This document shows positions 1 to 64,000 of a stretch of 64,000 nt of DNA, piece after piece. Source of the DNA: Desulfobacteraceae bacterium (GTDB taxonomy: Bacteria; Desulfobacterota; Desulfobacteria; Desulfobacterales; Desulfosalsimonadaceae); assembly GCA_011389515.1 (NCBI GenBank), contig JAABUA010000009.1, forward strand, positions 1 to 64,000, in the 5' to 3' direction. Under the pieces are notes generated by a model. That model did not search any database and was not told the origin of the DNA. It saw only the letters and a program-made list of their open reading frames with translations. The number at the start of each line of letters is the position of its first letter. Within the stretch, counting starts at the first letter, position 1. A program made the position numbers and the translations under genes.

Positions 1-303
1 CACCATTACGTCAATGGCGATTTCCAGTCTCGTTCCAAGGGGTTTTCCCTTTACTTTCTTCTCGACCTCCATGAGTTTGCAGCGAAGCCCTTCGTTGATG
101 TCCATGATCACTGCCTCGTAGAGATCCCCCTTTTCCCCCCAATGATAATACAGGGTCGAAATATCGATCTTTACGGCTTTTGCGATCATTCGGGTCGTTG
201 TACCGTGAAAACCGTATTGCCCGAAGATTTTCCTGGCCTCCAGCAGGATCTTCGCCTTCATGGAATCTGGATTCTGCTTCGCTTTTTCAAGTGCTGTCGC
301 CAT
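1..303 (-). CDS. TetR/AcrR family transcriptional regulator, N-terminal part (cut by window start)
   Basis: The 101 visible codons form a TetR-type DNA-binding domain: ATG at 303-301, then a helix with AKILLEARKIFGQYGFHGTT, the recognition-helix region TRMIAKAVKIDISTLYYHWG and the EKGDLYEAV stretch typical of the family. The C-terminal ligand-binding half lies outside the window. The gene sits 60 bp downstream of the CaiB/BaiF gene on the same strand and is probably cotranscribed with it. TetR proteins beside acyl-CoA clusters commonly repress them and respond to an acyl-CoA, so control of the divergent beta-oxidation-like genes is a reasonable inference that the sequence does not prove. Confidence 0.88.
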   Translation of the reverse strand, partial: MATALEKAKQNPDSMKAKILLEARKIFGQYGFHGTTTRMIAKAVKIDISTLYYHWGEKGDLYEAVIMDINEGLRCKLMEVEKKVKGKPLGTRLEIAIDVMV

Positions 304-363
304 AGAAAAATACCTGTTGTTTATCATTCACAAATAATAAGGGTAGCCCCTAGTGTCCTTGGG

Positions 364-1509
364 TCAAATGACGCCTTCTTTTTCAAAAGCGTCCACTTCC
401 GTCTCCGAATATCCCATTTGCTTCAGAATCTGCCGGGTGTCCTGCCCGAATGCCGGGGGAACGGTTCGAACGCTGCCCGGTGTCCGGGAAAGCTTGATGG
501 GCGTTCCAATGGCCTGAAAAGGTTTTTTCCCCGGTCTTTCAATTTCCGCAACCATTTCCCTGGTTTTAAATAAGGGGTCTTCAAAGGCTTCCGACATTGT
601 TTTTACGGGCGCCCAGCAGAAATCTTTTCCGGCAAGCGCCTTTTCCCAGTGGGACAGCGGGTATTCTTTGAATCGATCCCTGAAATAGCCGATAATTTCC
701 AGCCGTATTTCATCATCATACTGACAGTCAATATATTGCGGGACGTCAAAAAATTCGCACAATACTTTCCAGAAGCGATTTTCCACAGCACCGACAGATA
801 AATACCGCCCATCTTTGGTTTCATAGGTATTATAGCAGGCGTAACGGTGGGACAGAAAGAAATCGGAACGTTTCGGCACCTGTCCGGACAGCTGTTTCAT
901 AATGAAAGCAAGGGTCAGCAGACTGAAACTGCCATCGGTCATCGAAATATCGATATACTGTCCCTTGCCGGTTCTCTGCCTTTCTGCCATTGCCATCAGT
1001 ATGCCGATAACGGCATTCATTCCGCCGCCGGCCATGTCTGCGATCTGAATGCCGGGAATAACAGGTGTACCACCAATTTCACCGATCAAATCGAGAACGC
1101 CGGCAACGCTTAAATAATTCACATCGTGGCCGGCAACATCCCGGTAAGGACCCGTCTGTCCATAACCGCTAATAGAGCAATAGATGATCCCCGGATTGAC
1201 CGTTCGAAGGGCTTCGTAATCCACGCCCAACCGTTTTGTTACCCCGGGGCGGAAACCCTCGAGCACGACATCCGCGGATGCAGCAAGCTTGAAAAAAACA
1301 TCACGCCCTTTATCCGATTTGAGGTTGAGTGTCATATGCTGCTTGTTCCGGTTGACACCGCTGTCACCTAATGCTTCCCCGGCGAATCGTCTGTCTTCTA
1401 TGGCAATCACCCTTGCACCGTGATCCGCAAGGATCATCGATGCATACGGACCGGGAAGCAGCCTGGACAAATCCAGAACCGTTATGCCGTCCAATGCGCC
1501 TTTCGTCAT
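364..1509 (-). CDS. CaiB/BaiF CoA-transferase family protein, alpha-methylacyl-CoA racemase-like
   Basis: A 381-residue family III CoA-transferase-fold protein, the usual length for the family. It opens with GALDGITVLDLSRLLPGPY and contains GHDVNYLSVAGVL near residue 127 and ADMAGGG near 157. In alpha-methylacyl-CoA racemases these two motifs carry the catalytic His and Asp; here they are H128 and D158. That favours racemase or epimerase chemistry on 2-methyl-branched acyl-CoA over formyl-CoA transfer, although CoA transferases share the Asp. The start at 1509 is chosen because TCGGAGGC lies just upstream; a longer open frame to 1578 has no such site. The gene diverges from the hydratase-dehydrogenase-SCP2 gene and precedes the TetR gene. 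Racemase versus CoA transferase cannot be settled from sequence alone. Confidence 0.85.
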   Translation of the reverse strand: MTKGALDGITVLDLSRLLPGPYASMILADHGARVIAIEDRRFAGEALGDSGVNRNKQHMTLNLKSDKGRDVFFKLAASADVVLEGFRPGVTKRLGVDYEALRTVNPGIIYCSISGYGQTGPYRDVAGHDVNYLSVAGVLDLIGEIGGTPVIPGIQIADMAGGGMNAVIGILMAMAERQRTGKGQYIDISMTDGSFSLLTLAFIMKQLSGQVPKRSDFFLSHRYACYNTYETKDGRYLSVGAVENRFWKVLCEFFDVPQYIDCQYDDEIRLEIIGYFRDRFKEYPLSHWEKALAGKDFCWAPVKTMSEAFEDPLFKTREMVAEIERPGKKPFQAIGTPIKLSRTPGSVRTVPPAFGQDTRQILKQMGYSETEVDAFEKEGVI

Positions 1510-1696
1510 TTTGCCTCCGATTATGATCGTACGTTTGATCTGCCTCTCCTGTCGGCCAACCGGATGACTGCCCGACATATCCTTATAAAATTAACACGCA
1601 GCACCCGATTTGTCCATCAATTGTTTCCATCACCCGATCGGATATAAAACTGCGCCAGTAAAAACCTGAAAAAATCATCCATACTGCAAAAACTCT

Positions 1697-1725
1697 TTGA
1701 CAGAACAATGAAAAATCCATATGCT
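1697..1725 (+). promoter_or_regulatory. sigma70-type promoter for the MFE-2-like gene
   Basis: TTGACA at 1697-1702, a 17-bp spacer and TATGCT at 1720-1725. It lies in the 333-bp divergent region (1510-1842). An in-frame ATG at 1708 falls inside the spacer, which argues against that codon as the start and for the RBS-linked ATG at 1843. An imperfect inverted repeat, GTGAA at 1756-1760 facing CATTTCAC at 1777-1784, lies just downstream where a repressor could block transcription. I see no other gene in this gap. Confidence 0.55.
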
Positions 1726-1842
1726 TTTTTCCATCATTTGCTGGAAGTTTTTGATGTGAACAAATGTATTGGAAATCATTTCACTTTTCATGAGAACAAA
1801 CCGTCACATTACTCAATTACTTTTCACGTAAGGAGGCGAACA

Positions 1843-3963
1843 ATGGCACTGAACCTGGAAGCCGCAGGTCAGAAGATCGGCCCTGTCAAAAAGGATTACA
1901 ACTGGAAGGACGTAATTCTTTACGCCCTTGGTGTGGGAGCGGGATTTGACGAAATCGAATATGTCTACGAAAAAGACCTGAAAGTCATTCCCAGCTTCGG
2001 AATCGCGGCGATCTTCGAATTTCTGTCCCATATTGCCGCAAAGGCAGAAGTCAATTATGCCGGAATCCTCCATGGCGAGCAGGAACTGATTTATCACAGT
2101 CCGATCCCCATAGAGGGGACCATGATCACGGAAGGAAAAATCACCGACTTCTATGACATGGGCAAAGACAAGGGCGCCATCGTCGTGGGGGAAAGCATCA
2201 CCTGCGATGAAAAGGGGAAGCGCCTGTTTACCAGCGTGATTCGCCTGTTCAGCAGGCTCGACGGCGGGTTCGGGGGAAAGCCCGCGCCGGCAGTAAAAGT
2301 GGAAATTCCGGACCGCGCCCCTGATTTTGAAGACGACGCGCAACCGTCACCGGATCAGCCGCTTTTGTACCGTTTATCCGGCGATGTGTTCCAACTCCAC
2401 GTAGATCCCGAATTTGCCAAAATGTCCGGTTTTCAGATGCCCATCATGCACGGGCTCTGCACCCACGGTTACGCCTGCCGGTCATTGATAAAAAACCTCG
2501 TTTCGGGGGAACCCGAAAGAGTTCATCGCTATTCCTGCCGGTTTTCAAAACCGTTGTACCCTGGCGACCCCATAAAAACACAAATCTGGAAGGTCGGGGA
2601 TGGAAAAGCCGTTTGGCGGACCATCAACGCCAAAACCGGTGATGTCGTCATTACCAACGGGATTTTCGAATACGGCGACATCCCCAAAGATGAGATCCGT
2701 TTCGATGGAAAAGTGGCCATTGTCACCGGTGCCGGCGGAGGGTTGGGACGCATTTATGCAAAAGAGCTTGCCGGGCGGGGCGCTAGTGTCGTCGTAAACG
2801 ACCTGGGCGGCGCCAGGGACGGCTCCGGCGGAGGATCTGCAACGCCGGCCCAGAAGGTCGTCGATGAGATCATTGCCGACGGCGGCACCGCTATTGCAAA
2901 CTACGACAACGTGGCAACCCCGGAAGGCGGGGAAAACATCGTTAAGACCGCTATCGACACATATGGCACCGTAGACATTCTAATCAACAACGCGGGTATA
3001 TTGAGAGACAAGAGCTTCATCAAGATGGAGCCGGAAAACTGGAAAGCGGTTCTCGATGTGCATTTAAACGGGGCATACCATGTGACCCGTCCAGCATTTG
3101 CCATCATGCGGGAAAAAGGATACGGCCGCATCATCATGACCACATCCGCTGCCGGCCTTTACGGCAACTTCGGGCAGACCAACTATTCCGCGGCGAAAAT
3201 GGGCCTTGTGGGATTGATGAACACCCTGAAACTGGAAGGGAAAAAATACAATATCAAGGTCAACACCATTGCCCCGCTTGCCGCATCCCGCCTGACCGAG
3301 GACATCATGCCGCCGGAGCTTTTTGAAAAATCCAAGCCGGAATATGTCTCCCCGCTGGTTCTTTTCCTGTGCTCCGACCGGTGCGAAGCTTCCGGAAACA
3401 TATACAACGCCGGATTGGGCGTCTATAACAGGGCTGCCGTTATTACCGGAGCGGGTACCGTCATCGGCGATGCCGCGTCATGGCCCACTGTTGAAGACGT
3501 ATCTGCCGGTTTTGACAAAATCAGCAGCCTGAAGAACGGCAAGGAGCACGAAGAGTTGAATGCCGTTATCGGTGATGTCATCAACGCGTTTTCATCCCCC
3601 CAGAAAGGGGACGTCACCGCTTCTGACGATACTTCGGGTAAATTCACCGATGTGGCCGCCGTATTTGATGCCATGGCCGGCGCTTTCCAGCCCGATGCGG
3701 CAAAGGGAGTAAATGTGATCTTTCAGTACGACATCAGCGGCGGAAACGGCGGAAACTGGTTCTGCGAAATATCCGATGGCACATGCACCGTCAGTGCCGG
3801 ATCACATGACAAAGCGACATGCACCCTTGCCATGTCGGATACGGATTTTCTGGCAATGATGAAGGGGGAACTTCCAGCTATGCAGGCCTATACGTCCGGA
3901 AAATTGAAAATCAGCGGCGATATTATGAAATCCCAGCTGATTGAAAAACTTTTCAAGCTGTAA
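1843..3963 (+). CDS. Multifunctional enzyme: (R)-hydratase (MaoC/hydratase 2) - SDR 3-hydroxyacyl-CoA dehydrogenase - SCP2 domain
   Basis: A 706-residue fusion resembling eukaryotic peroxisomal multifunctional enzyme type 2. Residues 1-285 form a double hot-dog hydratase with the hydratase-2 core YRLSGD...H (D181, H186) and the GFQMPIMHGLCTHG strand. Residues 286-545 are an SDR with TGAGGGLG (295-302), NNAG (382-385), S435, Y448 and K452. Residues 600-706 are an SCP2 sterol-carrier domain. Human MFE-2 runs dehydrogenase-hydratase-SCP2, whereas here the hydratase comes first. The expected product is hydration of 2-enoyl-CoA to (3R)-hydroxyacyl-CoA, then oxidation to 3-oxoacyl-CoA. AAGGAGG precedes the ATG at 1843. 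Oddity: the canonical NP of the D-x-NP-L-H motif reads FQ here, which may tune or weaken hydratase activity. The SDR-SCP2 half is closely similar to that of the next gene, implying duplication. Confidence 0.9.
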   Translation: MALNLEAAGQKIGPVKKDYNWKDVILYALGVGAGFDEIEYVYEKDLKVIPSFGIAAIFEFLSHIAAKAEVNYAGILHGEQELIYHSPIPIEGTMITEGKITDFYDMGKDKGAIVVGESITCDEKGKRLFTSVIRLFSRLDGGFGGKPAPAVKVEIPDRAPDFEDDAQPSPDQPLLYRLSGDVFQLHVDPEFAKMSGFQMPIMHGLCTHGYACRSLIKNLVSGEPERVHRYSCRFSKPLYPGDPIKTQIWKVGDGKAVWRTINAKTGDVVITNGIFEYGDIPKDEIRFDGKVAIVTGAGGGLGRIYAKELAGRGASVVVNDLGGARDGSGGGSATPAQKVVDEIIADGGTAIANYDNVATPEGGENIVKTAIDTYGTVDILINNAGILRDKSFIKMEPENWKAVLDVHLNGAYHVTRPAFAIMREKGYGRIIMTTSAAGLYGNFGQTNYSAAKMGLVGLMNTLKLEGKKYNIKVNTIAPLAASRLTEDIMPPELFEKSKPEYVSPLVLFLCSDRCEASGNIYNAGLGVYNRAAVITGAGTVIGDAASWPTVEDVSAGFDKISSLKNGKEHEELNAVIGDVINAFSSPQKGDVTASDDTSGKFTDVAAVFDAMAGAFQPDAAKGVNVIFQYDISGGNGGNWFCEISDGTCTVSAGSHDKATCTLAMSDTDFLAMMKGELPAMQAYTSGKLKISGDIMKSQLIEKLFKL

Positions 3964-4034
3964 GGATTCTGTATGGTTTTTCGGTATTGAACCAGGAATA
4001 TGTTTTTTCTAAATATCAGAACAAGGAGTTCAAA

Positions 4035-6767
4035 ATGATCGGCATAACATCATATGGCGCATATATCCCGCGTCTCAGGCTCAATCGATCGGCCATTTAC
4101 CAGTCCATGGGGTGGTTTGCCCCCGCCATTGTGATGGTCGCCCAGGGGACCCGCTCAATGTGCAACTGGGACGAAGATGCTGTTACCATGTCTGTTGAAG
4201 CGTCGCGCAGCTGCCTGGAAGGCATGGATAAAAAGCAGATCGACGCCATGTTTCTGGCGTCGACGACCCTTCCTTTTGCCGACAGGCAGAACGCCGGTAT
4301 CGTCTCCACCGCGCTCAACCTGAAAAGCGAAATTCTGGCGTCGGATTTCACCTCTTCCCAAAAAGCCGGTACCACAGCGCTGCTTGCCGCACTGGAAACG
4401 GCAAAAGGCGGAGACCGGAAAAACATCCTTGTGACGGCCGCCGATAAGCGGGAAACAAGGCCGGCGGGATTTTACGAAATGTGGTTCGGCGATGGCGCCG
4501 CCTCTTTTCTGGTGGGGGATACGGACGTAATCGCCGAATTTAAAGGGTCTTACACCGTTTCCGAGGACTTTGTCGGCCATTACCGCGGCGCGCGCCATCG
4601 GTTTGACTACAACTGGGAAGAACGCTGGATTCGCGATGAAGGCTACTCGAAAATCATACCCAAGGCCGTAAACGGTCTTCTTGCAAAGCTCAATATTACC
4701 ATCGACGACGTGGACAAACTTGTCTTTCCCTGTTTTTTCAAGGCGGAGCACAAGAAAATCGCCCACAAGCTGGGCGCTGCAGATAAAGCCGTCGACAACC
4801 TGCATGAGGCATGCGGCGAAACCGGCTGCGCCCACCCGCTGTTGATGATGGCAAAGGCCCTGGATGATGCAAAACCCGGGGACCGGATCGTGCTTGCCGG
4901 CTTCGGCCAGGGATGCAATGCCATGTATTTTGTGGTCACCGAAAACATCGGGAAGGTCAATACCCGCACGCCGTTTGAATCGACTCTAAAAAACATTGAA
5001 ATCATTGATAATTATTCAAAATACCTGGTGTTCAGGGACCTGATCAACCCGGACATGGGGATACGGGCGGAATCCGAAACCCAGACCGCCATGACCACCC
5101 TGTATCGACGGCGAAGCATGATCCTTGGGCTTGTCGGCGGCAAATGCACTGCCTGCGGCACCCCCCAGTTCCCGAAGACGCAGGTGTGCGTCAATCCGGA
5201 TTGCCTCGCCCGGCATTCACAGGAAGATTATGAATATTCTGAAATCCCCGCAAAAGTAAAAACCTATACCGGGGATCTGCTCGCCGTCTCTCTCGATCCA
5301 CCGCATATCTACGGCATGATCCAGTTTGAAGGAGGGGGGCGTTTTATGGCCGATTTCACGGACTGCAAACTCGATGAGATCAAGGTCGGCCTGCCGGTCC
5401 GCATGGTCTTCAGAAAACGGACCGAGGACAAAAATCGCGGGTTTGTGAATTATTTCTGGAAAGCCACACCGGTAGCGGGCGCGGCCGAAGAACTGTCAAA
5501 AATCCGTTTCGACGGGCAGGTGGCGATTGTCACCGGCGCAGGCGGCGGTCTTGGCAAAGCCTATGCCATGGAGCTTGCCAGGCGCGGCGCGGCCGTTGTT
5601 GTCAATGATCTTGGAGGATCAAGGGACGGATCAGGCGGAGGATCCGCTACACCGGCCCAGCAGGTGGTAGACGAGATCATCGCCGTCGGTGGTAAGGCGG
5701 TCGCCAATTACGACAACGTGGCAACGCCCGAAGGGGGTGAAAACATCGTCAAGACGGCCGTGGACAACTTCGGAAAAGTCGACATCCTGATCAATAACGC
5801 CGGTATTTTGAGGGACAAAAGTTTCATCAAAATGGAGCCGGAGAACTGGAATGCCGTTCTGGCCGTGCATCTGGACGGGGCTTACAACGTAACCCGTCCG
5901 GCATTTGCGGTAATGCGTGAAAACGGCTATGGCCGCATCCTCATGACCACCTCAGCTGCAGGGCTTTACGGAAACTTCGGGCAGACAAACTACTCTGCGG
6001 CCAAAATGGCCCTCATCGGGCTGGCAAACACCCTGAAGCTGGAGGGCAGAAAATACAATATCCATGTCAACACCATTGCACCGCTGGCTGCTTCCCGCCT
6101 CACCGAAGACATCATGCCGCCGGACGTATTTGAAAAAATGAAGCCGGAACTCGTCGTTCCCATGGCGCTTTATCTCTGCAGCGACGTGTGCGAAGAGTCC
6201 GGCGAAATTTTCAACACCGGCATGGGATATTTCAACCGTGCGGCAATACTGACCGGCAAAGGGGTAAAACTTGGCAAAGAGGACGCACCCCCGACCCCGG
6301 AAGACATCAGCCAAAATTTTCCCGCCATTAATGATATGGCCGGGGCAACAGCGCTTGATGATCTTAATTCCGCGATGTTTGCCATTCTTATGCCCCCTGA
6401 GGATCAACAGGATCATGCCGGGGGTGCTGCCGGAAAATCCTCCGGACCGTCGGTTGCCGAAATTTTTGAAAAAATGCCCGAAGCCTTTAACCCGGAAGCC
6501 GCCAAGGGGGTCAAGGTGGTCTTCCAGTACTCGATTTCCGGACCTGGCGGCGGGGACTGGGCAGTCATTGTTTCCGATGGAACATGCACCGTAACACCGG
6601 GCAAGGACGAAAAGCCAACCTGTACGCTGAAGATATCGGATAATGACTTCATCGACATGATTTCCGGAGAACTCGATCCCATGGGCGCATTTTCTTCCGG
6701 AAAGCTCAAGATCGGCGGTGATGTCATGAAATCCCAGCTCATCGGAAAGCTTTTTAAAATGGGATAA
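4035..6767 (+). CDS. Four-domain fusion: HMG-CoA synthase/KAS III-like - DUF35 zinc ribbon/OB - SDR - SCP2
   Basis: A 910-residue protein. Residues 1-350 match the archaeal-type HMG-CoA synthase fold (ITSYGAYIPRLRL start, KAGTTALLAA helix, FGDGAASFLVGD). Residues 365-480 are a DUF35 rubredoxin-like zinc ribbon (C371, C374, C385, C390) plus OB fold. Residues 490-745 are an SDR with GAGGGLG at 501-507, S640, Y653 and K657. Residues 800-910 are an SCP2 domain. Archaeal HMG-CoA synthase, thiolase and DUF35 are known to form a channelling complex, and an SCP2-type thiolase follows here 72 bp downstream. At the catalytic Cys position (FACKAGT-type motif) this protein has Gln (Q109), and the catalytic His also appears lost (VFPCFF near 230-235), so HMG-CoA synthesis is unlikely. 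ACAAGGAG precedes the ATG at 4035. A non-catalytic scaffold or decarboxylase-like role is possible. Confidence 0.87.
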   Translation: MIGITSYGAYIPRLRLNRSAIYQSMGWFAPAIVMVAQGTRSMCNWDEDAVTMSVEASRSCLEGMDKKQIDAMFLASTTLPFADRQNAGIVSTALNLKSEILASDFTSSQKAGTTALLAALETAKGGDRKNILVTAADKRETRPAGFYEMWFGDGAASFLVGDTDVIAEFKGSYTVSEDFVGHYRGARHRFDYNWEERWIRDEGYSKIIPKAVNGLLAKLNITIDDVDKLVFPCFFKAEHKKIAHKLGAADKAVDNLHEACGETGCAHPLLMMAKALDDAKPGDRIVLAGFGQGCNAMYFVVTENIGKVNTRTPFESTLKNIEIIDNYSKYLVFRDLINPDMGIRAESETQTAMTTLYRRRSMILGLVGGKCTACGTPQFPKTQVCVNPDCLARHSQEDYEYSEIPAKVKTYTGDLLAVSLDPPHIYGMIQFEGGGRFMADFTDCKLDEIKVGLPVRMVFRKRTEDKNRGFVNYFWKATPVAGAAEELSKIRFDGQVAIVTGAGGGLGKAYAMELARRGAAVVVNDLGGSRDGSGGGSATPAQQVVDEIIAVGGKAVANYDNVATPEGGENIVKTAVDNFGKVDILINNAGILRDKSFIKMEPENWNAVLAVHLDGAYNVTRPAFAVMRENGYGRILMTTSAAGLYGNFGQTNYSAAKMALIGLANTLKLEGRKYNIHVNTIAPLAASRLTEDIMPPDVFEKMKPELVVPMALYLCSDVCEESGEIFNTGMGYFNRAAILTGKGVKLGKEDAPPTPEDISQNFPAINDMAGATALDDLNSAMFAILMPPEDQQDHAGGAAGKSSGPSVAEIFEKMPEAFNPEAAKGVKVVFQYSISGPGGGDWAVIVSDGTCTVTPGKDEKPTCTLKISDNDFIDMISGELDPMGAFSSGKLKIGGDVMKSQLIGKLFKMG

Positions 6768-6839
6768 ATCGGGCATTGGCAGCCTGAAAACCGCAACGGT
6801 TGACAAACAATAGACAACACAAAAGCCAGGAGGAAGAAA

Positions 6840-8048
6840 ATGGCTACAGGTATAAAGGATAAAGTGGCAATCATCGGAATGGGATGTACCCGCTTTGGAG
6901 AACGATGGGATGTTGGTGCGGAAGAACTGATGCTGGAAGCTTTTGATGAGTGTCTCGCAGATGCAGGAATAGAGCAGAAAGAAATCCAGGCCGCATGGTT
7001 TGGTACGTGCATGGACGAAGTGAATGTCGGCAAAACCGCCATGCCCCTTGCCACCACGCTGCGCCTTCAGAAAATTCCGGTAACCCGCGTTGAAAACTAC
7101 TGCGCTACCGGTACGGAGGCCTTTCGGGGCGCCTGCTACGCCGTGGCGTCCGGCGCATACGACATCTGCCTTGCACTTGGCGTGGAAAAGCTCAAAGATA
7201 CGGGATACGGCGGTCTTCCGGGCGGCGGCTCCAACACCGGAACCCTGTTGTGGCAATGGTGGCCCAATCTCACGGCGCCGGGCTCCTTTGCCCAGCTTGC
7301 ATCGGCGTATGCCGCAAAATATAAAATCAAGGACGAGGACCTCAAGCGGGCAATGGCCCACATTTCCGCAAAAAGCCACGACAACGGTTCGCTGAATCCC
7401 AAAGCCCACCTTCGGAAAAAGGTTACGGTCGATCAGGTCATGGCCTCACCCATTATCGCCCATCCGCTGGGACTTTTTGACTGCTGCGGCGTTAGCGACG
7501 GGTCTGCGTGCGCAATCGTCACGACCCCGGAGATTGCCCAAAAAATGGGAAAAAAGGATTTCGTCACGGTCAAGGCGCTTCAACTCGCACTCAGCAGCGG
7601 TGAAGAGGCCGCGTTTGACAGTTGGGACGGGGACCATTTCGTCACGACCTCCAAGTGCAGCATCGAGGCGTACAAGGAAGCCGGCGTGGAAAACCCCAGG
7701 GAAGAAATTTCCATGATGGAACTCCACGACTGCTTTTCCATCACAGAACTCGTCACTTATGAAGACCTCCATATATCCGAGCGGGGGAAAGCCATCAAGG
7801 ATATCATGGATGGGTTTTATGACCGCGACGGCGGGCTTCCCGCCCAGGTGGACGGCGGGCTCAAATGTTTTGGCCATCCCATAGGCGCCTCCGGACTTCG
7901 AATGCTTTATGAAATGTATCTGCAGTTGCATGGACGCGCCGACGATCGCCAGATCGAAAATCCGCGCCTGGGGATGACGCATAATCTCGGTGGATTTCCG
8001 TTCCAGAACATCTGCAGCATTGGCATTATCGGCAAGTACAAGGATTGA
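6840..8048 (+). CDS. SCP2-type (SCPx-like) thiolase / lipid-transfer protein
   Basis: A 402-residue thiolase of the sterol-carrier-protein-x class. The nucleophilic Cys sits in NYCATGTEAF (C88). A C-terminal GHPIGASG motif supplies the catalytic His, and the terminal HNLGG strand is typical of this class. No SCP2 domain is attached; the two preceding genes carry it. Expected reaction: CoA-dependent cleavage of 3-oxoacyl-CoA, in this class often with 2-methyl-branched or bulky substrates. Thiolases of this class usually need a DUF35 partner, which the preceding protein contains. AGGAGGAAG lies directly upstream of the ATG. The stop codon overlaps the first bases of a palindromic repeat. Of the three-gene operon this is the most clearly catalytic thiolase-fold protein. 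Confidence 0.9.
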   Translation: MATGIKDKVAIIGMGCTRFGERWDVGAEELMLEAFDECLADAGIEQKEIQAAWFGTCMDEVNVGKTAMPLATTLRLQKIPVTRVENYCATGTEAFRGACYAVASGAYDICLALGVEKLKDTGYGGLPGGGSNTGTLLWQWWPNLTAPGSFAQLASAYAAKYKIKDEDLKRAMAHISAKSHDNGSLNPKAHLRKKVTVDQVMASPIIAHPLGLFDCCGVSDGSACAIVTTPEIAQKMGKKDFVTVKALQLALSSGEEAAFDSWDGDHFVTTSKCSIEAYKEAGVENPREEISMMELHDCFSITELVTYEDLHISERGKAIKDIMDGFYDRDGGLPAQVDGGLKCFGHPIGASGLRMLYEMYLQLHGRADDRQIENPRLGMTHNLGGFPFQNICSIGIIGKYKD

Positions 8049-8176
8049 TGGCGTCGCAAAAAGTCCCATCTACTGCGTTGTAGCAATTTTTCATCTGCTC
8101 GGAATACTATACGTATGCCATCGCAAATGAAAAATCACTACGCCTTGTATATGGAACTTTTAGCTTAGCCATCTTT
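8047..8176. repeat. Palindromic element A, copy 1
   Basis: About 130 bp with imperfect inverted ends: it begins GATGGCGTCGCAAAAAGT and ends, on the opposite strand, with GATGGCTAAGCTAAAAGT. Further inside, both arms contain ATTTTTCAT. It starts within the TGA of the thiolase gene. Related copies lie at about 19550, 41311 and 47403; this one is the most diverged. It could fold as a long hairpin in RNA and act as a 3' end or insulator. No ORF is encoded. Confidence 0.7.
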
Positions 8177-8207
8177 ACCGATTTTGTGCCTTTTTACGAT
8201 ATCAAGA

Positions 8208-8256
8208 AAAGGCACGGGGAGAAACCGGCAGCTGCAAAATTTCTCCCTGTGCCTTT
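8208..8256 (+). terminator. Hairpin terminator candidate after the beta-oxidation-like operon
   Basis: A 17-bp stem, AAAGGCACGGGGAGAAA against TTTCTCCCTGTGCCTTT, with one mismatch and a 15-base loop. No long T-run follows, so intrinsic termination may be weak. It lies 160 bp past the thiolase stop. The remainder of the gap (8257-8574) shows no convincing gene; arms CTATTT and AAATAG at 8389-8418 form a weak inverted repeat upstream of the hydrolase. Confidence 0.5.
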
Positions 8257-8574
8257 CTGCGTCTTTCACTGTGTTCTTCCGCGCCCCTGCCCCTTCCGTT
8301 CCCCCCATCAACGTTATGGCTCATCCATAACCGGAATCTGTTGGAACTTCCATTTGCAGATTTCAAAAAAAACTGATATCGTTATCCTATTTGGCACAAT
8401 CATTAGAATCCTAAATAGGTTCTACTCCCTCGCCTTTGAATCGTTTTCATATGGTGCGTATCGATAATTACAGATTTTGAGAACAGCAGGTTGTCCGACC
8501 AAAACGGAAGATCAGCCGGCATGACGGGCTGATAAACATGCGACCGGAATTTTTCTGCCAGGAAGGGATATGCC

Positions 8575-9426
8575 ATGACGGACAAGATTTCTGAAATTAC
8601 GGATCACGTTACTGCAAAAGACGGAACCAGGCTGCTTTACAGACAGCATCCCGTTGAAAACGAACGGGCCGGAATCCTCATTGTACACGGCCTTGGCGAA
8701 CATAGCGGGCGGTATGCGCGTTTAACGGAAAATCTTACCTCCGCCGGCTTTTCGGTGTTTTCATACGATCACCGGGGGCACGGCCAAAGCCAGGGAAAAC
8801 ATGGCCATATTGCAAACTTTCAGGAATACATCGATGATCTTACGATGATGCTTGACATGTCCCGCAAAACACTTTCAGGCAGGGCTCCTTTTTTCGTTCT
8901 CGGCCATTCCATGGGAGGGCTGATTGCCCTGAATTTCGCACAACACAACAATGAAAAAATAGACGGCCTCATTATATCTTGCCCGGGCCTGGCGCCCGCT
9001 GTAAAACCGCCGGGGGCCAAGGTGGCGGCCGCCCGCCTGTTGTCAGTGATACTGCCGTCCTTTTCCTTTGACAACGAACTCGATGTTCAGTTTTTAAGCC
9101 ATGACCAAAAGGTCGTTGATGCGTACGTCGCCGACCCCCTTGTTCACAGGCGCATTACGGCAAGATGGGGTATCGAATTCATGAAAACCGCCGAACAGAC
9201 CCTGCATGATGCCCCGCTTTTACAGGTTCCCGTCCTGATGCAGGTTGCAGGAGATGACCGGCTTACCAACCCGGAAACGTCCAGAACCTTTTTCAAAAAT
9301 GCTGCATCGGAGGACAAAACGCTCCGGTTTTACGATGAGATGTACCACGAGATATACAATGAAAAAGAAATCTACCGAAAACAGGTGATCGCGGATCTGG
9401 AAGGCTGGCTTGACGATCACGGTTAA
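8575..9426 (+). CDS. Alpha/beta hydrolase, monoacylglycerol-lipase/lysophospholipase-like
   Basis: A 283-residue serine hydrolase. Visible are the oxyanion-hole HGLGEHSGRY (residues 38-47), the nucleophile elbow GHSMGG (S112), an acid in VAGDDRLTNP near 228 and the His in MYHEIYNE near 257. The order and the SYDHRGHGQS motif match the monoglyceride lipase (Hydrolase_4) group, which releases fatty acid from monoacylglycerol or lysophospholipid. There is no signal peptide, so it is cytoplasmic. AGGAAGGG precedes the ATG. The AI-2E-like permease gene follows 36 bp later on the same strand. The natural substrate is not determined. Confidence 0.88.
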   Translation: MTDKISEITDHVTAKDGTRLLYRQHPVENERAGILIVHGLGEHSGRYARLTENLTSAGFSVFSYDHRGHGQSQGKHGHIANFQEYIDDLTMMLDMSRKTLSGRAPFFVLGHSMGGLIALNFAQHNNEKIDGLIISCPGLAPAVKPPGAKVAAARLLSVILPSFSFDNELDVQFLSHDQKVVDAYVADPLVHRRITARWGIEFMKTAEQTLHDAPLLQVPVLMQVAGDDRLTNPETSRTFFKNAASEDKTLRFYDEMYHEIYNEKEIYRKQVIADLEGWLDDHG

Positions 9427-9462
9427 CAATCGCATACCTTTTCGATCATCAGGGCAACGCAT

Positions 9463-10548
9463 ATGATCAAAATGCTGCAGAACTGGTTTAACCAGTACTT
9501 CTCACATCCACAGGTGGTTACCCTGTGGCTTATCCTTATCGGCGGCTTTCTTGTGGTGATCCTGCTGGGAAATATGCTTCAACCGGTATTTCTTGCGCTC
9601 ATCATTGCCTATGTGCTGGAGGGTTTTGTCTCCATCCTTACAAGAATCCGGATACCCAGGTTCATTGCCGTTTTTGTTACATTTTTATTCTTTCTCGCCG
9701 TTCTCTTTCTGTTGATCATCGGCATTTTTCCGTTGATGTCCCAGCAGATTGGCGAACTGATTCATGATCTGCCGACCTACGTGTCCAATGCGCAGAAGCA
9801 ACTCCTGCTGCTTCCCGAAAGATACCCGGAATATGTCTCAGAAATCCAGATACGCCAGCTTTTTGAAGTCATTCGCACGGAGTTGACAAAGGTAGGCCAA
9901 AACGTGCTGATGCTTACGGTTGCATCCCTGCGCAACTTGATTTCCCTTCTCATATACCTTGTTCTGGTTCCCTTTCTCGTTTTGTTCTTCCTTAAGGACA
10001 AGGATATGATTCTGGCCTGGGGAGAAAAATTGCTCCCCAAAAACCTTGAACTGTCTACAGAGGTCTGGAGCGAAGCAAACCATCAGGTGGCCAACTTTAT
10101 ACGCGGCAAGATGCTTGAAATCTTGATCGTGTGGGTGGCTACCTTTATCACCTTTTTGCTGCTTGAATTAAATTATGCAATGCTTCTTTCCTTTTTCGTC
10201 GGCATATCTGTTCTTGTTCCGTACATCGGCGCTACCGTAATGACCATTCCCGTCGCCCTCGTTGCCTTTTTTCAATGGCACGTCGGAACCGAGTTCATTT
10301 ATGTCATGATCGCCTATGGCATTATCCAGGTTATCGACGGAAACATACTTGTGCCACTGCTTCTTTCCGAAGTGGTCAATCTGCATCCGGTCGCCATTAT
10401 TGTAGCCGTATTGCTATTTGGGGGGCTGTGGGGGATCTGGGGTTTATTCCTGGCCATACCCCTGGCAACCCTCGTCCATGCGGTAATGAAAGCCTGGCTG
10501 AAAAGCTACAGAGCGATTCCGGAAGGTGAAAATCAGCATCAGCTATAA
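9463..10548 (+). CDS. AI-2E transporter family (PerM/UPF0118) inner-membrane protein
   Basis: A 361-residue polytopic membrane protein. Hydrophobic helices span roughly residues 18-55 and 65-90, then comes a soluble central segment (about 100-145), and then further helices to 350. The late segment SFFVGISVLVPYIGATVMT and the GIIQVIDGNILVPLLLSE region are hallmarks of the AI-2E/PerM family. Some members export autoinducer-2 or act as Na+(Li+)/H+ antiporters, but most have no assigned substrate, and none is claimed here. An AGGG motif lies 9 bases upstream of the ATG. It follows the hydrolase gene and precedes thyX with only 35 bp between. Confidence 0.85.
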   Translation: MIKMLQNWFNQYFSHPQVVTLWLILIGGFLVVILLGNMLQPVFLALIIAYVLEGFVSILTRIRIPRFIAVFVTFLFFLAVLFLLIIGIFPLMSQQIGELIHDLPTYVSNAQKQLLLLPERYPEYVSEIQIRQLFEVIRTELTKVGQNVLMLTVASLRNLISLLIYLVLVPFLVLFFLKDKDMILAWGEKLLPKNLELSTEVWSEANHQVANFIRGKMLEILIVWVATFITFLLLELNYAMLLSFFVGISVLVPYIGATVMTIPVALVAFFQWHVGTEFIYVMIAYGIIQVIDGNILVPLLLSEVVNLHPVAIIVAVLLFGGLWGIWGLFLAIPLATLVHAVMKAWLKSYRAIPEGENQHQL

Positions 10549-10583
10549 ACAACCAAACACAAGCAACGGACGGGAGGATATCC

Positions 10584-11387
10584 ATGCGACCGATAGAAAC
10601 GCCCACAGTATACCTGGTTGCTAAAACCATGCTCGAGCCGGACGGACTCAACGCTTATCTCCAAGATATCGGCAGTCCGGACTGGAGGCCGGACCCGTCG
10701 GTTTCCGACAGTGAGAACCTGGTCGAAGCAGGGGGCAGAATGTGCTACCGGAGTTGGCAGCCGTATGATCCGGAAAAGCCCGAAGCAACGAACCCCAACG
10801 TCACAACCGTAAGACAGGGCAATGATACCTATATCGCCAATGTGCTGAAAAGCGGCCACGGCTCGGTTCTTGAACATGCCTCCCTGACATTTATCTGCAG
10901 AAACGTATCCCGCGTTTTTACCCACGAACTCGTGCGACATCGGGCCGGGATGGCTTACAGCCAGGAAAGCCTGCGCTATGTTCGCCTGGATGACATACCG
11001 TTCTGGGTGCCGGATTCCGCAAAAACAAATAAGCAGGCGGAAAGCAAAATAAGAGAGGTCGTCGATTTTCTGGAAAACACCCAAAAAGAGCTCTCTGCCA
11101 TTTTCGGCCTGGCGGATATTTCCGATTTCTCGACCAAGAAACAGTTGACCTCCATGTTCAGGCGCCTTGCTCCCATCGGGCTGGGTACAACCATCATGGT
11201 AACCGGAAACCTTCGGTCATGGCGGCATATTATTGAAATGCGAACATCCCCTCATGCAGAGGAAGAAATCCGCATCGTCACGGGGAAAATTGCCGAAATA
11301 TGCAAGAACCACTTCCCCAATGCCTTTCAAGACATGATGTTTGACGAGCCTACGGGAAGCTGGACCTTCGGGAACAGCAAGGTGTAA
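10584..11387 (+). CDS. thyX: Flavin-dependent thymidylate synthase ThyX
   Basis: A 267-residue protein that methylates dUMP to dTMP using methylene-tetrahydrofolate, FAD and NADPH. The ThyX signature is present around residue 120: RHRAGMAYSQESLRY. The canonical motif is RHR-x7-S, and here there are eight residues between RHR and the second Ser of the motif, a one-residue-longer form. The HGSVLEHASLTF strand (FAD site) and RSWRHIIEMRTSPHAEEEIR near the C-terminus are also typical. GGGAGGAT lies upstream of the ATG. The gene is followed after 13 bp by a zinc-type dehydrogenase. No thyA is in the window, which fits an anaerobe relying on ThyX but cannot be concluded from one window. Confidence 0.92.
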   Translation: MRPIETPTVYLVAKTMLEPDGLNAYLQDIGSPDWRPDPSVSDSENLVEAGGRMCYRSWQPYDPEKPEATNPNVTTVRQGNDTYIANVLKSGHGSVLEHASLTFICRNVSRVFTHELVRHRAGMAYSQESLRYVRLDDIPFWVPDSAKTNKQAESKIREVVDFLENTQKELSAIFGLADISDFSTKKQLTSMFRRLAPIGLGTTIMVTGNLRSWRHIIEMRTSPHAEEEIRIVTGKIAEICKNHFPNAFQDMMFDEPTGSWTFGNSKV

Positions 11388-11400
11388 CGGGTGCCTGCAG

Positions 11401-12381
11401 ATGAAGGCGATCCGCTTTGAAAACCAGACGATTGTGACTGTTGATGAACCGATTCCCGACCTGCAGCCCGGAGAGGCCTTGGTGCGGGTCTTAGTGGCGG
11501 GGATTTGCGCGACCGACATCGCCCTTTTTTATGGCTATGCCGACTTTACAGGCATACCCGGCCACGAGTTTACCGGTATTGTGGAAGAATGCCCGGATCG
11601 CCCGGAACTGACAGGAAAAAAAGTTGTGGCGGATATTAATTTCGGGTGCGGCGCCTGTGCCAGCGAAAAGCACTGCCCAAGCCGCCGGGTCCTGGGAATT
11701 CGCGGGAAAAACGGTGCTTTTGCGGAGTATTGCGCCATTCCGGCAAAAAACCTTTACACCATAGCCGCGTCCATTGATACGAGTCACGCGGTTTTCGCAG
11801 AGCCTCTCGCTGCCGCCCTTCAGATTGCCCGGCAGGTCCGAATTGGGCGAGAAAGTCGCATTGCCGTGCTTGGTGACGGCTGCCTGGGGATTCTCTGTGC
11901 TTTGGGGCTGAAGCAATATGCCGAAAACATCGTATTGCTTGGACGCCACCCTGAAAAACTGGCTATCGCTGAAAAGCAGACCGTAAAAACACATCTCATA
12001 AACGTGCATTCCTCGCCGGAAAAAGTTGCATTTCTGCTGGGAACGTTCGATATTACAATCGATGCCACGGGAAATTCGGAAGGCGCCGGTTGGTGCATCC
12101 CCCTGACGCGCCCCGAAGGAACGGTTGTGATAAAAACAACCACACCTGAAAAATCAACCATCGACATGGCGGCAGTTGTGGTAAACGAGCTCACCATCAT
12201 CGGTTCCCGGTGCGGTGACATTGCCCTTTCCCTGGATTTTCTTCAAAACAGGCGAATCGATGTTGCGCCGCTCATCGATGCCGTATATCCGTTTTCCGCG
12301 TTTACCGAGGCATTTGCACGCGCCTGTGAAAAAGGAAGCCTAAAGGTGTTGATCGATTTTTCGAGTATGTCTGCGGCTTGA
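11401..12381 (+). CDS. Zinc-type medium-chain alcohol dehydrogenase
   Basis: A 326-residue MDR-family oxidoreductase. Catalytic-zinc ligands are visible as C36 (GICATDIALF) and H55/E56 (GIPGHEFTG). A Rossmann motif, AVLGDGCLGILCA, occurs near residues 155-166. The structural-zinc loop is abbreviated to C83, C86 and C92, so only three of the usual four cysteines are present. The ATG at 11401 starts at the conserved MKAIRFEN; a longer in-frame start at 11341 would overlap thyX and is less likely. The final codons (SSMSAA and stop) are made from repeat element C, so the native C-terminus has probably been replaced. The substrate is unknown; sorbitol/threonine-dehydrogenase-like is the nearest description. 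Confidence 0.85.
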   Translation: MKAIRFENQTIVTVDEPIPDLQPGEALVRVLVAGICATDIALFYGYADFTGIPGHEFTGIVEECPDRPELTGKKVVADINFGCGACASEKHCPSRRVLGIRGKNGAFAEYCAIPAKNLYTIAASIDTSHAVFAEPLAAALQIARQVRIGRESRIAVLGDGCLGILCALGLKQYAENIVLLGRHPEKLAIAEKQTVKTHLINVHSSPEKVAFLLGTFDITIDATGNSEGAGWCIPLTRPEGTVVIKTTTPEKSTIDMAAVVVNELTIIGSRCGDIALSLDFLQNRRIDVAPLIDAVYPFSAFTEAFARACEKGSLKVLIDFSSMSAA

Positions 12382-12395
12382 AACAAGACGCCGCC
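12361..12395 (-). repeat. Repeat element C, copy 1 (partial)
   Basis: About 35 bp closely matching, in reverse orientation, the core of the copies at 47586 and 56034 (GGCGGCGTCTTGTTTCAA and CCGCAGACATACTCGA). It contains the stop codon of the upstream dehydrogenase and ends 2 bp before the stop of the convergent AsmA-like gene. Confidence 0.7.
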
Positions 12396-12397
12396 TT

Positions 12398-15300
12398 CTA
12401 ATCAAATATCCTGCGCATCGTATCTTTAAGCTCTTTCTCAAGGGGTTTTCTTTCCTTTGTGTCCGTTTCCCCGTCGGTTTTTTCGCTCTCCCTGGGGGAA
12501 AGCCGATCCAAAACCCGGTCCTGCAGCTGCTGCTGCAATTCTTCTTTGCCCCGTTCCTTTAACTGATCGGCAACCGCAGAAGCATCTACCTCAAATCTGG
12601 GCGACCACAATGTGCCGCCCACTTTCAGAGGAATAAGAGCCCATCCATCGCTGCCGCGGGAAAGAGCGGATACCAGGTCTCTGCCACCGATACCCGATGC
12701 GAGGTTTTGGGACAAGCGCATATCCAGTGAAAGATTAACAGATCCGTCCAGTCCGATGGTGCCCACGGGGGACATGCGGACGTCATCGCTTACAAGGCTG
12801 GAATCCAGATCGAATTTTCCATCCTTCAGATTCATATTTCCTTTCAAAGAATCAAAATTCAGCACTTCCAGGCTTTCCGTACCCAAAAAGCTCGATAAGC
12901 CACCGGCAAGACCGGAACCTGTCAGCCTTCCGTTCGTTACATTCATATCCGCATTGGATGTGAGCGAGCGGCTGATGCTGCCCCAACCGGTGCCTTCCCC
13001 TTTCAGATCGGCATTCAGGAAAAAGGTCCCGTAAACGGAATTGGCAGCTGCGGGGAACAAGGCATTTAAAAGATATTCCGCCTGCGTTCCCTGAACGGAT
13101 ATATCTGCTGTATAGGAAAGCGGCTTGCGATCAAGTTTTGCTTCCGCCTTTCCTGCAATGGTTCCGCCGGCGATGTTGCCCCTGATATGGTTGACCGTAA
13201 ACACGTTATCCTTGAGCAGGTATTGAAGATCAAAGTTATCAATGGACAGACCTTTGAAAACAGCCTTTGCAACCCGAACATCCCCTTTCACATCCAGGGG
13301 TAGATCAAAAGGACCTGGTTCTTCAGGAGTCCCGGTCGTATCCCCGGGAGGCGGTGCGGGCGTTTGCTCTTCAGCACCCAAAGAGGCAAGAAGCCTGTCA
13401 ATATCCAATATGTCGGCGGTAAGGGTGTGCTGTATGCGTTTAATTTCCCCCATAAGGTTCTCCGCAGTCAGGCTCAGGCGCAACGGGGAGCCGGCAAGAT
13501 CGATGACAAGGTTGTCGGATGCAGCGCCGTCCTTAATGATACGAATGCTGCCGCTGACTTCAGGAGTTAGTTCATTGATTGTAACACCTGCTTTTTCTAA
13601 GGTGATTTCTCCTTTTTCGACAATTGCTTCCGGTTTGTCCGGTGATCCCTTCAAATGAAACTGCGCGCTGATGTTTCCGGCGGGACGCATTTCCAATACT
13701 GGCGTCACAAGATTTTGGGGAGCCGCTGCAACAATGTCTGACAGGGATATCCTCGGCAGAAGGGCCATGATATCCATTTGGGGCGCCTCCCTGAAAGACA
13801 GGATGCTCCCCTTCGCGGACAGCAGAATCCCGTTGATGTCCGCCTCTGCTTTGGAAATGGTTATGTTTTCGGAAACCAGGTCCACGCCGACGTCGTAATC
13901 AAGAGAAACGCGGCCGTTTTCAATACGCGCGTCAGGCAGGTCATTGGGCAGAAAATCAATCTCACTGATGAATATCCGCCCCGCTGAATCCACAACCTGT
14001 TCTGTTGCATCCGCCCGCAAATCCACGTTTAGTTTCATTGAACCCAGCTTTCCTGGAAAATCCTCGGGGGCAAGCGCCATAAACGGGGTGACATCCAGAT
14101 CCTTTATATTTGCCGCCGCAACAACGTGCCTGGTCCCGGGGTTTATGGTACCGTCCAGTGTAACCGGGGCGTTGTTCAGGCTTGCGGAAACTTCGAATAT
14201 ATATTCACCGGGATCTCCGGAACCCTGGTTGTTCTTCGCAACGTTTATTGCGCCGGTGATTTCAGGGGCCAGGTTATTTATTTCGGCACGGACTTTCTCC
14301 AGGGTGATCTCGGCTTTTTGAAGAAGCTCCTCCGGCATTTCAGGCGAGCCTTTCAAGTGAACGTCCGCACCGATACGTCCTGATGGACGCATTTCAAGCA
14401 CCGGCTCCACTATCTTTTGGGGAACAGCAGCGACAATATCCGCCAGGGAAATCATCGGCAAACGTGCGGTTATGTCAAGCGCCGGGGACTCGCCGTAAGA
14501 AAGAACACTCCCTGCCGTGGCCAGCAATATTCCGTTTATATCCGCATCCGCCTTGGAAATGATAATATTTTGAGAAACAAGATCCACAGCGACATCATAG
14601 TCAATGGAAAAGCGGCCATTTTCGACATGCGCATCCGGCATATCGTGAAGCAGAAGATCAATTCCGCCTATGGATATTTGTCCTGCTGAATCCACCGCCT
14701 CGGCGGTGGCATCGGCCCGGATATCCATGCTGATCGTCATGGAGGAGAGTTCTCCGGGGAAATCCTCCGGCGCATATGCCATAAACGGTGCCACATCCAG
14801 ATCCTGAATACGGGCAGTCGCAATGACATGCTGCGTCAAGGGGTTTACCGTTCCCGCCAAACGGACCGGGGCATTGTTTATTTTTGCAGAAACATCAAAG
14901 GGAAAAGGCCTCTCCGGGGAAACGCCGTCCAAGGCTACGGAAAGATCTGTCAGCTGGTACTCCCGGCCGACCATCCGGTCCATGAAAACGAGCTTCCCGC
15001 CGGAAATAGAGATCTCGTTGACCAGCAAACCAATGGGAAGTCCTTCTGTCTCTTCCACCGGGGTGTCTTCCGTGCTGTCAACCGGCGCGGGGTCTTCATC
15101 GTCGGCAGACGGATCTACAGCCAGAAGATCGCTGAAGTTAAATTCACCGTTTTCATAGCGCTCTACCCGTATGCTCGGCGAAATCAGCCTTATTTCATCG
15201 ACGATGACCATGCGGCGAAGCAGGGGCCAGATCCTGTATCGCAAAACCAGCGATTGCGCACTGACAAAATCTTCCTCGTCGTCTAAGGAACCAATTTTGA

Positions 15301-15508
15301 AATCGGAGATGACAATGCCGGAGAAAAGCCGAACATCAACATCACCGATGGTAACCTGCCGGTTGTTCAACTGTTCCTCTGCCCGGGGAACGACAACCTG
15401 GCGAACCCTTTCAGGGGTAATGAGGATTTTTGCGGCGACCATCAGGCCGACAACCGCCACGACCAGAATCACCACCAGAACACCAATGATCTTTATAAGC
15501 TTTTTCAT
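12398..15508 (-). CDS. AsmA family protein (large envelope protein) with an internal tandem duplication
   Basis: A 1036-residue protein with one N-terminal transmembrane anchor (residues 7-28). The rest is periplasmic and beta-rich, with the family's Asp/Gly-rich repeats, and AsmA-type C-terminal features at about 780-960. AsmA/TamB/YhdP-like proteins are thought to bridge inner and outer membrane and help phospholipid transport. An internal duplication is obvious: residues about 207-420 recur at about 441-655 with a 234-residue period. Compare APEDFPG at 246 and 480, and DSAGQISIGGIDLL with DSAGRIFISEIDFL. A linker rich in D, E, P and T spans 131-156. It is monocistronic and convergent with the dehydrogenase. 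The C-terminal 60 residues are charged and may be a cytosolic or coiled tail. Confidence 0.85.
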   Translation of the reverse strand: MKKLIKIIGVLVVILVVAVVGLMVAAKILITPERVRQVVVPRAEEQLNNRQVTIGDVDVRLFSGIVISDFKIGSLDDEEDFVSAQSLVLRYRIWPLLRRMVIVDEIRLISPSIRVERYENGEFNFSDLLAVDPSADDEDPAPVDSTEDTPVEETEGLPIGLLVNEISISGGKLVFMDRMVGREYQLTDLSVALDGVSPERPFPFDVSAKINNAPVRLAGTVNPLTQHVIATARIQDLDVAPFMAYAPEDFPGELSSMTISMDIRADATAEAVDSAGQISIGGIDLLLHDMPDAHVENGRFSIDYDVAVDLVSQNIIISKADADINGILLATAGSVLSYGESPALDITARLPMISLADIVAAVPQKIVEPVLEMRPSGRIGADVHLKGSPEMPEELLQKAEITLEKVRAEINNLAPEITGAINVAKNNQGSGDPGEYIFEVSASLNNAPVTLDGTINPGTRHVVAAANIKDLDVTPFMALAPEDFPGKLGSMKLNVDLRADATEQVVDSAGRIFISEIDFLPNDLPDARIENGRVSLDYDVGVDLVSENITISKAEADINGILLSAKGSILSFREAPQMDIMALLPRISLSDIVAAAPQNLVTPVLEMRPAGNISAQFHLKGSPDKPEAIVEKGEITLEKAGVTINELTPEVSGSIRIIKDGAASDNLVIDLAGSPLRLSLTAENLMGEIKRIQHTLTADILDIDRLLASLGAEEQTPAPPPGDTTGTPEEPGPFDLPLDVKGDVRVAKAVFKGLSIDNFDLQYLLKDNVFTVNHIRGNIAGGTIAGKAEAKLDRKPLSYTADISVQGTQAEYLLNALFPAAANSVYGTFFLNADLKGEGTGWGSISRSLTSNADMNVTNGRLTGSGLAGGLSSFLGTESLEVLNFDSLKGNMNLKDGKFDLDSSLVSDDVRMSPVGTIGLDGSVNLSLDMRLSQNLASGIGGRDLVSALSRGSDGWALIPLKVGGTLWSPRFEVDASAVADQLKERGKEELQQQLQDRVLDRLSPRESEKTDGETDTKERKPLEKELKDTMRRIFD

Positions 15509-15587
15509 CTCCTGACTTTCCCTTCACCGCAATGAAAAATACATATGGCCAACGAATCGATTCAGGACTTGTACAATTCTTTGCATT

Positions 15588-15678
15588 TATCAATAGACAT
15601 AATGATCATGAGGACTTCGTAGGGGCACCCCTTGCGGGTGCCCTGATTCCGGGCACCCGCAAGGGGTGCCCCTACGGG
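15588..15678 (+). repeat. Palindromic element B, copy 1
   Basis: A perfect hairpin at 15619-15675 has 25-bp arms (GTAGGGGCACCCCTTGCGGG and onward) and a 7-base loop. It is preceded by TTTGCATTTATCAATAGACA, which also flanks copy 2 at 19369-19468 in reverse orientation. It lies in a 351-bp gap between the AsmA gene and arfB in which I see no gene. Confidence 0.8.
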
Positions 15679-15859
15679 CCCACATTAAATTCGGATTTCG
15701 CCCCACCGGCTTCTTAAAATTCCGTTTTTTCGAAATCGGTTTTTTCAAATCCACAGAACACGACATCTTTCTTAACATATGATCAAATATTACCGTCAAT
15801 TTGTTAAAAAGCAAGCGTTTGCGATAAAAATCACACCCCATAACAAGTCAACGCCGGAA

Positions 15860-16282
15860 TCATAGAGATGCCGGATCGACTTTTCTGCGGTTCGACTTGA
15901 TCCTGGACCGCTTCGTTTTCTTGTCCATCCGTCGCTGTCTTGCCTGAAAACCCGGTTTTGATGGTTTTCGCTGTTTCGTCCTTGCAGTGGCCTCCCTGAT
16001 CAGAAGGGTTAGCCGCCTGACGGCTTCTTCGCGATTGGCTTCAAGGCTCTTGTAGCGCATGGACTTGATAACAATCACGCCGGATTTAGTTACACGCTGG
16101 TCTTTTATGGACAAGAGACGCGTTTTGTATTCATCGGGCAGTGAGGAGGCGTTTATGTCAAATCGCAAATGTATTGCGGTAGAAGATTTGTTGACATTCT
16201 GCCCACCCGGTCCTTTTGCGCCAATGGCGGAAAACGCGATCTCGCTGTCCGGAATCTGTATGTTATCCGTAATCGTAAGCAT
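15860..16282 (-). CDS. arfB: Peptidyl-tRNA hydrolase ArfB (YaeJ), ribosome rescue
   Basis: A 140-residue class-I release-factor-like protein. The GGQ motif occurs in KGPGGQNVNKSSTA (G26-G27-Q28), the residues that trigger peptidyl-tRNA hydrolysis. The C-terminal tail is very basic (KQRKPSKPGF, KKTKRSRIKSNRRK), matching the ArfB helix that enters the empty mRNA channel of stalled ribosomes. The length matches the family and excludes RF1/RF2, because codon-recognition domains are missing. A hairpin at 16308-16338 separates it from the upstream GGDEF gene, so it probably has its own promoter. Confidence 0.93.
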   Translation of the reverse strand: MLTITDNIQIPDSEIAFSAIGAKGPGGQNVNKSSTAIHLRFDINASSLPDEYKTRLLSIKDQRVTKSGVIVIKSMRYKSLEANREEAVRRLTLLIREATARTKQRKPSKPGFQARQRRMDKKTKRSRIKSNRRKVDPASL

Positions 16283-16307
16283 GATAAAAAAAATATTCCT
16301 GAAATAG

Positions 16308-16338
16308 AAAGCGCCGGCCTGGCAAGGCCGACGCTTTT
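16308..16338 (-). terminator. Hairpin terminator after the GGDEF gene
   Basis: A 13-bp stem, AAAGCGCCGGCCT against AGGCCGACGCTTT, with one mismatch and a 4-base loop. It sits about 50 bp past the stop of the minus-strand GGDEF gene and upstream of arfB. The following bases on the minus strand are only moderately T-rich. Confidence 0.55.
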
Positions 16339-16389
16339 GATGATAATGCGATGAAGAACCCGGAGCGGTCGTTAAAACCGCCGGTTTTA

Positions 16390-17577
16390 TCAGGAAGCCC
16401 TGATTTTGTATACCAGCGCTTTCCCCTCGTCCCGTGACGGCTTATTGTAGAGTTCTCGGGACTCCTTCAGCCTCTTGTAGGCAGTTTGCAGCAACTGCCC
16501 GGCATTTTCAATATTTTTTTCATCGATCGATGCAATGCCGTAATGCAATGACAACCGAAATCGTATACCTTCATTGTCAAACGGATTTTCATCTAAATAA
16601 TCCTGCACCCGACTTGCAAGTACCACCGGCATGTCCCCCCTTGCCCCGGGAAATATCAGGGCGAACTCATCGCCTGTGAACCGGGCGGCGATATCTTCGG
16701 GGCGAATCATGGACAAAATGATTTCCGCCGTGTACTGAACGGCCCTGTCGCCATAATCATGGCCATACAGTTCGTTCAGGCCGTTAAAGCCGTCAAGATC
16801 CATAAAAAGTACCGAAAGGCCCTTTCCGTTGCGCAATGACCGGCCAAAGTTCCGGTTCAGTTCGGCCATCAGGGCTTTGCGGTTTAACAGACCCGTAAGC
16901 GAATCATGATGGTTCAGGTACAGCAACTTTTCATGGACGGAAATTTTTGAAAACAACGAAGAAACCTGCAGCATGAAGTGTTCGATCAGGCTTGCATCCA
17001 TATCCGGAGAAAACCGGTTGGAAACAAAATGACCGAAGTTCATGGATCCCACAAGCACACCGTCGATGTAAAGCGGCATGATCGCCATGGAACGAATTGT
17101 AAAATTGTTATTTTTGGGAAAAAACGGAATATACGGAGATGTGTAATTGCAGATGAAGAGGGGATTGCAGCCCTTTTTAAAAAAACTTTCAAAATGTGCC
17201 GCCCCAATAAAGGCCACGTTTTTATCAATGTTTTCCCGTTCCATGGCCCGTGCGCTTATGCTTGCCAACGGGCTTCCCTCAATTATGGTGAGCCACACGT
17301 ACGGCGCTTGAAATAATTTTTTTATGTCCGGCAGCACAGATGTGAGAAATTCATCCACCGTAAACACGGAAAGCATTTTCGCTTCAACACCGCGGCAATT
17401 ATGGTGGTAGTCTTCATAAACCCTTGTTAATTTAACTATATTTTCAAAATCATTATTCTTTATGATTTTCAAAATTTCTGCACCGTTCATCCGGCATGGT
17501 TCGCCATTATTACGCTTGATGCATTCGTATTCTTCAACAAATTTTTTAATGCGGCTATCAGCGGGCTCGTCTTTCAT
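16390..17577 (-). CDS. GAF-like sensor with GGDEF domain (putative diguanylate cyclase)
   Basis: A 395-residue protein. Residues about 65-215 look like a GAF-type sensor (IRSMAIMPLYIDGVLVGSMNFGH). Residues 220-380 are a GGDEF domain, with DSLTGLLNRKAL at 225, the metal-binding FMDLDGFNGLNELYGHDYGD segment and the active-site loop RFTGDEFALIF. The first Gly of GGDEF is Thr (TGDEF, 301-305). The catalytic D-E-F is kept, so activity is plausible but not certain. The RxxD inhibitory site five residues upstream of the loop is not clear. AGAGGTG precedes the ATG. The product c-di-GMP would affect attachment or motility, and the sensed signal is unknown. Confidence 0.85.
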   Translation of the reverse strand: MKDEPADSRIKKFVEEYECIKRNNGEPCRMNGAEILKIIKNNDFENIVKLTRVYEDYHHNCRGVEAKMLSVFTVDEFLTSVLPDIKKLFQAPYVWLTIIEGSPLASISARAMERENIDKNVAFIGAAHFESFFKKGCNPLFICNYTSPYIPFFPKNNNFTIRSMAIMPLYIDGVLVGSMNFGHFVSNRFSPDMDASLIEHFMLQVSSLFSKISVHEKLLYLNHHDSLTGLLNRKALMAELNRNFGRSLRNGKGLSVLFMDLDGFNGLNELYGHDYGDRAVQYTAEIILSMIRPEDIAARFTGDEFALIFPGARGDMPVVLASRVQDYLDENPFDNEGIRFRLSLHYGIASIDEKNIENAGQLLQTAYKRLKESRELYNKPSRDEGKALVYKIRAS

Positions 17578-17837
17578 AAAGCACCTCTTTGGTGATTTAT
17601 TCGGTTTCTTTCACGGAAGATTGATTTGTTAAAAAGCATATGCAAATTGAATGCCATTTATATTCTGGCCTTCACCGGCGAGTATGGCCGGGCTCCGTAC
17701 GGAAAAAAACAGCTGTCTGAGAAAGGAGGGACGGTATTCTGGCGCAACGGTTTGATATCCAATAAAAAAGAGCTGTTTTGTTTTGTATACACCTGTCTAA
17801 AAAATATAGCATACCATACTGGAGAATATTCTAAATT

Positions 17838-18020
17838 TCAAGCGCTTTCAGGAGAATCCATGTCAAGGCCGGCATAATAATCCAGGGACTCCGGGTTGAT
17901 AAGCACTTCACGGTTTGTTACGGGCCTGTTTTCCAGTATGTTTTTAACAGCTCTCTCGACCTTTTTCATATTAAGGGCATAGGGAATATCCGCCCGGTCA
18001 GACGTGCGCCCTCCGCCATT
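17838..18020 (-). other. Open frame of about 60 codons, possible gene remnant
   Basis: In the 760-bp gap 17578-18337 the only suggestive coding stretch is this minus-strand open frame. It runs from just after a TAA and contains an ATG at 17969 followed by KKVERAVKNILENRPVTN. No ribosome site or known motif supports it. It could be the tail of a decayed gene or chance. The rest of the gap is AT-rich and appears to hold the hsp20 promoter region only. Confidence 0.25.
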
Positions 18021-18186
18021 TTAACAAATAAAATCACCTGCTCATCACCGTTTATCTTTAAAATCGGAAATGCCGAACGACGGATCGCCAACCGGCCGGA
18101 TATAGCTCACTTCCAGTGCCATTGCCAGCCACAGAAAAGTAAAGTTTTGTAAAAGACATTTTAAAAAAAAATTACATTCAACTTTC

Positions 18187-18214
18187 TTGACAGCGTATGG
18201 TTGATGCTTATATT
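18187..18214 (+). promoter_or_regulatory. Promoter candidate for the hsp20 pair
   Basis: CTTGACA (18186-18192), a 16-bp spacer and TATATT (18209-18214), about 123 bp upstream of the first hsp20 start. The leading C of CTTGACA resembles the heat-shock sigma32 -35 box (CTTGAAA), but the -10 is sigma70-like, so housekeeping or dual control is possible. Confidence 0.45.
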
Positions 18215-18337
18215 CATTTCGTCTCAAATAGCTGATATAACGATATAATGGTTTATATCGTTTTTTTGTCGTAAACAACAGCATATGGCAAAGGGTGTTC
18301 TAAAGGCTAAAACACCATAGAAAAGGAGGACTGTCAA

Positions 18338-18793
18338 ATGATCTCAAGAGGATTGTGGAATTTTCCAGCATATGGCTTGCGCACGCACTTTGAAGAGCTC
18401 GATCGCATGAAGCGACATTTGGATCAGGTTTTTCATCAGGTTGAGCCGTCCCGGCTCCCGGGGACCACGGCGGGGGTTTTCCCCTTGATCAACCTTACGG
18501 AAACGCCGGAGGCGTTTGTTCTGCGCGCCGAGCTTCCCGGGGTTTCCGCCGAAGATCTCGACATCCAGACAATGGGGCGTAATCTTACCATAAGCGGCGA
18601 GCGTCGAATCGCAGTGGATCGTTCTGCAAAATATCACCGAAGGGAACGCGAAGCCGGCCGTTTTTCTCGCGCCATCGCTCTTCCCGGGGAAATTGACAGG
18701 GACAAGGTGACGGCCGAATTGAAAGAAGGGATTCTTCAGGTGACGATTCCCAAGGCCGAAGTGGCTAAACCCAGAAAAATCGACATAAAATAA
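18338..18793 (+). CDS. Hsp20/alpha-crystallin family small heat shock protein (1)
   Basis: A 151-residue ATP-independent holdase chaperone that binds unfolding proteins. The alpha-crystallin domain spans about 45-145, with EAFVLRAELPGVSAEDLDIQ, GRNLTISGERR and the closing IPKAEVAKPRKIDIK. The last hydrophobic strand motif (ILQVTIPK) is the usual dimer-swap/I-x-I region. GGAGGACTG precedes the ATG. A second, divergent hsp20 follows 39 bp later and ends with a nearly identical KAKPRKIEI tail. The pair is therefore an ancient tandem duplication and probably makes hetero-oligomers or has divided specificity. Confidence 0.95.
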   Translation: MISRGLWNFPAYGLRTHFEELDRMKRHLDQVFHQVEPSRLPGTTAGVFPLINLTETPEAFVLRAELPGVSAEDLDIQTMGRNLTISGERRIAVDRSAKYHRREREAGRFSRAIALPGEIDRDKVTAELKEGILQVTIPKAEVAKPRKIDIK

Positions 18794-18832
18794 ATATATT
18801 TTGTGAACGATAGGAAAAGGAGGGCTTGGCAA

Positions 18833-19243
18833 ATGACACACCATGATGAAGGAAAAGAAATCCAGGTGGGGAAAAAGCATGAGGTATCCGGCGCAACGGA
18901 GCAAACCCGGAGCGGGCCGGTATTTATTCCGCCTGTAGATATATTTGAATCGGAAAACGAAATCAACCTCATGGCCGATATGCCCGGAGTGAAATCAGGC
19001 GATGTGGATATTGATCTTCGCGAAAACGTTCTTACCATTGCCGGTGAAATCACGCCCTTTGAAGGGGGGAATGAGGAAGACCTTCTGATCGAATACGAGG
19101 TGGGCAGGTATTTCAGGCAGTTTACCATTCCCGAGTTGATCGACCAGGAAAAAATCGATGCGCAGCTTTCCGAGGGCGTGTTAAAACTCATACTGCCGAA
19201 GGCGGAAAAAGCGAAGCCAAGAAAGATCGAGATCCGGTCCTGA
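18833..19243 (+). CDS. Hsp20/alpha-crystallin family small heat shock protein (2)
   Basis: A 136-residue second member of the pair. The alpha-crystallin domain (about 30-130) includes NEINLMADMPGVKSGDVDID, LRENVLTIAGE, YEVGRYFRQFTIPE and LKLILPKAEKAKPRKIE. The start at 18833 is chosen for AAAAGGAGGG upstream; an in-frame start at 18803 would precede the ribosome site. The N-terminal arm is short and polar (THHDEGKEIQ), unlike its partner's hydrophobic arm, which suggests different client handling. A strong hairpin terminator follows at 19255. Confidence 0.94.
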   Translation: MTHHDEGKEIQVGKKHEVSGATEQTRSGPVFIPPVDIFESENEINLMADMPGVKSGDVDIDLRENVLTIAGEITPFEGGNEEDLLIEYEVGRYFRQFTIPELIDQEKIDAQLSEGVLKLILPKAEKAKPRKIEIRS

Positions 19244-19254
19244 TTATTGAGCGT

Positions 19255-19307
19255 AACGGCTTGTGCGGACAGATGTCAAAACTGTTTGCACAAGCCGTTT
19301 GTTTTTA
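19255..19307 (+). terminator. Intrinsic terminator of the hsp20 operon
   Basis: A perfect 12-bp stem, AACGGCTTGTGC against GCACAAGCCGTT, followed by TGTTTTTAAA. It lies 11 bp after the second hsp20 stop. Confidence 0.85.
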
Positions 19308-19368
19308 AATGCCCTTTGTTTTTTTTCATTTGGATGCAAAGGGCCCGTGCCCTTTACGCATGTGGATC

Positions 19369-19468
19369 CGTAGGGGCACCCCTTGCGGGTGCCCGGAATC
19401 AGGGCACCCGCAAGGGGTCCCCTACCGATTCTCCTGATCATTATGTCTATTGATAAATGCAAAGGATT
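19369..19468 (-). repeat. Palindromic element B, copy 2
   Basis: Same element as at 15588 but inverted. The hairpin GTAGGGGCACC...CCCTAC is at 19370-19425, with one base missing in the right arm, followed by the shared flank TGATCATTATGTCTATTGAT. With copy 1 it brackets arfB, the GGDEF gene and the hsp20 pair as a 3.7-kb inverted-repeat segment. Confidence 0.8.
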
Positions 19469-19547
19469 GGTAGAAAGCGATTTTGATTTCGATCCCGAAA
19501 AAACCAGATGCAAACAAGCGGATAAAACGAAATCCGAATTTTGATTT

Positions 19548-19707
19548 ACTCGTAAAAAGCTGTGATCAGACGGCTTTGAATCACGCCATGGCGTGACAAG
19601 ATCAAGGCGCGTGCAATTTTTGAAGAATTGATAGTACTTAGCCGTACGTGAGATTCTTCAAAAATTGTGCGCAACGCAGATATTGAACTTTTTGCGAAGT
19701 CGTCAAT
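19548..19707. repeat. Palindromic element A, copy 2
   Basis: About 160 bp in the same orientation as the 41311 copy. It begins TCGTAAAAAGC, has the conserved centre ACTTAGCCGTACGTGA and ends GAACTTTTTGCGAAGTCGTCA. The final TCA is the stop codon (TGA) of the minus-strand leuD gene. Together with element B and the terminator it fills the 459-bp gap 19244-19702; no gene is seen there. Confidence 0.7.
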
Positions 19708-20227
19708 AATGCGTATCCGCAAATTCCAGCCATCCTCCTGCCTTAACCAGCGCCTCGTCGAACCCGGAAATGGAAAAACCGATTTCAGCTGTTTTTCCAT
19801 CGGATGCGACGTGCAGTATCTTCTTTTCGAGGTTTGCCTCTATGGTGGCGTTGTTTCCGGAAAATTCATTGAATAGACGGTCGATCTCTTCTGCAGGGAG
19901 TTCAATGGCCAGCATTCCGCAATTGAACATGTTCTGGCGAAAAATCCGGGCAAAACTTTCAGCAATGACCATTCGGATATCGTTTACTTCCAGCGCCCAT
20001 GGCGCGTGTTCCCGGGAAGATCCGCACCCGAAGTTGGCACGGGTGACGATCACCCGGCGGTTTGCCAGGTCTTTTGCCGGATCGAACCCCTCAAGGACAA
20101 GATCCTCAAGCAGGTATGGCTTTAGGGCTTCTTTGGATATTTCGGTCAGGTACTTGGCCGGGATGATTTCATCTGTATTGATATCACTTCTATTCAGAAA
20201 CAAAACGTTGCCGCTGAAACGATTCAT
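19703..20227 (-). CDS. leuD: 3-isopropylmalate dehydratase-type small subunit (LeuD-like)
   Basis: A 174-residue swivel domain of the aconitase superfamily. It has the substrate-loop motif NFGCGSSREHAPWAL and the N-terminal DINTDEIIPAKYL typical of LeuD and homoaconitase small subunits. It pairs with LeuC, encoded 16 bp upstream, to isomerise 2-isopropylmalate or a related 2-alkylmalate. The start is taken at MNRFSGNVL (20227); a longer frame from 20284 would overlap leuC. Its stop codon is shared with a palindromic repeat. With no leuA or leuB nearby, homoaconitase, citramalate (methylmaleate) or dimethylmalate hydratase roles cannot be excluded. Confidence 0.87.
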   Translation of the reverse strand: MNRFSGNVLFLNRSDINTDEIIPAKYLTEISKEALKPYLLEDLVLEGFDPAKDLANRRVIVTRANFGCGSSREHAPWALEVNDIRMVIAESFARIFRQNMFNCGMLAIELPAEEIDRLFNEFSGNNATIEANLEKKILHVASDGKTAEIGFSISGFDEALVKAGGWLEFADTHY

Positions 20228-20243
20228 GATCAAAAACCTCGCT

Positions 20244-21533
20244 TTATCCTTTGTACAGGTTGGAATTGGTGATGTGGCCGGCAAGGGCGGTTGCCGCTGC
20301 CGTTGCCGGGCTCATGAGATGCACCATTCCCCCCTTGCCCATGCGGCCGTTAAAATTTCGGTTGGTCGTGGATGCGCAAACTTCTCCCTTGGCAATAACA
20401 CCGCAACTCATTCCGAGACAGGCGCCGCAGGTTGGATTGGTCACGCAGAACCCGGAATCCATGAATATTTTGATAATACCCTCTTCCAGGGCCTGGCTGA
20501 ATATGCCGGGCGTGGCCGGAGAGACAACGCCCCGGACGGAATCGCTGATTCTCTTCCCTTTCAAAATTCCGGCGGCCGTACGGAGGTCTTCAATACGGCC
20601 ATTAGTGCATGAACCGATGTAGACCTGGTCCACGGGGGTTTTTTCCATTTCCGAAACCGGTTTCACGTTATCCGGCCTGTAACCGAAAGTAACCAGCGGG
20701 GCAAGAGCGGACGCATTGATTTCAATGATCTTGTCGTATTCTGCATCCGGATCCGGCAGCCAGAGACGGTAATCGGCAAGTGCATCCGCTTTTGACGGAT
20801 ATTGACCGTTGATAAACGGCCACAGGTACGCCACCGTGGTTTCATCCGGATAGCAGATGCCCGACGTGGCACCGGCTTCCACAGCCATGTTGCAAAGGGT
20901 CATCCGCGATTCCATGCTCATTTTTTCAACCGCAGGCCCGGCAAACTCAATCACCCGGTCGGTTGCACCGTTCACCCCGATTTTTCCGATGATATGAAGG
21001 ATCAGATCTTTGGCGAAAACCCCTCCGGGCAGATCACCATTGACAACAATTTTAATGGACTGTGGATAACGAAACGCGCACACACCTTTCAATATCCCGA
21101 CGGCCAGATCTGTGGTGCCGACGCCTGCGGCAAACGCGCCGAAAGCACCGTGGGTGCATGTGTGAGAATCCCCCATGATGATGGTGTAGCCGGGCCGCAC
21201 AAAGCCTTTTTCCGGGAAAAGGGCATGACAGACCCCGTTTCTGCCCACATCAAAAAAGTTTTTGATGTTGTGTCTGCGCGCCCAGTCCCGTAAAATCTTC
21301 CCTTGAAGCGCTGTCTTGGAGTCCTTGGCGGGCGTGACATGGTCGATGACCGCCATGATTTTACCGGAATCAAAAACCCGGTCCTTCCCCTTGGCAGCCA
21401 GATCGTTTATGGCCACGGGGGTGGTTATTTCATGGCAGAACACCGCATCCAGGGAAATCACATGCATATCTCCTGCCGGATTATCGATGTGATGCGCATT
21501 GAAAATTTTTTCCGCTACTGTTTTACCAGCCAT
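20244..21533 (-). CDS. leuC: 3-isopropylmalate dehydratase-type large subunit (LeuC-like)
   Basis: A 429-residue, archaeal/short-type large subunit of the aconitase family. The 4Fe-4S ligands are visible as the Cys of YIGSCTNGR and the two of NPTCGACLGM. MGDSHTCTHGAFGAFAAG supplies active-site His and Asp residues. It would catalyse dehydration/hydration of a 2-alkylmalate together with the LeuD-like subunit. GCGAGGAAAAA lies before the ATG. The Fe-S cluster is oxygen-labile, consistent with an anaerobe. The exact substrate (isopropylmalate, homoaconitate or citramalate) is not readable from the motifs alone. Confidence 0.88.
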   Translation of the reverse strand: MAGKTVAEKIFNAHHIDNPAGDMHVISLDAVFCHEITTPVAINDLAAKGKDRVFDSGKIMAVIDHVTPAKDSKTALQGKILRDWARRHNIKNFFDVGRNGVCHALFPEKGFVRPGYTIIMGDSHTCTHGAFGAFAAGVGTTDLAVGILKGVCAFRYPQSIKIVVNGDLPGGVFAKDLILHIIGKIGVNGATDRVIEFAGPAVEKMSMESRMTLCNMAVEAGATSGICYPDETTVAYLWPFINGQYPSKADALADYRLWLPDPDAEYDKIIEINASALAPLVTFGYRPDNVKPVSEMEKTPVDQVYIGSCTNGRIEDLRTAAGILKGKRISDSVRGVVSPATPGIFSQALEEGIIKIFMDSGFCVTNPTCGACLGMSCGVIAKGEVCASTTNRNFNGRMGKGGMVHLMSPATAAATALAGHITNSNLYKG

Positions 21534-21561
21534 TTTTTCCTCGCAAACGGTTCATGATGAT

Positions 21562-22158
21562 TCAAAAAAAATACTTCACTTTTTCTTCGCGCAGTCTCTC
21601 GGAATGTTGCTCAATCGCCTTGATAACCGCCCTGGCATCCTCCCCCGTATGGACATGTTCCCGCAAGTGGCGATTGATTTCTTTCTCCGCAGCCGTCAAT
21701 TTTTTGAAATAGTTGCGGTATTGTCCGGCACTGCCATACGCTTTTCTGAGAATCGCCTGAAGGTTTTCCCCTTCCGCCTGCAGCAGCGCATTGTAGTGGG
21801 TTTCCATTATCCGAAGGACCACAAGCTGTTTTTCCGCAAGTGCTTTGTCCTGCTGGGCTGTCAAATCAACATCCGGAAAGTAATCCTTTATGCCGTATGA
21901 CAATTGTTTGCCGTAAGAAATCTCCTTGTAGGTTTTATCCAGCGCTTTCTTTCTCGACGACAGGATTCCCTCTGCAAAGCTTTTCACGCCCGCCTTGTAT
22001 TGGTTGACCCTATAGACATGATGGACGAATAAAATAGGAAGGAGGATCATCCAGACACTCATATCCGGTTTTTTTACAATGTTTTTTGCCAGCGCGTATG
22101 CAAAATTTTCTTCATGGGCATATATACGCTCATATTTTTCATCCAGACGCAGCGTCAT
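21562..22158 (-). CDS. Uncharacterised membrane-anchored protein, 198 aa
   Basis: Family not recognised. The protein has a soluble N-terminal segment of about 30 residues, one hydrophobic stretch (MSVWMILLPILFVHHVYRV, about 33-51) and then a long, charged, mainly helical region (55-198) rich in K, E, Q and R, possibly coiled coil. AAGGAGC lies upstream of the ATG. The gene is on the same strand as leuC and starts upstream of it with a 28-bp gap, so the three genes probably form one transcript. No catalytic motif is seen. Confidence 0.72.
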   Translation of the reverse strand: MTLRLDEKYERIYAHEENFAYALAKNIVKKPDMSVWMILLPILFVHHVYRVNQYKAGVKSFAEGILSSRKKALDKTYKEISYGKQLSYGIKDYFPDVDLTAQQDKALAEKQLVVLRIMETHYNALLQAEGENLQAILRKAYGSAGQYRNYFKKLTAAEKEINRHLREHVHTGEDARAVIKAIEQHSERLREEKVKYFF

Positions 22159-22312
22159 TAAAAGCTCCTTACGGGTCGTCCAACAATTATCGGCGTATCG
22201 TTTTGGTTCACGGTTGATTTGAAAAGTAAAATATAACCTTTTGCCGCATAACTCAACACTCTTTTGATCGGGGATTTCCGATCTATGGTAAAACCATTTT
22301 TAAAAACATAAA

Positions 22313-22343
22313 TTGAAATATCCGGTTTGAAGCGCTATATAAT
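22313..22343 (+). promoter_or_regulatory. Sigma70-type promoter
   Basis: TTGAAA at 22313-22318, a 17-bp spacer and TATATA at 22336-22341 (or TATAAT two bases later). It lies 44 bp upstream of the Cys-rich gene, divergent from the 198-residue gene. Confidence 0.55.
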
Positions 22344-22386
22344 GGGTCTTGTTGAACATCGATGTTTTATCCCCCGGGAGACAGCC

Positions 22387-22581
22387 ATGCCGTTTATAAG
22401 AAAGCCGGGACTGAAAGGCATGATTTACGTGCCGGAAGCCGGCGATAAAACCATTAAAAAAATGGACTGCAAGGACTGTTTTTCTTGTCAGATGTGCGCG
22501 GACAGTCGGTGCAGCGTCTGCCTGGAGGGAAAAAAGCATCCCTGTAACTGCACCCCTGACAACAAGCCGGAAAATACATGA
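22387..22581 (+). CDS. Small cysteine-rich protein, 64 aa
   Basis: Eight cysteines are packed into the last 36 residues: DCKDCFSCQMCADSRCSVC and HPCNC. Pairs of C-x2-C suggest zinc or Fe-S binding, though no known ferredoxin pattern fits exactly. The N-terminal half (PFIRKPGLKGMIYVPE) is conserved-looking. GGGAG precedes the ATG at 22387. Its stop overlaps the start of the epimerase gene (ATGA), so the two are translationally coupled and probably work together. Function unknown. Confidence 0.65.
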   Translation: MPFIRKPGLKGMIYVPEAGDKTIKKMDCKDCFSCQMCADSRCSVCLEGKKHPCNCTPDNKPENT

Positions 22582-23978
22582 AGGGAAGTGTCTTTACAAA
22601 AAAAAGCCAGATCCGCCAATCGGTTGCATCCGTCTTTGGCTGGCACGAGAAGCCCGGCGCCATTTTGCGGCTAAGCCCGCCGTGGGACCCCATCGAGCTT
22701 GCAGGACAAAGCAATGGAATACAGCCAGGCAGTGAAGTCAAACTCAAAATTTCACCGTTGGGCCCCCTTCGCATCCCATGGACGGCCAGGCATACCGCAT
22801 ATGAAAAAAACCGCCTTTTTCAGGATGTACTGGAAAAAGGGCCTTTTTCCCGTTGGGTACACACCCACCGGTTCACGCCGGACGGAGACAATGCCTGCTT
22901 CATGGAAGACAGAATTGAATATGCTCTCCCCTTTCATGCTGCAACCGCACTGGTCTTTGACCGGGCAATACAATCCAGGCTGGAAAGGATATTCACATAC
23001 AGGCACCATACCGTCTCTGCAGATCTGGCCGATCATCATAAATATGGCGTAAAACCCATGAACATACTTGTTTCTGGCTCCCACGGCCTTATCGCATCTA
23101 CCCTGATTCCCTTTTTAACCACCGGCGGTCACCGGGTGTTTCGCCTCGTAAGGACCCCCCCCGAGCCGTTTTCGGATGATGTCTATTTCAACCCGGGCCA
23201 AGGCATCATCGATATGCATCGCATGGAAAACATGGACATTGTCATCCATCTTGCCGGCGAAAATATCGGCAGCGGTCCATGGATGGGAAACAAAAAAAAT
23301 CGGATCATGGAAAGCCGGACAAAATCGACGGCGCTTTTGGCAGGAGCTTTGTCGAAGCTGAAAAATCCGCCGAAATTGTTTGCCTGCGCGTCAGCCATTG
23401 GATATTACGGAAACTGCGGGGAAGAAACGCTTGCGGAGCCGGGAAAACCCGGCTGTGATTTCATATCCGATGTGTGCGAGCAATGGGAAGCATCGGCTGC
23501 GCCTGCAGAAACCGCTGGCATACGAACGGTTTTTCTGAGAATCGGGGTGGTTCTGACACCTGCGGGGGGGGCATTAAAAAAAATGCTGCCGGTATTCAGC
23601 GCCGGACTGGGCGGCCCTATCGGAACCGGCCGCCAGTATATGAGCTGGATTGGCATCGATGATGTGGCAGGCGCTATCCTGCATATCGCGGCAAACCAGT
23701 CCATCCGGGGACCGATCAATATCGTTTCTCCTGAACCGGTTCAAAATCGGGATTTTGCTGAAATACTCGGCCGGGTGCTCTCGCGGCCGGTATTGTTCAG
23801 GGTTCCGGAAACCGTCGTAAAAATGCTATTCGGACAAATGGGAGAAGAAACTGTCCTTGCGAGCACCCGGGTGCTGCCGGAAAAACTTGGTAAATCCGGC
23901 TACCGTTTCAGGCACCCGGATCTGGCATCGGCCCTTTCGCACGTTTTGGGAAAACACGATAAAAAAAGCGCACTATGA
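22578..23978 (+). CDS. SRPBCC-like domain fused to TIGR01777 (SDR39U1/YfcH-type) epimerase
   Basis: A 466-residue protein. Residues 1-160 resemble an SRPBCC/polyketide-cyclase-type lipid-binding domain (SVFGWHEKPGAILRLSPPWD). Residues 162-460 are an extended SDR of the TIGR01777 family, with the Rossmann motif NILVSGSHGLIASTLIPFL, IVIHLAGENIG, SAIGYYGNCGE and MSWIGIDDVAGAILH. Family members bind NAD(P) but their substrates are unknown; this SRPBCC-epimerase architecture is known from other bacteria. It is coupled to the Cys-rich gene upstream and to the membrane-protein gene downstream by 4-bp ATGA overlaps, making a tight three-gene operon. Confidence 0.87.
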   Translation: MKGSVFTKKSQIRQSVASVFGWHEKPGAILRLSPPWDPIELAGQSNGIQPGSEVKLKISPLGPLRIPWTARHTAYEKNRLFQDVLEKGPFSRWVHTHRFTPDGDNACFMEDRIEYALPFHAATALVFDRAIQSRLERIFTYRHHTVSADLADHHKYGVKPMNILVSGSHGLIASTLIPFLTTGGHRVFRLVRTPPEPFSDDVYFNPGQGIIDMHRMENMDIVIHLAGENIGSGPWMGNKKNRIMESRTKSTALLAGALSKLKNPPKLFACASAIGYYGNCGEETLAEPGKPGCDFISDVCEQWEASAAPAETAGIRTVFLRIGVVLTPAGGALKKMLPVFSAGLGGPIGTGRQYMSWIGIDDVAGAILHIAANQSIRGPINIVSPEPVQNRDFAEILGRVLSRPVLFRVPETVVKMLFGQMGEETVLASTRVLPEKLGKSGYRFRHPDLASALSHVLGKHDKKSAL

Positions 23979-25093
23979 GTATACCATACAAGCTGCTGTT
24001 CATGTGTATGATGACCGTCGCCCTTGCATTCGGGTTTCTGGCCCTGTTATACCCGCACGAGACATACAGTTATGAGCGTTTGCATATCTTTCTGTTCAAC
24101 CTGTGCACGGGCTGTTCCATACTGCTTCATTACACCGATCCCCAAGAGGATAAGCTTTCGCCAAAAGTACGCTGGTTCCTGTTGTTGGCGGTGATATATG
24201 CACTTTGTGCCTTCATGGAAGTCTATCTGCCCGTACTGCTGATTACCCCCTTTCTCGCGGGAATCGTGGAGACGATCCGGATCAGAAAATTTTCGCTTTT
24301 CCCGATGGACTTTTTCCGGAAAAATGTGCCCACCTCCGAAAAGTTTCACCAGGCCGCCCTGCTCTGCCTGTCCCTCGGCCTGGTCATCGCCGGCCTGGTC
24401 ATCATAAACACGGAGTTTTATCATTTCGTCACCATACCCAAGCTTGAACTCAACTTGTTTTTTCTGGGGTACTCCTTTCCCCTGTCTTTAATCACCATGT
24501 CCCTGGTTTTTTCCATTATGGAAAACCACTCAGGACGCGTCGGTTTTCTGAAAAACGCGGCCTTCTGGCTGATCAACCTGGGGGTGATTATTTTTTTCGG
24601 ATTTATCCTGGCTGAGGTGTTTCTCCCGCAGGTGGCCGTCAGCACGATCCTGTTCGCCTCGGTCATCATGGTATTCTATCTTTTTGTCCGCCTGGGAAGA
24701 AATCTCCAGCAGAAACAGTTTTTGATATCCGGCATGGGCTTTCTGATGGTTACGTCCATCACCGGCATTGCCTACATTTTCCTGGAATTTGCGCCGGGCT
24801 ATGACATCGACCGTCTTGTATGGCTTATGCGGCTTCATTCCTTTGCCGCCCTTTACGGATGGAACCTTTGCGGACTGGCCATTATCTGCCGCTACAACGA
24901 TTTTCCCATACAACTTCACTCCAAAAGGACCATCGCCCTCCACTGGCTGACCGTAGTGGTTCTTGCCCCCCTTGGCTGCTATGACCCCGCCATAGCGGTT
25001 ATGGCAACAATCTCCTATGCCGTTTACCTGTATATCGTCCTTTTTTCAAAAATCGATCGCAGGCACGGCAAAAAAGCCGCAGCAGGTTTATGA
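23975..25093 (+). CDS. Polytopic inner-membrane protein, 372 aa, unknown function
   Basis: About ten hydrophobic helices run the length of the protein (for example 5-28, 36-50, 65-100, 125-147, 160-180, 192-240, 250-270 and 310-360). There is no transport or catalytic motif I recognise. It starts in an ATGA overlap with the epimerase gene and must be coexpressed with it. Its 3' end overlaps, on the opposite strand, the end of a frameshifted remnant. A membrane partner for lipid modification by the upstream SRPBCC-epimerase is a guess. Confidence 0.75.
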   Translation: MSIPYKLLFMCMMTVALAFGFLALLYPHETYSYERLHIFLFNLCTGCSILLHYTDPQEDKLSPKVRWFLLLAVIYALCAFMEVYLPVLLITPFLAGIVETIRIRKFSLFPMDFFRKNVPTSEKFHQAALLCLSLGLVIAGLVIINTEFYHFVTIPKLELNLFFLGYSFPLSLITMSLVFSIMENHSGRVGFLKNAAFWLINLGVIIFFGFILAEVFLPQVAVSTILFASVIMVFYLFVRLGRNLQQKQFLISGMGFLMVTSITGIAYIFLEFAPGYDIDRLVWLMRLHSFAALYGWNLCGLAIICRYNDFPIQLHSKRTIALHWLTVVVLAPLGCYDPAIAVMATISYAVYLYIVLFSKIDRRHGKKAAAGL

Positions 25094-25304
25094 TCCGATC
25101 AATCCGGCAATGGCATGTGCGACTTCCCGGGGATATTGATATGATTGACCGCCTGCCATATCCATTGCTTTTTTTTTTGTAAAAGGCCCGGTCCGCAATG
25201 ATGCCCGCCGATTTTTCCTCTGGAGCAATGAAAAGGATTTTTTTGGGAATTTTAAACGGCGGCAGCGTCTTTCTTAACCGGAACGAGATATTTGCAGGCA
25301 CCAT
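25088..25304 (-). pseudogene. Frameshifted small ORF at a 10-A run, downstream of menA
   Basis: An ATG at 25304 follows the MenA-like stop by 12 bp and reads VPANISFRLRK, FKIPKKILFIAPEEKSAG. It then reaches a run of ten A residues (minus strand, 25169-25178 region). In the current frame it goes to low-quality sequence. Removing one A gives KKAMDMAGGQSYQYPREVAHAIAGLIGS and a stop at 25090-25088, which looks like the C-terminal end of an alpha/beta hydrolase-type protein. Possibilities are pseudogene, slippage-controlled gene or assembly indel. Confidence 0.5.
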
Positions 25305-25316
25305 GAACTGAATCCT

Positions 25317-26204
25317 TTACACCAATACACCTACGGAAAACAATATCCCGTAAACGAACAAGTACTGTCCTGCTGCCGCCAATATCCGGTTGAAGCCTTC
25401 ATCAATGGGTGCGGACATTATCTTTTTGAACCTTCCGATAAAGGGCAATACGGCCGCAGGCGCCAAGAGCACCCACGACTGATCAGGGTTTATCAGGACA
25501 AATAATGCAGGCGTACAAAGCGCGGCCGCCAAAAGCCCTGCAACAAAGTACCGTGCGCCATGCTCCCCAATCATTACAGCTACCGTATGTTTTCCGGCGG
25601 CCTGATCTGTATGCATATCACGGAGGTTATTGACGCCCATGAGCAAAGCGGCCAGAAAACCAAGACCCGAACCCGCAACCATGACATGGCCGCTTATGGT
25701 ATGTGTATTAAGGTAATACACGCCACCGGTTGCAACGAGTCCGTAAAAAACAAATGCGAGTGCTTCCCCCATGCCGTAATAGGCCAGGGGATATGGTCCG
25801 CCGGTATACAGGTAGGCAAAAAGCAGAGACAGAATCCCGATTGCCAATATGGGCAATCCGCCTGCAACCACCAGGGGGAGTCCCAGCACGGCGGCAAGCG
25901 CGAAACAAAGCATGAAAGCGCCTTTTACACGATCAGGCGGGATCAACCCCGTCTGGGTCACACGAACCGGCCCCAGCCGGTTTTCCCCGTCGACATTGTT
26001 TTTCGCGTCGAAATAATCATTGGCCAGATTTGTTCCGATTTGAAGAAGCAGGCAGCAAAACAATGCAAAAACACTCACCCACAAATGAAAACCGTCATTA
26101 TACGATAATGCGGCGCCTAAGACGACCGGTGAAATCCCGGCAGTGAGCGTGCGCGGCCGTGCGGCCATTATCCATAAAGATATGTTGTTTGCAGCGAGGG
26201 TCAT
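25317..26204 (-). CDS. menA: MenA-like 1,4-dihydroxy-2-naphthoate prenyltransferase (UbiA superfamily)
   Basis: A 295-residue integral membrane prenyltransferase with about eight or nine helices. The first Asp-rich motif is NLANDYFDAKNNVDGENRLG (the N-D-x-x-D form of MenA). The second is NNLRDMHTDQAAGKHTVAV. These bind the polyprenyl diphosphate and Mg2+. MenA makes demethylmenaquinone, the membrane quinone of many anaerobes, but no other menaquinone gene is nearby, so a different UbiA-family aromatic acceptor is possible. The start at MTLAANN (26204) is chosen by family alignment; in-frame upstream codons (TTG 26264, ATG 26234) give a longer N-terminus with no clear ribosome site. Confidence 0.8.
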   Translation of the reverse strand: MTLAANNISLWIMAARPRTLTAGISPVVLGAALSYNDGFHLWVSVFALFCCLLLQIGTNLANDYFDAKNNVDGENRLGPVRVTQTGLIPPDRVKGAFMLCFALAAVLGLPLVVAGGLPILAIGILSLLFAYLYTGGPYPLAYYGMGEALAFVFYGLVATGGVYYLNTHTISGHVMVAGSGLGFLAALLMGVNNLRDMHTDQAAGKHTVAVMIGEHGARYFVAGLLAAALCTPALFVLINPDQSWVLLAPAAVLPFIGRFKKIMSAPIDEGFNRILAAAGQYLFVYGILFSVGVLV

Positions 26205-26287
26205 CTTTTTAATAATGCCAAATGATTGGCACATGAAACAAGAAAAATTCCAGGCGGGGATCAAAAAATTGAGCGGATAAGGAGGCC

Positions 26288-28873
26288 TTATTGCGGCGAA
26301 GCTTTTAACGTTAATACGCTTTCATACTGGTTTCGAATGTTTTCCGGGCGGTAAGACATCTGCCTGTTTTTACCGGAAAGAAATACCGGGATACCATCGT
26401 CGTAATGCGGGCTTGCCGGGTTTCCGGACTGGCCGCCGCTGTTCACAAGAAGCAGCGGTTCATCAAGGCCGAAATCCACAACCATTCGCATGGCAGGGAT
26501 CAGCCACACATCAAAGCCGTCCCCCCGGTGATACCCGGCCACATTAATGGTATTGAATCCGCCGCCGGCAGGATACGGTCCCCGGTCGGTATACCTTGAA
26601 ATCATCCATGCTCCGAATCGCTGAAACAATGGAAGCTGGTTTTGCATTTTTGTGGTCGGTGTCCGCCAGGTATAGGTATGGATTTTTCCCCATTGCCAGT
26701 CATCCGTGCTCCGTCCCATGTGCTTTTGTGCGTAGCCTGCAGCATCGGCCAAGGTGTTGGCGATGACCTCCGCCCTGGTTTCCACCGTGTCCGGGGTATG
26801 GATATTGTTCCAGAATGGGCTTTCCGGCCGTTCAAACAAATGATCCTGCACCGGACCATAAATACCCCGGTTAAGGCTCCGGAAACTTCTCCATGTCATG
26901 CTGTCGTCCGGCCCCAGTTCATCACCAAAAAGATTTCGGGTCAGCAGGTGATGAAAAATACCGTAGATGGCCGCACCCGGGGAGTCCGCGTGCATATTGC
27001 CGTCAAAATCCCCCAGCATATCCATCGTCAGTCTCGCTTTTGCCGCATGCCGGGTATCACCCCAACCGTCAATGACTTCCGCGATTTCCCCGGCCACAGG
27101 AGAATCAAAAAACAGGTCCTGCATTTTTTTCACCATCACATCATGCCGGTCATTCTGCATTTCCACGGCATCAATATATCCATAGGAATCATTGGCTGCC
27201 AGCATTTGCCGTATGCGCTCCGCCCGCTCCGGGGCATACCAGCTTGAGCCAAGGAGAGGCCCTTCGACCGGATCGACCGTCCGATGATTGGCCGTATAAA
27301 GATATCCGGAGACAGGGTCCATGACGTATGGATGCTGCTCCACCGGGAGATACCCCTTCCAGTCGTAGTCGCCTGTCCATCCGGGCGACGGCAGATGTCC
27401 ACGGCCGTTTGCACGAACCGGATATCTGCCGGAAACCTGCCACGCGATATGGTCGGCATTTCCGTAGATGAAATTCAGGTTCATGAACCGGATTCGGAGG
27501 ATGGCATCCCGGGCCGCGTCCATATCCGTTGCCAGATTAAGGGCATGCATGCCTTCAAGAGAGTTGTCCGGTTCGTGGAGCGTGGTTTTGATAGCCAGGC
27601 CGAAACCGCTCTTTGCTTCCGGCGGCAGTAACGGATGAACGGGTGCAGACGACAGGGCACTGTTCAGCAATGCGCCATGCCGGGTGAAGGAAAAGCTTCT
27701 TTCTACCGGATCGACCCCCTTGACGTGAAACACTTCCGTCCTTTTCGTAACCGGATGCCATTCTCCCCTGTATAGATAATGGTCTTTCCCGTCAATCTGC
27801 TTTATCCGTTCGATGTATACATCCTGGCTGTCACCCATAACCATGGTCATTCCCCAGGCAATATGGCCGTTATAGCCGGCCACAATTCCGGGGATTCCAG
27901 GCATTGCCACACCGGCGAGGTGATAGTCGGGCCCTTTCAGCTGCATGAGCATCCAGATGGGGGGATGTTCCAGCGGAAGGTGGGTGTCGTTTGCAATGAC
28001 GGATGCGCCCCTGGCCGTTTTGAAAGGCGAAACGCCCCAGTTGTTGGATGCTGCAATACCGATTGGCATCAGGATGCGTTCGATCTGATCGGCTGCATCT
28101 GCAATGGCCTTGAGGTCATCATGCAATCCGGATAGAAATGGTTCGCTTCCGGCTTCGTCCCACGCTTCTTCAAGGATCGCAGCCTTGTCAAAGGGGAGCG
28201 GTTCATCCGGATGAACCGGAAAAAGCCATGCCGCTTTTCCGGGGCCCAGCGCCCGGGCAACATTCAAAAAAGCGATCTCTTCATGCAGGTTAAAGGAAAG
28301 CCCCAGGTTCAGTACATTAAAGATATAAAGGGAGTTTATCGGCTGCCAGGTTTCCGGCGTGTATCCGGAAAGACGAAAATCAAGCGGAAGGCGATCCCTA
28401 TGGATGTCAATATACGCATTCACCCCTTCGGCAAAACGGTCAAGCATCCGGCGGTATTCCAGGGGCAATTGGTCAAACTGGTTTTTCGCAGCCAGATGAA
28501 GGCCCATGATACGGACATAAACATCGATATCCAGAACCGGCGGACCGGCCATTTCAGACAACCGCCCCTGGCCAAGAAGGGAATAGGAAACCATCTGGGC
28601 CAGGCGATCCGATGCCATCGCATATCCCGATGCAAAAGCCAGGTCATCCATATTATCCGCATGAACAACCGGAATCCCAAGGGCATCTCTTCGGATGAAG
28701 GCCTCGGTTGCTATTCCCGGCACTTCAATTACCCCCGTGCTCTGCGGTACAGTGCTTCGCAATCTGAAATCGAGAAGGGTGCAGCCGGAAAGCATCATCG
28801 TCAGCAAAAAAATGGAAAAAACAAGGACCACGGCGATAAATGAGCAAGGATATCTTTTTATATGCATCCGCAT
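26288..28873 (-). CDS. Penicillin acylase family (Ntn-hydrolase) lipoprotein
   Basis: An 861-residue N-terminal-nucleophile hydrolase precursor. A lipoprotein signal (MRMHIKRYPC start, lipobox LSGC31) would anchor it to a membrane. The alpha chain contains the family's GIPVVHADNMDDLAFASGYAMA segment, then a spacer. The autocatalytic cleavage site precedes S276 in ASNNWGVSPFKTA. The beta chain follows with ANDTHLP and PGIPGIVAGYNGHIAWG. Relatives hydrolyse amide bonds of acyl-homoserine lactones, penicillins or N-acyl amino acids, so quorum-quenching or peptide scavenging are candidate roles. AGGCGGG precedes the ATG. The gene stands alone between menA and the BASS transporter gene, all on the minus strand. 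Confidence 0.9.
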   Translation of the reverse strand: MRMHIKRYPCSFIAVVLVFSIFLLTMMLSGCTLLDFRLRSTVPQSTGVIEVPGIATEAFIRRDALGIPVVHADNMDDLAFASGYAMASDRLAQMVSYSLLGQGRLSEMAGPPVLDIDVYVRIMGLHLAAKNQFDQLPLEYRRMLDRFAEGVNAYIDIHRDRLPLDFRLSGYTPETWQPINSLYIFNVLNLGLSFNLHEEIAFLNVARALGPGKAAWLFPVHPDEPLPFDKAAILEEAWDEAGSEPFLSGLHDDLKAIADAADQIERILMPIGIAASNNWGVSPFKTARGASVIANDTHLPLEHPPIWMLMQLKGPDYHLAGVAMPGIPGIVAGYNGHIAWGMTMVMGDSQDVYIERIKQIDGKDHYLYRGEWHPVTKRTEVFHVKGVDPVERSFSFTRHGALLNSALSSAPVHPLLPPEAKSGFGLAIKTTLHEPDNSLEGMHALNLATDMDAARDAILRIRFMNLNFIYGNADHIAWQVSGRYPVRANGRGHLPSPGWTGDYDWKGYLPVEQHPYVMDPVSGYLYTANHRTVDPVEGPLLGSSWYAPERAERIRQMLAANDSYGYIDAVEMQNDRHDVMVKKMQDLFFDSPVAGEIAEVIDGWGDTRHAAKARLTMDMLGDFDGNMHADSPGAAIYGIFHHLLTRNLFGDELGPDDSMTWRSFRSLNRGIYGPVQDHLFERPESPFWNNIHTPDTVETRAEVIANTLADAAGYAQKHMGRSTDDWQWGKIHTYTWRTPTTKMQNQLPLFQRFGAWMISRYTDRGPYPAGGGFNTINVAGYHRGDGFDVWLIPAMRMVVDFGLDEPLLLVNSGGQSGNPASPHYDDGIPVFLSGKNRQMSYRPENIRNQYESVLTLKASPQ

Positions 28874-28922
28874 TTTCCCGCCTATAGGGTTGTTCTAAAC
28901 GGATCGATTCTCGCGGCCAATA

Positions 28923-30323
28923 TCACGGCAGCGTTTTTTCTGTGGGCAGCATTCGTTTAAATACGCTTATGGAGATAAATCCCGCGGCGTACATCAACAG
29001 CCCGAAGATCGCTGAAGTAATGAACATCGAACTGTAGAAATCTCCCATATGATCCTGTATCAGAATGGCAATAGCCATTGCCAGGGAGGCGTTTCTGAGC
29101 CCTGTTTCGAGACTGACGGCCCTTGTCTGGAAGTTATCGATACCAAAGAGTTTTGAAATCACCGCCCCCACGATCATGCCCAGCATTGTCAACAAAAATA
29201 CCATGCTGTAGAATTTCAGGCCGTAGCGTTCCGTATCGGTAAACACTTCTAAATTCCCCAGAACTCCGGCAAGGATTAAAAACAGAAGTGCAAGAATTCC
29301 AAGCAGGGAGAAAAACGGCGTGGCGCGTTTCGCAAACTGCATCCAGAAGGAGCGCACGGTCATGCCGATGGTAAGGGGTATGATAACGAGGATAATGATG
29401 GTCTGAACAATAAGGCCCACCGGAACATTGACATCCTCAATGTTGGCACAATAAAGCGCAAGGAGAAACGGGGTGAAAAACAGCGAAAGAACGGTTGAAA
29501 ATGAAGTGAGAGAAATGGAAAGGGCCAGATCTCCCTTGGCGTAGTACGTCATCAGGTTTGACGTGACGCCGCCGGGACTCACGGTGATGAGAATCATTCC
29601 CGCAAAAATGAACGGAAAAGCGTGATAGAATCCCATCAGATGCCCAATGGCAACGGCGATGAGCGGCATCACGATCCATTGAAGCGTTGCACCGGTAATA
29701 ATTCCTTTGGGTTTCAGAAAAACCAGTTTAAAATCATTGACCGTCAGTGTAAGCCCCATGCCAATCATGACGAAAAAAAGCATGAGAACAATGGATATTT
29801 TAAAAACCCGGTCGAACAGCATCTGGGAAGGCCGCTCCTGGAACCTGACAAAGCTGTATGTTTGACCGTCAACAACACCTTCTTTCTCCAACAGCACGAA
29901 GCTGAGCTTCATGCCCATGAGGTCGGGAAGATTATCATATGACGAACCCTCCCCGGCCGACGTGACATCCGGTTCCTCTGGAACTGAAAGAATGTGCAGC
30001 TCTCCGGTGACGTTCCGTACAAGGTAGATGCTTGTTTCATAACCGGATTCCAAAGAGGCTTCGCTTTCGAGAAATCGCAGGTGGCCGACAAACCTGGTTT
30101 CGGATGCTTCTTCCCAGTCTAGTTTCCGGGACGCCTCCGCAAGTGTCTGAAAAAGGGCAGGGTCTCCATGGCCTCTTGCCGCGAGCGAAAGGTTCCTGTA
30201 AATATCCTCCCCCGCAAAAACGCTTGAAAACCCGCTGAAAAAGATGATCAAGGAAAAGAAAAGCACTTTGACGCGTTTTGCCCCGAAGCCGGGAAACCAT
30301 AGCCACTCTGTAAAGCGAACCAT
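28923..30323 (-). CDS. Bile acid:sodium symporter family (BASS) transporter with N-terminal exported domain
   Basis: A 466-residue protein. Residues about 165-460 form the BASS ten-helix core (GMGLTLTVNDFKLVFLKPKG, MILITVSPGGVTSNLMTYYAKGDLALS, LETGLRNASLAMAIA), which moves organic anions, often with Na+. Unusually, 160 residues precede it: a hydrophobic signal or anchor (KVLFFSLIIFFSGFSSVFA) and a soluble domain of about 120 residues with LRFLESEASLESGYETSIYL. The ATG at 30323 follows AGGAGGC, and a TTG at 30353 is disfavoured. A bile-acid/steroid-like substrate would match the lipid-degrading theme of the window, but BASS substrates are diverse. Confidence 0.85.
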   Translation of the reverse strand: MVRFTEWLWFPGFGAKRVKVLFFSLIIFFSGFSSVFAGEDIYRNLSLAARGHGDPALFQTLAEASRKLDWEEASETRFVGHLRFLESEASLESGYETSIYLVRNVTGELHILSVPEEPDVTSAGEGSSYDNLPDLMGMKLSFVLLEKEGVVDGQTYSFVRFQERPSQMLFDRVFKISIVLMLFFVMIGMGLTLTVNDFKLVFLKPKGIITGATLQWIVMPLIAVAIGHLMGFYHAFPFIFAGMILITVSPGGVTSNLMTYYAKGDLALSISLTSFSTVLSLFFTPFLLALYCANIEDVNVPVGLIVQTIIILVIIPLTIGMTVRSFWMQFAKRATPFFSLLGILALLFLILAGVLGNLEVFTDTERYGLKFYSMVFLLTMLGMIVGAVISKLFGIDNFQTRAVSLETGLRNASLAMAIAILIQDHMGDFYSSMFITSAIFGLLMYAAGFISISVFKRMLPTEKTLP

Positions 30324-30612
30324 TAAAGCCTCCTGAAAAATTTTATTTTTCAATGGTAACCGTTACTGCTTGCGAATAGGGGAAAATCAATCCTGCCCGA
30401 CATCGGCTGTAATAAATGAGAATACCGATTTTTTCAAGAAACACGGTTCATCGGCAAGGACGAATAGTTTATTGGGTAAGACTTCGGGCCTGCTTTGCGC
30501 CTCTCCGGATAAGTCGTTTCTATATCATAAAATATCGAAGGTGTGTAGTATTATTTCCTACACCATAAAGCCTGTACGTCTTTTCTTCAAAATTTTATCC
30601 ATAAACTTTTTT

Positions 30613-30641
30613 TTGAAAATTTCAGCAAATTCCTGTATTAT
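30613..30641 (+). promoter_or_regulatory. Sigma70-type promoter of the hybrid histidine kinase gene
   Basis: TTGAAA at 30613-30618, exactly 17 bp, then TATTAT at 30636-30641, 70 bp before the start codon. An inverted repeat GTGTAG/CTACAC (about 30542-30562) lies upstream and could be an operator. The rest of the 387-bp divergent gap 30324-30710 shows no gene. Confidence 0.6.
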
Positions 30642-30710
30642 AGGATATCTACCATCAACAATATCCGTATGCGGGTTCGTTTCGTTTCCTAAACAACTGC
30701 GGAGGCAGCC

Positions 30711-33233
30711 ATGCCTGAAAACAATTTTCTGCACAATGACAGTGACCAACCCGCTCTGTACAACACAGAAATAACCCTTGACGTGCTGCTGAGCGCACCT
30801 ATCGGATTTTTCACATCCACACCGGGAGGCAGATTTCTTACGATCAATCCGGCAATGGCCAGGATGCTTGGGTATGAGACCCCGGCACAGGCTGTTGACG
30901 CCATAACGGATATTGCCGCGCAAGTATATGCTGACCCCGCAGGCAGGAATCATTTCAAACATCTCCTGGAAACCCGTGGTGAAATTTTTAGTTATGAGCA
31001 CCAATTGATCCATCGCGACGGGCACACGTTCTGGGTGTCGACCAATGCAAGGGCAGTACGGGACGACAAGGGCAGTTTTCTTTATTACCAGGGCTTTACT
31101 TCGCCTATTGAGGACCGTAAACGCGCCGAAAAAGCGCTGAATGAAAAAACAACGCTGCTGCAGTATATTTTAGACAACATGTTCGAACTTGTGTCGTTGG
31201 CCGACCTGGAGGGCAATTTTAAATTCGTTGCTTCTTCCCATAACATTCTGGGATATGACCTCGATTCTCTGGTCGGTAGGAATGTCATGGAATTTGTCCA
31301 TCCCGATGATCTGCCGGGGGTGCTTGCGGCTTTCAGTGAGTTTATAACGAAGCGGGAGGAATTTCGAAAGGCGGAATACAGATATCAAAAGGCCGACGGA
31401 ACGTATCTCTGGTTTGAAACCCTTGGACGATTAATATTCGTTGAGGATGGCAATCCAAGGGAAATCCTGTTCAGTACGAGGGACATAACCGAACGCAAAA
31501 AAACGGACCAGGCCCTCCGCGACAGCGAAAACCGCGCACAAAAGCAGCGGGCTGCCATTGCCTGCATGGCGCTTGATGACTTGATTTTTACAGGGGAAAT
31601 GTCCGAGGCGCTGCGGAAAATTACTGAAATTTTATCGGAAAGCATTGGCGTTGAACGGGCCGGCATCTGGATGCTTTCTGAAAATTATTCCGAATTGCAC
31701 TGCCATTCCCTTTTTGAAGCGAAAACAAAAACGCACAGCAGTGGCGCAGTGCTCAAAACCAATGATTTCCCGGCATACTTCAATGCCATTCTCGCCGAAA
31801 GCCGGATTTATGCCGAAGACGCGCAAAACGACCACCGAACAAGCGGACTAACCGAAGACTACCTGGCGCCTTTGGGAATCACTTCTCTTCTTGATGCGGG
31901 CATCATCATTGAAGGCACCATCGCCGGAGTTATTTGCCTGGAACATATCGGAAGCATCAGAAAATGGCATTCTGATGAAGAATCCTTTGCCAGCATGGCG
32001 GCTTCTATCGTCGCGCAGGTTTTCACCAACAGAAAACGAAGACAGGCCGAAGAAGAACAGAAAAAGCTCCAGGATCAGCTGAATCACGCTCGGAAAATGG
32101 AATCCGTAGGTCAGTTGGCAGGCGGTGTTGCCCACGATTTTAACAATATGCTGAACGTAATTTTGGGATATTCCGAGCTGGCGATGGAGAATGCTGATCC
32201 GGAAACATCCCAGTACCAAAAACTCCAGGAAATTTACAACGCCGCCTGCCGGTCAGCGGATATGACCCGAAAACTTCTCGCTTTTGCCCGAAAACAGGAA
32301 ATCGAACCCAGGATATTGGATCTGAACGAGACCATCGAAAAAGAGCTTAAAATTCTCAGGCGGTTAATCGGCGAAGATGTCGATTTGATATGGCACCCGT
32401 GCCCGAAGATATGGCCGGTTAGAATGGACCCGTCGCAAATCGACCAGGTCCTTACAAATCTGTGCGTCAATGCCCGTGATGCCGTATGCGGCAACGGCAG
32501 AATTTCAATCGAAACCAGAACGGTGCGCTTTGACAAGGCATATTGTGACCGTCATGCGGACTTTCTGCAGGGCGATTATGTCATGCTCACCGTCAGTGAC
32601 GATGGGTGCGGCATGGACGAGAAAACCATGGAAAAACTGTTTGATCCATTTTTCACCACCAAGCAGATCGGTAAGGGCACCGGCCTGGGACTCGCCACCG
32701 TCTATGGTATCATCAAACAGAACAATGGTTTCATCAATGTTTCGAGCCAAACGGGGAAAGGAACGACCTTCCGGATATATTTTACCAGGCACGTCGGAAG
32801 TGCCGAACCGGTCTCAGAAAAATCGCCGGAAAATCAAAATGAAAGGGGGAAGGAAACCGTATTGGTGGTCGAAGACGAACCCATGAACCTGGATATCTGC
32901 AAAACCATGCTGGAAAGCTTAGGCTACCACGTGGTATCCTCAACCGTGCCGGAAAATGCCATTGACATTGCCCGCAAGCATGACGGAGAGATCCACCTTT
33001 TACTCACCGACGTTGTGATGCCCGGAATGAACGGCCGCGAACTCTCGGAAAGGATCATTTCCATTTATCCCGCCATCAAACGCATTTTCATGTCCGGTCA
33101 CACGGCCGAAATGATATCAAAAAAAGGCGTACTGGACGAGGGGGTGTACTTTTTACAAAAACCCTTTTCCCTTTCGGAACTGGCGTCAAAAGTACGGGAA
33201 ACGATCCGGAAAGGATCGAAAAAAAGCTTTTGA
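30711..33233 (+). CDS. Hybrid sensor histidine kinase: PAS-PAS-GAF-HisKA-HATPase-receiver
   Basis: An 840-residue soluble kinase with no membrane segment. Two PAS domains occupy about 25-140 and 150-265 ([39 protein letters not shown]). A GAF domain follows at about 285-440. The phosphoacceptor is H475 in [20 protein letters not shown], the class often found with VAHDFNN kinases. The ATPase domain has [20 protein letters not shown] and [11 protein letters not shown]. The C-terminal receiver has D767 in [24 protein letters not shown] precedes the ATG. There is no adjacent output regulator, so phosphorelay to a distant protein is expected. The signal is probably redox or small molecule, but unknown. 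Confidence 0.93.
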
Positions 33234-33275
33234 AGGCAATGACAACACTCCGTTTTAGACTCCCGCAAAAAAGAC

Positions 33276-33303
33276 TTGTATTTGTATTTTAAATGGCTAT
33301 ATT
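33276..33303 (+). promoter_or_regulatory. Promoter candidate for typA
   Basis: TTGTAT at 33276-33281, a 16-bp spacer and TATATT at 33298-33303, 62 bp before the typA start. Confidence 0.4.
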
Positions 33304-33365
33304 GCCTCTCACCTTTTACAGCTGAATCTTTTTGCTTCTGATTTCATAATGAATCGAGTGACTGC

Positions 33366-35183
33366 ATGAAAAATGAAAAATTAAGAAATATCGCCATTAT
33401 TGCCCATGTTGATCATGGCAAAACCACGCTGGTGGACGCCATGTTCCGGCAAAGCGGCCTTTTCCGGGCCGAACAGCAGGTCGACGAAAGAATCATGGAC
33501 TCCATGGACCTCGAACGGGAGCGCGGCATCACAATTGCTGCCAAAAACTGCTCCGTCGTCTGGAACGATGTCCGGATCAATATCATCGATACCCCGGGCC
33601 ATGCGGACTTTGGCGGTGAAGTGGAACGCGCCCTTTCCATGGCGGATGGCGCGCTTTTGCTGGTGGATGCCTCTGAAGGCCCCCTGCCCCAGACGCGGTT
33701 TGTGTTGAAAAAAACGCTGGAAGCAGGACTCGGCACCATTGTTATTATCAACAAGATCGACAGGAAAGATGCCCGTCCGGATATGGTTTTGGACGAAATT
33801 TATGACCTTTTTATCGATCTGGGCGCAACCGACGAACAGCTCGATTTTCCCTGCCTCTATGCGATCGGCCGGGATGGGATTGTAAAGCAGGAGGTAAACG
33901 GCAAAGAGAACAACCTGCATCTCCTTTTTGATACGATTCTTACAAAAATCCCCCCGCCTGTTTACGACCCGGACGAGCCCTTCCAGATGCTGGTGTCGGA
34001 CCTGGGCTATTCCGACTATTTAGGCCGACTGGCCGTCGGCAAGGTAAAAAATGGCCATGTGCAGGCAAATGACCGCCTTGTGTGCATCGACCGGAATAAT
34101 CGGCAGATTCCGCTGAAGGTTACACGGCTCCAGACATATCAGGGGACCGCCCTGCAGCCGGTCCAATCGGCCGAACCAGGGGATATTGTTATTTTATCCG
34201 GCATCAGTGAAGCGACAATCGGGGATACAATCTGTACCAGTGATGCGCCAAAGGCCCTGAAACGGATTAACGTGGATGAGCCGACAATTTCCATGGTGTT
34301 TACCATCAACGATTCGCCATTCAGCGGCAAGGAAGGGAAATACGTCCAGTCCGCAAGAATCAAGGAACGCCTTATCAAGGAAACGTTGATGAATGTGGCC
34401 ATCCAGATCGAGGTCACAGACATCCGGGACCGGTTCGTTGTAAAAGGGCGCGGCGAGTTTCAGCTTGCCATCCTCATAGAAACCATGCGGCGGGAAGGTT
34501 TTGAGTTCTGCGTGGGCCGTCCTGAAGTAATCAATAAATACAAAGATGGGAACATGCTGGAACCCATTGAAAATCTATACGTTGACTGCAGTGAAAATTA
34601 TCTTGGTGTGGTCACGGAAAAGCTTTCCATCCGAAAAGGGAAGATGACCAATCTCATCAATAACGGCTCCGGCCGAATCCAGATGGCTTTTTCCATTCCC
34701 TCCAGGGCGCTCATCGGCTATCGGGATGAGTTTCTTACCGATACCCGGGGAACAGGAATCATGAATGCCGGTTTTGCCGGCTATGATATTTACCGGGGGG
34801 ATTTCCCCTCACGCTTTACGGGCTCCATCATTGCCGACCGTCAGGGAAACGCCGTTCCCTATGCACTGTTCAACCTGGAGCCGAGAGGTATCCTTTTCGT
34901 ATCAGCGGGCGAGGCATGCTACGAAGGAATGATTATCGGAGAGCATAACCGGGAGGTGGATATCAATGTAAACCCTTGCAAGGAAAAGAAACTGACCAAT
35001 ATACGCGCATCCGGCAAGGATGACGCGGTGGTGCTTTCCCCGGTAAAACCGATGACCATTGAACGGGCCATCAATTTTCTCCGTTCCGATGAGATGGTCG
35101 AAATCACGCCAAAATCGATCCGCCTGAGGAAAGCCGTTCTGGCGGCCCAAAAAAGACGCGAACGGCTGAGCCGCTCCGCCTGA
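33366..35183 (+). CDS. typA: Ribosome-associated translational GTPase TypA/BipA
   Basis: A 605-residue protein, full family length. The P-loop AHVDHGKTTLVDAM (residues 13-26), RERGITIAAKNC (switch region), DTPGHADFGGEVERAL (G3) and NKIDRKDARPD (G4) are all present. The C-terminus has the BipA-specific SRALIGYRDEFLTDTRGTG and the RSDEMVEITPKSIRLRK end. BipA acts on ribosomes during cold or nutrient stress and in 50S assembly. No clear ribosome site precedes the ATG. A small exported protein gene follows 24 bp later. Confidence 0.96.
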   Translation: MKNEKLRNIAIIAHVDHGKTTLVDAMFRQSGLFRAEQQVDERIMDSMDLERERGITIAAKNCSVVWNDVRINIIDTPGHADFGGEVERALSMADGALLLVDASEGPLPQTRFVLKKTLEAGLGTIVIINKIDRKDARPDMVLDEIYDLFIDLGATDEQLDFPCLYAIGRDGIVKQEVNGKENNLHLLFDTILTKIPPPVYDPDEPFQMLVSDLGYSDYLGRLAVGKVKNGHVQANDRLVCIDRNNRQIPLKVTRLQTYQGTALQPVQSAEPGDIVILSGISEATIGDTICTSDAPKALKRINVDEPTISMVFTINDSPFSGKEGKYVQSARIKERLIKETLMNVAIQIEVTDIRDRFVVKGRGEFQLAILIETMRREGFEFCVGRPEVINKYKDGNMLEPIENLYVDCSENYLGVVTEKLSIRKGKMTNLINNGSGRIQMAFSIPSRALIGYRDEFLTDTRGTGIMNAGFAGYDIYRGDFPSRFTGSIIADRQGNAVPYALFNLEPRGILFVSAGEACYEGMIIGEHNREVDINVNPCKEKKLTNIRASGKDDAVVLSPVKPMTIERAINFLRSDEMVEITPKSIRLRKAVLAAQKRRERLSRSA

Positions 35184-35207
35184 TATCGATACGACGGACT
35201 TCTGACA

Positions 35208-35675
35208 ATGAAAAAAATGGTTGCGTCATTTTTGATCGCTCTTGTTGCCGTTGTTTTTTTCCATCCCCGGCCGGCGACAGGGCACGGCATCGGGATTGAC
35301 CTGATCAGGCTGGTCGATGAAAATCAGGATGGCGGAATGGTAAATGTTCACGGCCAGGTCGGGATTACCGGCGATACAGCATTGAGCCTTGGATATGCAA
35401 AAGGGGACGATCTGACCATCATCGATGCCGGCGTAAAGTATTACTTCGGCCGTTACATGAACAGCCCTTTTATTCAATTGGGAGCAGCCCGATTCGATCA
35501 TGACATCGGCAATGATACGGGGTTTGTGGGCTCCCTGGGGCTGGAGCACATGCTTGCCAGACATATCGGATTTTCAAGCGCCGTCAAAGTAATAGCCGGA
35601 GTGGACCGGGAAATCGCGGGATATCCCGCATCGCCGCTCTTCCAGGCGGTCTTCAGCCTGATGTTTGCTTTTTAA
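35208..35675 (+). CDS. Small exported beta-barrel-like outer membrane protein, 155 aa
   Basis: A signal peptide (MKKMVASFLIALVAVVFF...ATG) precedes about 130 residues of alternating beta strands, with DAGVKYYFGRYMNSPFIQLG and LGLEHMLARHIGFSSAVKV. The C-terminal residue is Phe, the outer-membrane assembly signal. The length suits a small, four- to eight-strand barrel or YadA-like surface protein. The family is not recognised with certainty. Cotranscription with typA is possible because the gap is only 24 bp, but the functional link is unclear. Confidence 0.65.
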   Translation: MKKMVASFLIALVAVVFFHPRPATGHGIGIDLIRLVDENQDGGMVNVHGQVGITGDTALSLGYAKGDDLTIIDAGVKYYFGRYMNSPFIQLGAARFDHDIGNDTGFVGSLGLEHMLARHIGFSSAVKVIAGVDREIAGYPASPLFQAVFSLMFAF

Positions 35676-35740
35676 CGCTTTTTTTTTGAAGCCGCCTTTA
35701 CAATTGTCCATCGTCCGAATTTCGAATTTTGAGGCGGCCA

Positions 35741-36766
35741 CTATTGTCTTTTGTCCTGAATCTTGCCCGTTTTCTTTCCGATCCAATCTTTAAGACGGTC
35801 GATTCTCGAAGGGCTTTTGAAAGTCAATTCCGTATCCGCTTTCTGATCAGACATCAATCCCGTCGCCCTGGCGGTGTAGCTGCCTGCCGGAATCGGCTCC
35901 TGGGTGATAACCAGAACCGTGTCATACTCCCCTTCTTCGGAATAGGTATCAAATTCTATATCCCCCCGCAGGATTTCCGTAACTTTTGCAAGAGTGCTCA
36001 CTTTTGCGCTGAAAGTCCCATCTGGCTGGACCTTGCTTTCGGCAACAACCGAGTCTGTTCCGTCAGGACTCATAAGGGTTATGTAAACGGAATCCTCCGG
36101 TTCGAACCGAATCCCTTCGAAAACAATGTCCGTACCCATAAGACTGGCCACTCCGAGACTCACTTTGGAAGGTTCTACAGTAATCATCGGCGCGACAATT
36201 TTAATCTTTCCCTTTTTAACGCCGATCCAGTCTTTAAGCCGGTCGCCTTTTGAGGGTTCATTAAAGCTGAACGTCGTTTCCGCTTCCAGGTTTGACAGCA
36301 TACCCGTTGCCCTGGCAGTGTAACTGCCTGCCGGAATCGACATCTGGGTAATCACCAAGACCGTTTCATACTGTCCTTCTTCGGAATATGTGTCGAATTC
36401 CATATCGCCGCGCAATATTTCCGTCACTTTTACAAGATTGGTCATTTTTGCGCTGAAAGTGCCGTCCGTTTTTACCGTATCACTGGCAACAACCACCTCG
36501 TCATCGTCAACTCCCTCAAGAGTGATAAAAACGGATTCGCCCGGCTGAAATCCCACCCCTTCGAAAACAATGTCCGTACCTATGAGGCTGGCCACCCCAA
36601 GACTTGCAGAATCCGGATTGACAATAACCTGGGGCCCGTAAACATAAGGGTCGATGACAATCGGACAGAGGCGCGCGCAGCCTGATAAAAGCAGGCCGCT
36701 TGCCATAAAAACAAGCCATGCCGGAAACAGTATTCTTGAAAATGTCTTTATTTTTTCAAGAAACAT
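35741..36766 (-). CDS. Lipoprotein with two tandem copies of a 148-residue domain
   Basis: A 341-residue protein with a lipoprotein signal (LLLSGC30). Two beta-rich domains repeat with a period of 148 residues: LGVASLIGTDIVFEGVGFQP at 56-75 and LGVASLMGTDIVFEGIRFEP at about 204-223. Each is followed by KVTEILRGD-EFDTYSEEG and IPAGSYTARATG. Each ends in a basic DRLKDWIG-KK-GKI segment. The domain looks Ig/bulb-like, but no named family is recognised. AGGAGCACCCC precedes the ATG. The duplicated DNA is still highly similar, which suggests a fairly recent duplication. Confidence 0.75.
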   Translation of the reverse strand: MFLEKIKTFSRILFPAWLVFMASGLLLSGCARLCPIVIDPYVYGPQVIVNPDSASLGVASLIGTDIVFEGVGFQPGESVFITLEGVDDDEVVVASDTVKTDGTFSAKMTNLVKVTEILRGDMEFDTYSEEGQYETVLVITQMSIPAGSYTARATGMLSNLEAETTFSFNEPSKGDRLKDWIGVKKGKIKIVAPMITVEPSKVSLGVASLMGTDIVFEGIRFEPEDSVYITLMSPDGTDSVVAESKVQPDGTFSAKVSTLAKVTEILRGDIEFDTYSEEGEYDTVLVITQEPIPAGSYTARATGLMSDQKADTELTFKSPSRIDRLKDWIGKKTGKIQDKRQ

Positions 36767-36970
36767 GGGGTGCTCCTCCTTAAAAATCCATTATGAAAAA
36801 ACCGCTATGAATTTATCGCAATATATATTCCGCATACTGCACTTTTTTCTTAAAATAAACAAGAGGATTTAGAACGCGATAGGCAAAAATACCGACAAAA
36901 CATGCGGAGGCACACGGAAGACCGGATGCATTGCCTCTTCTGATTTTCAGTAGATTACTTCTCATATCGC

Positions 36971-36999
36971 TTGACAGTCAAGTGAAAAATGTTTAGTCT
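36971..36999 (+). promoter_or_regulatory. Sigma70-type promoter of the liv operon
   Basis: TTGACA (36971-36976), a 17-bp spacer and TAGTCT (36994-36999), 109 bp upstream of livM. It lies in the 341-bp divergent gap 36767-37107, where no gene is seen. Confidence 0.5.
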
Positions 37000-37107
37000 A
37001 AGAAACTTCGTTTACAAAAAGTACTATTTCATTTTTCGACTGACAACCGCACGCAATATCCATTTACCAAAGCCCGGCAGGGAACTGTAAGGAAAGGAAA
37101 TATCCTC

Positions 37108-38157
37108 GTGGATATGAAACGGGACTATTATGGAGATGTTAAACTCTTTTCATCCGGCGTAACACTATTCTGGTTTGCAGCGCTGATCATTTTTCTGCTT
37201 CTTTACCCGTTCTTGTTTGAAAATTATTACGTTTACATGGCCAACTATATTGCCATCAATATTATCGTTGTCGTCGGGTTGAACCTCCTCGTGGGATACA
37301 CAGGGCAAATATCGTTGGGCCATGCGGGATTTTTTGCCATCGGGGCCTATGGAACGATCGTACTGATGACACTTGCGAGCTTTCCCTTCCTGCTTGCATT
37401 GATCTGCGCCGGTTTGATCGCCGCCGGCTTCGGGTTTCTTCTGGGCCTGCCCGCACTCCGACTGGAAGGTCCCTATCTTGCCATTGCCACGCTCGGTTTC
37501 GGGCTTACCCTCACCACCGTCATCGGCAGGATAGATATGCTTGGAGGGCGCCAGGGACTTCATGCCCCGGACCTGGTCATCATGGGACATCACCTGACGA
37601 CAGACCGGCAATTTTATTACCTTGCCATGATTATTACGGTGCTGCTTGTCATTATCGCCCGCAATATTACCAAAACAAAAGTCGGAAGGGCTTTTGTTGC
37701 CATACGGGATGCGCACATCGCGGCTGAAACCATGGGTGTCAACCTCGTCCTTTACAAAACTTTGGCTTTTGCGCTCAGCGCCTTTTATGCAGGGGTGGCC
37801 GGTGGTCTCTTCGCTTTCGTGCTTCGCTTTATCGAGCCTGAACTCTTCGGTTTTTTCCTTTCGATATTTTTCCTGACAATGGCGGTGGCGGGCGGCCTGG
37901 GGACGGTCATGGGTCCCATTGCAGGCGCAATCCTGCTGTCTTTTCTTGATCTGGAACTCCGCAACATACTGAATATCCCATATGTCGGCGACTGGCTGAG
38001 GCAACTGTCAACCAGTCATTTTTCTCTGACCGGGGTCTCCAATATCCAGTTTATCGTGTTCGGCACCATATTGATCCTGATCATGCTGTTTGAACCGCTG
38101 GGCCTTTACGGCCTGTGGATCAGAATGAAAAAATACTGGAAAACATGGCCTTTCTAA
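37108..38157 (+). CDS. livM: Branched-chain amino acid-type ABC transporter permease LivM
   Basis: A 349-residue LivM-family inner-membrane permease with about ten helices. Motifs are NLLVGYTGQISLGHAGFFAIGAYG, the conserved first signature, and RDAHIAAETMGVNLVLYKTLAFALSAFYAGVAGGLFA, which contains the EAA-like cytoplasmic loop that docks with the ATPase. AGGAAAGG lies 9 bases upstream of the GTG at 37108; an ATG at 37114 is the alternative. First gene of the operon livM-livH-livK-livG-livF-acyl-CoA synthetase. Confidence 0.93.
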   Translation: MDMKRDYYGDVKLFSSGVTLFWFAALIIFLLLYPFLFENYYVYMANYIAINIIVVVGLNLLVGYTGQISLGHAGFFAIGAYGTIVLMTLASFPFLLALICAGLIAAGFGFLLGLPALRLEGPYLAIATLGFGLTLTTVIGRIDMLGGRQGLHAPDLVIMGHHLTTDRQFYYLAMIITVLLVIIARNITKTKVGRAFVAIRDAHIAAETMGVNLVLYKTLAFALSAFYAGVAGGLFAFVLRFIEPELFGFFLSIFFLTMAVAGGLGTVMGPIAGAILLSFLDLELRNILNIPYVGDWLRQLSTSHFSLTGVSNIQFIVFGTILILIMLFEPLGLYGLWIRMKKYWKTWPF

Positions 38158-38219
38158 CCTTAGTGACTGGGGTTCCAGGAGCATGGCGTCAGGGATACCA
38201 TCTATGAAGGGTTTTTAAA

Positions 38220-39098
38220 ATGATTGATTTCATACAAATGATTATCAGCGGAATTGCCGTGGGAAGCTCATATGCATTGATGGCACTGGCAATGGTTCTG
38301 ATATACAAGGCCTCCGAGGTGCCGAACTTCGCCCAGGGGGAAATGGCGCTTTTGCCGGTCTTTATCGCCTTCATGATTATTTATTCTTATGGGTACTCCG
38401 TTTTTGCAGCATTTTTCGGTGCCCTTGTCTTTGCCCTGGTCCTTGGATGCTGCCTTGAGTTCGCCATTGTGCGAAGGGCTAAAAATTCGAACGTTTTAGG
38501 GCTGATTATCATTACCATCGGGCTTGAGATGATCCTTCTGGGTTTTGTTTCATGGAAATTCGGCGCGGACGAACGCGTCATGCCGTCGTTCCCCATATCT
38601 TCTTATGACAGCGTGATGTTCGGTGATTTTTATATCACGACCATCGACCTTCTGACCCTCATCGTTGCGCTTGTCATAATGATATCCCTGTTTCTGTTTT
38701 TTCGTTTTTCAAAATTCGGCGTGGCCATGAAGGCAACCCAGCAGAATGAAACCGCCGCACGCCTGATGGGAATCCGCACTAACCGGGTAAAAATGGTAAC
38801 ATGGGGGATTTCAGGAACAGTCGGAAGCGTGGCCGGCCTGTTAATCGCCCCGGTTATAATGGACCCTTACATGATGTGGGATCCGATGCTCAAGGGATTT
38901 GCAGGTGCAGTCGTGGGCGGCATGACATCCCTGCCGGGAGCCGTGTTCGGCGCATATATCGTTGGCATTGTCGAACACCTTTTCGGCGGGTACGTATCCA
39001 TGGACTTCAAGGCAGTTGTCGCTTTTGCAGTCATTGTAATCGTTTTGTGCGTCAAGCCGAGCGGCTTGTTTGCCCGTCATTACGTGAAAAAAGTCTGA
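38220..39098 (+). CDS. livH: Branched-chain amino acid-type ABC transporter permease LivH
   Basis: A 292-residue partner permease of LivM. It has the family's start (IVIISGIAVGSSYALMALA-like), VLIYKASEVPNFAQGEMALL, the loop MKATQQNETAARLMGI (EAA-type coupling region) and GGMTSLPGAVFGAYIVGIVEH. GAAGGG precedes the ATG after a 62-bp gap. In other LivH proteins the phrase V-P-N-F-A-Q-G is usually V-N-F-A-Q-G, a small family variation. Confidence 0.93.
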   Translation: MIDFIQMIISGIAVGSSYALMALAMVLIYKASEVPNFAQGEMALLPVFIAFMIIYSYGYSVFAAFFGALVFALVLGCCLEFAIVRRAKNSNVLGLIIITIGLEMILLGFVSWKFGADERVMPSFPISSYDSVMFGDFYITTIDLLTLIVALVIMISLFLFFRFSKFGVAMKATQQNETAARLMGIRTNRVKMVTWGISGTVGSVAGLLIAPVIMDPYMMWDPMLKGFAGAVVGGMTSLPGAVFGAYIVGIVEHLFGGYVSMDFKAVVAFAVIVIVLCVKPSGLFARHYVKKV

Positions 39099-39191
39099 CC
39101 ATGAAGGATGCCGCCACCCCCATGCAAAAAAAACTGGGCTTTAAGACAGCATTCAATCAAAAAAAGGAACCCATACCAACGGAGGAGCAGC

Positions 39192-40436
39192 ATGAAAAAA
39201 GTATTACTTTCAGCTTTGTTAAGCGCCGCCTTTGTATTTGGCATTTTTTCCCCCGGATTTTGTGAGGTGGGTATAACCGACACCGAGATCCATATCGGCC
39301 AATGGTCGCCACAGACCGGGCCGGCTGCAGCATGGGGAGCAGTTGCACGCGGTACGGATGCTTATTTCAAATGGATCAATGCAAACGGCGGCATCCATGG
39401 CAGAAAAATCGTGCACCATTATTTCGATGACGCATATAACCCGGCCCGCACCATCGCCGGGGTGAAGCAGCTCCAGGAGCGCACCGGCATTTTCGCCTGG
39501 GTCGGCGGGGTTGGCACGGCACCCGGGCTTGCGGTCAAAGACTACCTCATGGCCAAGGATGTCATATGGGTCGGTCCGGCCGCCGGGTCCAGGAACTGGC
39601 TCACCCCCCCCCATAAAAACCTTTTTAATGTTTATCCACTCTATCTCGGAGATGCCCAATTGCTCAACGAATATGCCATCAATGAGTTGGGCAAGAAAAA
39701 AATAGCAGTCGTTTACCAGGAAGATGATTACGGCGAGCAGGGGCTTGAAGGAACGAAATTTACTCTGAAAAAGTATAATATGGAGCCTGTCGCAGCGATT
39801 CCCGTCGCACTGGGCGATTCGGACATGCGCCCCCATGCGATGCGCCTGAGGCGTTCCGATGCGGATGCAGTTTTACTTTTTGTAACACCCATTGCCGCAT
39901 CAAGAATCATCGGAACGGGCAAGGCCATGAACTACAACCCGCAATGGATGAGCACGACCACATGCGCTGACTGCCCGCTCATGATGGATATCACCCAGGG
40001 CCTTTACGCGGACGTTATAACGGCAAACTTCGGAATGCGTGATGATTCTGAACAGGTAGGAGACTCTCAGCACATCAACAACCCCAAGATGGAACTGATG
40101 CAAACCTACAAGACAGAAGTTTTTGACAGGTATGCCGCACGAGACGAAAGATGGGGCTATACCTTTAGCCTTGGCATCGCGCTTGCCGAACCGCTTGTTG
40201 AGGCAATAAGGAACGCCGGGCCGGACCTGACCCATGAAAAAGTGATCAAGGAGCTTGAAAATCTGGAAAACTTCAAGGGCATGTTGGGAAGAATCAGCTA
40301 CGGGCCATTTGACCCCGAAGACCCGCTCACCCGGATCGGGCAGCAGTCTATATTTCTCCATCAATGCACTGAAGATGGCGGTTCTGTTATCCTGACCGAC
40401 TGGATTGAAACCGAGTATATCCCCATGGGCGAATAA
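39192..40436 (+). CDS. livK: Periplasmic substrate-binding protein of the Liv-type ABC importer
   Basis: A 414-residue protein, longer than LivK of E. coli (about 370) and like the Peripla_BP_6 proteins used for aromatic or branched organic acids. A signal peptide (KKVLLSALLSAAFVFGIF, cleavage near SPGFC/EVG) leads into GITDTEIHIGQWSPQTGPAA. The core has GVKQLQERTGIFAWVGGVGT and VVYQEDDYGEQGLEGTK. The ATG at 39192 follows ACGGAGGAGCAGC. An upstream in-frame ATG (39108) would add an implausible Pro-rich leader. The gene order and the acyl-CoA synthetase suggest import of an organic acid rather than leucine, which is inference. Confidence 0.88.
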   Translation: MKKVLLSALLSAAFVFGIFSPGFCEVGITDTEIHIGQWSPQTGPAAAWGAVARGTDAYFKWINANGGIHGRKIVHHYFDDAYNPARTIAGVKQLQERTGIFAWVGGVGTAPGLAVKDYLMAKDVIWVGPAAGSRNWLTPPHKNLFNVYPLYLGDAQLLNEYAINELGKKKIAVVYQEDDYGEQGLEGTKFTLKKYNMEPVAAIPVALGDSDMRPHAMRLRRSDADAVLLFVTPIAASRIIGTGKAMNYNPQWMSTTTCADCPLMMDITQGLYADVITANFGMRDDSEQVGDSQHINNPKMELMQTYKTEVFDRYAARDERWGYTFSLGIALAEPLVEAIRNAGPDLTHEKVIKELENLENFKGMLGRISYGPFDPEDPLTRIGQQSIFLHQCTEDGGSVILTDWIETEYIPMGE

Positions 40437-40492
40437 TTTTTATAAACCGACAATAGCATTTTTGCCGGTGACTTTCCGGGAGAAACTGACTT

Positions 40493-41287
40493 ATGACCTT
40501 TTTTGCAGTGGAAAACCTTTCCATGACCTTCGGTGGTCTGAAGGCGCTGGACAATGTCTCCTTTGAAATCGTCAAAGGAGAGATTTTTGCCATCATCGGC
40601 CCCAACGGGGCCGGAAAAACGACCCTGTTCAACTGTATCAACGGCATTTACCCGCCATCCGGCGGGAGCGTAATCTTCAAGGACAAACCGATCCGGGGTA
40701 TCAAGCCGGACAAGGTCGCAAAAGCGGGTATTGCGAGAACCTTCCAAAACATTGAGCTTTTTTCCAATATGAATACCATGGAAAATATCATGCTCGGCCG
40801 TCACCTTTTCATGAAAACCGGACTTTTCAGGGGCGGGCTCATGTGGGGCAGAAATTCCTTTGCCGGAAAGGAGGAAGCGGATAACCGCAAGAAGGTGGAA
40901 GAAATAATCGAACTGCTTGAACTGCAGACCTTCAGGAACAAGTTTGTCGGCGCGCTGCCCTATGGCATTCAGAAAAAAATCGAACTGGGCAGGGCTCTGG
41001 CCGCGGAGCCTGAGCTGCTTCTTCTCGACGAGCCCTGCGCCGGGATGAATGCGGAAGAAAAGCAGGACGTGGTTTTCTGGATAAAGGATATCCAGGATGA
41101 ACTGGGTATTACCATTTTACTCATCGAGCATGACATGAACATGGTCATGGATATATCCGACCGGATTCTTACCCTGAATTTCGGCAAACCCATTGCCATG
41201 GGCTATCCTGAAGAAGTAAGCAGCCACCCGGAAGTGCTGAAAGCCTACCTGGGAGTGGAAGACGGCGAAGATGCCCAGATCCACTGA
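40493..41287 (+). CDS. livG: Liv-type ABC transporter ATP-binding protein LivG
   Basis: A 264-residue ATPase. Walker A is GPNGAGKTT (36-44), the signature is LPYGIQKKIELGRAL in the LivG style, Walker B is LLLLDEPCAGMN, and the switch is LLIEHDMNMV. It forms the LivG/LivF heterodimer that powers LivM/LivH. GGGAGAAACTGACTT precedes the ATG. A 150-bp palindromic element separates it from livF, which may affect the relative expression of the two ATPases. Confidence 0.94.
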   Translation: MTFFAVENLSMTFGGLKALDNVSFEIVKGEIFAIIGPNGAGKTTLFNCINGIYPPSGGSVIFKDKPIRGIKPDKVAKAGIARTFQNIELFSNMNTMENIMLGRHLFMKTGLFRGGLMWGRNSFAGKEEADNRKKVEEIIELLELQTFRNKFVGALPYGIQKKIELGRALAAEPELLLLDEPCAGMNAEEKQDVVFWIKDIQDELGITILLIEHDMNMVMDISDRILTLNFGKPIAMGYPEEVSSHPEVLKAYLGVEDGEDAQIH

Positions 41288-41310
41288 AACGGGCCTGGGA
41301 AAAGAATTGA

Positions 41311-41460
41311 TGAACTTGTAAAAAGTCTGATTTCAGATGGCGCCGCAAAAAGTTCAAGATCAAGGCTTGCGCAATTTCGAAGAATGCAGCGTACTTAGCC
41401 GTACGTGAAATTCTGAGAAATTGCGCGTAACGCAGTTATTGGACTTTTACGGTGCCATCA
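41311..41460 (+). repeat. Palindromic element A, copy 3 (inside the liv operon)
   Basis: 150 bp between livG and livF. The outer end is TGAACTTGTAAAAAGTCTGA. The inner inverted ends are GATGGCGCCGCAAAAAGTTC and, from the right, GATGGCACCGTAAAAGTCC. The centre is GCGTACTTAGCCGTACG. It is almost identical to copy 4 at 47403-47553, in opposite orientation. It has no ORF. As RNA it could form a long hairpin within the operon transcript. Confidence 0.8.
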
Positions 41461-41493
41461 ATTATTTTTTGAAACTTTGGATCGGAGTCTACA

Positions 41494-42270
41494 TTGGGTG
41501 TGCTACTTGAAATAAAGAACATCGAAACCTACTACGATTTAATTTACGCGATCCGGGGCGTTTCGCTTTCCGTTGCCGAAGGCAGCATCACCACCATTCT
41601 TGGAAACAACGGCGCAGGCAAAACGACCATCCTGAAAACCATACTGGGGCTTATTGACAATCAACCCGACAAGGGAACCATTGAATTTATGGGGCACCGC
41701 ATCGATGGATTGGATACCGAGCAAATCGTCCGTCTCGGCATATCCTGCGTTCCCGAGGGGAGAGAAGTGTTTGAAGAACTGTCCGTCCGGGAAAATCTCA
41801 TGATGGGCGCATATATCCGCAAGGACAAAAAAGGGGTAGCGCAGGATTTTGAAAGGGTTTTCAACTATTTTCCGATTCTTGCCCAGAGAAAAAACCAGTG
41901 GGCAGGCACATTGTCCGGAGGGGAACAGCAAATGCTGGCCATTGGAAGAGCCCTCATGAGTCGCCCCAAGCTTCTTTTTCTGGATGAGCCGTCTCTGGGG
42001 CTTTCTCCGCTTCTGGTCAAGGAGATTTTTCAGATCATCCGCAAGATCAATGAGGAGGGCGTGACCATACTCCTTGTGGAGCAAAATGCGAAAAAGGCCC
42101 TTGAAGTATCGGATACCGCGCTGATTCTCGAAACCGGCCGCTTTGTCATGAAGGGCAAATCAAGCGACCTGCTGAAAGATGAAAATGTGAAGGAATTTTA
42201 CTTGGGTGTCCGATCACAGCAATCCGCAAAGGGTTACCAGCGATGGAAGCGCAAAAAGGTGTGGCGCTGA
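41494..42270 (+). CDS. livF: Liv-type ABC transporter ATP-binding protein LivF
   Basis: A 258-residue ATPase with Walker A GNNGAGKTT (37-45), LSGGEQQML signature, Walker B LLFLDEPSLGLSP and VEQNA switch. The start is TTG at 41494 (CGGAG six bases upstream) or GTG at 41500; neither is ATG, so translation may be limited. The C-terminal end overlaps the open frame leading into the acyl-CoA synthetase, but the likely synthetase start lies 31 bp downstream. Confidence 0.92.
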   Translation: MGVLLEIKNIETYYDLIYAIRGVSLSVAEGSITTILGNNGAGKTTILKTILGLIDNQPDKGTIEFMGHRIDGLDTEQIVRLGISCVPEGREVFEELSVRENLMMGAYIRKDKKGVAQDFERVFNYFPILAQRKNQWAGTLSGGEQQMLAIGRALMSRPKLLFLDEPSLGLSPLLVKEIFQIIRKINEEGVTILLVEQNAKKALEVSDTALILETGRFVMKGKSSDLLKDENVKEFYLGVRSQQSAKGYQRWKRKKVWR

Positions 42271-42301
42271 AACCATTTCCCGACGATTCGGAGGAAAAAT
42301 A

Positions 42302-44098
42302 TTGAGTCCTGCAACTACCCCGGCCGTATTTGAAAAAACCGCCTGCGAACACGGCGATAAAGCAGCCATGCGTTATAAGAAACTGGGCCTGTGGCACGAT
42401 ATTTCATGGCGTCAATACCGTGAGACCGCAGAAGATATCGCTGCCGCGCTGATCGACATGGGTCTTGAAAAAGGCGTCAGCGCCGCCATTATCGGTGACA
42501 ATTGCCCCGAGTGGGTCATGATCGACATGGGCATTCAATGCGCCGGAGGCGTATCTGTCGGCATATATACGACCAATGCCTGGCAGGAAGTGGAGTATGT
42601 CGTATCCAATTCCGATGCCATGTTCCTGTTTGTTGAAAATGAGGAGCAGCTCGACAAATGGCTCAACTTCAGGGGGTCTGTTCCCTTGCTTAAAAAAGTG
42701 ATCGTGTGGGACACCACGGGGCTGAAAGCGTTTAAAGACCCCATGCTTATCAGCCTTTCCGAGTTGATCGAAAAAGGACAACAGACAGACAAGAACCTTT
42801 TGAATCAACGCATGAAGGCAATAACGCCGGACGACATGAGCGTCCTGATCTATACCTCGGGAACGACAGGGCCGCCAAAAGGGGCCATCCTTACCCATGG
42901 AAACGTCACCTGGATGGCAGAGGCCATTGCCGCGCTCAACCCCATGGAAAGAAAGGATGAGGTGCTGTCCTTCCTGCCGCTCTGCCACATCTTTGAAAGG
43001 CTTTTTTCCGTGTTCGCTCACATCCGGCACGCCTACGTGGTCAATTTTGTTGAAAAACCGGATACCGTCACGGACAACATGACCGAAGTCTCCCCGACCG
43101 TCGGTTATTCGGTTCCGCGAATCTGGGAAAAATACTATTCCGCCATACAGATCAAGATGTCCGAAGCCACGATGGGTAAACGCCTGGCATACAATACCGC
43201 CCTTACCATCGGGCGCTACCGGGCGGATTTGAAAATGAATTTCAAAAAAACGCCTGCTTACCTGGAACTTCTTTTCAGACTTGCCCACTACACGGTATTC
43301 CGAAAACTGAAAAAACGGCTCGGATTTGAAAGAATTCGGGTCGCCTATTCAGGCGCCGCCCCCATATCCGGACAGGTGCTGCACTTCTATCAGTCCATCG
43401 GCATGAACCTCATCGAGGGGTACGGGCAGACCGAGGGGACCGGCGTCACATGCACCTCCCGACCGGGAAAGGCCAAGTTCGGAACCGTCGGCACCCCTGT
43501 TCCGGGCACAGAGGTAAAAATAGCGGAAGACGGCGAAATCCTCGTAAAATCACCGGGTGTTTTTGCCGGGTATTATAAAAACGAGAAAGGCACTGCTGAA
43601 ACGCTTCGCAACGGCTGGCTGCACTCCGGTGATGTAGGGGAGATCGACGAGGACGGGTATCTGAAAATTACGGATCGCAAAAAGGATATCATCATCACGG
43701 CCGGCGGAAAAAACATCTCTCCGCAATACATCGAAAACATGTTAAAAGCCAGCGTCTACATCAATGACGCCGTGATTATCGGGGACCGGCGGAAGTACCT
43801 GGTGGCACTGATCATGATCGATGAGGACAACGTTGTAAAATTTGCCCAGGACAACAAAATCCAGTTCTCCACGTACGGGGACCTCGCCGCAGATTCCAAA
43901 ATAAACGAACTGATCCGCGCGGAAATCGACAAGGTGAACAAGACCCTGGCGCGCGTGGAAAATGTACGGAAATTCAAAATTCTTCCAAAGAAACTCTACG
44001 AAGAGGACGGCGAGGTCACCCCCACCATGAAAGTCAAGCGAAACTACGTCAACAAGGCGTTTTCAGATATCATCGAAGAGATGTACTTTGCCGGCTAA
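42302..44098 (+). CDS. Long-chain acyl-CoA synthetase (AMP-binding), liv-operon associated
   Basis: A 598-residue adenylate-forming enzyme that makes an acyl-AMP and then acyl-CoA. Motifs are YTSGTTGPPKGA (P-loop), GYGQTEGTG (A5), LHSGDVGEIDEDGYL (A7) and DRKKDIIITAGGKNISP (A8). It resembles FadD15-type long-chain synthetases rather than FadD. The TTG at 42302 is chosen because TTCGGAGGAAAAA precedes it; a longer frame begins inside livF. Its place at the end of the liv operon suggests that the imported compound is an organic acid activated on entry. Confidence 0.9.
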   Translation: MSPATTPAVFEKTACEHGDKAAMRYKKLGLWHDISWRQYRETAEDIAAALIDMGLEKGVSAAIIGDNCPEWVMIDMGIQCAGGVSVGIYTTNAWQEVEYVVSNSDAMFLFVENEEQLDKWLNFRGSVPLLKKVIVWDTTGLKAFKDPMLISLSELIEKGQQTDKNLLNQRMKAITPDDMSVLIYTSGTTGPPKGAILTHGNVTWMAEAIAALNPMERKDEVLSFLPLCHIFERLFSVFAHIRHAYVVNFVEKPDTVTDNMTEVSPTVGYSVPRIWEKYYSAIQIKMSEATMGKRLAYNTALTIGRYRADLKMNFKKTPAYLELLFRLAHYTVFRKLKKRLGFERIRVAYSGAAPISGQVLHFYQSIGMNLIEGYGQTEGTGVTCTSRPGKAKFGTVGTPVPGTEVKIAEDGEILVKSPGVFAGYYKNEKGTAETLRNGWLHSGDVGEIDEDGYLKITDRKKDIIITAGGKNISPQYIENMLKASVYINDAVIIGDRRKYLVALIMIDEDNVVKFAQDNKIQFSTYGDLAADSKINELIRAEIDKVNKTLARVENVRKFKILPKKLYEEDGEVTPTMKVKRNYVNKAFSDIIEEMYFAG

Positions 44099-44167
44099 AG
44101 AATTTCCCTTATGGCGGTGATCAGGTTTTCTTCACTTGCATCAACTTCGATGTCATTTGCGCGGCTT

Positions 44168-44887
44168 TCAGGGACGGTGAAGAATCTCCATTACCGCGTC
44201 GCGATACCTGGGCTCTTTGATCATTCTTCGCAATCCCAGCAGGGAGTTGAGCGGCGTATCCAGGGTATGCAGGTTGACAACCTGGGGGGGGATGTTACCC
44301 CCCGGGTCCACGTACGTTTCATATACAACCGACACCATGCCGTCTTCCATGGGCGTGAACTGCCACATGCTCTCCATTTCCCGTATCCGCAGATATCCTT
44401 CCTGTTCCGGGTAGGCGTCAGGCCTTGCCTCTATATAGATGGTTACCTGCTTTGTATCCGGGTCCACCTCCAGTTTGGAATACAGAACCAGGTCGCGGTC
44501 CCGGACGGGCCATGGCGTCCCCTGTGCCACATAGACAATGCGCTCTGTGTCGTTTATAAAGTCTATCGTCCCGGCGCGTTTCACATTGTGCATCCACTCG
44601 GGAAACGCCTCCGTATCAGATATCAGGCTGACCAGTGCATCAAGGGTCTCATCAACCGTCGTTCTTCCCTGGTATGCCTTAATCGAAGAACCTTCGACGC
44701 TCCGGGTAAAAACAACAATATCATTTTCCAGGTCTTCTTCGGTTTTTTCCCATATAACATCCGCGGTCAGGGCCATCAGGGGGAAAAGTATCATACACCC
44801 TGCGAGAAAGAATAAAAACAGCATCGATTTGTACATAAAACCAGCCATAAATAAAAACTTTCCGTTCATTTTTTTTGCATTTTCCAT
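44168..44887 (-). CDS. Exported START-domain lipid-binding protein
   Basis: A 239-residue START/Bet v1-type protein with a signal sequence (hydrophobic 19-40, ending LMALTA/DV). Diagnostic segments are LISDTEAFPEWMHNVKRAG, TPWPVRDRDLVLYS and VVYETYVDPGGNIPPQVVN, all typical of the START superfamily. It would bind a sterol-like or phospholipid ligand in the periplasm. It lies convergent to the acyl-CoA synthetase, so a lipid link is plausible but not shown. An LAGC sequence in the signal region resembles a lipobox, but the hydrophobic run continues past it. Confidence 0.82.
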   Translation of the reverse strand: MENAKKMNGKFLFMAGFMYKSMLFLFFLAGCMILFPLMALTADVIWEKTEEDLENDIVVFTRSVEGSSIKAYQGRTTVDETLDALVSLISDTEAFPEWMHNVKRAGTIDFINDTERIVYVAQGTPWPVRDRDLVLYSKLEVDPDTKQVTIYIEARPDAYPEQEGYLRIREMESMWQFTPMEDGMVSVVYETYVDPGGNIPPQVVNLHTLDTPLNSLLGLRRMIKEPRYRDAVMEILHRP

Positions 44888-45063
44888 AATCGCTTTTCAA
44901 AACGGCCGTTGCGCAAACGGAAAAATTGGTGTGCTATGTACCCTTTGGGGCTGAAAAAGTCAAGAATAAGCTTCTCCGGAAGACCGACCACAATGAGGGC
45001 ATTCCTCAAATGCAGAATACAGTTGATCGGGACATTGATCGGACAAGGGGGGTGGGAGGCTTC

Positions 45064-46254
45064 CTAACGGCGTAGTACTTTTTTCACCAGCAGAGAGCCG
45101 AACAATTCGAAACAGATCGTGGCACTTACCGCCGTTGCCACGATCACTTCGCCATCTTCAGGAAAATGCTCCGCAGCAAGCAACGCCATCCCCATGGCCA
45201 CACCCGCCTGGGGCGTCAGCGCAAGTCCGATATTGCGCGGCAGTTTTTCCCCTTTCTTCTGCAGAAACCAGGAGCCCATCCATCCTCCCAGATACCGGCC
45301 GGCAAGCCGAAACGACACGTAGCCTACAACCAGCCACCAAACAGTTTCCATTTGTGCCAGATTGATGCTCGCCCCCGAAAGCACAAAGAAAAAAACCAGA
45401 AAAGGCCATTCGATATGCTCAATTTCCCTGAAGGATCGGGTGTGGTGGAAAGACAGATTCGCAATGAGGGATCCGGCAACCATTGCCATCAGAAGCGCAG
45501 ATACATGAAGCAAATCGGCCAGGCCGGCCATTAGAAGAATAAGGGCAACGGCTTCCACCAGCGTCGGTTCCCCCTTTGACAAACGACCGGTCAGCCATGC
45601 GGCCGGGAATCCTATGACAGCGCCGATCGCTATGGCCCCGGCAAGTTCCCATATGGCAAGAATGAGAACAGCATTGTCTCCGGTATCGGCCGTTATCGAT
45701 TCCAGCATCACCATTGACAATCCGAAAAAAATGATACCCCATGCATCATCAATGGCCACCACCCCCTTAATGACCTGAGCCCTGAAACTGGTGTCCCCGA
45801 CCTCATGAACGACCTCGGTCACTGCTGCCGGGTCGGTCGCAACGGAAATGGCGGCAAGCGATATTGCGATGGTCAATGAATATCCCATGGCAGAAATGCC
45901 CGCCGCCACGATGGCAGCGCTTGCGGCAAGCACAAACAGAGAAAGTATTATTACGGCTCTGCCGGTTGAATACAGACGCTCCAGGGTCAGCTCACTCCCC
46001 AGCAGAAAAGCCACCATAACCAGGGCGATATTAATCAGGGGTGTACTCAGCTCGCCAAGGGGATGTCGCCCTGTTTCTCCCAACACCCACTGTTGAAAAA
46101 CGGCAATACAGACCCCCAGCAGCACCAGCAACGAAATGCGTGGTAGACTGGTTCGTCTGGAGACAACATCCATAAATATGCTTATCGACAGAATGGACCC
46201 CAGAAATATCAAGCTATATGTTCCTACATTCATTTCAATTATGGCTGAATTCAT
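45064..46254 (-). CDS. Cation:proton antiporter (CPA family Na+/H+ exchanger)
   Basis: A 396-residue membrane protein with about twelve helices. Motifs include SLAAISVATDPAAVTEVVHEVG, with Asp in the unwound-helix region, and GVVAIDDAWGIIFFG, where a tandem Asp-Asp pair marks the ion site of electrogenic CPA exchangers. The C-terminal half carries LTPQAGVAMGMALLAAEHFP. AGGA precedes the ATG at 46254; an earlier in-frame start at 46299 lacks a ribosome site. It probably exchanges Na+ or K+ for H+ across the inner membrane. Confidence 0.86.
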   Translation of the reverse strand: MNSAIIEMNVGTYSLIFLGSILSISIFMDVVSRRTSLPRISLLVLLGVCIAVFQQWVLGETGRHPLGELSTPLINIALVMVAFLLGSELTLERLYSTGRAVIILSLFVLAASAAIVAAGISAMGYSLTIAISLAAISVATDPAAVTEVVHEVGDTSFRAQVIKGVVAIDDAWGIIFFGLSMVMLESITADTGDNAVLILAIWELAGAIAIGAVIGFPAAWLTGRLSKGEPTLVEAVALILLMAGLADLLHVSALLMAMVAGSLIANLSFHHTRSFREIEHIEWPFLVFFFVLSGASINLAQMETVWWLVVGYVSFRLAGRYLGGWMGSWFLQKKGEKLPRNIGLALTPQAGVAMGMALLAAEHFPEDGEVIVATAVSATICFELFGSLLVKKVLRR

Positions 46255-46390
46255 GTTATTCCTGCAAACAGTTCTAAATGGGTACTTTTCATCTTTCATG
46301 CATTGGAACCTGTACTATCTTAATGTAACGCGTGCGATCCATTTTGCAAACAAAGCACCTGCCTGCGCAAAAAGGAGACCATAACCGAAT

Positions 46391-46419
46391 TTGACATCGG
46401 GCGACAAAAGACATACATT
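46391..46419 (+). promoter_or_regulatory. Sigma70-type promoter of the thioredoxin-reductase-like gene
   Basis: TTGACA (46391-46396), a 17-bp spacer and TACATT (46414-46419), 72 bp before the ATG, which is preceded by AAGGAGGCG. Confidence 0.5.
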
Positions 46420-46490
46420 TTGGTATCGATCGAAGGGCCATGTTCCCCTGCTTTGGGGTGTTTTTTCAAAAAACGTAAGGAGGCGCGGTT

Positions 46491-47402
46491 ATGACCGGAA
46501 AATTTTACGATGTGATCATTATGGGTGCAGGGCCGGCGGGACTGCAGGCAGCCATTCACGCGGCCCGCAGGAAGGCATCGGTCCTGGTGATCGGACAGAG
46601 CAAAAAAAGCAGCGCGTATAACGCCCACATCGAGAATTTCTGCTGCACCGCAACGCAGTCGGGTGCGGAAATGCTTGAAATCGGAATCGCCAAAGCCGAG
46701 GAGTCGGGGGCCGAATTTCTGGACACCGAGGTTATGGCGCTGAATGCCGATAACGGTCATTACACCGTTGAAACAGCCCGCGGGGAGGCGCTCAAGGCAT
46801 ATGCCCTGATTTTCGCAATGGGAATCTCGCGCAACAAGTTGAACCTTGCCGGTGAAAAGGATCTCGTTGGAAGGGGTGTAAGCTATTGCGTGGACTGCGA
46901 CGGCCCGCTGTTCAAAAAAGAACCGGTAGCGGTTGTCGGATGCGGCAGCGCTGCGGCCGGTGCGGCCCTGACCATGCTTTTTTATGCCAACGAGGTCCAC
47001 CTTGTCTGCGAAAAGCTGGATATGGATTCCTTTCTTGCCGAAAAAATCCGCGAAAGCGGTGTGGTGGTTCACGAAGGAAGGAAGATCACCCAAATAAAAG
47101 GGGATGATGCGGTATCCGGTCTCGTGCTCGACGACGGGGAAGAACTTGCCGTAACCGGCGTTTTCATCGAACTGGGTGCAAAAGGGGCAATTGATTTTGC
47201 CGCCCGGCTTGGCATTCTTTTAGACGACACCATGAAATACATCGCCGTCAATAAAAAACAGGAAACCAACCTGACCGGGATTTATGCCGCAGGGGATATT
47301 TGCGGCCCGCCCTGGCAGGTGGCAAAATCCGTTGGCGAGGGCTGCGTTGCCGGCATTGAAGCCGCTGCTTATGCGATCAAACGAAAACAGGAAGGCAGGT
47401 AG
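46491..47402 (+). CDS. Thioredoxin reductase-like flavoprotein, atypical NADPH site
   Basis: A 303-residue two-domain flavoprotein. The FAD motif is IIMGAGPAGLQAAIHAARR (9-27). The redox Cys pair is YCVDCDGPL (C133, C136). The second FAD motif is TGIYAAGDICGPPWQVAKSVGEG. The NADPH-domain motif is aberrant: VVGCGSAAAGAAL replaces GGGxSAxEEA, and VHLVCEKLDMD replaces the VxLIHRRxxFRA stretch whose arginines hold the 2'-phosphate. A ferredoxin or different reductant is therefore possible, as in ferredoxin-linked flavin thioredoxin reductases. It is preceded by AAGGAGGCGCGG, and a palindromic element begins immediately after the stop. Confidence 0.82.
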   Translation: MTGKFYDVIIMGAGPAGLQAAIHAARRKASVLVIGQSKKSSAYNAHIENFCCTATQSGAEMLEIGIAKAEESGAEFLDTEVMALNADNGHYTVETARGEALKAYALIFAMGISRNKLNLAGEKDLVGRGVSYCVDCDGPLFKKEPVAVVGCGSAAAGAALTMLFYANEVHLVCEKLDMDSFLAEKIRESGVVVHEGRKITQIKGDDAVSGLVLDDGEELAVTGVFIELGAKGAIDFAARLGILLDDTMKYIAVNKKQETNLTGIYAAGDICGPPWQVAKSVGEGCVAGIEAAAYAIKRKQEGR

Positions 47403-47553
47403 GATGGCACCGTAAAAAGTCCAATATCTGCGTTACGCGCAATTTCTCAGAATTTTACGTACGGCTAAGTACGCTGCATTCTTCGAAATCGCGCAAGCCT
47501 TGATCTTGAACTTATTACGGCGCCATCTGAAATCAGACTTTTTACGAGTTTAT
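47403..47553 (-). repeat. Palindromic element A, copy 4
   Basis: Nearly the exact reverse complement of copy 3. It begins GATGGCACCGTAAAAAGTCC directly after the TAG of the flavoprotein gene and ends with TCAGACTTTTTACGAGTTTA. It shares 47403-47729 (no gene) with element C copy 2. Confidence 0.8.
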
Positions 47554-47585
47554 CAGGTAGGCGAATCACAGAAATTCAGGAATAA

Positions 47586-47692
47586 ATAGAACCCATCTCA
47601 ACATTCGGATTTCGGTTCAAGATCGCGGCGGCGTCTTGTTTCAAACCGCAGACATACTCGAGTATTTCGAGGATTTGAAATAAGACGCCAAC
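47586..47692 (+). repeat. Repeat element C, copy 2 (fullest copy)
   Basis: It starts TAGAACCCATCTCAACATTC. It contains a 16-bp-arm hairpin, GGCGTCTTGTTTCAAA against TTTGAAATAAGACGCC, with ACTCGAGT in the loop. Copy 3 at 56034 has the first part and copy 1 at 12361 the core. Confidence 0.75.
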
Positions 47693-47729
47693 AAAGATAT
47701 TGGGCCGAAAGATAATTTTGAGAAGGGTT

Positions 47730-48911
47730 CTACCTGTTTTCTTCCGGTCGCGGCATAATCCGCACAAGCGGCGCATTGGAATCATCCACCAGCAAATAAA
47801 GAAAACCGTCCGCGGGATTTACCCGTACATCCCGGATTCGCCATCTCCGGTTTTCAAGGAGGCGCTCCGCCATAACGATTTCCCGACCGTTTACCTTGAA
47901 TCGGACAAGGTGTTTCTCCCGCAGGCCGCCCACAAAAAGATCCCCCTGCCATTGCTCAAATGCATCCCCCTGGTAAAAAGCAATGCCGGCGGGCGGAAAA
48001 CCCCTGTCCTCCCAGAAGTAAACCGGATCCACGGTTGCATCTTCTTCCGGTGGAAGAACGCCGATGCGCCTTCCCGTGGTATATTCACGGCCATATGTGG
48101 CAATGGGCCACCCGAAATTCGCTCCTTTGACCAGAATATTGATTTCGTCCCCCCTGGATTCCCCGTGCTCGCTCTGCCAGATATCCCCTGTTTCCGGATG
48201 CCGGGCCATGCCCTGAGAATTGCGGTGACCATAGCTGAAAATCGCTGGATGCACGTCCTCCATGCCTATAAAAGGGTTGTCCTGCGGGATTGAGCCGTCA
48301 TCGTTGATTCTAAGGGTCTTTCCGTGAAGACTGGCGAGATCCTGCGCGGAATGCCGGTTTCTGCGGTCGCCGGAAGTGATGTAAAGCCGGTGATCATCGT
48401 CAAAAACCAGTCGTGAACCAAAGTGAGCACTGGACCGCGTGAAAGGTTCCGCGACAAGCAGCAATTCCATGTCCGTCAGAACAACCCCGTCTGCATCGAG
48501 ACGGGCGCGGGACACGTGGGTGGCATATCGGGAACGGTTGTCCTCCGATGCGGAATAACTCAGGTATATCAAACGATTGGTTTCAAATTCCGGATGAAGG
48601 GCCACATCAAGAAGCCCGCCCTGACCGGTGACGGCAATTTCCGGCAGCCCCGCAATTTCCTTTCGCTCCCGCATGTCGATATCAACAAGATTCAGGCGGC
48701 CGGGCCGTTCGGTCACGAGGGCCAGATTCCCTTTGCCGGGAAGGAAAACGATCCCCCAGGGATGATCCAGACCAGTAATGATTGTATCGACAGCGTATGG
48801 TATTTTTTCATCGACCGGCCGGTGCCCGAAACCCTCGCATCCGGTTGCCATAAAGAAAACAAAACAGCAGAGAAGAACGCCGGCCATCATGTTTCTGGAA
48901 AAGAAAGCCAT
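47730..48911 (-). CDS. PQQ-dependent sugar dehydrogenase (YliI/sorbosone-dehydrogenase-like) lipoprotein
   Basis: A 393-residue six-bladed propeller protein with a lipoprotein signal (lipobox ATGC25). Motifs are GLDHPWGIVFLP, GQGGLLDVALHPEFETNRLIY, HFGSRLVFDDDHRLYITSGD (catalytic-His and Ca/PQQ region), YSYGHRNSQGMA and SEHGESRGDEINIL. Relatives oxidise aldose sugars at a periplasmic PQQ cofactor. No PQQ biosynthesis gene is in view, so the cofactor may be acquired or the protein may use another substrate. On the minus strand, it begins just above the CopB-like gene in transcription order. Confidence 0.85.
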   Translation of the reverse strand: MAFFSRNMMAGVLLCCFVFFMATGCEGFGHRPVDEKIPYAVDTIITGLDHPWGIVFLPGKGNLALVTERPGRLNLVDIDMRERKEIAGLPEIAVTGQGGLLDVALHPEFETNRLIYLSYSASEDNRSRYATHVSRARLDADGVVLTDMELLLVAEPFTRSSAHFGSRLVFDDDHRLYITSGDRRNRHSAQDLASLHGKTLRINDDGSIPQDNPFIGMEDVHPAIFSYGHRNSQGMARHPETGDIWQSEHGESRGDEINILVKGANFGWPIATYGREYTTGRRIGVLPPEEDATVDPVYFWEDRGFPPAGIAFYQGDAFEQWQGDLFVGGLREKHLVRFKVNGREIVMAERLLENRRWRIRDVRVNPADGFLYLLVDDSNAPLVRIMPRPEENR

Positions 48912-48970
48912 GAAAACCTCCCTTTCAAATAGCCCTGAAATTGTTTTCCGAAGCCATCTCGTGCATAGGC

Positions 48971-51076
48971 CTATAGCTCAAGACGCCGCAACAATTGCGC
49001 GTTTATCGCAACAATTACAGTGGAAGCGGACATCAGTATCGCACCCGCGGCAGGAGCCAAAAGAAATCCCGCCCATGCAAGAACACCTGCGGCAAGAGGT
49101 ATGGCAATGATATTATATCCTGCAGCCCACCATAGATTTTGAACCATTTTCCGGTACGTTGCACGGCTCAGCACCACTATTCTGGAAACATCGCGCGGGT
49201 CGCTTCGAACCAGCACAACGTCACCTGCCTCCACCGCCACATCGGTTCCCGCACCAATGGCGATGCCGATATCGGCGGTCACCAGCGCCGGTGCATCATT
49301 TACACCGTCTCCGACCATTGCGACACGCGTGTTGCCGTGCTGCAATTCCTTGATCTTGTCTGCCTTGTCTTCCGGCAGAACTTCGGCAAAAACAGTGTCA
49401 ATGCCGAGTTCTTTTGCGACGCTGTCGGCAACCGCCTTGGAATCTCCCGTAAGCATCGCCACCTTCAGGCCCTGCTCGTGAAGCCGCTTTATTGCTTCTG
49501 CAGATTCAGGACGCACGGCATCCGCAATGGCAAATACCGCCAGTACGCGATTGTCCTCTATCAGATAGACGGCTGCTTGACCATTTTCGGAGAAACGTTC
49601 GGCTGCATTGGCGATATCCTCCGACGGTTTCACCTCAAGTTTTCGCAGCAATGCCGGCCCGCCGACCTTGAGGCTTCGCCCCTCAACCGTTGCTTCCACT
49701 CCCTTTCCAGGAATGGCGTTAAAATCTTCCGCACCTTTTACCTCGATGTCCTTTTCCCGTGCGCTTTCGGTCAGTGCCCGGCCGATGGGATGCTCTGAAT
49801 CGTATTCAACGGATGCAGCCAAGCGGATGGATTCGTTTTCATCCATGTCATCCGCCATAACGGAATCCACCACCCGGTGCTCCCCCAAGGTCAGCGTGCC
49901 GGTCTTGTCGAAAACAATAACTTCAAGATTTCTCGCCTCTTCGAGCCCCCGGCGGTCGCGCACAAGAAGTCCGTTGCGCGCCCCTATTGTCGTGGATATG
50001 GCAATGACCAGCGGGATAGCAAGTCCTAATGCATGCGGGCATGCAATGACAAGTACCGTCACCAACCGCGAAATGGTAAAATCGAGCGTGGCGCCGAATG
50101 CAAGCCATGCGACAAATGTCAATCCGCCTGCCCCGATCGCAACCAGCGTGAGAAAAAATGCCGCCCGGTCAGCAAGCGCCTGGGACGCTGAGCGCGATCC
50201 CTGGGCCTCTTCAACCAGACGCATGATGCCGGCCAGTGCTGTCTTATCGCCGGTGCCGGACACCTCCACCCGCAGAGAACCGTCTCCATTGGCGGTACCG
50301 GCAATCACATTGTCTCCCGCGGTTTTATCAACCGGCTTGGATTCCCCGGTAATCATCGATTCATTGACCGCGCTTTTGCCCTCCTTGACCACACCGTCAA
50401 CAGGAATGCTCCCGCCGGGTCGGATCAGAACAATATCCCCTTCCTGAAGCTGATCAACCGGCACCTCTTCGGTACGGTCACCGTCGAGCAGACGCTCCGC
50501 GGTATCCGGAAGAAGTTTGGCCAACTCCTTCAGCGCTCCCTGGGCCTGAAAAATGGATCGCATCTCGATCCAGTGGCCGAGCAGCATGATGGTCACAAGG
50601 CTTGCCAGCTCCCACCAGAGGGCATGTCCGTCATACCCCAGCGTTACCGCACCACTGTAAATAAATGCAACGCTTATGGCCAGGGCGATAAGCGTCATCA
50701 TTCCCGGCTTCCGGTCGGAGAGTTCGTGGTATGCCCCTTTCAGAAAAACCCATCCGCCGTATAAAAAAACAAGCGTGCCGAAAAGGGCCGGAATCATGGA
50801 TGATCCCGGAAACACAGGGGCCTTGTATCCAAACCATTCCTGCAGCATCGGCTCCCATATCAGCGCGGGTATCGAGAGCGCCAGGCAAACCCAGAAACGG
50901 GTACGAAACATTTCCACGCTATGGCCTTCATGCTTATCATGGCCGCTGTGTTTTTCATGATCACCGTGACCGGCGTGACCGCTTTTTTCCTTTTCTGTCC
51001 CGCCGGAACGATCGCCATGCTCCTTCGTGTCGTGATCAGCGGAATTCTTTTGATCTTTCGAGTTAGATGAATGCAT
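48971..51076 (-). CDS. copB: Copper-type P1B-ATPase (CopB-like, CPH motif) with His-rich N-terminus
   Basis: A 701-residue heavy-metal exporter. The first 55 residues are loaded with His (HAGHGDHEKHSGHDKHEGH) as a metal buffer; no CxxC heavy-metal domain is present. The transmembrane metal site is VIACPHALGL (CPH, 346-348), the CopB class. The phosphorylation site is DKTGT with D390, the actuator loop is TGES, and the C-terminal ATP region has GDGVNDAPAL. CopB-type pumps export Cu(I)/Ag(I) or Cu(II). GGAGGCGT precedes the ATG. Only 38 bp separate it from the korB stop on the same strand, so read-through from the kor operon is possible. Confidence 0.9.
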   Translation of the reverse strand: MHSSNSKDQKNSADHDTKEHGDRSGGTEKEKSGHAGHGDHEKHSGHDKHEGHSVEMFRTRFWVCLALSIPALIWEPMLQEWFGYKAPVFPGSSMIPALFGTLVFLYGGWVFLKGAYHELSDRKPGMMTLIALAISVAFIYSGAVTLGYDGHALWWELASLVTIMLLGHWIEMRSIFQAQGALKELAKLLPDTAERLLDGDRTEEVPVDQLQEGDIVLIRPGGSIPVDGVVKEGKSAVNESMITGESKPVDKTAGDNVIAGTANGDGSLRVEVSGTGDKTALAGIMRLVEEAQGSRSASQALADRAAFFLTLVAIGAGGLTFVAWLAFGATLDFTISRLVTVLVIACPHALGLAIPLVIAISTTIGARNGLLVRDRRGLEEARNLEVIVFDKTGTLTLGEHRVVDSVMADDMDENESIRLAASVEYDSEHPIGRALTESAREKDIEVKGAEDFNAIPGKGVEATVEGRSLKVGGPALLRKLEVKPSEDIANAAERFSENGQAAVYLIEDNRVLAVFAIADAVRPESAEAIKRLHEQGLKVAMLTGDSKAVADSVAKELGIDTVFAEVLPEDKADKIKELQHGNTRVAMVGDGVNDAPALVTADIGIAIGAGTDVAVEAGDVVLVRSDPRDVSRIVVLSRATYRKMVQNLWWAAGYNIIAIPLAAGVLAWAGFLLAPAAGAILMSASTVIVAINAQLLRRLEL

Positions 51077-51114
51077 ACGCCTCCAGGTTCGTTTTTCTCC
51101 AGAAAAAAACCGAT

Positions 51115-51969
51115 CTAAAGGTCATCCAGAACCGCCTGTACGGCGGCCGGATCAAAAGATCGATGAAAAAGCGGACCATGTTCCAGCGTCTTGATCCGCT
51201 TTGTAAAGGGGATTGTCTGCTTTTGATAGATCAGGCCGATCGGGATGCGATCCTCCCCTTGCAGTGACAGATCCATTGCCCCGTGCCAGTCATCAGCACG
51301 GTGCTTCGTTTCGTCCAGCAGATAGACCCGCTCATTATAGTATTCGTATGTGTTGACGGGATTGTAGGAAACACAGACCTGCAGGATATCGATCATACTG
51401 AACCCCGGATATGCAATCGCTTTTTGAATCAGGCGGCTCAAATGATCCGTTTCACCGCAGTATCCCCTCGCGATAAACCCAACCCCCTGGGACAATGCCA
51501 AAGGAATCGGTTTCAATGGGTCGCTCAGCGCACCGAAAGGCTGGGCCTTGGTTGAAAATCCGTACTCAGCCGTCGGCGATGCCTGCCCCTTGGTCAACCC
51601 ATACACACGATTGTCGTGGATCAACAGGGTGACATCGATATTCCGGCGCATGGCTGCCAGCAGATGGTTTCCCCCTTCACCGTAGCAGTCACCGTCTCCC
51701 ATATGAACCAGGATGGGAAGATCATGGTTGGCAAGACGAGCACCCGTGGCCACCGGCAGGGCGCGGCCATGAAGCCCGTGAAAGAAATTGCAATTCAGAA
51801 AGTGGGGTGTTTTGGCAGCCTGACCGATACCGGATATGAGCAATACTTTTTCCGGCGGGATATCCATGTGGGCAAGTGCGCTTTTTACGGCATTCAACAC
51901 ACCGAAATTGCCGCATCCCGGGCACCACTTGTTTTCAAAGTCATTGTGATACAGCGATACATCCGTCAT
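51115..51969 (-). CDS. korB: 2-oxoacid:ferredoxin oxidoreductase beta subunit
   Basis: A 284-residue TPP-binding subunit. The N-terminus has KWCPGCGNFGVL (Cys ligands of the 4Fe-4S cluster) and the TPP/Mg motif HMGDGDCYGEGGNHLLAAMRR. VYGLTKGQASPT follows, and the third cluster Cys is in CVSYNPVNTYEYY. Its ATG overlaps the korA stop by four bases. It would oxidise 2-oxoglutarate (or another 2-oxoacid) with CoA and reduce ferredoxin. Substrate choice between 2-oxoglutarate and branched or other 2-oxoacids cannot be read from these motifs with certainty. Confidence 0.9.
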   Translation of the reverse strand: MTDVSLYHNDFENKWCPGCGNFGVLNAVKSALAHMDIPPEKVLLISGIGQAAKTPHFLNCNFFHGLHGRALPVATGARLANHDLPILVHMGDGDCYGEGGNHLLAAMRRNIDVTLLIHDNRVYGLTKGQASPTAEYGFSTKAQPFGALSDPLKPIPLALSQGVGFIARGYCGETDHLSRLIQKAIAYPGFSMIDILQVCVSYNPVNTYEYYNERVYLLDETKHRADDWHGAMDLSLQGEDRIPIGLIYQKQTIPFTKRIKTLEHGPLFHRSFDPAAVQAVLDDL

Positions 51970-53684
51970 TGGCCACCCTCCATATACTGCTTTGTCCGGG
52001 CAACGACATGGCCAGGCTTCATGGGCCGGCCATCGTATTGAACAATTGCCCCATCGGCCTGCAATCCGGTATGCCGCCGGATCAATCCACCCAGTTGCGA
52101 CGATGCATTGAGTTCAACGGTAAGAAAACCCTCGCATCCGGAAAGTGCGTCCATTGCCGGGGCCGTTGGAAAAGGCCAGATATCGGAAAAAAAGACCGCT
52201 CCGACATCGTGCTTTTCCTTTCTCAGTCGGTTGACCGCCTCCCGGACCACGCCGTCGGTGGAACCCCATGTCACCAGCAGCAAACGGCTGTCACCGAACA
52301 GGATATCCGGACCGTTCATTTCTTCGGCCATTTTCAGCATTTTTTTGTGCCGTTTGTCTACCTGGCCGTTTCTGTCGGCAATCGTCTCGCTCAGGTGACC
52401 CTCCTCGGTATGATCGTTTCCCGTCACCATGACACGCGCCCTGCCCGCTCCCGGAACCGCCCTGGGAGAAACGCCCGACTCGCTATATGCAAAACGCTTA
52501 TACGATGAAGGATCAGGCATATCCGCATCGGATACCAGAAACCGTTCGATCTTTTCCGGGACGCTCCATTTTTCGCGGGTGATGGAGAGGGAATCGTTAA
52601 AATACTGGTCAACAAGGACAATAACCGGCACCTGGTATTTTTCGGCCAAGTGAAAGCTGCGGATCATGGTTTCAAAGGCTTCGTCGAGGGTGCGGGGGGC
52701 GAATACAAAGCGTGGAAACTCATCCTGCGCCGCATGAATGACAAAAAACAGGTCGCCCTGCGCCGTACGTGTGGGCAGTCCCGTGGCCGGACCCGGGCGC
52801 TGGGCATTGATCACGACAACAGGCGTTTCCGTTATGCCGGCAAGGCCGAGCCCCTCGACCATGAGGGAAAATCCACCCCCGGAGGTTGCGGTCATGGCGC
52901 GGACACCCCCAAATGAAGCGCCGATCGCCATGTTAATGGCGGCGATCTCGTCTTCGGCTTGTTCCACGACCAGTGGGAAACGGTCCATGAAACCCGCCAG
53001 ATAAACCAGGATCTCCGTGGCAGGAGACATGGGATAAAAGCTGGCGACCCGGCAATCGGCTGCCAGTGCGCCAAGCGCCAGGGCCCTGGCACCGGAGAGC
53101 ATTTTACCCGCAGGTTTTCGGTCGGGCCACTTAAAATGCCAGTCAAAGTCGGTATTTGCTACCGCATCCCTGCCCATTTGAATGGCTTTCAGATTGTTTT
53201 CGAGCACGGACTTTGATTTTCCGCCGAAATGCGATTCAATGACCTTGACCACCAGTTCCGCAGGAGCACCGAGCATTTCAAGGGCGGCACCTGCAGCCAC
53301 GGTATTGGTCATAATCTTTCCACCGGCCTTTTCTGCCAGGTTTGTAAATTTGACATCCACGACATGTAAGGCTTCATCGCTGCCGCCGGCGCCGTCTTCC
53401 TCCATCAGTATACGGCCGCCCTCTGCGAGTTCGCCGGCATGGATATCAAAGGTTTCCCTGTTTAAGGCCACCAGCAGGTGGATTTTATCATCCGCGGCAA
53501 CAACAGGTTCGTCGCTGATACGGAGCTGCATGAAGCTGTGCCCGCCGCGAATGCGTGATTCAAAATCATTGATGACCATGAGATACAGTCCGGCCCGGTG
53601 GCAGACACTGGCCAGCAGATCCCCTACCGTCTGTATCCCCTGGCCTGCGGCCCCCCCGATGGTAACGGTTACGTCGATGTCCAT
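51966..53684 (-). CDS. korA: 2-oxoacid:ferredoxin oxidoreductase gamma-alpha fusion subunit
   Basis: A 572-residue fusion. The gamma domain (1-190) starts with TVTIGGAAGQGIQTVGDLLA and INDFESRIRGGHSFMQLRIS. The alpha domain (about 205-560) has YPMSPATEILVYLA, EQAEDEIAAINMAIGASFGG and QRPGPATGLPTRTAQGDL. This gamma-alpha plus beta arrangement is the KorAB-type enzyme. The ATG at 53684 is the start (GAGGTTGGAA upstream); a GTG/TTG-type extension to 53744 would run into the preceding gene. It lies in the order rubrerythrin, acyl-CoA dehydrogenase, 102-residue protein, korA, korB. Confidence 0.91.
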   Translation of the reverse strand: MDIDVTVTIGGAAGQGIQTVGDLLASVCHRAGLYLMVINDFESRIRGGHSFMQLRISDEPVVAADDKIHLLVALNRETFDIHAGELAEGGRILMEEDGAGGSDEALHVVDVKFTNLAEKAGGKIMTNTVAAGAALEMLGAPAELVVKVIESHFGGKSKSVLENNLKAIQMGRDAVANTDFDWHFKWPDRKPAGKMLSGARALALGALAADCRVASFYPMSPATEILVYLAGFMDRFPLVVEQAEDEIAAINMAIGASFGGVRAMTATSGGGFSLMVEGLGLAGITETPVVVINAQRPGPATGLPTRTAQGDLFFVIHAAQDEFPRFVFAPRTLDEAFETMIRSFHLAEKYQVPVIVLVDQYFNDSLSITREKWSVPEKIERFLVSDADMPDPSSYKRFAYSESGVSPRAVPGAGRARVMVTGNDHTEEGHLSETIADRNGQVDKRHKKMLKMAEEMNGPDILFGDSRLLLVTWGSTDGVVREAVNRLRKEKHDVGAVFFSDIWPFPTAPAMDALSGCEGFLTVELNASSQLGGLIRRHTGLQADGAIVQYDGRPMKPGHVVARTKQYMEGGQ

Positions 53685-53734
53685 TTCCAACCTCAATATT
53701 GAATTGCGATCATCCGGCCGGTTGCTGCATGCCG

Positions 53735-54043
53735 TTACAGCCATGCCGTTGTGTCGGGCACCGCAACCCCGAGTCGGTCGGCATTTTTGCTCAATGTTTC
53801 AGACAACCGGGCCATGCTTTCGTCGATGTTCTTTTTATTGGGAGACCAGTCTGCCGGGCATTGATTCTTCAACTCATCCAGGCCTGTTTCGATGTTGTCG
53901 ACCAGTGACATGAGCTGTTTTGCTGCTTCCGTATGGGCCGGATCCGGCATTTTTTCCGCCTTGGCAATCACGTCATACAGCCCTGCCTTTAATCCGATCA
54001 TCCGCTTATATGTCTCTTCACAGTAGTCTTTCACATCCGTCAT
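53735..54043 (-). CDS. Hypothetical helical protein, 102 aa
   Basis: Family not recognised. The protein is acidic-to-neutral and predicted helical throughout, with KDYCEETYKRMIGLKAGLYDV and MSLVDNIETGLDELKNQC, and resembles a small adapter or four-helix bundle. Two Cys (C8, C62) are not in a metal pattern. The ATG is preceded by GGAGGAAAATAC. It lies between the acyl-CoA dehydrogenase gene (34 bp) and korA (about 50 bp) in the same orientation, so it is probably a component of that operon. Confidence 0.7.
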   Translation of the reverse strand: MTDVKDYCEETYKRMIGLKAGLYDVIAKAEKMPDPAHTEAAKQLMSLVDNIETGLDELKNQCPADWSPNKKNIDESMARLSETLSKNADRLGVAVPDTTAWL

Positions 54044-54076
54044 TGTATTTTCCTCCGTGTCATTTGTGCCAGCAGG

Positions 54077-55420
54077 TTACCCGGGCCAGACTTTTTTAAA
54101 TCCCTTTCCCGTAACAAAACAATATGGGCACTCTTCAGGTTGTTCCTCGCCATAGTGCACGTATCCGCAGAGAGGGCATCGCCAGGCCGTTTCACCAGAT
54201 GGGTTGCCGTCAGCATCAAAGGGTTGATCCGCCCCCAAAAGCACGGGCACATCCTCTATTGGCGGCATGACCGGTTCGTATGCGCTCAAAAGATAACCGG
54301 CAACAATCATTCGCTGGATCTCGCTTGTCCCTTCGTATATGGTAAACAAACGGGTGTCGCGAAGGAGTTTTTCCACCGGGAACATCTTTGTGTAGCCGTA
54401 TCCGCCGAATATCTGCAGCGCATCGTTTAGCACCTGCATGGCGCTTTCCGTGGCGTAGAATTTTCCGATCGATGCGGTAATGGTGGGGTCCATGCCGCTG
54501 TCGGCTTCCCAGGCGCCTTTGAGAACAAGCAGGCGCGACGTTTCCACCCGCTGGTACATCTCCGCAAGTTTGAACTGCGTGGCCTGGTAGGAGTGCAGTT
54601 TGCTTCCAAAGGTCTTTCTTTTTTTCGCATAATCAATGGAATATTCCATTGCGGATCGCGCGGCCCCCACGGCAAAAGCGCCAATGATGGGCCGGGTTCT
54701 GGAAAACGTCTTCATGGCGAGGATGAAACCCTCCCCCGGGGGTGCAAGCATATTTTCCGAAGGGACCCTGACGTCGGTAAGATTGATGCCGGCCGTGTTG
54801 GACGTTCGCTGCCCAAGCTTCGGAATATGCCGGCCGACCCTTACGCCTTCCCATTCTTTCTCAACGATAAATGCACAGATCCCGTCGTGCTTCTTTTCTA
54901 TGTCAACCGTCGCGAAGATCGTCATGTAATCGGCCACGGCGCTGTTGGTGATCCAGTACTTGGTGCCGTTGAGAATGTAATCGTCCCCGTCTTTTTCGGC
55001 CCTGCATTGCAGCCCTGCCACATCGGAACCCATCATCGGCTCCGAGGTCGCGAAACAGATCTGTTTGAAGTTTTTCGCGATTTCCGGAAGATACTTTTTT
55101 TTCAGATGTTCATTGCCGGAAATGACAATTGGTTCAAAACCCAGTGAATTGTCGAATATCGACGTTGCAAGACCCGGGCAAGCAGCGGCGATCTCCTCGG
55201 TTACAATAGCCCCCTCCACAAGTCCTAACCCCGCCCCGCCATATTCTTTCGGAATATCGGAATTCATTATGCCGGCATCGCTTGCCTTTTTGAGCACCCA
55301 CAAGGGCAGCTCATCTATTTCATCGTAGTGCCATGCAGCGGGCAGAACCACCTCTTTTGCAAACCGGCGGGCCCGTTTCTGAAGATCAAGCTGCTCAGGG
55401 GAGAGTGAAAAATCAAGCAT
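54077..55420 (-). CDS. Acyl-CoA dehydrogenase with C-terminal rubredoxin-like domain
   Basis: A 447-residue protein. Residues 1-380 are a complete acyl-CoA dehydrogenase: FSLSPEQLDLQKRARRFA, CFATSEPMMGSDVAGLQ (FAD/substrate), YWITNSAVADY, and the catalytic-Glu motif YEGTSEIQRMIV. Residues 410-447 are a rubredoxin-like knuckle, WRCPLCGY...CPYC (C415, C418, C431, C434), with the short 12-residue spacing of rubrerythrin-type rubredoxin domains. The tail could bring an Fe site close to the flavin and allow electron transfer without ETF, or to a neighbour such as the rubrerythrin encoded 24 bp upstream. The fusion is unusual. The tail resembles that of the neighbouring rubrerythrin. Confidence 0.93.
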   Translation of the reverse strand: MLDFSLSPEQLDLQKRARRFAKEVVLPAAWHYDEIDELPLWVLKKASDAGIMNSDIPKEYGGAGLGLVEGAIVTEEIAAACPGLATSIFDNSLGFEPIVISGNEHLKKKYLPEIAKNFKQICFATSEPMMGSDVAGLQCRAEKDGDDYILNGTKYWITNSAVADYMTIFATVDIEKKHDGICAFIVEKEWEGVRVGRHIPKLGQRTSNTAGINLTDVRVPSENMLAPPGEGFILAMKTFSRTRPIIGAFAVGAARSAMEYSIDYAKKRKTFGSKLHSYQATQFKLAEMYQRVETSRLLVLKGAWEADSGMDPTITASIGKFYATESAMQVLNDALQIFGGYGYTKMFPVEKLLRDTRLFTIYEGTSEIQRMIVAGYLLSAYEPVMPPIEDVPVLLGADQPFDADGNPSGETAWRCPLCGYVHYGEEQPEECPYCFVTGKGFKKVWPG

Positions 55421-55444
55421 GAACCACCTCCATTATACGCGCTA

Positions 55445-55993
55445 TCAGTTAAATGCCGTGAATTTTTCCTTTTTGTTTTTGCACACCGGGCATTTATCGG
55501 GCGCTTCCCCCTCAAGGGTGTACCCGCAGACTTCGCACACCTGTACTGCGTCGAGTTCCATGTCCATGCCAGCTGCCACCGCATCTTTACCCTTTTTAAA
55601 AAGCGCCAGGTGCTGCTTTTCCGTCTGGTATGACCAGTCAAAACTCCTGTAGGCGCTGTTTTCACCCTGGAATTTGGCAACTTCCATGTAAACGGGATAC
55701 ATTTCATCAATTTCGAATTGTTCCCCTGCGATGGCAAGCCCCAGGTTCTTGAGCGTGTCGCCGGGCCCGAAAGCGCCCATGGAATTGGCCACGAAACCGC
55801 CGTCAAGATGTTTCAGCTCTCGGTAATGGTCACCGGCATGGATAAATTCGGCATGGGCGACGGCTGTAAAGAGACGGGAAACATTCGGATAATTGTCTTT
55901 CTGCGCCTTTATGGCAAAATGGAGATACCGCATATGGGCCATGCTTTCACCGCCAAACGCATTGATCATGTGCTGTTCTGTAATCTGCTTCAT
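55445..55993 (-). CDS. rbr: Rubrerythrin
   Basis: A 182-residue non-haem iron peroxidase. The ferritin-like domain carries the diiron ligands: E16 and H20 region (GGESMAHMRYLHFA), E49 (AHAEFIHAGDHY), E91/E94 (AGEQFEIDEMYP), and E125/H128 (QTEKQHLALF). The C-terminal rubredoxin domain is CEVCGYTLEGEAPDKCPVC (C153, C156, C168, C171). It reduces H2O2 with electrons from rubredoxin or NADH systems, a standard anaerobe defence. The ATG at 55993 follows an AGGATT site; an upstream ORF start (56017) is not favoured. First gene of the rubrerythrin-acyl-CoA dehydrogenase-kor run. Confidence 0.94.
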   Translation of the reverse strand: MKQITEQHMINAFGGESMAHMRYLHFAIKAQKDNYPNVSRLFTAVAHAEFIHAGDHYRELKHLDGGFVANSMGAFGPGDTLKNLGLAIAGEQFEIDEMYPVYMEVAKFQGENSAYRSFDWSYQTEKQHLALFKKGKDAVAAGMDMELDAVQVCEVCGYTLEGEAPDKCPVCKNKKEKFTAFN

Positions 55994-56033
55994 AATCCTG
56001 TCTTTCCTTTCTATCATGAGTGTACATTTTCAA

Positions 56034-56112
56034 CTAGAACCCATCTCAACATTCGGTTTTCAGTTCAAGACGCGGTGGCGTCTTGTTTCAAACTGCAGAC
56101 ATTGGGTGTAAA
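56034..56112 (+). repeat. Repeat element C, copy 3
   Basis: Matches copy 2 from TAGAACCCATCTCAACATTC through GGCGTCTTGTTTCAAAC-GCAGACAT. The right hairpin arm is missing. It lies in the 105-bp gap between rbr and wrbA. Confidence 0.75.
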
Positions 56113-56122
56113 TCCAACCCGG

Positions 56123-56722
56123 TCAGGCCAGCTTTTTTGCAATTTCTGCCACGTGTCTGCCCTGAAAACGGGCAATTGTAAGCTCATTTTCCGAAGGCCA
56201 CCGGCTGCCGTCCGCATTGGCCAGGGTGCTTGCGCCGTAAGGCGTGCCGCCCGTTATTTCATCCATATTCAAGAGGTACTCGCACGTATAGGGAACACCG
56301 ACGATGATCATTCCTTGGTGAAACAGTGTATTGTGAAACGAGGTAATGGTGGTCTCCTGCCCGCCGTGCTGGGTTCCCGTTGATATGAACACACTGCCGA
56401 CCTTTCCTGCCAGGGCCCCGCTCAACCAATGTTTTCCGGTTTGATCGAGAAAGTTTCGCATCTGGGCGCACATGTTCCCAAACCGGGTCGGGGTTCCGAA
56501 AATGATCGCGTCGTATGTCGGCAGTTCGTCTACAGTGGCTACCGGGGCGGACTGATCGAGTTTGGCCCCCGCTTTTCGCGCCGCCTCTTCGGACATGATT
56601 TCAGGCACCCGTTTCACCGTCACTTCCGTGCCACCGACCTCCCCCACGCCTTCGGCCACCGCATTGGCCATTTTTTCGACATGCCCGTACATGCTGTAGT
56701 ACAATATCAGAACCTTTGCCAT
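56123..56722 (-). CDS. wrbA: NAD(P)H:quinone oxidoreductase WrbA
   Basis: A 199-residue flavodoxin-fold protein. The FMN loop is [39 protein letters not shown] is the WrbA type-IV motif, and [25 protein letters not shown] follows. It carries out two-electron quinone reduction, avoiding semiquinone radicals, and fits the oxidative-stress block. A weak AGGAGTGAATTC site precedes the ATG. Confidence 0.94.
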
Positions 56723-56743
56723 GAATTCACTCCTTCACGTGAT

Positions 56744-57343
56744 TTACGAATCCTTCAGTATCTGCAGTGCGATCAGAATGCGGACGTCCTTTCCCACAAC
56801 GCCCATTTCTGCAAATTTCCCCGTGCCGACATTGTACTCCAGCCGGTTGATGGTAAAATCCGCTTCAAATGCCGCCATTTTTTGCCCTTCCACTAAGGGA
56901 TTTTCCCCCAGGCCAAGGTATGTAAACGGGATGGAAACATCCTTTGTGACCGACTTGATGGTCAATGCTCCTTTCATGATATACCGGTTGTCCTGCACAT
57001 GATTGATCTGCCTGCATGAAAACGTCATTTCCGGATACGTTTTCACTTCAAAAAAATCCGCGGAACGCAGGTGCTCGTCACGTCTGTCAATATTGGTATC
57101 GATGCTTTCGACCTTCACGGTAAAATCCACGCGGCTTCCGTCCGCATCTTCCGGATCGAATACGACCGACCCGGAAAAATCGCCAAACAGCCCGCGAACC
57201 GTGACGTATTTATGTTTGACGTCAAAATAGATGTTGGAATGATCTTTGTCGATCACCCATTCTTCCGCCTGCGCATGGGCAAATCCGGCCCAAATAAAAA
57301 ACAGGCAGAAAATGACGATGTATAAACGCAATCGCGTCTTCAT
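56744..57343 (-). CDS. YceI family exported lipid-binding protein
   Basis: A 199-residue protein with a signal peptide (KTRLRLYIVIFCLFFIWAG, cleavage near AHA/Q). The YceI beta-barrel follows: WVIDKDHSNIYFDVKHKYVTVRG, FGDFSGSVVFDP and IDTNIDRRDEHLRSADFFEV. The C-terminal DFTINRLEYNVG is typical. Family members bind polyisoprenoid or fatty-acid ligands in the periplasm. AGGAGGTATG precedes the ATG at 57343. It lies between wrbA and the ferredoxin gene, all in one direction. Confidence 0.92.
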   Translation of the reverse strand: MKTRLRLYIVIFCLFFIWAGFAHAQAEEWVIDKDHSNIYFDVKHKYVTVRGLFGDFSGSVVFDPEDADGSRVDFTVKVESIDTNIDRRDEHLRSADFFEVKTYPEMTFSCRQINHVQDNRYIMKGALTIKSVTKDVSIPFTYLGLGENPLVEGQKMAAFEADFTINRLEYNVGTGKFAEMGVVGKDVRILIALQILKDS

Positions 57344-57364
57344 GGCATACCTCCTGACAAGTTG

Positions 57365-57559
57365 CTATTCTTCGACAATAATGGCCCCCGGCGCACACTC
57401 CTCGGCCGCCTGCCGGACCTTTTCCTCATATTGCGCCGGCACCGTGTCAACGGTCACCAGGGAAATCATTTTATCATCATCATACTCAAATACTTCCGGG
57501 CATACCTTTTTGCAGTTGCCGTCCCCCATACAAAGGTCATAATCGATTCTAACTTTCAT
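57365..57559 (-). CDS. Small monocluster ferredoxin, 3Fe-4S-type ligand set
   Basis: A 64-residue ferredoxin. Cluster ligands are C10, C16, C20 and C55, and the usual second Cys is Asp (D13): C-MG-D-GN-C-KKV-C-P. This Asp pattern is known in Pyrococcus-type ferredoxins that hold a 3Fe-4S cluster or an Asp-ligated 4Fe-4S. The ATG at 57559 follows GGAGGAGGTGCC, so the longer in-frame start at 57622 is rejected. It may serve as an electron carrier to the redox enzymes encoded just downstream. Confidence 0.9.
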   Translation of the reverse strand: MKVRIDYDLCMGDGNCKKVCPEVFEYDDDKMISLVTVDTVPAQYEEKVRQAAEECAPGAIIVEE

Positions 57560-57610
57560 GGCACCTCCTCCTATCGGGTTGATTTGATATAAAAATAATC
57601 CCTTTGGTTT

Positions 57611-57624
57611 TTTTGTCGACAAAA
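57611..57624. promoter_or_regulatory. 14-bp perfect palindrome upstream of the ferredoxin gene
   Basis: TTTTGTCGACAAAA, 51 bp before the ferredoxin ATG, within the 314-bp gap 57560-57873. A possible operator for a dimeric regulator. No gene is seen in the gap, and a weak TATATC -10-like box follows on the minus strand. Confidence 0.4.
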
Positions 57625-57873
57625 CAGTCTAACAAAAGCCGGCAAAACCGTTTGGTGAATGGGATACACGCCAGAGACACCGCAGGATGAGTAAAAGATG
57701 ATTATATTGTGGCCCGCATGCAAAAAAAATTTTGATTCTGACATGGTACGGCAGGTATAGCTTGCGGTATACGGGATTTTGGGATAATGTGAAACGCGGA
57801 AAGTTCCCGGCCGGGCGCAATGTTGAATCCCTGCCGGCCGTTGCGATTTTATTGATCACCAGGAGAAAAAAGA

Positions 57874-58500
57874 ATGAGAAAGAAAACCCGTTTTATGCGC
57901 CTGATGCTTGTTTCGGCAAGCCTGGCGGTGATGATGATGACATTGGGAGGATGCTTTGCATCCACAAAGGATTATGATCCCACGGACACGATCCATTATG
58001 ATGCCAGCTACGATTTTTCCGATAAGAACAAAATCGTAAACGACCTTACGGAATCCCTGAACAACAGATCCCCTCTGGCGGCCCGGAATGACAGGCCTGT
58101 CGTGGTGGTATATAATGTTGCCAACAGGACGAACGAGCACATCAGCACCGATTTGATCACCGACGATATCCGCCAGCGAATTATGGTGTCCGGCAAAGCC
58201 CGTTTCGTCAACCGTGTGCAGCGGGAAGCCATAGAGCAGGAAACCGGTTATCAGCATGGCGGCGATGTCACGCCGGAAACCCGCGCCCAGCGTTCGCGAC
58301 AGATCGGCGCCGAATATATGATCACCGGAACCCTCCGGTCCATTACCAAGAATGAACCCCGGCAGTGGCGCCTGAAAAAAAGAAAGCTCCAGTATTACAG
58401 CCTGACGCTTGAACTGACCGATCTGGAAACCGGCCTGATCGAATGGGCCGACAGCGTGGAGATCGTCCGTGAAGAAGCCAAGCCGTTTGTTGGCTGGTAA
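57874..58500 (+). CDS. lpoB: LpoB-like outer-membrane lipoprotein (penicillin-binding-protein activator family)
   Basis: A 208-residue lipoprotein with lipobox LGGC27 and an LpoB/CsgG-N-type fold: VVVVYNVANRTNEHISTDLITDDIRQRIM, the A-x-R-x-Q-R core and GAEYMITGTLRSI. In E. coli LpoB reaches through the periplasm to activate PBP1b; no PBP gene is here. The next gene overlaps its last 32 bases, so the two are coupled. AGGAGAAAAA precedes the ATG. Confidence 0.82.
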   Translation: MRKKTRFMRLMLVSASLAVMMMTLGGCFASTKDYDPTDTIHYDASYDFSDKNKIVNDLTESLNNRSPLAARNDRPVVVVYNVANRTNEHISTDLITDDIRQRIMVSGKARFVNRVQREAIEQETGYQHGGDVTPETRAQRSRQIGAEYMITGTLRSITKNEPRQWRLKKRKLQYYSLTLELTDLETGLIEWADSVEIVREEAKPFVGW

Positions 58501-59764
58501 TGGTCAGCACATATGGCGGCAGGCAGGAGTATGGTGCTGTTTGGCGCTGTTTCTTGTGCTCGCCGGATGCGCCTCCGGGCCGCTGAAACAGGCCCGGTCT
58601 GATTTCTATGGGGGTCGACCGGGCCAGGCCGTTGAGGCGCTCTCAAGTCCGTCGGATATTTCAAAACGGGACCGGCTGCTCTTTTACATGGAAAAAGGGC
58701 TGATCCTTCACCATGCCGGCGACTATGAAGAGAGCATCAACACGCTGCTCGAGGCCACTGCACTGATCAAAGAGCAGGATATCATCAGCGCCAGCGAGCA
58801 AGCCGGATCCATGGTCACCACGGAATGGATCACCGAATACAAGGGGGAGTACGCCGAAAGGCTCCTGGTGCACACCTACCTGATGATGGGATTTCTTGTT
58901 ACAGGGCGGCCGGAAAGCGCCCTTGTTGAAGCCAAACAGGCACTTGAAGTTCTTGACGCGCATCCCAAAGCAACAGAACGGGACCATTTTACCCGGGCGC
59001 TTATTGCCCACTGTTTTGAAATCAACGGTGAGATCAACGGCGCCTATATCGAGTACAAAAAACTTGCCGAGCAGATGAATGATCCCGCGCCGGTGGCGGA
59101 CAAACTCACTGCCATTGCCGGCCGCCTCGGTTTTTTGGATGAAGTGGAAACCTGGCGGGAACACCTGCCGGACACCGGTACGGGCTCTTCTGCAAACAGG
59201 AAGCCCTCTGACGGGGAGCTGATCCTGTTTGTAAGCCAGGGGCAGGCGCCGATCAAGATCCCCCGTAATATTGTGCTTCCCCCCACGATCCGGTTTTCCT
59301 TTTCAACGTACAAAGAACGGTCTCGTCATTTTTTCCAGCCGGACATCCATATTGCATCCCCGGCCGGACCGGCCCGAATGGTGACAACGGATGTTGGCGC
59401 TGTGCTTAAAGACTCCCTTAATGCAAGGCTTGCGCGCATTCTTGCCAAGGAAACCGCCCGGGCTGCCACAAAGGAAATTATCGCCCAGCAAATCGATGAT
59501 CCCCTGGCGGAAATCCTGGTCCGGCTTGCATTTTTTCTCATGGAGGAGCCGGATACCCGGGCATGGGAGACCCTGCCTGCCTACATGACGCTTATCCGCA
59601 TACCGGTAAGCGCCGGTGATCATGAATTGGCAATCCAAACTTCCGGCCAATATGGTGGAACCCTGCAGCTCCCCCCCTTGACCGTATCCCCCCAAAGACG
59701 ATTTTATCACATATCGACCCGCACCGGCTTTGGACCGCGGGGTTTGGAAACGAGGCTTCAGTAA
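58469..59764 (+). CDS. TPR-like outer-membrane lipoprotein (COG3014-type)
   Basis: A 431-residue lipoprotein, GTG start at 58469, lipobox LAGC34. Residues 35-220 are helical and TPR-like (YMEKGLILHHAGDYEESINTLLEA; LVTGRPESALVEAKQAL). Residues 250-430 are beta-rich with PIKIPRNIVLPPTIRFS. It begins 32 bases inside the lpoB-like gene in another frame, a sizeable overlap that suggests tight coupling; GGAG lies just before the GTG. The pair matches the LpoB/COG3014 neighbourhood seen in other bacteria. It probably acts with the LpoB-like protein at the envelope; the detailed role is unknown. Confidence 0.75.
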   Translation: MKKPSRLLAGNGQHIWRQAGVWCCLALFLVLAGCASGPLKQARSDFYGGRPGQAVEALSSPSDISKRDRLLFYMEKGLILHHAGDYEESINTLLEATALIKEQDIISASEQAGSMVTTEWITEYKGEYAERLLVHTYLMMGFLVTGRPESALVEAKQALEVLDAHPKATERDHFTRALIAHCFEINGEINGAYIEYKKLAEQMNDPAPVADKLTAIAGRLGFLDEVETWREHLPDTGTGSSANRKPSDGELILFVSQGQAPIKIPRNIVLPPTIRFSFSTYKERSRHFFQPDIHIASPAGPARMVTTDVGAVLKDSLNARLARILAKETARAATKEIIAQQIDDPLAEILVRLAFFLMEEPDTRAWETLPAYMTLIRIPVSAGDHELAIQTSGQYGGTLQLPPLTVSPQRRFYHISTRTGFGPRGLETRLQ

Positions 59765-61077
59765 GAAACTGCCTCTTTGTCCGCGCCATCTCTCCTGAGA
59801 AGCGCTGAAAACGTTTCATCGCGATCAGCAGAGGGAAAATCCGTCAATCCCTGCGGCAAAATGTCCGGAAGCCTTTCAGCAATATGCTCTTCATCCTTTC
59901 GTATCACCGACAGCACATCCTGTATCGTGATCATGTCCAGAGAACGTCCGGGAACCAGCAGATCTCCGTTTGCGCCGCCAAGATTCAGCAGGCCCCCTCT
60001 GATCAGCTTGTCGCTGATACGACGCGTAACATCTCCCGGAACGCCAAGCTGATGCTCCAGCCACTCCTGCCGGGGGGCCGGCTTCCCGTCAGCAAACGGC
60101 TTGCACACCATCCACATCATCACCAGAGCGACTTTTTCCTGCAATTCCGGCGATAAGCTCACATACTGCTGCCGGGCGATGCTTCCCGGATGCTGAAGAT
60201 AAAAAGAAATCGCCGCACCCAGCAACAATATCATCCAGTTCAGGTAGATCCATATCAGAAGAAACAAACCAATGGCAAAAGAGGAATAAATCGCGGCGTA
60301 CTTTGTGGAACCTGCAACAAATGTGGCAAAAACCAGACTGCCGGTCTGCCATAAAACACCCGCGATCAACCCGCCGATAAATGCATACCGGACGTTGACG
60401 CGGGTATTGGGCACAAACACGTAAACAAAAGTAAACGCCAGCACAACGAGAAAAAACGGGGTGAAACGACTGAGCATTAAAATTACCGAGCCAAATGGCT
60501 CCATGGACATCAACCGCGTGACAATAGCGGAAGAAAAGACAGTTGCGCTGATGCCCATGGCGGAAACCATAAGCAGCGGCCCCACCATGATTACACTGAG
60601 ATAATTGCTGAATCGCTGGCTCATGGAGCGAAGATTCGGTACGCGCCATATCATGTTGAACGAGCCTTCGACTTTCTGGACCAGCGAAATGACCGTATAT
60701 ATGAGGAAGACCAGTCCAAGAGATCCAAGCACCCCGACTCTCATATTGTCTACAAAACCCAGTACCTGCTCGGCAACCTGGTACCCCTGTGCGCCCATGG
60801 GCTCAAAAAACTGGAAGAGCAGCGGCTCCATCCTGTGGTGGGCCCCCATGGCTTTTAATACGGAAAAACTCAACGCCAGCAGCGGCACTATACTCATCAG
60901 CGTCGTGTAGACAAGGCTCATTGCATGCAGGGCCAGGTGGCCATCCAGAATATCCCGGACAATGGCGTACGCGGTACGACCGGCCTTGTACAGCCATGTG
61001 AGCGGAAATTTTTTAGGAGGTTTCCCCTCGAGGACCCAGTTTTCAAATGCTTGTGCCTGGTCTCTAATTGGAATCAA
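59758..61077 (-). CDS. YihY/virulence-factor BrkB family membrane protein
   Basis: A 439-residue inner-membrane protein. The BrkB core spans about 35-305 with six helices, including SLVYTTLMSIVPLLALSFSVL and LYTVISLVQKVEGSFNMIWRV-like segments. The C-terminal 130 residues form a soluble, winged-helix-like tail (WLEHQLGVPGDVTRRISDKLIRGGLLN). Start is TTG at 61077 with AAAGGAGAGCG upstream. Its 3' end overlaps the convergent lipoprotein gene by 7 bp. Despite old names it is not an RNase; function unknown. Confidence 0.85.
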   Translation of the reverse strand: MIPIRDQAQAFENWVLEGKPPKKFPLTWLYKAGRTAYAIVRDILDGHLALHAMSLVYTTLMSIVPLLALSFSVLKAMGAHHRMEPLLFQFFEPMGAQGYQVAEQVLGFVDNMRVGVLGSLGLVFLIYTVISLVQKVEGSFNMIWRVPNLRSMSQRFSNYLSVIMVGPLLMVSAMGISATVFSSAIVTRLMSMEPFGSVILMLSRFTPFFLVVLAFTFVYVFVPNTRVNVRYAFIGGLIAGVLWQTGSLVFATFVAGSTKYAAIYSSFAIGLFLLIWIYLNWMILLLGAAISFYLQHPGSIARQQYVSLSPELQEKVALVMMWMVCKPFADGKPAPRQEWLEHQLGVPGDVTRRISDKLIRGGLLNLGGANGDLLVPGRSLDMITIQDVLSVIRKDEEHIAERLPDILPQGLTDFPSADRDETFSALLRRDGADKEAVSY

Positions 61078-61113
61078 AATAACGCTCTCCTTTATCTCAA
61101 AACCGCCTGCGCA

Positions 61114-62331
61114 TCAGCGATCATCAAATTTGATACGGATTTCCCCCTTTAACGTCCGATGCACGGGGCATCTGTCGGAAATTTCCATTAAACGGCGCCG
61201 CTGGTCGGCATCCAGGTCCCCTTCCAGTGCGATGGTTCCCTTGATTTCATCCAGGTATCCTTCCCGGGTTTCACAGTCCCTGCAGTCATCCGCATGAATC
61301 TTGTTATGGGAAAGGCCGATCCGGATCGCATCCAGGGGCCATTTTTTCCGGTCTGCATACATACGCAGGGTAATTGCCTTGCAGGCCCCCAACCCGGCAA
61401 CCAGGTAATCATAGGGCGTGGGACCCATGTCTGCACCGCCAGCGGATTCCGGCTCATCGGAAACCAGGCTGTGGCTCCCGGCGCTGATTTCGGTCGTGTA
61501 ACCGGTTTTGCCGAGTCTCACCGTTACCTCGCTTTCCCTGGACGCCTCCCGGATTTTTTCCCGCCGGGGCGTCTCTGTATACTTGCGCGACCAGGCGGCA
61601 ATGATTGTTCCGGCATACCGGGAATCGGCCTGTTCACTCAACAGGTGGTCCGCGGTATCCAGTGAAATGAAGCTCTTCGGATGCCTGGCCGCCTGGAATA
61701 TTTCGCCCGCGTTTTCGATCCCCACGATGTTGTCCACCGGGGAATGAAGAATCAGCAGCGCCCGTTTGAGGGATTTTACGGCGTCTTTCATGTGATCGGC
61801 CCTGAGATCTTCCAAAAACTGCTTCTTAATGTGAAACGGCCGGCCGGCAAGGGTAACTTCTGCCTCACCCTGTTCCTCAATCTGTTTCGCCGCATCCGAG
61901 AGATGCTTCAATACATGCTCGGTACGGGAAGGCGCCCCAATGACCGCAACGGCTTTAGCCGATTTGATCTCGCTCGCCGCCTGGATAACGGCAGCACCCC
62001 CCAGGGAGTGGCCGATAAGGATCATGGGCGCGCGGTAATTTTTCTCCAGGTAAATGGCGGCATCCACAAGATCGCTGACATTGGTGGTGAAGTTGGTGTC
62101 TGCAAAATCGCCCTCACTCTGACCTAATCCCGTGAAATCAAACCGCAGCACGGCGATTCCTTCACGGGTCAACGATCGGTTGATGTTGGCCACGGCCTTC
62201 AGGTTCTTGGTGCAGGTAAAACAATGGGCAAAGATAGCGTAGGCATGGGGCTTGCCGTCAACGGGCAGATCAAGCTGGGCCGCCAGGTTATGACTGTACC
62301 GATTGGCAAATTGCAGCCGCTTGAAATTCAT
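61114..62331 (-). CDS. Bifunctional alpha/beta hydrolase - OsmC family protein
   Basis: A 405-residue fusion. Residues 1-250 are an alpha/beta hydrolase with GHSLGG (S109), D200 and H229 as the triad. Residues 265-405 are an OsmC/Ohr domain with PTPYDYLVAGLGACKAITLRM (C317) and CPVHRTLKG (C388), the peroxidatic and resolving Cys. This fusion is known among bacteria. It may combine ester hydrolysis with organic-peroxide reduction. The ATG at 62331 follows GGAGGACGAT. It lies just downstream of the acyl-CoA ligase gene on the same strand. Confidence 0.92.
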   Translation of the reverse strand: MNFKRLQFANRYSHNLAAQLDLPVDGKPHAYAIFAHCFTCTKNLKAVANINRSLTREGIAVLRFDFTGLGQSEGDFADTNFTTNVSDLVDAAIYLEKNYRAPMILIGHSLGGAAVIQAASEIKSAKAVAVIGAPSRTEHVLKHLSDAAKQIEEQGEAEVTLAGRPFHIKKQFLEDLRADHMKDAVKSLKRALLILHSPVDNIVGIENAGEIFQAARHPKSFISLDTADHLLSEQADSRYAGTIIAAWSRKYTETPRREKIREASRESEVTVRLGKTGYTTEISAGSHSLVSDEPESAGGADMGPTPYDYLVAGLGACKAITLRMYADRKKWPLDAIRIGLSHNKIHADDCRDCETREGYLDEIKGTIALEGDLDADQRRRLMEISDRCPVHRTLKGEIRIKFDDR

Positions 62332-62387
62332 ATCGTCCTCCCCATCCGACAAGTAAAACAATAAAAAACATCGAATCTTTCAATGCA

Positions 62388-64000
62388 TCAGGAACCGCTT
62401 GTGTCTGCTTCCATGTCCCTGAGTTTCCGGCGAAGAATTTTGCCAACAGCACTTTTGGGCAGTTCTTCCACAAACGCCACGACCCGCGGAATTTTGTAAG
62501 CAGCCAGATGCTCCCGGCAATATGCGATCACTTCCTCCTGGGTGAGGACCTCCCCCTTTTTGGGCACCACGTAAGCTTTTATGGTCTCTCCCCGATAATC
62601 GTCCCGAATGCCGATGGTGCAGGCCTCGAGTATGGCCGGGTGTTCAAAGAGCACATTGTCGATTTCAACGGGATACACATTGAACCCGCCCGCAATGATC
62701 ATGTCTTTGATGCGGTCTACGATAGTCAAATACCCGTCCTCGTCGAACCGGCCGACGTCCCCGGAAAAAAACCAGCCGTCTCTCAGCACGTTTTCCGTTT
62801 CTTTCGGCTTCTTATAATAGCCTTTCATCACCTGGGGCCCCTTGATGGCGATTTCACCGGTTTCACCCAGGGGCATCTCCCGCTTGCCGGACTCAAGATC
62901 CATGATCTTTATATCCGTATCCGGCACCGGACATCCCACGGTGCCCGGCTTGATTGTCCCGCCCCAGGGGGTGACCGTTGCAATGGGCGCGGTTTCCGTC
63001 AACCCGTAGACTTCGCACATGTCTGCACCCGTGAGGGACTTCAAGTCCCGGATGGTATCTGCGGCCAGGGGCGCCGCGCCGGAAAAAAAGCCCTTGATGG
63101 AGGAAAGATCCATTTTCCGGAATTCCGGTTCTGCCAGCAGCCCCACGAAAATGGTGGGCACACCGGGCAGAAAAGTGGGTTTGTATTTTTTGATCAGCTC
63201 GATGTTGATTTTTGGGTCCGGCCGGGGCACCAGGATGACTTCGTTGGCCATCCATATGGAAAAATTCTGAATGGCGGTAAACCCGGCAGAGTGGAAAAAG
63301 GGGAAATTTCCCATGAGCCGGTCTTCACCGGGTTTCAGCTCCGGAAACCAGGAGGCAAACTGCTGGACATTACAGCTCAGGTTGGCATGGGTGAGCATAA
63401 CACCCTTGCTCACTCCGGTTGTTCCCCCTGTGTACAGGAGCGCGCCGATGTCTCGCCACGCACTTTTATCCGCCTTGTCCGAAGCACTGTATTTTTTGAT
63501 CACATCGTTGAAAATACATACATGCTCGTTGGACGCTACTTTCCGGTACATCTCCTTTTTGACCAGGGGAAAAAGCTGCTTCTTGGGAAACGGCAGATAG
63601 GAATGAATGTGGCAGGCAATAATCTTTTCAATTTTTGTATCCGTCCGGATTTTTTCCATCCGAGGCACCAGAAGGGTCAACGTGACAATGGCCCTGGCGT
63701 CGGAGTCATCCAACTGATAGATCATTTCGCGTTCGGTATACAGCGGGTTAACCTGCACGGTCACTGCTCCGATTCGAAACACCGCGTAATTGGCAATTAC
63801 CGCCTGGGGGATATTGGGCAGACAGACCGCCACCTTATCACCGGCTTTTATGCCCATATCCTCCAGGGCACGGCTGAACTGGTTGACGTAACCGTTGAGC
63901 TTTTTATAAGAAATTCGTGCCCCCATGTAGTTGAGCGCATAATGCCCGGGGAATTTTTCCGAAGCGCGGGACAAGGCATTGGACACCGTGGTTTTTTCAT
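62388..64000 (-). CDS. Long-chain acyl-CoA ligase (AMP-binding), N-terminus cut by window end
   Basis: At least 537 residues. Motifs are YTGGTTGVSKGVMLTHANL (P-loop), YGLTETAPIATVTP (A5), FFSGDVGRFDEDGYLTIVDR (A7) and the C-terminal PKSAVGKILRRKL catalytic-Lys end. The frame stays open past the last base (EKTTVSNALS), so the GTG at 63986 is internal and the true start lies beyond 64000. It activates medium- or long-chain fatty acids. The hydrolase-OsmC gene is transcribed after it, with a gap of 56 bp. Confidence 0.93.
   Translation of the reverse strand, partial: EKTTVSNALSRASEKFPGHYALNYMGARISYKKLNGYVNQFSRALEDMGIKAGDKVAVCLPNIPQAVIANYAVFRIGAVTVQVNPLYTEREMIYQLDDSDARAIVTLTLLVPRMEKIRTDTKIEKIIACHIHSYLPFPKKQLFPLVKKEMYRKVASNEHVCIFNDVIKKYSASDKADKSAWRDIGALLYTGGTTGVSKGVMLTHANLSCNVQQFASWFPELKPGEDRLMGNFPFFHSAGFTAIQNFSIWMANEVILVPRPDPKINIELIKKYKPTFLPGVPTIFVGLLAEPEFRKMDLSSIKGFFSGAAPLAADTIRDLKSLTGADMCEVYGLTETAPIATVTPWGGTIKPGTVGCPVPDTDIKIMDLESGKREMPLGETGEIAIKGPQVMKGYYKKPKETENVLRDGWFFSGDVGRFDEDGYLTIVDRIKDMIIAGGFNVYPVEIDNVLFEHPAILEACTIGIRDDYRGETIKAYVVPKKGEVLTQEEVIAYCREHLAAYKIPRVVAFVEELPKSAVGKILRRKLRDMEADTSGS

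Follow-up and report, generated by a model that had tools for sequence, protein, structure and literature searches.

A thioredoxin reductase-like flavoprotein encoded in the window (the whole 64,000-nucleotide stretch of Desulfobacteraceae DNA analyzed here) belongs to a family in which all aligned members have lost the NADPH-binding motifs, and its nearest relatives in phylogenetic trees and model superpositions are reductases that are independent of NAD(P)H. Our overall reading, to which we assign a probability of about one half, is that Desulfobacterota harbor a large, old NAD(P)H-independent lineage to which the TRi enzymes form a divergent sister; that its members usually represent an isolated second reductase; and that, in one related genus (g51 of family f42), the enzyme has taken over the position of the NADPH enzyme in the trxA-trxB operon, so that electrons reach thioredoxin directly from low-potential carriers (ferredoxin or flavodoxin). 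Many enzymes have their redox state set by thioredoxin, and what a cell senses is determined by the electron pool on which thioredoxin draws. The larger sister family, its trxA-coupled members, and the genomes lacking a canonical NADPH reductase therein are clean systems in which the donor could be found. The literature searched yielded papers on TRi and FFTR and no description of the Desulfobacterota family or of its coupling to trxA; in one study (PMC10880999), reductases other than the NADPH type are described for some phyla, and these may already include non-NTR copies in this phylum.

The open reading frame (Table 1) starts with ATG and has codon-position GC values of 0.62/0.42/0.61; a scan for sigma-70-like promoters returned one site, no excess over shuffled sequences (mean 1.7). 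The best Pfam match of the product is the general fold model PF07992 (131.8 bits), and the score against the NCBIfam equivalog for thioredoxin reductase, TIGR01292, is 203.5 bits, below the cut-off of 343.45. The translation contains GAGPAG, AAGD (residues 266–269), and CVDC, in agreement with the preliminary description, which had held that the redox pair and the FAD motifs are intact. That description had also given the NADPH elements GGGxSAxEEA and HRRxxxR as missing, and indeed GCGSAAAGAA and CEKLDMD, respectively, occupy these positions. The first and third glycines of the second Rossmann motif are still present in the window protein (GxGxxA), which counts against our preferred explanation.

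Table 1. Positions in the window of the reductase gene and of the sequence features discussed in the text
Feature	Position	Strand	Basis
ORF, NAD(P)H-independent-type thioredoxin reductase, 303 aa	46491..47402, stop included	+	translation, Pfam, orthologues
AAGGAGG, likely ribosome-binding site	46477..46483	+	sequence; 7 nt 5' of ATG
FAD-binding GAGPAG, residues 12-17	46524..46541	+	G12, G14, G17 in 138/138
Vicinal Cys51-Cys52 after E-N-F	46641..46646	+	family-enriched, variable: C51 96/138, C52 97/138
Redox-active pair C133-V-D-C136	46887..46898	+	both Cys 138/138
Degenerate pyrophosphate-binding motif GCGSAAAG replacing GGGxxAxE, residues 150-157	46938..46961	+	alignment
CEKL, residues 173-176, at HRRD 2'-phosphate motif position	47007..47018	+	alignment
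GDICGPPWQVAK, residues 268-279, FAD-side motif: short GD-Q spacer, aromatic before Gln, Lys at Q+3	47292..47327	+	alignment

The gene is present in all six genomes of the window's genus (the five other copies being 71–80% identical), in 79 of 291 genomes of an order sample, and in 70 of 395 genomes of a phylum sample (E <= 1e-50 in both). Scanning of contigs recovered 12 loci in deltaproteobacterial MAGs at 52–80% identity, followed by a gap down to 33–36%, where a Patescibacterium, a Lokiarchaeon, and Archaeoglobus appear; these three retain GG(G/S) and, except for the Patescibacterium, HRR, and are placed elsewhere in the tree. Among the 334 records found in a plasmid search for close relatives, all were below 60% identity, with the best row at 35%. 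The family alignment comprises 138 of the 140 located members (G007 is fragmentary and G335 is interrupted by a stop codon, and both were omitted) and excludes matches from the genus, order, and phylum searches for which no locus was fetched; one family set used 68 distinct sequences of 76 members, 22 weaker or partial loci having been set aside.

Neither HRR nor G(G/A/S)GxxAxE occurs in any of the 138 aligned members, whereas HRR and GGG[DN][TS]A are found in 30/30 NADPH-type reductases from the same order that served as the control; the third glycine of the second Rossmann motif is kept in 48/138 members and is a glutamate in 67/138. Loss of the NADPH-binding motifs is a family-wide trait. 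Chance or a sequencing error as its cause was discarded, given the genus orthologues at 71–80% identity and the losses in 138/138. The invariant residues are C133, C136, D137, H23, Q19, N49, E227, Q276, K279, and C285. On the FAD side, all 138 members have a 6-residue GD-to-Q spacer and Lys at Q+3, and 125 have an aromatic residue (W/F/Y) before the Gln, as opposed to the 7-residue spacer, Arg/Lys before Gln, and Thr/Ser at Q+3 of the NADPH enzymes (30/30). The G[KR]G that precedes CxxC, a thioredoxin-contact motif according to PMC5627308, was detected in 130 of the 136 members that fit the search pattern (138 searched). An essential second redox or metal centre formed by Cys51, Cys52, and Cys271 was considered and rejected (96, 97, and 85 of 138, respectively); the losses of these residues across members are not strictly joint.

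In a PDB search by sequence, the window protein matches Desulfovibrio vulgaris TRi best (DvTRi; 5nii, 155 bits); the clostridial FFTR 6gna scores 120 bits and the cyanobacterial 5j60 scores 107, with several NADPH enzymes ranking between these and 5nii. Pairwise identity is 34% to TRi, 34% to CaFFTR (6gna), and 32% to the NADPH reductase of the same genome, and a PDB search with the family profile puts the NADPH enzyme 4zn0 (215 bits) level with 5nii (214 bits), another point against the preferred explanation. Because these values are so close, phylogenetic trees were built. In the main tree, which is unrooted and consists of 60 rows without the cyanobacterial FFTR sequences, the family joins TRi with support of 99/95, and these two join the clostridial FFTR with support of 96/91; across from this group are the NADPH enzymes together with archaeal TrxRs and the remaining reductase types. 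To guard against rows being drawn to each other by a shared absence of NADPH residues, the tree was repeated on the FAD domain alone, yielding 98/90 for the family with TRi and 94/85, just below the strict support mark, when the clostridial FFTR is added. Holding the family with the NTRs was rejected (p-AU 0.022), and a grouping of the family with FFTR to the exclusion of TRi was not (p-AU 0.194). The family and TRi are sister groups in the main tree, the former not being nested inside the latter; the tree places the family beside TRi and, less firmly, with the clostridial FFTR. This disagrees with the published view (PMC5627308) that a duplication of the NADPH enzyme within Desulfovibrionales gave rise to TRi, since holding TRi with the NTRs was rejected as well (p-AU 0.0055). 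Searching the 395 phylum genomes with DvTRi produced 13 matches, namely, 3 true TRi at 64–66% identity and 10 at 38–42%, all of which coincide with the places of family members.

Structural modeling, which had been proposed in the preliminary description, groups the window protein with the NAD(P)H-independent reductases, 5nii being the closest. The AlphaFold2 model, built from 53 aligned family members (pLDDT 89.8, lower around residues 41–60), was aligned with 999 chains, and the five entries with the highest Z are all NAD(P)H-independent: 5nii (Z 33.2, 3.3 A over 290), 5j60 (Z 28.0, 7.2 A), 6xtf (Z 27.9, 7.2 A), 6gna (Z 27.4, 5.2 A), and 6gnc (Z 26.4, 7.5 A). The NADPH enzymes superimpose on the model with Z of about 24–26 at 13.7–15.9 A. 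With Foldseek alone, 3f8p comes first by E-value but at 15.6 A, and 5nii is at rank 11 at 3.3 A. The control model, that of the genome's own NTR (30 sequences, pLDDT 84.1), matches closed-form NADPH enzymes at 2.6–3.6 A, and the five open entries are absent from the 50 rows of this comparison; because the control matches closed-form enzymes, the predicted domain arrangement follows the protein rather than the method. The window protein would be expected to adopt an open conformation, as predicted by a model that is a single chain from a 53-sequence alignment, which we count against the preferred explanation.

Comparison with characterized enzymes brings out both shared and distinct features. 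DvTRi, as described in PMC5627308, similarly retains FAD and CxxC, lacks the NADPH motifs, carries the GRG/GKG thioredoxin contact, and is encoded by a stand-alone gene beside a separate NADPH reductase; its domain arrangement is the same as that in the predicted model of the family. Nevertheless, it is only about 34% identical to the window protein, in which CEKL and G..SAA stand in place of the TRi signatures TQ/NGK and GEGxxAxN. The same paper states that TQ/NGK replaces HRRD in all TRi; TQGK or TNGK is found in 0/29 family representatives, and TQGK in 4/4 TRi rows. Lys279 and the aromatic residue before Gln are likewise absent from TRi, the 6-residue spacer being the only part of the motif in common, and the family is far more common than TRi (79/291 order genomes) and coupled to trxA in one genus. 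CaFFTR (6gna/6gnc/6gnd) also lacks the NADPH motifs and assumes the open conformation (predicted, in the case of the family), and two Clostridium FFTRs share with the family the spacer, the aromatic residue (Tyr), and the Lys of the FAD-side motif; trxA-trxB operons with FFTR-type enzymes occur in Clostridioides, according to PMC10880999. CaFFTR differs in its length of 288 aa with a shorter disulfide domain, in CATC versus the CVDC of the window protein, and in the residues at the lost motifs. The motif does not extend to all enzymes of this kind: in an FFTR-like protein encoded on a Subdoligranulum plasmid, the aromatic residue and the Lys are replaced by Leu and Asn. Cyanobacterial GvFFTR (5j60; 6xtf with ferredoxin) resembles the family in the open conformation (again, predicted for the family) and in the lack of an NADPH motif, but it has a C-terminal tail with W315 stacking on the FAD of the partner subunit, whereas the window protein contains no Trp after residue 275. 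NTR/TrxB (TIGR01292; L006 in the same genome) has the same fold, FAD motifs, CxxC, and thioredoxin contact, and the family differs from it by the absence of GGGxxAxE and HRRxxxR, the FAD-side motif, and the predicted domain arrangement. Most likely, the family works like TRi and FFTR while lacking the strict TRi signature, with FFTR membership unproven.

In the window, the gene stands alone, preceded by a Na+/H+ exchanger gene and followed by one for a glucose/sorbosone dehydrogenase, each on the opposite strand, and the canonical trxA (WCGPC) of this genome directly precedes the NADPH reductase on contig 82. In genus g51, a codirectional WCGPC trxA ends 0–1 bp before the family gene in 15/15 genomes (the order search gave 16 matches in g51, one of which, the contig-end fragment G301, was left out). 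No TIGR01292 match exceeds the cut-off in these 15 genomes; 7 of them have no match at E <= 1e-30 other than the family gene, and the remaining 8 have further matches, all without HRR. In g51, the family enzyme takes the usual place of the NADPH enzyme beside trxA. Outside g51, 77 of 80 family-bearing genomes possess a TIGR01292 match over the cut-off, and the fetched stretch includes a thioredoxin gene, about 1.2 kb away on the other strand, for 1 of 125 located members. The coupling to trxA involves 15 of 140 located members, in one genus only, and this limited spread counts against the preferred explanation. Given the trxA coupling and the lack of a canonical NADPH reductase in g51, thioredoxin is very probably the substrate, and the simplest reading would be of a family enzyme that acts on thioredoxin and is able to stand in for its NADPH-dependent counterpart.

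Two composite proteins were observed during these searches. One g51 genome (L174) encodes, at 1486-2673 (-), a 395-aa fusion of a CPFC-bearing part with a reductase part lacking HRR, which is one of the further matches mentioned above; judging from the sequences, we take the CPFC part to be glutaredoxin-like and the product of the adjoining gene, at 246-1430 (-), to resemble a flavodiiron protein. The other, encoded on contig 101 of the window's own genome (L008, 766-2430; 554 aa), joins an N-terminal CPYC part to a C-terminal thioredoxin-reductase part, in which GGGDSAAT is present and HWQD is found in place of HRRD; similar proteins are present in many relatives.

The enzyme is, with high confidence, independent of NAD(P)H. 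Use of NADPH or NADH is unlikely in view of the motif loss and of the behavior of DvTRi, which, according to PMC5627308, does not react with either nucleotide and reduces Trx1. The possibility that NADH is still bound, only the 2'-phosphate site (HRR) having been lost, appears improbable to us: GxGxxA in the window protein, with the third glycine in 48/138 members, and the NADH-type reductase DvTR3 of Desulfovibrio (PMC5627308) are in its favor, but GGGxxAxE, which is highly conserved in NADH-type TR3 in the same account, is gone in 138/138 members of the family, with Glu as the third residue in 67, and in both the tree and the model the family groups with enzymes that do without either nucleotide. 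Less probable still is a reductase driven by F420H2, similar to the DFTR of Methanocaldococcus, in which comparable loss of the NADPH motifs is described in PMC5627308. Matches to CofD occur in 23/68 family-bearing genomes, although the model also matches an E. coli control and is unspecific; at E <= 1e-5, CofD is absent from the window's genome (92% complete), from 12/15 genomes with the trxA operon, and from 45/68 family-bearing genomes.

Two further alternatives concern the partners of the enzyme. It might reduce another disulfide, such as that of a small thiol, a persulfide, or a dedicated partner protein, as could be suggested by the lack of a thioredoxin gene in the fetched stretch for 124/125 non-g51 members, including that in the window, and by the adjacency of the genome's own trxA to the NADPH reductase. 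The coupling to a WCGPC trxA in 15/15 cases where the NADPH reductase is absent, the conservation of thioredoxin-contact residues, and the reduction of Trx1 by TRi although the gene of the latter is isolated (PMC5627308) render this doubtful. We also give little weight to another low-potential protein partner, specific to sulfate reducers, or a membrane component or cytochrome as the source of electrons in place of ferredoxin or flavodoxin. What reduces TRi is left open in PMC5627308, and K279 (138/138), C271 (85/138), and aromatic residue 275 near the FAD might form a docking site; however, no conserved neighbor gene indicates such a partner, and FFTRs, the kin with a known protein donor, use ferredoxin.

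Ferredoxin or flavodoxin is the donor that we consider probable. The preliminary description had suggested that ferredoxin or another donor may be used instead of NADPH, and the replacement of NADPH is borne out by the missing elements, the inertness of DvTRi, and the agreement of the tree with the model; the link to FFTR on which the suggestion drew is less secure, the nearest relative being TRi and the family not a proven FFTR. The TRi authors, in their 2017 paper (PMC5627308), left the donor open, favoring flavodoxin and arguing against ferredoxin from an unlike reductant pocket. Ferredoxin is the donor of the FFTRs of Clostridia and Gloeobacter, the Gloeobacter enzyme having an FAD potential low enough to favor it (PMC12796991, PMC9025218, PMC8469568, PMC10880999). 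The [aromatic]-Q-x-x-K motif common to the family and CaFFTR, with a presumed role in donor interaction, leans toward ferredoxin, and so does the joining of the family with the clostridial FFTR in the trees (96/91; FAD domain, 94/85).

It seems fairly likely to us that the gene product works as a homodimeric FAD enzyme that no longer binds NADPH, takes its electrons from a low-potential carrier, and reduces thioredoxin. By analogy with TRi and FFTR, from which the dimerization, the donor, the catalytic steps, and the stress role are all carried over, a low-potential one-electron carrier (ferredoxin or flavodoxin) would reduce the FAD of the open enzyme in two steps; the disulfide domain, formerly the NADPH domain, would then swing in, allowing the flavin to reduce the C133-C136 disulfide, and swing out again, whereupon C136 would attack the disulfide of thioredoxin. 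In the window's organism, where the family enzyme coexists with an ordinary NADPH reductase paired with a separate trxA, thioredoxin could be reduced from two electron pools, and a role under oxygen or disulfide stress may be envisaged, as proposed for Desulfovibrio TRi.

No gene for a donor is linked to the family gene, a further point against the preferred explanation, and no conserved operon partner was found outside g51; the neighbors vary by lineage. Beta and alpha/gamma subunits of a 2-oxoacid:ferredoxin oxidoreductase are encoded 4 kb from the reductase, at 51115-53744 (-) of the window; this complex is a possible source of reduced ferredoxin and is not a conserved neighbor among the clustered neighborhoods listed. 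The gene for a heavy-metal P-type ATPase (E1-E2 ATPase) lies at 48971-51076 (-), with homologues in 5/31 clustered neighborhoods, of which three belong to the genus of the window. In three genomes of family f24 (L035, L065, and L078), a 217-aa gene type (MSDxPxGAILQRDKETYAIVP...) is located directly downstream of the reductase, its product presumably resembling a small siroheme sulfite/nitrite reductase-type protein, and in four genomes (L100-L103), a downstream gene encodes a protein of about 160–170 aa that we take to resemble tRNA adenosine deaminase. Finally, an interspersed, partly self-complementary repeat of about 155 bp is present in the window at 47400-47560 and 41308-41459; as a 161-base query, it gave 45 matches in the genome (E <= 1e-5), many of them 90–97% identical and a few being opposite-strand matches of the same place.
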